Shown here: positions 1 to 21,134 of the stretch, one piece after another
Layout of the letters: the number at the start of each line of letters is the position of its first letter
How positions within the stretch are numbered: the stretch's first letter is position 1
Source: an uncultured Chlorobiota bacterium
GTDB taxonomy: Bacteria > Bacteroidota > Ignavibacteria > UBA10030 > UBA6906
Assembly (NCBI GenBank): GCA_900696645.1
Contig: CAADGV010000003.1
Coordinates: forward strand, 1-21,134
DNA: 21,134 nucleotides
Reading direction: 5' to 3'
Made by a program: the position numbers and the translations under genes
Notes under the pieces: model-generated
Databases searched by the model: none
What the model was told of the DNA's origin: nothing
Seen by the model: only the letters and a program-made list of their open reading frames with translations

Positions 1-2
1 CG

Positions 3-383
3 CGGTCAGCACCCGTGAACGGGAAGGATACAATCGAGCTCGGCATTACCGACGGCAGGTCACTGTGGATGAAATCGATTGTCATTCACTACACGGGGCC
101 GACGACATTCTCGCTTGAACAGAACTATCCCAACCCGTTCAATCCCGTGACAACGATCGACTATCAGTTGCCGGTTGCAAGTCATGTCAGTCTGAAGGTG
201 TACGATGTGTTGGGCCGTGAAGTGGAGACCCTGATTGACGAGCAGCAGGAGGCGGGCTACAAGACGGTGCGCTTTAACGCGGGCCGCGTTGCCAGCGGCG
301 TGTACTTCTTCCGGCTTACGGCACAGCCGGTGCAGGGAGGCGCTGCCTTCTCACAGGTCAAGAAACTGATGGTGATGAAGTAG
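3..383 (+). CDS. C-terminal end of a type IX-secreted protein (Por sorting domain), 5' partial
   Basis: The reading frame is open from the left edge and ends at TAG 381-383, so only the last ~126 residues are present. They contain a complete T9SS type A (Por secretion) C-terminal sorting domain: the start motif LEQNYPNPFNP, then hydrophobic strands (VSLKVYDVLGREVETL), a Gly-containing turn (EAGYKTVRFNAG) and the SGVYFFRL strand, ending in a basic KKLMVMK tail. In the family this domain takes the exported protein through the outer membrane by the Por/T9SS machinery and is usually cleaved with surface anchoring. The effector portion lies outside the window, so its function is unknown. It converges on larE with only 7 bp between the stop codons. 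The NYPNPFNP form of the motif is especially common in Ignavibacteria and relatives, which supports the taxonomic guess. Confidence 0.9.
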   Translation, partial: RSAPVNGKDTIELGITDGRSLWMKSIVIHYTGPTTFSLEQNYPNPFNPVTTIDYQLPVASHVSLKVYDVLGREVETLIDEQQEAGYKTVRFNAGRVASGVYFFRLTAQPVQGGAAFSQVKKLMVMK

Positions 384-390
384 ATCGAGA

Positions 391-1236
391 TTACAGAAGA
401 AACTCCGCTTTCACTTCCGCCGGCACAACCTCGTTCATCGAACCCGTGCGGTATCCTTGGAGATCGAGGGTTACATAGGTGAACCCTAACTCCTTCAGAT
501 GCCGGACAAGCCGTTCACGCAAGTCGTTGTCGGTCAGTCTGTTGATTTCTTCTGTGCCCACTTCGATGCGCGCTGTCCGCTCATCATGAAAACGGACACG
601 GAAGTACCGGAAGCCCTCGTCACGCAGAAACGTTTCGGCAGCATCGACTTTAGTAAGATTCTCTTTCGTAATGCTCATGCCGTAGGGGAAACGGGAAGAG
701 AGGCAGGCAAAAGCCGGTTTATCCCATGTCGGCAGGCCGAGATGGCGCGAGAGTTCACGCACTTCGGCTTTGCTCAATCCGGCTTCGAGCAATGGCGAGC
801 GAACGTTCTTTTCTGATTTTGCTTTCATGCCGGGGCGAAAATCGCCGACATCATCCGTGATCGTTCCGTCTGCAATCCATCTCAATCCCTCGCGATCGGC
901 AATCTGATCCAACTTTCCGAACAACTCCGTTTTGCAAAAGTAGCAGCGGTTGACGGGATTTACCCTGAACTTCAGCACGTCGGTTTCTTCCGTCTTCACA
1001 ATGACATATCGGGCGCCGATGCTTTCGGCAATCCTCACCGCTTCTTCGAATTCGCGTGTCGGGTAGGTTTCCGACCGGCCGATCATTGCAACGGCTTTGT
1101 CACCGAGAATATCCACCGCAACTTTGACAAGCAGCGTGCTATCCACTCCACCGGAATAGCCTATGGCGACGCTTTCCATCTCTTTCAAGATGGATTGAAG
1201 TCGTTGGTACTTTGATTGCACGATTTCAGAGAACAT
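391..1236 (-). CDS. larE: LarE-type ATP-dependent sulfur transferase (nickel-pincer nucleotide biosynthesis)
   Basis: LarE activates the carboxylates of pyridinium dicarboxylate mononucleotide and inserts sulfur, giving the precursor of the nickel-pincer cofactor of lactate racemase-like enzymes. Near the N terminus the protein has the PP-loop SGGVDST that binds ATP, and the family core runs to the C terminus. Three cysteines are visible: the pair in NRCYFCK and the one in AFACLSSRFPYG. This is the pattern of LarE enzymes that use a [4Fe-4S] cluster to carry the sulfur, as opposed to the one-Cys sacrificial type. Two in-frame ATGs are available, at 1242 and 1236. The GGGAG ribosome site directly abuts the first and is 6 nt from the second, so I start at 1236 (281 aa). 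No larA, larB or larC is in the window. It lies downstream of the TPR gene, just past a terminator hairpin. Confidence 0.88.
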   Translation of the reverse strand: MFSEIVQSKYQRLQSILKEMESVAIGYSGGVDSTLLVKVAVDILGDKAVAMIGRSETYPTREFEEAVRIAESIGARYVIVKTEETDVLKFRVNPVNRCYFCKTELFGKLDQIADREGLRWIADGTITDDVGDFRPGMKAKSEKNVRSPLLEAGLSKAEVRELSRHLGLPTWDKPAFACLSSRFPYGMSITKENLTKVDAAETFLRDEGFRYFRVRFHDERTARIEVGTEEINRLTDNDLRERLVRHLKELGFTYVTLDLQGYRTGSMNEVVPAEVKAEFLL

Positions 1237-1250
1237 GAACATCTCCCAAA

Positions 1251-1283
1251 TAAAAATCCCGTCTCACAAATTGTTGACGGGAT
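1251..1283 (-). terminator. Rho-independent terminator between the TPR gene and larE
   Basis: Read on the minus strand, ATCCCGTC (1283-1276) pairs perfectly with GACGGGAT (1263-1256) over 8 bp with a 12-nt loop, followed directly by TTTTTA. It lies about 30 nt after the TPR stop codon. The larE ribosome site begins only a few bases past the U-tract, so larE expression would depend on readthrough or on a promoter I did not identify. Confidence 0.7.
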
Positions 1284-1314
1284 AATATACTAAAAGTTGT
1301 TGCTTCGTGAAACG

Positions 1315-2736
1315 CTATGATTTCTCCAACAACTTTTTGAATGCCTTCAGCGATTTTGCGTCGGGGAATTCCTCTTCAAACATCCGCTGCATTTCGGGGT
1401 TGAGGGTGAAGGAATTTTTGAGGGATTCTATCGCTTCAAATGTCCTGTTCAGGACTATCAGCGCTTTGGCTCTGTAGTAGAAGGGTTCGGCTGAGACGGG
1501 ATTTGATTCGACAGCCTTGTCGAAGGCCTTGAGAGCTTGCTTGACGTAGCCGAGTTCGAACAGCGTCTCACCGTAATCTATCCACGCTTCGTAATTTGTC
1601 GGCTCCAGCTTTGTAACCATCTTGTACGCAAGGACCGAATCGCGCACACGTCCCATATTGTAGAGCAGGTCGGCTTTTGCATACCACAAGTCGGCGTAGT
1701 CGCCGCACAGCGAAAGCGCCTTGTTGTAATCGCCAAGGGCCCGGCGGTATTGGCCGAGGGAGTCGTAGCAGCTTCCCCGTCCGAAGTAGGATTCGTAGTG
1801 GCGGGAATCGTACTTCAACGCTTGCGTAAACGCCCGGATTGCCAGCTCGTAGTCGCCCAATTCCTCATAAGCATTGCCCAAGTTGTGCCACGCTGGGACG
1901 TCTTTTTCTTCGGATTTCAGCGTTTCGCGATAGCATTCGGTGGCTTCCTCCAGCCTCCCCATGTTGGCGTAGGCGTTTCCCTTGTTGTACCACGCAGCAG
2001 GGAAATTCTCATGAATCGCCAACGACATGTCGTAGCTTTCGACGGCGCGGTAGTAGTTGGCCATCCGGTTCAGGACTATGCCGCGATTGTACCAGGCGTT
2101 ATAATTGTACGGGTCGAGATTCAGATGCTCGTCGTAGCAGCGAAGGGATTCCGTGGGCATATCAAGAAAATCGTAGCAAAAGCCCAACTCGTACCACGCG
2201 TCCCTGTTCGCCGGATTTCCCTCGACGATAAACCGGAAGATCTTTGCTGCTTCCTGGTATCTTCCGGTTTTCTCCAGCGTGATCGCTTTGTTGAAAAGGG
2301 CATCTTCGTTGGTCGGCTCGATTTCAAGGGCTTTCTCGAAACAGAGAAGCGCCTCTTCGGGCTTGCTCAAATCGTCAAGCGAGATTCCTTTGTTGATCAG
2401 AATTTCCGGATCGACGGGGTTGAGCGAGAGGGCTTTGTCGTAGCTTTCGATTGCTTCTTCGTACCGGTAGAGATTGTTGAGGATGAGACCCTTGCGTTGC
2501 CACGTCTCGGCACTATAGGGGATATAGACGAGAAGTTGATTGATGAAGTGAAGGGCATCCTCGAATTTTTCGCTTTCCCAGTAGTAGTTGACGATTTCTT
2601 CCAGCGCTTCGATGCTCGAGATCTTGGAAGAGCCGTCCTTGAGCATATCCTTCAGCTTCTTGAGCTCGTCTTCAGGGCGTTCGTCGTCCAGAGACTCGTT
2701 TTCATCGTCAAAATTGGTAAAATCGAAAATGCTCAT
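1315..2736 (-). CDS. Tetratricopeptide repeat protein, 12 tandem TPRs
   Basis: The protein is a soluble TPR solenoid with no signal peptide or membrane segment. An acidic leader (about residues 1-36, rich in D and E) is followed by about 12 tandem 34-residue repeats carrying the TPR pattern, with W/Y near position 4, G/A at 8, Y/L at 11, A/S at 20, F/Y at 24, A at 27 and P at 32 (for example AWYNKGNAYANMGRLEEA). A short charged helix (KAFKKLLEKS) ends it. TPRs are protein-protein interaction scaffolds, and nothing here names the partner. Two ATGs are possible, at 2742 and 2736. AAAGGGAG touches the first and is 6 nt before the second, so 2736 is preferred (473 aa). It is transcribed divergently from yggS from a good promoter at 2790-2818 and ends at a terminator before larE. 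The very long open frame on the opposite strand is a codon-usage shadow. Confidence 0.93.
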   Translation of the reverse strand: MSIFDFTNFDDENESLDDERPEDELKKLKDMLKDGSSKISSIEALEEIVNYYWESEKFEDALHFINQLLVYIPYSAETWQRKGLILNNLYRYEEAIESYDKALSLNPVDPEILINKGISLDDLSKPEEALLCFEKALEIEPTNEDALFNKAITLEKTGRYQEAAKIFRFIVEGNPANRDAWYELGFCYDFLDMPTESLRCYDEHLNLDPYNYNAWYNRGIVLNRMANYYRAVESYDMSLAIHENFPAAWYNKGNAYANMGRLEEATECYRETLKSEEKDVPAWHNLGNAYEELGDYELAIRAFTQALKYDSRHYESYFGRGSCYDSLGQYRRALGDYNKALSLCGDYADLWYAKADLLYNMGRVRDSVLAYKMVTKLEPTNYEAWIDYGETLFELGYVKQALKAFDKAVESNPVSAEPFYYRAKALIVLNRTFEAIESLKNSFTLNPEMQRMFEEEFPDAKSLKAFKKLLEKS

Positions 2737-2789
2737 GCTCATCTCCCTTTCTAAAGCTATCGGTCGGGAATCCCTCCATCTTTGCTCGC

Positions 2790-2818
2790 AAATAAACCAA
2801 ATTGGAATCTGAAGTCAA
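2790..2818 (-). promoter_or_regulatory. Predicted sigma70-like promoter of the TPR gene
   Basis: On the minus strand TTGACT (2818-2813) is followed after exactly 17 nt by TTATTT (2795-2790), about 50 nt before the TPR start codon. It is back to back with the yggS promoter in the divergent intergenic region. Confidence 0.5.
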
Positions 2819-2856
2819 GACAACAATTCATGAAGCACCGTAAGTCCCGAGTTTCA

Positions 2857-2885
2857 TTGATTTTCAGAACCAATAGGTTTATATT
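2857..2885 (+). promoter_or_regulatory. Predicted sigma70-like promoter of yggS and the downstream operon
   Basis: TTGATT (2857-2862), a 17-nt spacer and TATATT (2880-2885) make a near-consensus promoter. The expected transcript start near 2892 leaves a leader of only about 10 nt before the yggS ATG, which also lacks a clear Shine-Dalgarno sequence. Confidence 0.55.
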
Positions 2886-2901
2886 CAACGGTTAAAACTG
2901 A

Positions 2902-3597
2902 ATGATCCGAGAGAATATAGAGACAATCCGTGGCCGGATTGCGGCAGCGTGCGGAAAAGCACGCAGAGATCCGGGCGAGGTTACGCTTCTCGCAGTTTCA
3001 AAGACATTTTCCCCCGATGCGATTGCAGAGGCGGTTTCAGCAGGGATCGTCGATATTGGCGAGAATTACGTTCAAGAGCTTCTGAACAAGAAGTTGCAGC
3101 TTGAATCGCTGCCGGTTCAATGGCACTTCATCGGGCATCTTCAGTCGAACAAAGTGAAGTATGTTGCCGGCTGGATTCATCTTGTTCATGCCGTTGACAG
3201 CATCGGGTTGGCAAGCGAACTGGACAAACGGGCGAAACAAGCCGGCCGCGTCATTGATGTGTTGTTGGAAGTGAACACAACCGGCGAGCAGTCGAAATTC
3301 GGACTCCGGCCTGAAGCAACAACCGGCTTTGTCCGGTCACTTGCGGCGTTTCAGAACATCCGGATTGCGGGGTTGATGACGATAGGCCCGTTCTTGCCCG
3401 ACCCGGAAGGCTCGCGCCCCATGTTTCGGACGCTGAGGTTGTTGAAGGATGAAGTAGCCGCGTTAAATCAGCCCAACGTCGAAATGCGGCATCTCTCGAT
3501 GGGAATGACGGGAGATTTTGAGGTGGCCATTGAAGAGGGCGCAACCATTATACGCATCGGCACGGCGATCTTCGGAAAGCGTACTCGAAAAGGATAA
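2902..3597 (+). CDS. yggS: YggS/PLPBP family pyridoxal 5'-phosphate homeostasis protein
   Basis: This single-domain PLP-binding protein has the alanine-racemase N-terminal TIM-barrel fold. It binds PLP but has no clear catalytic activity and buffers vitamin B6 and amino/keto acid pools in the cytosol. The 231 aa length is normal for the family. The PLP-binding lysine is K34 in LLAVSK. Other signatures are the GENYVQE segment, WHFIGHLQSNK, the EVNTTGEQSKFG region and the C-terminal phosphate-binding part MGMTGDFEVAIEEGATIIRIGTAIFG, of which the core SMGMTGDFE is diagnostic. It is the first gene of the long plus-strand run and lies 24 bp before a DivIVA-like gene. A yggS-divIVA neighbourhood is common in bacteria, so the context agrees with the call. 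Confidence 0.95.
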   Translation: MIRENIETIRGRIAAACGKARRDPGEVTLLAVSKTFSPDAIAEAVSAGIVDIGENYVQELLNKKLQLESLPVQWHFIGHLQSNKVKYVAGWIHLVHAVDSIGLASELDKRAKQAGRVIDVLLEVNTTGEQSKFGLRPEATTGFVRSLAAFQNIRIAGLMTIGPFLPDPEGSRPMFRTLRLLKDEVAALNQPNVEMRHLSMGMTGDFEVAIEEGATIIRIGTAIFGKRTRKG

Positions 3598-3621
3598 TCA
3601 CATGAACAGAGGAGGATTGAT

Positions 3622-4179
3622 ATGAAGCTTTCACCGCTCGACATCCGGAAACAGGAATTCAAGAAGGTGATGCGCGGGTACGACCCGATTGAGGTCGAAA
3701 CCTTCACGGAAACGATGGCAAATGAGTTCGAAAATCTGCTAAAGGAACAGAACGACCTCCGCCTGAAAATCGTTGAGCTTGAAACGCAACTCAAGGACTA
3801 TAAGCAGATGGAGCGAACGCTCCAGCAAACCCTCATGCAAGCGCAGGAAGCGACCGGCAAAACATACGAAGCCGCCCGTCGCGATGCCGAGTCAATCGTC
3901 AAGGAAGCAGAACTGAAAGCTGCCCAGATTCTCAATCAGGCAAACGAAGAAATGGGCAAACTCAACAACGAAATTACCCAATTGAAATCCCGTAAAGATT
4001 CCCTCATCGGCAGGTTGCGTGTGTTGTTGAGCTCAGAGTTGGATTTGATCAAGTCGCTGGAAGTGGGCAACGACCCCGTTCTCTCGAATGACTCCTCACG
4101 AGGCACAGGTAAGGACAACATCGATCTCGACAATATTCTCAAGGCAATTGAAAATGTCGGAACTCCGGAATCACATTGA
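3622..4179 (+). CDS. DivIVA-domain coiled-coil protein
   Basis: The N terminus (about residues 1-50) matches the DivIVA membrane-curvature domain: LSPLDIRKQEFKKVMRGYDP followed by VETFTETMANEFENL, with the typical F-K-x-x-x-R-G-Y-D-P core. A long coiled coil rich in E, K, Q and L (about 50-140) follows, then a low-complexity tail with S, N and D. DivIVA proteins sit at negatively curved membrane and recruit division or envelope partners. In this Gram-negative lineage the precise role is unknown. A good ribosome site (GAGGA) precedes the ATG. The last 26 bp overlap the start of the purine nucleoside phosphorylase gene, which implies translational coupling. Confidence 0.88.
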   Translation: MKLSPLDIRKQEFKKVMRGYDPIEVETFTETMANEFENLLKEQNDLRLKIVELETQLKDYKQMERTLQQTLMQAQEATGKTYEAARRDAESIVKEAELKAAQILNQANEEMGKLNNEITQLKSRKDSLIGRLRVLLSSELDLIKSLEVGNDPVLSNDSSRGTGKDNIDLDNILKAIENVGTPESH

Positions 4180-4975
4180 TGAGGCGGTAGCCTATCTCCG
4201 GTCCAAAACCTCCATGCAACCGCCGATTGGGATCATCCTCGGTACGGGACTTGGCGGATTGGCGAAGGAGATTAAGCAGGAAGTTGTTATTGACTACGAG
4301 AACATCCCCCATTTCCCGGTCTCGACGGTAGAATCCCACCACGGCAGATTGATTTTCGGAACACTTGGCGGAAAGCAGGTTGTGGCAATGCAGGGGCGCT
4401 TTCACTACTATGAAGGTTACACCATGCAGCAGGTGACCTTCCCTGTCAGAGTGATGAAGTTTCTGGGCGTGAGCACGCTTCTAATTTCCAACGCTGCCGG
4501 GGGGATGAATCCCCAATTCCGCAAGGGAAGCGTCATGATTATCACCGACCACATCAACTTGCTGGGTGATAATCCTCTGATTGGTCCGAACGATGACTCT
4601 CTCGGCCCTCGTTTTCCCGACATGTCCGAGCCGTACAGCAAGAAGCTGATTGGATTGGCCGAAAAGGTAGCCCTTGACAAGAAAATACGCGTTGAGCGAG
4701 GCGTGTTTGTTGCGGTTGCCGGCCCGAACTTGGAGACACGGGCAGAGTACCGGTTTCTCCGGTTGATTGGCGGCGATGCGGTGGGAATGTCAACCGTCCC
4801 GGAGAATATCGTGGCAAACCACATGGGCATGCAGGTGTTGGGCTTCTCTATTATTACTGACGAATGCTTCCCCGACGCGCTTCAGCCGGCAAACGTAGCG
4901 GAGATTATAGCCGTTGCCAACGAAACCGAACCGAAGCTGACGGCTATTATGAAGGGTGTGGTAGAGAGTCTATAG
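4154..4975 (+). CDS. punA: Purine nucleoside phosphorylase, trimeric inosine/guanosine type
   Basis: The enzyme cleaves purine nucleosides with phosphate to give the free base and ribose 1-phosphate in purine salvage. The 273-aa length fits the trimeric PNP family. Visible signatures are the phosphate loop LGTGLGGLA (29-37), GRFHYYEGY (81-89), SNAAGGMN, the TDHINLLGDNPL segment, VAGPNLETRAEYR with the base-binding Glu (Glu198), VGMSTVPE (210-217) and ITDECFPD near 234. At the position that is Asn243 in human PNP (ITN/VTN) this protein has Asp236, a change that could affect which purine is accepted. An upstream in-frame ATG exists at 4088, but it would add residues unlike the family and lie deep inside the DivIVA gene, so the ATG at 4154 (MSELRNHIDEAV) was chosen. 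Confidence 0.93.
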   Translation: MSELRNHIDEAVAYLRSKTSMQPPIGIILGTGLGGLAKEIKQEVVIDYENIPHFPVSTVESHHGRLIFGTLGGKQVVAMQGRFHYYEGYTMQQVTFPVRVMKFLGVSTLLISNAAGGMNPQFRKGSVMIITDHINLLGDNPLIGPNDDSLGPRFPDMSEPYSKKLIGLAEKVALDKKIRVERGVFVAVAGPNLETRAEYRFLRLIGGDAVGMSTVPENIVANHMGMQVLGFSIITDECFPDALQPANVAEIIAVANETEPKLTAIMKGVVESL

Positions 4976-4989
4976 AGGTCGAACGAGGG

Positions 4990-5217
4990 ATGGAGTTTCA
5001 AGGACTTGGAAGAATTCTGGTTGTTGTCGGAAGCGTGATCCTGTTGTTGGGCATCGGATTTATGTTCTGGGATAAGATTCCGTTTCTCGGCAAACTTCCG
5101 GGTGATATTCGAGTCGAGAGGGAGAACTTCCGGTTCTATTTTCCCATCACAACGGGAATTGTAATCAGCATACTCGTCAGCGTAATTCTTTGGATTGTTT
5201 CACATTTCAGAAAGTAG
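4990..5217 (+). CDS. DUF2905 family small membrane protein
   Basis: This 75-residue protein has two transmembrane helices (about residues 7-27 and 50-70) separated by the conserved loop IPFLGKLPGDIRVERENFRF, the hallmark of DUF2905 (pattern PxLGRLPGDI then YFP). The family is widespread in bacteria and has no established function. The ATG at 4990 follows GAGGG very closely, so the ribosome site is not ideal, but the family homology begins right there. It lies 14 bp after the phosphorylase stop and 4 bp before the SIMPL gene, inside the same operon. Confidence 0.85.
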   Translation: MEFQGLGRILVVVGSVILLLGIGFMFWDKIPFLGKLPGDIRVERENFRFYFPITTGIVISILVSVILWIVSHFRK

Positions 5218-5221
5218 AACC

Positions 5222-5935
5222 ATGCGCACACTACTTGCATTCGTTATCCTTCTGCCTGCTGTAACGGCAGCATTTGCACAACAACCGGAGCCCAATGAAA
5301 AGATGCGAACAATCAGCGTTCGAGGCGAGGGAACAGTCGCAACAACCCCCGATCAGGTGCGGGTCTCTGTTCAGGTAAGCACGCGGGAAGAATCGGCTTC
5401 AACAGCAATGCGCTCGGCAAGCAGCAAAACCCAGGCGATCCTCACGCTGTTGAAGAATCTCGGAGTTGATGAGAAGAGTATTCAAACCTCGCGGGTGAAT
5501 GTTTCGCCTGTATATGACTATTCGCGGCAAATTCAACCGCCGCCGATTGTCGGCTACACCTCTTCGAATGATTTCACCGTGCTGTTCAAAGGGAAATTGA
5601 TGGAGAAGGTGGGAGAGTTCATGGACAAAGCTGTTGCCGCAGGAGCTGCAAATTTCGGCGGACTTCAATATGAATCCTCGAAGCAGCGCGAAATCGAACG
5701 CGAAGCATTGAAGAAAGCTGCTGATGACGCGAAAGCGCGGGCCGAAGTTCTCGCAAAACAGTTAGGTGCCTCGCTCGGTCAGGTGACAACTATTTCCGAA
5801 AGCCTCAGCGGCGGCGGCCCGGGTCCCATGCTGATGAGAGGCAACGCGATGATGGAGGCATCTTCCGCTGCCCCCGTGATGCAGGGCGAGCTTTCCATCC
5901 GGGCGGATGTGCATGTGGTGTTTGAGTTGAAGTAG
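5222..5935 (+). CDS. SIMPL (DUF541) domain protein, exported
   Basis: The predicted protein has 237 aa with a Sec signal peptide (MRTLLAFVILLPAVTAAFAQ, likely cleaved after residue 19) and a SIMPL/DUF541 domain over the rest. Family features seen are the start TISVRGEGTVATTPDQVRVS, the QTSRVNVSPVYDY segment, VGYTSSNDFTV and the late helix region ALKKAADDAKARAEVLAKQLG. SIMPL proteins are periplasmic or outer-membrane proteins of poorly defined role, some linked to oxidative stress. The ATG at 5222 lies 4 bp past the DUF2905 stop, and the longer in-frame start at 5195 would put nine residues before the signal peptide. The toxin-antitoxin genes begin 3 bp after its stop codon. Confidence 0.88.
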   Translation: MRTLLAFVILLPAVTAAFAQQPEPNEKMRTISVRGEGTVATTPDQVRVSVQVSTREESASTAMRSASSKTQAILTLLKNLGVDEKSIQTSRVNVSPVYDYSRQIQPPPIVGYTSSNDFTVLFKGKLMEKVGEFMDKAVAAGAANFGGLQYESSKQREIEREALKKAADDAKARAEVLAKQLGASLGQVTTISESLSGGGPGPMLMRGNAMMEASSAAPVMQGELSIRADVHVVFELK

Positions 5936-5938
5936 AAG

Positions 5939-6226
5939 ATGGCTCCGCAAGTTCAATATATTGCCGAAAAGATCCGCCCTGTGTTGAGAAAACATCAGAT
6001 CAAGAAGGCTGGTGTGTTTGGCTCGCTCGCCCGCGGCGAAGAAGCAGAGAGTAGTGACATAGATGTCTTGGTGGAATTGCCGCCAAATCTCTCATTGCTT
6101 GACTTTGTAGGAATCAAGTTGGAGCTGGAAGAGGTGCTTGGAAAAAACGTTGACCTTGTCGAGTACGAAGCCATAAAACCGCGCATCCGCCAGAGGATCA
6201 TCAGCGAAGAAGTGCCTATTCTATGA
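5939..6226 (+). CDS. mntA: MntA-like minimal nucleotidyltransferase, antitoxin of a HEPN/MNT pair
   Basis: This 95-aa protein is a stand-alone minimal nucleotidyltransferase. Its active-site pattern GS-x10-D-x-D is complete: G28-S29, then D40 and D42 in SSDIDVLV, with a third acidic residue D72 in KNVDLVEY. In characterised type VII toxin-antitoxin systems MntA uses ATP to add AMP residues to a tyrosine of its partner HEPN RNase and so silences it. Here the stop overlaps the next gene's start (ATGA at 6223-6226), the classic arrangement of this pair. It starts 3 bp after the SIMPL gene, so the system appears to be transcribed with the housekeeping operon. All residues expected for activity are present. 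Confidence 0.92.
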   Translation: MAPQVQYIAEKIRPVLRKHQIKKAGVFGSLARGEEAESSDIDVLVELPPNLSLLDFVGIKLELEEVLGKNVDLVEYEAIKPRIRQRIISEEVPIL

Positions 6227-6567
6227 GTCGAGATATAGGTCTTTACATCGACGACATTCTCGAATCAATGGATAAGATTCAGGCGTATATTGAAACCGTT
6301 GGCGAGGACGAATTCTACAGTGACTCTGAGAAGCAGGATGCCGTATTGCGAAGAATGCTGGTTATTGGCGAGGCGACGAAGAACATACCGGCTGAATTCA
6401 GAACAAAGTACCCTGATGTTCCATGGCAGAAAATGGCAGGTCTGCGTGACATTATCGTCCATCAGTATTTTGGTGTAACGCTAGGCTTGATTTGGCGTGT
6501 GGCAAATTCCGACTTGCCACTTCTGAGAGAACGGATTTTAGAGATTAAGGCAGCAGAGAATTTGTAG
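6223..6567 (+). CDS. hepT: HepT-like HEPN-domain (DUF86) toxin RNase
   Basis: This 114-aa, mostly helical protein belongs to the DUF86/HepT branch of HEPN domains. The RNase signature R-x4-H-x-Y is intact: R75, H80 and Y82 in RDIIVHQYF. In studied pairs Arg and His are catalytic and the Tyr is the residue AMPylated by MntA. Other family traits are the RRMLVIGEATKNIP helix and WQKMAGLRD. It overlaps mntA by 4 bp. It ends 5 bp before ileS, so it sits as a cassette between an envelope protein and an essential tRNA synthetase. No inverted or direct repeats marking an insertion were noticed at its edges. Confidence 0.92.
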   Translation: MSRDIGLYIDDILESMDKIQAYIETVGEDEFYSDSEKQDAVLRRMLVIGEATKNIPAEFRTKYPDVPWQKMAGLRDIIVHQYFGVTLGLIWRVANSDLPLLRERILEIKAAENL

Positions 6568-6572
6568 CAACT

Positions 6573-9500
6573 ATGTTCAAAGAGCTTACAGAAAGACTCT
6601 CCTATCCCGATGTAGAAAAGGAAATCCTGACATTCTGGAAAGAGAACGGGATTTTCGGGAAAAGCATTTCTACGCGTGAAGGGAAACCCGGATTCACCTT
6701 TTACGAAGGCCCGCCGACGGCGAACGGACGACCCGGCATCCACCACGTTATGAGCCGCACGCTGAAGGATCTCGTTTGCCGTTACAAAACTATGCGCGGC
6801 TTTCAGGTTCATCGCAAGGCAGGCTGGGATACGCACGGACTTCCTGTAGAGATCGAGGTTGAGAAACAGCTCGGCTTCAAACACAAGGACGAAATTGTCA
6901 AATACGGCGTTGCCGAATTCAACAGGAAGTGCCGCGAGTCTGTCTGGAAGTACAAAACAGACTGGGAACAGATGACCGAGCAGATGGGCTACTGGGTCGA
7001 TCTCTCAAAGCCGTACGTCACGTTCGAAAACAACTACATCGAGTCCGTCTGGTGGGCGCTGAAGCGGTTCTATGATGAGGGTATGATCTACAAAGGCTAC
7101 AAGATTCAGCCCTACTGCCCGCGATGTGAGACGCCCCTCTCATCACACGAAGTGTCGCTCGGCTACGACGATGTGAAAGACCCGAGCGTGTATGTGAAGA
7201 TGAAGTTGAAGTCGCAGCCTGACACATCGTTTCTCGTCTGGACCACAACGCCGTGGACGCTGATCTCGAACGTTGCTCTTGCTGTTCATCCGGGCGTTGA
7301 CTACGTGAAGGTAGAACACAAGAACGAAAAACTGATTCTTGCCGAAGCCCGTTTGAACGTTCTGGAAGGCGAATATATTGCGCTGGAGAACATAAAAGGT
7401 TCGGCACTCGCAGGATTGGAATACGAGCGGATATTCAACTATCATCCTGTAGACAAGAAAGCGCATTATGTTGTTGAGGCAGATTTCGTAACAACAGAAG
7501 ACGGCTCCGGCATTGTACACATGGCACCGGCCTACGGCGAGGATGACTATCAAATCTCGAAGCTGTACAATCTGCCGACGATCCATCCCGTGAACAAGAG
7601 CGGTGAATTTACATCAGAAGTAACCGACTTCGCCGGAAAATTTGTGAAGGATGCCGATCCTCTCATCATTCAAAATCTCAAACAACGCGGCATCCTCTAT
7701 CGCAAAGAAACGATTACGCACAGCTATCCGCATTGCTGGCGCTGCAAAACACCGCTGCTCTACTATGCACGTGAATCGTGGTACATCAGCACAACGAAGT
7801 ACGCGCAGAAGATGATTGATCTCAACAAGCAGATCAATTGGGTTCCGCCGGAAGTCGGCGAGGGACGGTTTGGTAACTGGCTTGAGGAAAACAAGGATTG
7901 GGCGCTTTCGCGTGATAGATTCTGGGGAACGCCGCTACCGATTTGGATTTGCGAAAAATGCAAAGCACAAAAGTGTGTCGGAAGTGTGGAGGAGTTCAAG
8001 AAAGGGGAGAATGTTCCCGAACCGCTCGACCTGCACAAACCGTTCGTCGATGCGGTGACGTTTGCGTGTTCTTGCGGCGGAACAATGAAGCGAACCCCGG
8101 AACTGATCGACGTCTGGTTCGATTCGGGGGCCATGTCATTTGCTCAATGGCATTATCCGTTCGAGAACAAAGAGTTGATCGACAGCGGCGAGCAGTATCC
8201 GGCCGACTTCATTTGCGAAGGCATCGATCAGACACGCGGTTGGTTCTATTCGTTGCACGCAATCGGAACGTTTCTGTTCAACAAACCGGCGTACAAGAAT
8301 CTCATCGTCAACGAACTCATTCTTGACAAGGACGGACAGAAAATGTCCAAGTCAAAAGGCAATACCGTTGACCCGTTCGCAACGATTGCGAAATACGGCG
8401 CAGATACAACACGCTGGTATCTGGTGACAACAAGTCCGCCGTGGCGCCCCACAATGTTTGACGAGGCCGGACTCGGTGAAGTGCAGCGGAAGTTCTTCGG
8501 AACTCTCGTCAACACCTATGCGTTCTTTGCCCTATACGCGAACATCGACCGGTTCACGCACGCCGAGCCGCGCATCCCTGTTTCCGAGAGACAGGAAATA
8601 GACAGATGGGTGCTTTCCGAACTGAATTCGCTGATTCGGCGGTACTCGGAATTGATGGAAGCCTACGACGTAACAAAAGCCGCAAAGGCTGTGAGTGAAT
8701 TCACAATCGATCACCTCTCGAATTGGTATGTTCGTCGGAACCGCCGCCGCTTCTGGAAAAGCGAACGGGGAAAGGATAAGACGGCGGCGTATCAGACGCT
8801 GTACGAGTGTCTCATCACGGTCGCGAAACTGACCGCGCCGTTTGCGCCGTTCATTGCCGAGGAATTGTACCGCAACCTGAATTCGGTAACGAAACGCGAA
8901 GCGGAAGAATCAGTACATCTTGCGATGATGCCGGAGGTGGAGCAACGTTCTGTTGACACCGAACTTGAATCGAAAATGGAGCGTGCGCAATTGATTGTGG
9001 AGTTGGTTCGTTCAATGCGCATGAAATCGAATCTCAAAGTCCGGCAGCCGCTGAAGCGCATCATTCTCCCCGTGGCGAATGAGGGGGAGCGGTTGCTTGT
9101 CGAGCAGGTGAAGGACGTAATCCTCGAAGAGATCAACGTAAAGGCGATAGAATTCGTCACGGATGATTCGGGGATTGTGAAGAAGAAGGCGAAGGCGAAC
9201 TTCAAGTCCATCGGCCCGAAATTCGGCAAGTCCGTAAAACAGGTGGCTGAACGGATCAAGGAGATGAGTGCCGGAGAGATCGGCCAGCTTGAGCGGAACG
9301 GTTCGTTCGAGTTACCGGTCAACGGCTCGTCGTTCAGAATCGGTGCCGAGGATGTGGAGATTGTGCGGGAAGATCTGCACGGCTGGCTTGTCGAATCCGA
9401 CCGCGGTGTCACCGTTGCCCTCGACACTGAGTTGACAGAGGAGTTGATTGCAGAGGGTTTTGCCCGGGAGTTCGTCAGCCGTGTGCAGAACATGCGGAAG

Positions 9501-9707
9501 GATGCCGGTTTCGAAGTCACCGATAGAATTGTCATCTTCTACCGATCGTCCGGGAAACTCTCCAACGCATTGCAGAAGATGCGGGAGTACATTATGACGG
9601 AAACGCTTGCTGTAGAACTGAGTCCGGAATTCAAAGCGGGTCCGCATACATCAACACAGGATATCAATGGCGAGATTGTAGAAATATCAATCGAACGTCG
9701 TGTCTAG
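6573..9707 (+). CDS. ileS: Isoleucyl-tRNA synthetase, type 2 (eukaryote-like)
   Basis: This essential class I synthetase charges tRNA-Ile in the cytosol. The 1044-aa length and sequence style (GWDTHGLPVEIEVEK, DWEQMTEQMGYWVDLS) fit the IleS2 group shared with eukaryotes, Thermus and Chlamydia. The class I first signature lies in TANGRPGIHHVMSRTLKD, where the expected H-x-G-H reads G-I-H-H (residues 55-58). The second signature KMSKSKGN is at about residue 590. The editing domain lies between, with TTTPWTL and GSGIVHMAPAYGEDDY. Cys pairs (CPRCE, CWRCK, CEKCK, CSCGG) suggest zinc-bound elements. The C terminus carries the anticodon-binding helices and the IleS2-type extension. It follows hepT by 5 bp and precedes a DksA-like gene. 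Type 2 enzymes are intrinsically less sensitive to mupirocin, and the swapped motif is the notable feature. Confidence 0.97.
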   Translation: MFKELTERLSYPDVEKEILTFWKENGIFGKSISTREGKPGFTFYEGPPTANGRPGIHHVMSRTLKDLVCRYKTMRGFQVHRKAGWDTHGLPVEIEVEKQLGFKHKDEIVKYGVAEFNRKCRESVWKYKTDWEQMTEQMGYWVDLSKPYVTFENNYIESVWWALKRFYDEGMIYKGYKIQPYCPRCETPLSSHEVSLGYDDVKDPSVYVKMKLKSQPDTSFLVWTTTPWTLISNVALAVHPGVDYVKVEHKNEKLILAEARLNVLEGEYIALENIKGSALAGLEYERIFNYHPVDKKAHYVVEADFVTTEDGSGIVHMAPAYGEDDYQISKLYNLPTIHPVNKSGEFTSEVTDFAGKFVKDADPLIIQNLKQRGILYRKETITHSYPHCWRCKTPLLYYARESWYISTTKYAQKMIDLNKQINWVPPEVGEGRFGNWLEENKDWALSRDRFWGTPLPIWICEKCKAQKCVGSVEEFKKGENVPEPLDLHKPFVDAVTFACSCGGTMKRTPELIDVWFDSGAMSFAQWHYPFENKELIDSGEQYPADFICEGIDQTRGWFYSLHAIGTFLFNKPAYKNLIVNELILDKDGQKMSKSKGNTVDPFATIAKYGADTTRWYLVTTSPPWRPTMFDEAGLGEVQRKFFGTLVNTYAFFALYANIDRFTHAEPRIPVSERQEIDRWVLSELNSLIRRYSELMEAYDVTKAAKAVSEFTIDHLSNWYVRRNRRRFWKSERGKDKTAAYQTLYECLITVAKLTAPFAPFIAEELYRNLNSVTKREAEESVHLAMMPEVEQRSVDTELESKMERAQLIVELVRSMRMKSNLKVRQPLKRIILPVANEGERLLVEQVKDVILEEINVKAIEFVTDDSGIVKKKAKANFKSIGPKFGKSVKQVAERIKEMSAGEIGQLERNGSFELPVNGSSFRIGAEDVEIVREDLHGWLVESDRGVTVALDTELTEELIAEGFAREFVSRVQNMRKDAGFEVTDRIVIFYRSSGKLSNALQKMREYIMTETLAVELSPEFKAGPHTSTQDINGEIVEISIERRV

Positions 9708-9741
9708 CTGTTCATCTATCTCATAAAGGAGCACAAAGTCG

Positions 9742-10329
9742 ATGGCGAAAAAGGGATCGAAATCAGTGGTCAAATCTACAGTGGCGATTATGAAAGAGAA
9801 GGCAGCAAAGCGGGCGAAGCAAACGAAGCGGCCCAAGGCCGGGTCAATCAAGCGTTCAACTGCCAAGCCGGTAAAAAAATCCGTCACCGCAAAAGTGAAG
9901 CAGCCCGTTCCTACCAAGCAATACAGTGAACGCGATCTGAAGCATTTCAAGGAAATCATCCTTGAGAAAAAGAAGGAAATGATGGAAGAGCTCGAAACGC
10001 TCAAAGAGACGATGATGGACGTGACAACAGGCGAATACGTGAGCGAGAGTTCAACCTACTCGCTACACATGGAGCAGGGAACGGATGCTATGGAGCGAGA
10101 GAAAACGTTTCTCTTTGCGTCCCGCGGCAGCAAGTTCGTGAATCAACTGGATGACGCTCTTGTGCGAATCGAGAACGGCACCTACGGTGTATGCAGAGTG
10201 TGCCAGCTTCTGGTTCCGAAAGAGCGTCTGGAGGCCGTACCGACAGCGCAAACATGCGCAGAGTACAAGAACACCAATGTTCCCTGTGAGCGCGGCCGTA
10301 TAGCGCTGGCAAAAATGAAAAAGCACTGA
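9742..10329 (+). CDS. TraR/DksA family zinc-finger-like regulator with Lys-rich N-terminal extension
   Basis: The 195-aa protein has two parts. Residues 1-60 are very basic and of low complexity (K, A, S, T repeats such as KSVVKSTVAIMKEKAAKRAK), probably disordered and nucleic-acid binding. From about 61 comes a DksA-like coiled coil (YSERDLKHFKEIILEKKKE) and a TraR/DksA C-terminal finger ENGTYGVCRVC...RLEAVPTAQTC. Three of the four usual zinc cysteines are present (C151, C154, C172), while the fourth position is Tyr175 with an extra Cys182 nearby. DksA-type proteins bind RNA polymerase through its secondary channel and tune transcription, often with ppGpp, but the acidic coiled-coil tip residues were not verified here. 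AAAGGAG precedes the ATG. The lspA GTG lies 7 bp past its stop. Confidence 0.88.
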   Translation: MAKKGSKSVVKSTVAIMKEKAAKRAKQTKRPKAGSIKRSTAKPVKKSVTAKVKQPVPTKQYSERDLKHFKEIILEKKKEMMEELETLKETMMDVTTGEYVSESSTYSLHMEQGTDAMEREKTFLFASRGSKFVNQLDDALVRIENGTYGVCRVCQLLVPKERLEAVPTAQTCAEYKNTNVPCERGRIALAKMKKH

Positions 10330-10336
10330 GGTTTGC

Positions 10337-10966
10337 GTGCGTGTTCTGTGGCTCACGTTTGCTATTGTTATTGTTGATCAAGTCTCAAAACTTCTGGTCA
10401 AGGGAATCAGCATTCCCTGGCTCGGAATCAACATTCAGGGTATGCGATACGGGTATAGCACTCCCGTGCTGGGCGATTTTTTTCGCCTCACCTATATCGA
10501 AAATCCGGGCATGGCCTTCGGCATTGATATCGGGGGAAAACTTTTCTTCTCTCTCTTTTCGATCATCCTGAGTATCGGTATCCTCTACTATTTGTATCGG
10601 GGAAGGACGGAACCGCTGGGATTCCGGATTTCCCTCTCACTCATTCTCGGCGGAGCAATCGGAAATCTCATCGACAGAACCTTCTACGGCGTTCTCTTCG
10701 GTGAGGGGCCGTTGTTTCATGGCAGGGTCGTGGATTTTTTCGACGTAGACTTCTTCAATATCAACATTCTCGGATATTCTCTCACGCGATGGCCGGTGTT
10801 CAATGTTGCAGATGCTGCGGTTACGGTGGGCATCGTGCTGTTGTTGTTCGTGCATCGTCCGCACGAAGCAGCCAAAGAGGATATTCCGCCGCCGGTATTT
10901 CAAGAGACCCCCTCTGACGAAACCCGCCTTCCTTCTCCTGCCGAATCAAACAAAGCTCCACGTTAG
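10337..10966 (+). CDS. lspA: Lipoprotein signal peptidase (signal peptidase II)
   Basis: LspA is the inner-membrane aspartic protease that cuts the signal peptide of diacylglyceryl-modified prolipoproteins. The protein shows four hydrophobic segments and both catalytic aspartates: D113 in GNLIDR and D159 in FNVADAAVTVG. The conserved N-terminal DQVSK and ENPGMAFG motifs are also present. It is longer than E. coli LspA (209 versus about 164 aa) because of an inserted loop before the last helix (VDFFDVDFFNINILGYSL) and a Pro/Glu-rich cytoplasmic tail, features seen in Bacteroidetes-group enzymes. The start is GTG at 10337, placed just after TGAGG that overlaps the preceding stop. Its substrates include lipoproteins like those encoded at the right end of this window. 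Confidence 0.96.
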   Translation: MRVLWLTFAIVIVDQVSKLLVKGISIPWLGINIQGMRYGYSTPVLGDFFRLTYIENPGMAFGIDIGGKLFFSLFSIILSIGILYYLYRGRTEPLGFRISLSLILGGAIGNLIDRTFYGVLFGEGPLFHGRVVDFFDVDFFNINILGYSLTRWPVFNVADAAVTVGIVLLLFVHRPHEAAKEDIPPPVFQETPSDETRLPSPAESNKAPR

Positions 10967-10981
10967 AGTCACCCTCCGCCA

Positions 10982-11944
10982 ATGCCCACTGAAGTTGAGA
11001 TCATCGTTCCTTCGGGCAAGAAGAAAGAAAGGCTCGATGTCTTTCTCACGCATCATATCGAGAATGCAACGCGCAACAAGGTTCAGCGCGCTATTGAGCA
11101 AGGAATGGTTCTGGTGGACGGCAAGGCCGTCCGGCCAAGTCATCAAGTCAATCCCGGCGAACGAATCCACATCGTCCTTCCAAAGCCACCTCCTCAAAAG
11201 GCTCTGCCCGAGAACATTCCTCTTGACATCCTTTATGAGGACGACGATGTGCTTGTGGTGAACAAGCCTGCCGGTATGGTAACGCATCCGGCGCACGGAA
11301 ACTACACCGGCACCCTGGTAAACGCGCTGCTGTATCATTGTAACCATCTCTCGACGCTGAACGATGCGACTCGTCCCGGCATAGTCCATCGATTGGACAA
11401 GGACACATCGGGTCTGATGGTGATTGCCAAGACGGACGCGGCCCATGTGAAGCTTGCAAAGCAGTTTGCCGATCGTACGGTTAAGCGGGAATACTGGGCG
11501 TTGGTGTGGGGACTCTTCAAAGAACGAAGGGGAGTTATCGAAGCTTCGTTGGGGAGAAGCAAGTCCGACAGGAAAAAGATTGCTGTTGTCGCGAATGGCA
11601 AACACGCAGTCACGGAATACGAGGTTGTTGAAGAATACAACTATCTCTCTTTGATAAGGCTTAAACTCCGAACGGGCCGAACCCACCAGATTCGTGTTCA
11701 CCTTGCCCACATTAACCACCCCGTTTTCGGCGACCCGACCTACAGTGGTCGCCAGATCGTTACCGGGCCGGAATCCCCCCGGCAAAAGGCCCAAGTTCAG
11801 CAGTTACTCAGGCTCATTTTACGTCAATCGCTTCACGCTAAGACCATTGGCTTCATCCACCCCAAAACGCAGAAGGAAGTTTTTTTTGATTCCGACGTTC
11901 CTGCCGATTTTTCGTTAGTTTTAGCCCATTTGAGAGCACAGTAG
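10982..11944 (+). CDS. rluD: Large-subunit rRNA pseudouridine synthase, RluD/RluA family
   Basis: An N-terminal S4 RNA-binding domain (about 15-65: RLDVFLTHHIENATRNKVQR, AIEQGMVLVDGKAV) is followed by the pseudouridine synthase catalytic domain. The catalytic Asp is D139 in HRLDKDTSGLMVIAK, and RTGRTHQIRVHLAHINHPVFGD is the conserved late block (core TGRTHQIRVHLA). The combination of S4 domain and this motif matches RluD, which makes pseudouridines in helix 69 of 23S rRNA, though RluC-type specificity cannot be excluded from sequence alone. It starts 15 bp after lspA without a visible ribosome site, consistent with coupled translation. The lspA-rluD order is widely conserved. It appears to end the operon; no strong terminator was found after it. 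Confidence 0.92.
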   Translation: MPTEVEIIVPSGKKKERLDVFLTHHIENATRNKVQRAIEQGMVLVDGKAVRPSHQVNPGERIHIVLPKPPPQKALPENIPLDILYEDDDVLVVNKPAGMVTHPAHGNYTGTLVNALLYHCNHLSTLNDATRPGIVHRLDKDTSGLMVIAKTDAAHVKLAKQFADRTVKREYWALVWGLFKERRGVIEASLGRSKSDRKKIAVVANGKHAVTEYEVVEEYNYLSLIRLKLRTGRTHQIRVHLAHINHPVFGDPTYSGRQIVTGPESPRQKAQVQQLLRLILRQSLHAKTIGFIHPKTQKEVFFDSDVPADFSLVLAHLRAQ

Positions 11945-11977
11945 TTACTTTTCGATTTCGTGTTCCCCATCACCGAT

Positions 11978-12006
11978 TTGCATTCTACAAAGTTATTTTT
12001 TATGTT
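11978..12006 (+). promoter_or_regulatory. Predicted promoter of the first barrel/secreted-protein module
   Basis: TTGCAT (11978-11983), 17 nt and TATGTT (12001-12006) match the promoter form seen elsewhere in the window. It would give a leader of about 170 nt before the ATG at 12183. The rest of this AT-rich stretch showed only a small palindrome at 12119-12132. Confidence 0.4.
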
Positions 12007-12118
12007 AGTCGTAAATTTCAGCGTGATGGGTTCTAATCTTCCGGCTTACAAAGCTACATTCCGCTCTTCAAGCTGCAATTCAGTTTTTTTACATCAAAGC
12101 AAAGCAAGTGGGGTATAA

Positions 12119-12132
12119 CCGGATTAGTCCGG
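12119..12132. other. Short palindromic hairpin in the leader of module 1
   Basis: CCGGA-TTAG-TCCGG forms a perfect 5-bp stem with a 4-nt loop about 50 nt before the start codon at 12183. It could be a leader hairpin or an operator half-site. No role is proven. Confidence 0.3.
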
Positions 12133-12182
12133 TCGAACAGTGCTGCGATGGGTCAAGTATGCACACCGCGTCAGGGGTTCAC

Positions 12183-13121
12183 ATGGAACACATAGGCTCA
12201 GAGAACATCAGGAAACCGGCTTTGGCACTTTTTGTTGGTGTTGTTCTGCTGATTGGCGGAACAACAGCATCGGCCCAATCCCGATTCGAAGTAACCATCC
12301 AGCAGTTCAACAGCGATGAAGTTCGCGGCTACGTGCAGCCCCTTGGGGATATGTTCGGTGCGAACATGAATGCAGGTCTGTCTCACTCGGCCGATGTCGG
12401 GAAAGATGGCTTCCATTTTCGTATTGATATTGTTGGGATGATCTCTGTTGTCAGCGACGAGCACAGAAGTTACACCGCAACATTGCCTTCCGGATTTATC
12501 CCGCAGGGAGGATCGTACCAAACCGCCACTGTCTTTGGCGGTGCCGGAACCACGTTCAAGGATGCAAATTCGGGACTTGAGTACAGGGGTTCGGACGGAG
12601 TGTTCAGCACAAGTTTGTTTCCGTTGTTCGTTCCTCAGGTAACCATCGGGACACTTTTTGGTACGCAAGCAATGGTGCGCTATATCTATATCCCTTCGCT
12701 TTCGGGCGGGAAGTTGCCAAGTTCCCGTTTGTGGGGCGTTGGAATGCGCCACAGCATCAGTCAGTATTTCGGGGCAACTCCTCCCTTCGACGCGGCTGTT
12801 GCATTCTTCTACTCCGATTTCTCGCTGGGAAATATAGTGGAGTTGCAGGGCACGGTTGTCGATCTGCAGATCAGCAAATCGGTTCTGCTCTTCACATTCT
12901 ATGGCGGCATAGCGGTTCAGCAGAGTTCAATGGAACTCCGCTACAACCATCAGGCAACTTCAGCATCAAACTCCAATCTTGTCGATGTTGCTCTTAGCGG
13001 GGGAAACACCTTCCGGGTAACGACCGGACTACAAATAGACCTGCAGGCAGTTCGACTCTTTGCGGACGCAAACTTTGGCCGCATTCAACACTTTACAGGA
13101 GGAATCGGTTTTGGTCTCTAA
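12183..13121 (+). CDS. DUF6588-like outer-membrane protein, module 1
   Basis: The protein has 312 aa. A signal peptide (hydrophobic LALFVGVVLLIGGTTASAQ, cleavage after about residue 31) is followed by a beta-rich sequence with alternating hydrophobics and a C terminus ending GGIGFGL, like an outer-membrane barrel. The segment GYVQPLGDMFGANMNAGLSH resembles the start of DUF6588 proteins, whose function is unknown. It is a clear paralogue of the gene at 13847 with shared blocks such as LEYRGSDG, FVPQVTIG, GVGMRHSISQYF and LFADANFG. The start at 12183 is chosen because AGGGG lies 5 nt upstream and the signal peptide begins there; ATGs at 12108 and 12159 would extend it by up to 25 unlikely residues. 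It overlaps the next gene by 11 bp. Confidence 0.78.
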   Translation: MEHIGSENIRKPALALFVGVVLLIGGTTASAQSRFEVTIQQFNSDEVRGYVQPLGDMFGANMNAGLSHSADVGKDGFHFRIDIVGMISVVSDEHRSYTATLPSGFIPQGGSYQTATVFGGAGTTFKDANSGLEYRGSDGVFSTSLFPLFVPQVTIGTLFGTQAMVRYIYIPSLSGGKLPSSRLWGVGMRHSISQYFGATPPFDAAVAFFYSDFSLGNIVELQGTVVDLQISKSVLLFTFYGGIAVQQSSMELRYNHQATSASNSNLVDVALSGGNTFRVTTGLQIDLQAVRLFADANFGRIQHFTGGIGFGL

Positions 13122-13707
13122 ACGATTAGTGAATCTCTGCAGGCCGCGCATCGAGACGCTATCCGTCGGGTTGGCGGCAGTTCTTCTATCTCTCTCGACA
13201 ATCGGTTCATCCTGCGTTAATGAGAATGCCCACGTGTCTGTAAATCTTTCACCGATTGTTGGCAGATACAAGTTAGGCACAAACCCGACGTTTTTCGGGA
13301 CAATCACGGTGAAACTCGACAGCATTGTCGCAAGGGATTACAAGAACAAGATCAGACAGGGCAGAATTTACGATCTCAAAGTCAGGGTTGAAGGGGAATA
13401 TGGCGGGGAAGTAGCCGGAATTGCGGCAGTTCAAGCAGGAAACGGCGACCCGAAACAAATTTTGCGATTTCCGAGAACAGGTTCTGTGAACTGGTCTGTG
13501 TACCGCCAGCCACAATCCTTGCTTGGCAACTCGATATATCTCCTTCCCCAGCCGGAAGGCATTAACGAACTTCTTTCAGCCCTTTTAGCAAAACCCCTCC
13601 CCGATATCACCTTCTCAGTGGTCGGAACGCTCAGTATTGCGCCTGTACCTGACAATTTGTATGTTGTCGTCGAAGTCTATCTGCAGGCTGACGCTGAAAT
13701 AAACTGA
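13111..13707 (+). CDS. Small secreted or lipid-anchored protein, module 1
   Basis: This unrecognised protein has 198 aa if started at TTG 13111. That start is chosen because a perfect AGGAGG (13097-13102) lies 8 nt before it, inside the end of the preceding barrel gene; an in-frame ATG at 13060 lies deep in that gene. An N-terminal hydrophobic segment (LSVGLAAVLLSLSTIGSS) ends in Cys-Val-Asn, a possible lipid-attachment cysteine, but the lipobox is not canonical. The remainder is beta-rich, with RIYDLKVRVEGEYGGEVAG as the most conserved block shared with its paralogue at 14799 and the ending VEVYLQADAE. Pairing with the barrel protein suggests the two act together at the outer membrane. That is inferred only from the repeated gene order. 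Confidence 0.75.
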   Translation: MVSKRLVNLCRPRIETLSVGLAAVLLSLSTIGSSCVNENAHVSVNLSPIVGRYKLGTNPTFFGTITVKLDSIVARDYKNKIRQGRIYDLKVRVEGEYGGEVAGIAAVQAGNGDPKQILRFPRTGSVNWSVYRQPQSLLGNSIYLLPQPEGINELLSALLAKPLPDITFSVVGTLSIAPVPDNLYVVVEVYLQADAEIN

Positions 13708-13726
13708 ACGTGTCGGGGGCTCCTTT

Positions 13727-13760
13727 GCCGTGTGAAGCGATTGCACGCGGCGTTCTCTTT
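13727..13760 (+). terminator. Possible terminator after module 1
   Basis: GCCGTGTG (13727-13734) pairs with CACGCGGC (13744-13751) over 8 bp with one G-U pair and a 9-nt loop, 20 nt past the stop codon. The following GTTCTCTTT is only moderately T-rich, so termination may be partial. Confidence 0.45.
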
Positions 13761-13775
13761 CCACAAAGATGTGTG

Positions 13776-13804
13776 TTGTCTTGCAACTCGACAGTGTGTA
13801 AGAT
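13776..13804 (+). promoter_or_regulatory. Predicted promoter of module 2
   Basis: TTGTCT (13776-13781), a 17-nt spacer and TAAGAT (13799-13804) lie about 42 nt before the ATG at 13847, which has its own AGGGAG ribosome site. This would make module 2 independently transcribed. Confidence 0.45.
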
Positions 13805-13846
13805 AGTCCACCAAATCAAGTTTCAATAACTATCCAGGGAGTTTGT

Positions 13847-14755
13847 ATGAAGGAACGTTTACAATATGTTTTCGTTCGTGGCGGAGTTGCTCTGTTCACC
13901 CTTGCACTTCTTGCAACGGGAATACGGGCCGAATCGAACTTCGAGAAAATCATCAGACAGCAGAATGCGGAGAATGCCAAAGGGTACGTTCAGCCGATCG
14001 CCGACATCTTCGGAGCGAATATGAACGCAGGCTTCTCGCGCAATGCGAAGCTCCCCGCGTCAGGTTTCAATTTCAGACTCGACATTATCGGCATGGCTGC
14101 ACTCGTCGGGTCTGATCAAGAGACGTATATGGCAACAGATCCGTGGGGCAGAAAATTTCAAACTGCAACGATTCTCGGAAAGAAGGGCGGCGCAAGCCCC
14201 AACCCAATCGATCCGGCTAATCCCGCTCTCGAATATCGCGGCTCGGACGGAATTATCAACACATCCATCTTTCCGTTTGCGGCTCCGCAAGTAACTATCG
14301 GGCACATCTATGGTACGGAAGCCATCATCCGGTATGTTCCGATTCCTGAAATCAGCAGCGCGAATCTTCCCAAAATCACATTGTTCGGTGCAGGTGTGCG
14401 CCACAGCCTGAGCCAGTATTTCGATGCCATACCTCTCGACATGGCCGGCGGGTTCATGTACAACAGCTTCACCGTTGGGGAGTTCATAACCATAAAGGGA
14501 TGGGCTATCGCAGCACACGCAAGCAAGGAACTCTCCATCCTGGTTCTCTACGGCGGCATTCAATACGAGAAGAGCACGCTGACACTCACGTACAAATCCA
14601 CGGGGGGGGAAGACGTGAACATCGATCTCGAGGGATCCAATGTTGTTCGCGCGACACTTGGCGCCGGACTGAATCTCGGCATCCTCAAGATCTTTGCTGA
14701 CGCCAACTTCGGCGCGCTGACCAGCTTTACCGCGGGCATCGGGTTCGGTTTTTGA
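13847..14755 (+). CDS. DUF6588-like outer-membrane protein, module 2
   Basis: This 302-aa paralogue of the gene at 12183 shares the same layout: signal peptide (LFTLALLATGIRA, cleavage after about residue 28), the segment AKGYVQPIADIFGANMNAGFSR, then beta-rich sequence with LEYRGSDGIINTSIFPFAAP, GAGVRHSLSQYFDAIPL, ILVLYGGIQYEKSTL and FADANFGALTSF. It ends in GIGFGF with a terminal Phe, as expected for a barrel inserted by the BAM machinery. Similarity to module 1 runs over the full length, so the two arose by duplication, but they have diverged strongly outside the blocks. It is followed 43 bp later by a paralogue of the small secreted gene. Function is unknown. Confidence 0.78.
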   Translation: MKERLQYVFVRGGVALFTLALLATGIRAESNFEKIIRQQNAENAKGYVQPIADIFGANMNAGFSRNAKLPASGFNFRLDIIGMAALVGSDQETYMATDPWGRKFQTATILGKKGGASPNPIDPANPALEYRGSDGIINTSIFPFAAPQVTIGHIYGTEAIIRYVPIPEISSANLPKITLFGAGVRHSLSQYFDAIPLDMAGGFMYNSFTVGEFITIKGWAIAAHASKELSILVLYGGIQYEKSTLTLTYKSTGGEDVNIDLEGSNVVRATLGAGLNLGILKIFADANFGALTSFTAGIGFGF

Positions 14756-14798
14756 TGTATGAGAATTTAAATAATCGAAATTATTCAGAGGAGAGAGT

Positions 14799-15323
14799 AT
14801 GAAAGCAAAAGCAGTTGTGATGTTGCTTCTCATCGGCATGATGACGATGGGATTTGACTGTGTAAACGATGATTCGTTGTTCTCCGTAAACATATCGGGC
14901 ATAACGGGAACATACAATGTGAACCCGGGGAACAATACAGCCTACTCCGGTTCTGTTCTGGTTACAGCCGACAATTATCTCGACATCGGCTTTGACAAAG
15001 TAGTGCTTGACAAAGTGCGGATCTACGACATTCTTGTGAGCACTGTCGGCACGTACGGCGGAAACGTAAGCGGGACTGTTCAGGTGAATGGTGTTCAGAT
15101 ACTCGCCTACAACGGGTCATGGGCTGCCTTTAATACGCCACAGTCGCTTGTTACATCGCCGCTCATAACGCGCAATGCCGCAGGCCTTACTGCTCTTGTC
15201 ACCGCAATCAGGAACAAGCAGAATATTACGCTGGCTGCCGGCGGCACTGTCTCGCAGGCGCCTGTTCCGTCCGGTTTGGCGGTCAAGATTGAAGTCCTCG
15301 GCCAGGTTGACGCCGAGCTGTAA
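14799..15323 (+). CDS. Small secreted or lipid-anchored protein, module 2
   Basis: The protein has 174 aa. AGGAGAG lies just before the ATG. A hydrophobic N terminus (AVVMLLLIGMMTMGF) is followed by Asp-Cys-Val-Asn-Asp, matching the Cys-Val-Asn of its paralogue at 13111 and the following SVNISG (SVNLSP there). The block VRIYDILVSTVGTYGGNVSG corresponds to RIYDLKVRVEGEYGGEVAG, and both end with a VEV...QVDAEL or QADAE tail. The mature part is beta-rich with no recognised domain. The cysteine could be lipid-modified, yet GFDC is a poor lipobox, so a plain secreted protein is also possible. A strong terminator ends the unit 22 bp after the stop. Confidence 0.75.
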   Translation: MKAKAVVMLLLIGMMTMGFDCVNDDSLFSVNISGITGTYNVNPGNNTAYSGSVLVTADNYLDIGFDKVVLDKVRIYDILVSTVGTYGGNVSGTVQVNGVQILAYNGSWAAFNTPQSLVTSPLITRNAAGLTALVTAIRNKQNITLAAGGTVSQAPVPSGLAVKIEVLGQVDAEL

Positions 15324-15345
15324 CCAGTTGTGTGTACGATGTGCA

Positions 15346-15380
15346 AGCCTCCGGGCAATCGATGCCCGGGGGCTTTTTTT
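15346..15380 (+). terminator. Strong rho-independent terminator after module 2
   Basis: AGCCTCCGGGCA (15346-15357) pairs with TGCCCGGGGGCT (15363-15374) over 12 bp with one G-U pair and the loop ATCGA, followed by a run of seven T. This is the clearest terminator in the window. Confidence 0.92.
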
Positions 15381-15408
15381 ATCAAACCTGTTGGGTACCC
15401 GAACTTCC

Positions 15409-15437
15409 TTGAATACCTCCGTTGCGTTTTGTAGATT
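15409..15437 (+). promoter_or_regulatory. Predicted promoter of rlmN
   Basis: TTGAAT (15409-15414), 17 nt and TAGATT (15432-15437) end only 8 nt before the rlmN ATG, so the transcript would be almost leaderless. No Shine-Dalgarno sequence is seen before this ATG, which agrees. Confidence 0.45.
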
Positions 15438-15445
15438 AGTCGTGC

Positions 15446-16591
15446 ATGACTTCTCTGCATAACAATCTGTTTGGCCTCACCCTTCAAGAGCTTTCTGATT
15501 TTGCCGAACGAATAGGCGAAAAGCGATACAGGGGAAAGCAACTCTTTGACTGGATCTACGCAAAGGATGCATCGTCGTTCGCGGAAATGACGAGCCTCGC
15601 CAAATCATTTCGTGAACTATTGGAACAGCATGCCTCCCTTGAACGTGTCGAAATCGTTCAGCGCCAACGTTCGCACGGCGATGCAACCACGAAGTTCCTT
15701 GTCAAGCTTCATGACGGATTGCATGTCGAAAGTGTGCTTATTCCTCCACGATTGGCTTTTCGCGGTCACGAGGCTGACCATGAGGAGGAGCAACGCAGGC
15801 TGACGCTGTGTATTTCGAGTCAGGCGGGATGTGCTTTGGATTGCAAATTCTGCGCAACGGCAACAATGGGTTTTCTGCGTAACCTGACAGTAGGCGAAAT
15901 AGTAGGGCAGGTAATGCAAGTGAGGCGTGAAGCACATCGTCCCATCACGAATATTGTTTTTATGGGGATGGGCGAGCCGATGATGAATTTCGACAATGTG
16001 ATGAAAGCCGTTGATATTCTTACCACGGGGCTCAATATCGCGGCGCGGCGTATCACGGTTTCCACGGCAGGCCGGGCAGATAAGATTCGACTCATGGCGG
16101 AAAGCGGCTGCAAGGCAAAACTTGCGGTGTCGTTGCACAGTGCCGTTGACGAAACGCGCACGATGCTGATGCCTATCAACAAGAAATTCAATCTTGCAGA
16201 ATTGATGTCTGCTCTGGAATACTATCATGCGAAGACGCGCAAGCGCGTTACGTACGAGTATATTTTCTTTGGCGGCGTGAATGATTCGGATTATGAAGTT
16301 GCGCAACTTGTCAAGTTAGCCCGGCGTGTGCCGTGCAAAGTGAACATCATTCCGTTTCATTCGATAGCGTTCACGGGAGTAGGAGGGTTGGGCGCCTCGC
16401 TCAAGCCGTCCACCCGCATGAATGCCATTGCGGACCGGCTTCGTGCTGCACACCTTTCAGTATTTGTGCGAAGCAGCGCGGGTGAGGATATTGACGCTGC
16501 TTGCGGACAGCTTGCCGTGAAAACGGAAGAGGAGTACGCCCGGCAAGTCCGGCTTTCTACCCGCCGTTCAGGCTCAACGATTCCGGTCTGA
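15446..16591 (+). CDS. rlmN: Dual-specificity rRNA/tRNA adenine C2-methyltransferase RlmN
   Basis: RlmN is a radical-SAM enzyme that methylates C2 of A2503 in 23S rRNA and of A37 in some tRNAs. All key cysteines are seen: the cluster motif C129-x3-C133-x2-C136 (AGCALDCKFCATATMGF), the N-proximal C122 seven residues before the cluster, and the methyl-carrying C353 in DIDAACGQLA near the C terminus. The GMGEPMMNFDNV and VSLHSAVDETR segments are typical. The 381-aa length is normal for the family, with a helical N-terminal RNA-binding part (residues 1-90). The family relative Cfr is less likely because the overall sequence and N-terminal domain match RlmN. It begins a new transcription unit after a strong terminator and lies 35 bp before adk. 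Confidence 0.96.
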   Translation: MTSLHNNLFGLTLQELSDFAERIGEKRYRGKQLFDWIYAKDASSFAEMTSLAKSFRELLEQHASLERVEIVQRQRSHGDATTKFLVKLHDGLHVESVLIPPRLAFRGHEADHEEEQRRLTLCISSQAGCALDCKFCATATMGFLRNLTVGEIVGQVMQVRREAHRPITNIVFMGMGEPMMNFDNVMKAVDILTTGLNIAARRITVSTAGRADKIRLMAESGCKAKLAVSLHSAVDETRTMLMPINKKFNLAELMSALEYYHAKTRKRVTYEYIFFGGVNDSDYEVAQLVKLARRVPCKVNIIPFHSIAFTGVGGLGASLKPSTRMNAIADRLRAAHLSVFVRSSAGEDIDAACGQLAVKTEEEYARQVRLSTRRSGSTIPV

Positions 16592-16626
16592 ACGGGCACT
16601 ACAATCTATACAGACCAAGGACGACA

Positions 16627-17271
16627 ATGCGAATAATCATGTTTGGCCCTCCTGGCGTTGGCAAGGGAACACAAGCAAAACTTCTCTCGGAAGAATTCGG
16701 CGTGCCGCATATTTCCACCGGCGATATGTTGCGTGCTGCTGTTGCCGCGGGAACAGCATTGGGCAAGAAGGCCAAGAGCATCATGGATGCGGGACGGCTC
16801 GTTCCCGATGACGTAATGATTGGTATTGTGCGTGAAGTTCTTACCTCTCCGAAAGTTCAGAACGGTTTCATTCTCGATGGCTTTCCGCGGACAGTCGATC
16901 AGGCAAAGGCACTTGCAACGTTGTTCGATGAGTTGCACATCAGGAATTACAAAGTTATCAACTTCCACGTCGACAATGCGGAAATCATCCGGCGCCTCGG
17001 CTCGCGACTAATGTGCGTGAACGACGGCAACATCTACAACAAGCTTACCGATGGTGTCACCGCTGAAAGTCCGTGTCCCGAATGCGGAGGCAAGCTCATT
17101 CAGCGTGATGATGACAAGGAAGAAACGGTCCGGAAGAGGCTGGAAATCTATCACTCCACCACTAAGCCGGTTCTTGAGTTTTACAAAGAGCGCGGTGTGA
17201 TAGTCCAGCTCGACGGAATGACGTCTATTGAATCGGTTCACGAAGAAATCAAGCAGTTGGTTGGTGCGTAG
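16627..17271 (+). CDS. adk: Adenylate kinase
   Basis: Adk catalyses ATP + AMP to 2 ADP and balances adenine nucleotides in the cytosol. The 214-aa long-form protein has the P-loop GPPGVGKGTQ (7-16), the AMP-binding ISTGDMLR (29-36), the GFILDGFPRT block (80-89) and the RDDDKEETVRKRLEIYH region. The LID carries a metal-site pattern in which C130, C150 and C153 are present but the second cysteine is Asp133 (MCVNDGN, then CPECGG). So the site is Cys3Asp in an order different from the Bacillus subtilis form, where the Asp is at the last position. The ATG at 16627 begins at the canonical MRIIMFG; a longer in-frame start inside rlmN is rejected. Confidence 0.97.
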   Translation: MRIIMFGPPGVGKGTQAKLLSEEFGVPHISTGDMLRAAVAAGTALGKKAKSIMDAGRLVPDDVMIGIVREVLTSPKVQNGFILDGFPRTVDQAKALATLFDELHIRNYKVINFHVDNAEIIRRLGSRLMCVNDGNIYNKLTDGVTAESPCPECGGKLIQRDDDKEETVRKRLEIYHSTTKPVLEFYKERGVIVQLDGMTSIESVHEEIKQLVGA

Positions 17272-17299
17272 TTCCTTTTTTGTTCGGAAGGGAAGAACA

Positions 17300-18055
17300 A
17301 TGGCTCAACACAGTCCGTTGGTCGTTGCCCACCGTGGCAGTTCAGGCGTGGCTCCCGAGAACACGCTGGCAGCCTTCCGGCAGGCCATAGCCGACGGCGC
17401 GGACATGATTGAACTCGACGTCCGGATGACGAAAGACTTCGAGCTTGTTGTGCTGCACGACCGGAGCGTCAACCGCACGACGAACGGAAAAGGCAAAGTG
17501 TGGGACCTGACGCTTGCCGACTTGCTGGCACTCGATGCAGGCTCATGGTTCGGCAGGAAATTTTCAGGCGAGCGCATTCCTACCTTACGGCAGGTGATTG
17601 ATCTGCTCCCCCACCACATCAACCTCAATACCGAAGTAAAAACCGACGGCGAACGCCGCAAGCGCCTTGCCTTTGAGGAACTTCTTCTGCTCCTTCTTCG
17701 CGAGAAGAATTTCTCGCGTCGTGTGCTTGTTTCCTCGTTTGACCACGACTTCCTCCGCCGCTTTCACGCCCTCGACCCGAAAATCAAGATCGGGGCTCTC
17801 TACTATCCTTTGCGTGATGCTGCGCGAAAGCCGTCCGTACTTGCCCGTCGCGTCGGGGCGTCCGTGTTTATTTGCAGCGTTGCGCAACTGCGCAAGAGGT
17901 TTGTTGATGATACGGAACGAAACGGCATTGCGCTTGCCTGTTACGGCGTGAATTCACGACGGCAGCTTGCGAAGGTGAAGCAATCCGGTGTGAAGATTGT
18001 TGTGACGGATTATCCGAAGGAGATTCGAAAGCTTCTGCGCGCTGCATCCCGCTGA
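17300..18055 (+). CDS. Glycerophosphodiester phosphodiesterase
   Basis: This 251-aa TIM-barrel enzyme hydrolyses glycerophosphodiesters to glycerol 3-phosphate and an alcohol. Catalytic and metal-binding residues are all visible: H11-R12 in VVAHRGSSG, E20-N21 in APENT, E38 and D40 in MIELDVRMT, and H53 in VVLHDRSVNRTT. The NTEVK segment (NLNTEVKTDGE) supplies the later acidic ligand. No signal peptide is seen, so a cytosolic UgpQ-like role is favoured over the periplasmic GlpQ type. The ATG at 17300 follows GGAAGGGAAG and begins at the family start; an in-frame ATG at 17228 inside adk is unlikely. It lies 28 bp after adk. Confidence 0.93.
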   Translation: MAQHSPLVVAHRGSSGVAPENTLAAFRQAIADGADMIELDVRMTKDFELVVLHDRSVNRTTNGKGKVWDLTLADLLALDAGSWFGRKFSGERIPTLRQVIDLLPHHINLNTEVKTDGERRKRLAFEELLLLLLREKNFSRRVLVSSFDHDFLRRFHALDPKIKIGALYYPLRDAARKPSVLARRVGASVFICSVAQLRKRFVDDTERNGIALACYGVNSRRQLAKVKQSGVKIVVTDYPKEIRKLLRAASR

Positions 18056-18176
18056 ATTCTACCCCGTTCTGCTTTTTGTCGTGCTGGACGTTGTTCTGAC
18101 CCTTCTGATGGAGTTCCGGCATCGTATTGATGCTATTCACGAAGAAACCTCAAAACAAGAACAAAGGCGGCAATAG
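18042..18176 (+). CDS. Possible small membrane peptide coupled to the DUF302 gene
   Basis: One frame between the phosphodiesterase and the DUF302 gene reads a single hydrophobic helix (YPVLLFVVLDVVLTLLMEF) followed by a charged amphipathic tail (RHRIDAIHEETSKQEQRR). It ends at TAG 18174-18176, which overlaps the GTG start of the next gene by one base. This looks like a real protein end rather than noise. However, there is no convincing start: CTG at 18042 and GTG at 18081 are the options and neither has a proper ribosome site. It could be an unannotated peptide of 31-44 aa or the remnant of a larger membrane protein. Confidence 0.3.
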   Translation: MHPAEFYPVLLFVVLDVVLTLLMEFRHRIDAIHEETSKQEQRRQ

Positions 18177-18559
18177 TGACTTACGGCTTTTCCAAAACCA
18201 CAACTCTGCAATTTGATCAAGCAGTTGAAAAAGTTACCGACGAACTCAATAAAGAAGGCTTCGGCGTTCTTACGACAATCGATGTGAGGGAGACGATGAA
18301 GAAGAAATTGGATATCGATTTCAAGAAGTATGTGATTCTCGGCGCGTGCAACCCGCCGTTTGCATTCAAAGCCTTGCAAGCGGAGCCCGAGATCGGCCTC
18401 CTGCTTCCCTGCAACGTTGTCGTGTATGAAGAGAACGGGCATTCCACTGTCTCCATCTTCGATCCGATGGTGATGACGCAGATTCTCGAGAACGACGCGA
18501 TGAAGCCCATTGCCGAAGAAGTGCAAGCGCGGCTGAAGCGCGTGATTGAGGCGGTGTAA
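18176..18559 (+). CDS. DUF302 domain protein
   Basis: This 127-aa cytosolic protein consists of one DUF302 domain. Typical features are the opening YGFSKTTTLQFDQAVEKVTD, the strand EGFGVLTTIDVRETMKKKL, the YVILGACNPPFAFKAL block and the EIGLLLPCNVVVYEE block with its Cys. The fold is a small alpha/beta dimer found alone or fused to other domains. Its biochemical role is not established. The start is GTG at 18176, right after AAAGGCGG and overlapping the stop of the possible small peptide upstream; the homology begins at residue 2, so this start is well supported. Confidence 0.88.
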   Translation: MTYGFSKTTTLQFDQAVEKVTDELNKEGFGVLTTIDVRETMKKKLDIDFKKYVILGACNPPFAFKALQAEPEIGLLLPCNVVVYEENGHSTVSIFDPMVMTQILENDAMKPIAEEVQARLKRVIEAV

Positions 18560-18580
18560 ACATAAGACGAGTCTTGTTCC

Positions 18581-18631
18581 GTGTGCGCAGAATGTGTCTG
18601 AACAACGATGTTGTTGAACATTGCAGCACAC
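18581..18631. other. Imperfect long stem-loop downstream of the DUF302 gene
   Basis: Three nested complementary pairs line up: GTGTGC/GCACAC (18581-18586 with 18626-18631), AATGT/ACATT (18591-18595 with 18618-18622) and AACAAC/GTTGTT (18601-18606 with 18610-18615, loop GAT). There is no U-tract, so it is not a classical terminator. It begins the 341-bp stretch 18560-18900, which has no convincing gene and otherwise holds the promoter, leader fold and heptamer repeat listed separately. Confidence 0.45.
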
Positions 18632-18692
18632 AGTACGACGTAGACCTGCCAGCCAAAAGTCTTACTCTTTTCGCCTTTTCTTACGATTGTTC

Positions 18693-18721
18693 TTGACTGT
18701 TCTTTAGGGCAAATGTATATT
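18693..18721 (+). promoter_or_regulatory. Strong predicted sigma70-like promoter of the lipoprotein region
   Basis: TTGACT (18693-18698), exactly 17 nt, then TATATT (18716-18721) is among the best promoter matches in the window. The expected start near 18728 leaves a leader of about 170 nt before the lipoprotein ATG at 18901. Confidence 0.6.
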
Positions 18722-18728
18722 GCCCGCA

Positions 18729-18782
18729 GTCAAAGACAACTCCAAAGTTGCCTTCAATTTTCAAAACTCTTTGTTCTTTGAC
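18729..18782 (+). other. Foldable 5' leader right after the promoter
   Basis: GTCAAAGA (18729-18736) is complementary to TCTTTGAC (18775-18782), and directly inside it CAACT (18737-18741) pairs with AGTTG (18746-18750) around the loop CCAA. The fold begins at the predicted transcription start. The sequence CTCTTTGTTCTTTGAC resembles the boxA region of rRNA leaders, but no rRNA follows. Confidence 0.35.
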
Positions 18783-18844
18783 GTGCGGTGAGATGGCGCG
18801 CCGAGCGACGATGCAGAGGAAATTCTTCGGGAGGGGAGCAGCCT

Positions 18845-18871
18845 CGCCATTCGCCATTCGCCATTCGCCAT
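18845..18871. repeat. CGCCATT heptamer tandem repeat
   Basis: Three exact copies of CGCCATT (18845-18865) plus a partial fourth (CGCCAT, 18866-18871) stand in tandem about 30 bp before the lipoprotein start. Such arrays can change copy number by slippage. Confidence 0.85.
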
Positions 18872-18900
18872 AGGATTCTCTTGTTCCAATGGAGGTGAAG

Positions 18901-19119
18901 ATGAAGAATCTGCGTGCATTCATTCTCTGTTTCTTTCCAATAATGTTAACCGGACTTGCTGCCGAAGGGTGTAAGAAAGAACCGCCGGTAGTCCCCGAGC
19001 CGACACTCTCGCTCACGGCCGTTGACGCCAGTTGCACCGAAGCCTGGCTGCGCATACGGAGTGTAGAAGTCCCCGCCACCGTCCGCCTTGTTCAAGTCAC
19101 ACCGACTTCACGAACTTGA
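18901..19119 (+). CDS. Short lipoprotein, apparently the truncated N terminus of a larger family
   Basis: The predicted protein has 72 aa. The ATG at 18901 has a strong GGAGGTGA just upstream; the in-frame ATG at 18889 would place the start on top of that site. A basic N terminus (MKNLR) and hydrophobic core (AFILCFFPIMLTGLAAEG) lead to Cys followed by KKEPPVVPEP, a convincing lipoprotein signal. The mature part begins LSLTAVDASCTEAWLRIRS...ATVRLVQ, which looks like the first strands of a fibronectin-III-like domain typical of much longer FCB-group lipoproteins. It stops after about 20 more residues, so it is probably a remnant. The stop codon is followed immediately by the ribosome site of the repeated leader element. 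Confidence 0.6.
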   Translation: MKNLRAFILCFFPIMLTGLAAEGCKKEPPVVPEPTLSLTAVDASCTEAWLRIRSVEVPATVRLVQVTPTSRT

Positions 19120-19196
19120 AAAGGAGGTGATGTCTATGTGCATGCAATAACTGTGCTGGTAATACAGTGGTGGCCGTACAACCCCCGACGGATTGA
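19119..19196 (+). repeat. Repeated leader element, copy 1
   Basis: The element opens with AAAAGGAGGTGAT (19119-19131), complementary over about 12 nt to the 16S rRNA 3' tail. After an 8-nt spacing from GGAGG comes a four-codon mini-ORF, ATG TGC ATG CAA TAA (19136-19150). A hairpin follows, with ACTGTG (19150-19155) and TACAGT (19163-19168) around the loop CTGGTAA. It ends with the shared motif CGACGGATTGA (19186-19196). The same order of parts occurs at 20248-20348. It stands between a lipoprotein stop codon and the next lipoprotein gene. A GTG at 19138 is in frame with that gene, so part of the element might alternatively be coding. Confidence 0.7.
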
Positions 19197-19233
19197 GTCA
19201 TTGCGAAACGATAAGCCAAAGAAGGAAAATACC

Positions 19234-20243
19234 ATAAAACGCCGAGTAATTTGCGTCTTACTGATTTTGCTTACAAGCCAGCTCTCGTGCAAAAAGGATG
19301 GTGGAACAAACGACGGTGACAATCAGAAAATCAACCCTAACATTGTGCTCGTGAAATCGTGCTGCGATGATCCATTTATTGGCGGTGACTATAGAATGGG
19401 TATTGGGGTTGATAATCTATTGTATTGCATTTCTCCCGGTCGGCGTATCAAGATCAGTTCTAGTTCCATGGTTCTGGAGGATACTCTCCTGTTATTCCTC
19501 GGAAGATACGGGTTCATATCAGGCCACCGTAGCCATACCTTCATGGTTATACGCTCAAACTACCCCGATGTATCCTCTGGGCAATTGCTCGAATTGGAAA
19601 CACAAACCTTCAACTTGCGCTTGCTGCGTGACAGTGCCTACAATATCTCAAGCGCTACGTATCTGCCTAATGAAAACCGATGCATCTACTACAGCTATGG
19701 CGAACCATCCAGGCAGATTCTTCCAGGCTACTACACCCTTGACCTCTCGACTTTGCAGGATAATTTGCTTTTCCAATACATCTCCGAGATTGGCCCTGCG
19801 GAAGTGGTCAATGGTTTTGATGTTAGCCCCGATGGCACAAAACTGTTGTTTCCTGTCAATCGGGCAGCCGAACCGCCGCTGAATTGTGGAATATGCATTT
19901 GCAACGGGAGTGCGAGAGACTCTCAACGTGAGTTTTGATCGCCAGTTGCTCTGGCTTCGTTATCATCCGTCAGGAGGTCAAATATTGTATTCCAACTATC
20001 CGCGTGGTGCCGGAGGATTTACTGTTGGAACAGACAGTGAGATTGGTGTGATAGAGCGAGCGGCCCCTTCAAAGAGAATTCTGGACGTGAATACAAACCC
20101 CGGTTGGATGTCTGTCAGCGTGTTTCCCAACTGGTTTCCCGATGGCAAGCATATCGTGTACGGGAGCGCACCGGGTCCGACACGTGAGCCACTGAGAGCA
20201 AAAAGGATTTTACTCGCTGTATATTTTGCGTGATGTGAACTGA
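19234..20243 (+). pseudogene. PD40/TolB-propeller lipoprotein, frameshifted and without ATG
   Basis: By alignment with the related gene at 20393, the start should be at 19234, where the codon is ATA instead of ATG although a GAAGGA ribosome site is in place. The signal KRRVICVLLILLTSQLSC then runs into KKDGGTNDGD, a lipoprotein signal with Lys/Asp after the cysteine. The body has WD40-like PD40 motifs (VNGFDVSPDGTKLLFPV and NWFPDGKHIVYGS), as in TolB-type propellers. The frame breaks at 19882-19883: removing one A joins PPL to IVEYAFATGVRETL and continues to 20233. A second shift in the A5 run at 20200-20204 would restore an ending LYILRDVN with TGA at 20241. Without repair, the first frame ends at 19938. 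A GTG start at 19138 in frame is an alternative. Confidence 0.7.
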
Positions 20244-20247
20244 AACT

Positions 20248-20348
20248 GGAAGGAGGTGATCCCCATGTACATGCCATAGCAAAACCGCCACTGTGCTGGT
20301 AACACAGCGGCGGCTGTACCACCCAGACAATCGCCTCCGACGGATTGA
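20248..20348 (+). repeat. Repeated leader element, copy 2
   Basis: AAGGAGGTGATCC (20250-20262) matches the complement of the 16S 3' tail over 13 nt. With 8 nt from GGAGG comes the mini-ORF ATG TAC ATG CCA TAG (20265-20279). The hairpin is stronger than in copy 1: CCGCC-A-CTGTG (20285-20295) pairs with CACAG-C-GGCGG (20303-20313) around the same loop CTGGTAA, with one A-C mismatch. CGACGGATTGA closes the element at 20338-20348. It begins just after TGA 20241-20243, the likely original stop of the preceding lipoprotein, and ends 45 bp before the next lipoprotein ATG. Confidence 0.7.
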
Positions 20349-20392
20349 CGATGAACGGCTTTGCCAAAGAAAACTGAGATGGAGAAACAGAC

Positions 20393-21040
20393 ATGAATCG
20401 AATCAATTTATTCATAGTGTTCTTTGCTGCGCTATTACCGTTGTCTTGCAAAGACTGCGGGACGGATAGTGGCGATAATGGCAATTCAATCAATCAAACA
20501 ATTCAACGCATTCGATATTGTTGCACCGATTTTGGAGGAGGTAGCTTCAGGATGGGCGTGTGGTATTCTGATAAGATTTTCTATGTTGTGCCCGCACGAT
20601 TACTTCGCTTGGATAGCAGCTTCAATCTAGTTGAAGATTCACTCATTCTGCGTGAGCCATATCTCTTTGTCTGTCGAAATATCAGCGGGACAAAACTACT
20701 GATGATCAAATCACAGTATACTGATGTCTCGCTTGGTAGACTCTGCGAGTTGAACCTCCAATCCCTTCAAACCCTAACCCTTAGGGATAGTTCGTACAAT
20801 GTCTCAAGCGCGATTTATCTGCCTGGACAAAACGCATGCGTGTACTATAGCTATGGAAGTCCTGCCTTCAATCGCGTTGCTGGCTATTATGTACTCGACC
20901 TCACCACGCTCGAAGCCAGCCTTCTTTTTCAATATGCGTCGGAGATTGGACCCTTCGAAGTTGTTAACGGATTTGATATCAGCCCCGATGGAACAAGGCT
21001 GTTGTATCCTGTTCCGCTTCAGTTGAAAATGGACTCCTGA
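20393..21040 (+). CDS. PD40/TolB-propeller-like lipoprotein, C-terminally shortened
   Basis: The protein has 215 aa. GGAG lies 8 nt before the ATG. The signal NLFIVFFAALLPLSC gives a lipoprotein cysteine followed by KDCGTDSGDNG. The mature part is related along its whole length to the broken gene upstream: shared blocks are SSYNVSSAIYLPGQN, ACVYYSYGSP, GYYVLDLTTLEASLLFQYAS and EIGPFEVVNGFDISPDG. The last contains a PD40 (WD40-like) repeat motif. After TRLLYPV it ends within nine residues, whereas the upstream relative continues for about 110 more residues with another PD40 motif. So this copy probably lacks part of its propeller. It may still be secreted and anchored; substrate or partner is unknown. 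Confidence 0.75.
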   Translation: MNRINLFIVFFAALLPLSCKDCGTDSGDNGNSINQTIQRIRYCCTDFGGGSFRMGVWYSDKIFYVVPARLLRLDSSFNLVEDSLILREPYLFVCRNISGTKLLMIKSQYTDVSLGRLCELNLQSLQTLTLRDSSYNVSSAIYLPGQNACVYYSYGSPAFNRVAGYYVLDLTTLEASLLFQYASEIGPFEVVNGFDISPDGTRLLYPVPLQLKMDS

Positions 21041-21083
21041 AAGGGTAGAATATAGGAAACTCACAACCAGAAGGAGCCACGTT

Positions 21084-21134
21084 ATGGAACGCAACGTCAT
21101 CACCGTTCAGACCAAAGCCGAGATTCTCCGGGAG
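21084..21134 (+). CDS. Start of an unidentified gene, cut by the window edge
   Basis: ATG at 21084 has AAGGAG (21071-21076) 7 nt upstream and the frame stays open to the edge: MERNVITVQTKAEILRE. It begins 43 bp after the shortened lipoprotein gene. Seventeen residues are too few to assign a family. Confidence 0.5.
   Translation, partial: MERNVITVQTKAEILRE

Follow-up and report, generated by a model that had tools for sequence, protein, structure and literature searches.

The window, the whole stretch of DNA that was analysed (21,134 bases), is a contig in its full length within a 4.2 Mb genome, and it carries two matching segments, E1 and E2, among genes of beta-propeller lipoproteins (Table 1). 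When the copies were compared by blastn over the whole 4.2 Mb genome, E1 and E2 matched each other with an E value of 2.6e-6 and no third copy equally close to them was found, and their duplication is beyond chance. The two segments start 1129 nt apart, are homologous over 64-72 nt and contain the same loop, CTGGTAA. E2 is the 3' trailer of lipoprotein 1, of which a 350-aa intact homologue with the C-terminus ...LYILRDVN* is present in a genome of the same genus (G001). The sequence-only reading had described E1 and E2 as a duplicated leader composed of a strong Shine-Dalgarno (SD) match, a four-codon mini-ORF and a hairpin, placed before each lipoprotein gene. When we re-read both segments directly, all sequence features named for them were present; the lipoprotein genes downstream of each copy are also there, but neither of them is intact. 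The apparent insertion sequence that interrupts lipoprotein 2 occupies positions 21038-21134 with an ORF starting MERNVITVQTKAEILRE..., and the contig end falls inside it. In two genomes, tandem 7-mers (TCGCCAT / TCGCCAC) are found ahead of several paralogous genes for propeller lipoproteins (window 18844-18871; L045 near 7000; L064).

Table 1. Features of the window at and around the two matching segments.
Feature	Position	Strand	Remarks
Truncated member of the 'TAVDASCTEAWL' propeller-lipoprotein family	18901-19119	+	ends at the start of E1
E1	19119-19197	-	probable truncated copy of a minus-strand RNA gene, plus a plus-strand SD
Anti-SD match, 12 nt, AAAGGAGGTGAT	19120-19131	+	in E1
Mini-ORF MCMQ*, ATGTGCATGCAATAA	19136-19150	+	in E1; not conserved in the family
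H1 remnant	19150-19168	-	in E1; ACTGTG CTGGTAA TACAGT
CGACGGATTGA	19186-19196		in E1
Lipoprotein 1	19240-20243	+	PD40-like beta-propeller by the look of its repeats; frameshifted, without ATG; true stop TGA 20241-20243
E2	20248-20349	-	probable terminator (3') half of a minus-strand RNA gene, plus a plus-strand SD
Anti-SD match, 13 nt, AAGGAGGTGATCC	20250-20262	+	in E2; 6 nt after the stop of lipoprotein 1
Mini-ORF MYMP*, ATGTACATGCCATAG	20265-20279	+	in E2; not conserved in the family
TTTTG	20284-20280	-	directly after H1 of E2
H1 hairpin	20285-20313	-	stem of 11 bp and loop of 7 nt; predicted to be the intrinsic terminator of the minus-strand RNA; A.C mismatch on plus, G.U on minus
Remnant of 3' arm and inner segment	20323-20348	-	plus-strand sequence CCAGACAATCGCC...CGACGGATTGA, homologous to CTCAAACAAACGACCCCGACGGATTGA of the intact copy g2
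CGACGGATTGA	20338-20348		in E2
Lipoprotein 2	20393-21037	+	interrupted at about 21037 by an apparent insertion sequence

The hairpin, H1, is complete in E2; in E1 an 11-nt gap has removed the 5' half of the GC stem, which corrects the sequence-only description. On the minus strand every position of the H1 stem in E2 pairs, with a single G.U besides the T.G/T-A of the loop itself. An A.C or C.A mismatch that the stems of E2 and its relatives have on the plus strand reads as G.U on the minus strand. When folding was compared with that of shuffled sequences, E2 and its intact relatives gave z values of -2.5 to -4.1 on the minus strand and of +0.8 to -2.0, little better than the shuffles, on the plus strand, and E1 gave no fold on either strand. 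Gene 3' flanks were also searched for hairpins without regard to strand; the tallies, transcribed by hand from the output, were 44 A.C versus 2 G.T on the plus strand of the family hairpins (22 members versus 0), and 22 A.C versus 25 G.T on that of background hairpins. The hairpin had been placed on the plus strand, and these mismatches show that the conserved structure is that of the minus strand. Double (compensatory) changes occurred in 11 of the 12 pairs of H1, and 95.6% of the cells were paired compared with 67% in shuffles; such pairing percentages are inflated, since the seeds of our final covariance model (R3) were chosen partly by a visible hairpin and the 5' arms partly by complementarity, a bias that is weaker for the promoter, strand-asymmetry and non-seed tests. 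On the minus strand, most members have a U-rich tract after H1 (TTTTTTTTA in G022, TTTTATTTTT in G054, TTTTG in E2), and H1, with a stem of 12-13 bp in the family, has the form of an intrinsic terminator, a GC-rich hairpin followed by a U-run on the same strand.

In 98 genomes of the order, a protein search, rather than a search for the RNA, had gathered 68 genes of the propeller family, whose 3' flanks we then read. About two dozen of these flanks shared one order of parts: the stop codon, an A-rich stretch, H1, 5-10 nt, GCAAACA, 50-100 nt, TGTTTGC and the next gene. The RNA predicted on the minus strand is about 90-160 nt long and consists of a two-box promoter, a GCAAACA start, an internal hairpin, TGTTTGC, 5-10 nt, the terminator and the U-run. 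The closing arms paired at 0.90 against 0.75 when shuffled, and they occur in covarying types (GCAAAC/GTTTGC, GAAAAC/GTTTTC and GATAAAC/GTTTATC). A -10 box (TANNNT) 5-8 nt before +1 was found in 27 of 37 members against 7.1 expected, a count reached by none of 2000 shuffles, and in 11 of 17 non-seed members against 3.4 expected. Of those 27, 17 have a -33-like box (TTTG, TTGA or ATTG) upstream of the -10 box at a distance of 16-21 nt, against 4.8 expected (none of 2000 shuffles had as many), and the distance peaks at 19-20 nt; we take this spacing to agree with the -33/-7 promoter of Bacteroidota. The copy g2 of G001 is a complete gene with the promoter TTGGGA-N18-TATATT, and G047 and G048 are further genomes with intact members. 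As judged from sequence, the family thus has the makings of an independent small RNA gene with its own promoter, which is missing in E1 and E2. Three tests, namely the mismatch asymmetry, the -10 box and the -33-like box, assign the predicted RNA to the minus strand, and we consider that these loci very probably form a family of minus-strand RNA genes.

A minus-strand intrinsic terminator or insulator, which would only block antisense transcription into the propeller gene and yield no discrete RNA, would also account for the GC stem and U-run that nearly all members carry on the minus strand, and the weak model matches do look like ordinary terminators. Compared with ordinary intrinsic terminators, which share the GC stem and the U-run, the family has in addition a conserved inner stem, a loop-closing G-C pair, a fixed closing stem and a promoter. 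In most members there are promoter boxes at fixed distance and a covarying closing stem 50-110 nt upstream, and the GCAAACA start is conserved, which makes a terminator alone improbable.

Members of the family were found well beyond the genus. A model built from four copies retrieved two diverged members right after the stops of intact propeller genes ending in ...GRR*, one of them from another genus, and a minus-strand model of six sequences reached beyond the family, to a member in G076 of a second family (E 6.6e-8) and to one behind a propeller gene in a third. Since MAFFT misplaces the closing arm of full-length RNAs, R3 was limited to the 3' arm and H1. E2 is itself a seed of R3 and matched it on the minus strand with an E value of 3.0e-8; R3 is a minus-strand model, and the strand bias among its own matches was not counted as evidence. 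At E <= 1e-3, R3 found members in 27 of the 98 genomes of the order, including 21 non-seed loci. On 395 genomes of the phylum it brought in convincing members from further families of the class, most of them in the same context; a match in G269 is a probable member at phylum distance, and four other weak matches among these genomes resemble chance. Matches above E 0.003 were mostly like ordinary terminators. The genome of the window contains five members (E <= 0.006), each opposite a propeller gene. The sequence-only reading had called for a covariance search of relatives, with lipoprotein neighbours and covarying base pairs as its marks: the search finds further copies, which refutes their absence, the copies adjoin lipoprotein genes, and the covariation bears out a real structured element. 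An exact hairpin pattern gave two matches outside the group among 85k species genomes, of which that in Rheinheimera is otherwise unrelated. Apparent matches of 25-29 nt in G008 and G018 were set aside, since neither the hairpin nor the other parts of the element accompany them. At one locus (L207, G054:C29:94500-98500) a tandem pair of elements encloses a short duplicate of the C-terminal codons of the propeller gene.

The predicted RNA lies after the stop of beta-propeller lipoprotein genes and is convergent with them. In G001 two copies, g1 and g2, flank one full-length lipoprotein gene, the only one of that genome, and g2 lies behind it and ahead of the gene of an unrelated 1442-aa T9SS-sorted protein, from which we conclude that the element belongs to the preceding gene. 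Propeller HMM matches stand just upstream of 8 of the 21 non-seed R3 loci (E <= 1.8e-8), and several more upstream genes have a similar C-terminus. About half of the non-seed R3 matches have no propeller homologue upstream that the HMM search could detect, and some propeller genes, such as the lipoprotein homologues in G053 and G026, are without the element. The idea of a leader before each lipoprotein fails on this arrangement, in which the element trails the preceding gene. The next plus-strand gene usually encodes a secreted and often T9SS-sorted protein, with Por_Secre_tail in two of these genes and a subtilase in G076. Such downstream genes were seen at L159 3498-5081, L045 8826-13154, L082 5271-8603 and L212 1662 onward, a subtilase among them, and one gene downstream of an element has an HEYGH zinc motif. 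It is possible that the downstream secreted protein and the propeller lipoprotein form a functional pair.

The plus strand has a signal of its own. The gap between GGAGG and ATG is 8 nt in both E1 and E2, and GGAGG lies between the stop codon and H1 in 20 of 58 members compared with 1.5 in shuffles, a count that misses some members through a misassigned stop and includes a few GGAGG that are codons of ...GRR*. In many cases a start codon comes next, and the ORF varies by locus (MNAR, MCQRA, MYDMA, MTNQK, MK, or longer) or is absent, as in g2 and others. The strong SD thus recurs just before the hairpin, but the four-codon mini-ORF once paired with it is not a conserved part of the element. Six loci have a tiny ORF of the RSPP/S or KSPP type with drifting third positions (MSIHDRSPPNK, MATHERSPSNK, MISERSPPKK, MSTTRSPPL, MKNNISNHSRSPP* and MEKSPPENEQQ*), a motif reminiscent of the RAPP arrest motifs. 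Tiny ORFs of this type right behind a propeller stop were noted at G036:C22, G041:C48, G047:C52, G002:C172, G036:C125 and G052:C166. Apart from this small subset, we found no conserved leader ORF on the sense strand of the kind that a translational leader or attenuator has. A type I toxin-antitoxin system, with a small hydrophobic toxin ORF opposite an antisense RNA, was also considered and dropped, as the tiny ORFs differ between loci and, on visual inspection, do not look hydrophobic. In the STAB-SD of cryIIIA mRNA, a strong SD at the mRNA 5' end does not serve an ordinary ORF; it is a possible analogue of the plus-strand SD, although the latter lies between genes and not at the 5' end of an mRNA.

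A plus-strand translational leader, in which the strong SD captures ribosomes, the mini-ORF is translated up to the hairpin and the downstream lipoprotein is controlled, would explain the enrichment of the SD, the RSPP-type ORFs and the start codon 5-8 nt past the SD in several members, including the phylum-level relative G269 (AAGGAGGTGATGCTTATGAAGTGA). However, the mini-ORF varies in length, sequence and even start codon or is missing, GGAGG is absent from over half of the members, folding of the hairpin is poorer on the plus strand, a full RNA gene normally lies between the element and the next start codon, and the element trails its associated gene. A leader is therefore unlikely in our view, and that interpretation as a whole is partly supported: the recurrence of the SD is why we reject it only in part, and this SD is a real feature that the minus-strand RNA alone leaves unexplained.

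E1 and E2 differ from intact members by their truncation. E1 is without the 5' half of the GC stem and without the 5' arm and the promoter of the RNA. E2 lacks a -10 box where one is expected, its promoter and 5' arm are missing, and its arm pairing was no better than that of shuffles, with a score below theirs. Both copies are cut at CGACGGATTGA, where the internal hairpin has its base; the cut in g1, at CGACGGA, is within a few bases of it. From this shared truncation point, we infer that E1 and E2 are relics from a tandem duplication of the lipoprotein gene; without promoter, they are probably silent. What looked like the leader of each lipoprotein is thus the trailer of the previous one, and since the copies are truncated, their exact anatomy is misleading. 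Elsewhere in the genome of the window (L154, G000:C43:77000-80500) there is an orthologue of the G001:C7 propeller gene, where homology to the element stops at the H1 loop. A mobile cassette, with the lipoprotein unit bracketed by E1 and E2, was dropped after intact genes with the element had been found, and the truncations remain odd.

The breakpoints could also mark a site that works as DNA, where a bottom-strand hairpin would serve recombination or the exchange of cassettes (attC-like, IS200/IS605-like or REP-like), since they fall at hairpins in E1, E2 and g1 and inside the H1 loop in G000:C43, and the upstream genes beside the element are truncated in G000 and G001. Such a site is very unlikely: by direct reading there is no attC core (GTTRRRY/RYYYAAC), the closing arms being GCAAAC/GTTTGC, there are no cassette arrays, the exact hairpin pattern has no copy among viral contigs, and the promoter and the U-run would have no role. 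The degraded gene neighbourhood of the two copies might suggest chance similarity or the decayed start of an ordinary protein-coding gene, but this has almost no probability in view of the covariation, the members in more than 25 genomes in the model search and the indels that break every frame between the copies.

Based on these observations, we suggest that E1 and E2 are probably truncated copies of a multicopy small RNA gene of the minus strand that were kept after the tandem duplication of the lipoprotein gene. In intact members, RNA polymerase would start at the two-box promoter inside the leader of the next gene, and the transcript would comprise the 5' strand GCAAACAnnnn, the internal hairpin, the closing strand nnnnTGTTTGC, 5-10 nt, and H1 with its U-run. 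Transcription would end some tens of nt before it reaches the stop codon of the plus-strand gene upstream, which usually encodes a beta-propeller lipoprotein. While comparison of the sequences establishes the strand, the predicted terminator, closing stem and promoter, the convergence with propeller genes and the truncation of the window copies, that the predicted RNA is made is what we infer from them. The RNA may be a cis-antisense RNA whose target is the intercistronic region of the propeller and secreted-protein genes, a role to which we give slightly less than even chances. It could pair with read-through mRNA and lead to RNase III cleavage, or act by transcriptional interference, and the expression of the propeller and of the secreted protein would thereby be set apart. 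More doubtful is a cooperation of both strands, in which the minus-strand RNA and the SD with its tiny ORF, RSPP-type at some loci, would form a translation-gated antisense switch between the lipoprotein and its secreted T9SS partner.

Several antisense RNAs are known from Bacteroidota. The DonS family of Bacteroides consists of cis-antisense RNAs of 78-128 nt with their own promoter at the susC homologues of PULs (PMC7366714). Like DonS, the predicted RNAs are short, multicopy, opposite surface-protein genes and equipped with a promoter of their own, here a predicted one, and the phylum is probably the same, as the T9SS sorting domains suggest. Unlike DonS, which is divergent from susC and a demonstrated repressor, they are convergent with propeller lipoprotein genes and are putative regulators, and the divergent arrangement opposite a surface transporter gene was not found. 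FopS and GibS of Bacteroides thetaiotaomicron are paralogous intergenic/antisense sRNAs with a sigma-AB-type promoter and a 3' terminator hairpin (PMC11697453, PMC7366714). They are aimed at outer-membrane proteins, and our family has the same plan of promoter and 3' terminator hairpin, as predicted, but the 5' seed of FopS is single-stranded whereas the 5' end is here paired with the 3' arm. FopS has been deposited in Rfam according to its authors (PMC11697453). A covariance search of Rfam gave no match to the family (E <= 2 and E <= 5), in a copy of the database that may not include FopS. In Porphyromonas gingivalis, asSuGR is likewise an antisense RNA in a surface locus of Bacteroidota, encoded at an inverted repeat within a surface-structure locus (PMC8757827); it differs from the present family in its length of 550 nt, its single locus and its sequence. 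We suggest that the family fits the general plan of the Bacteroidota antisense RNAs DonS and FopS, and its most likely role would be like theirs, that of a cis-antisense RNA for the propeller and secreted-protein gene pair.

The pair of window copies illustrates that decayed copies can be mistaken for a leader device if it is the opposite strand that functions. The predicted 5' and 3' ends of the RNA are exact in many genomes. If our reading is true, this would be a structured RNA family absent from Rfam, present in at least one order, with convincing copies in the class and perhaps beyond. A translation-gated antisense switch, if true, would be a multicopy regulatory module of the class without a described counterpart. 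For a group with little described RNA biology, the family would add a regulatory layer tied to paralogous surface proteins.
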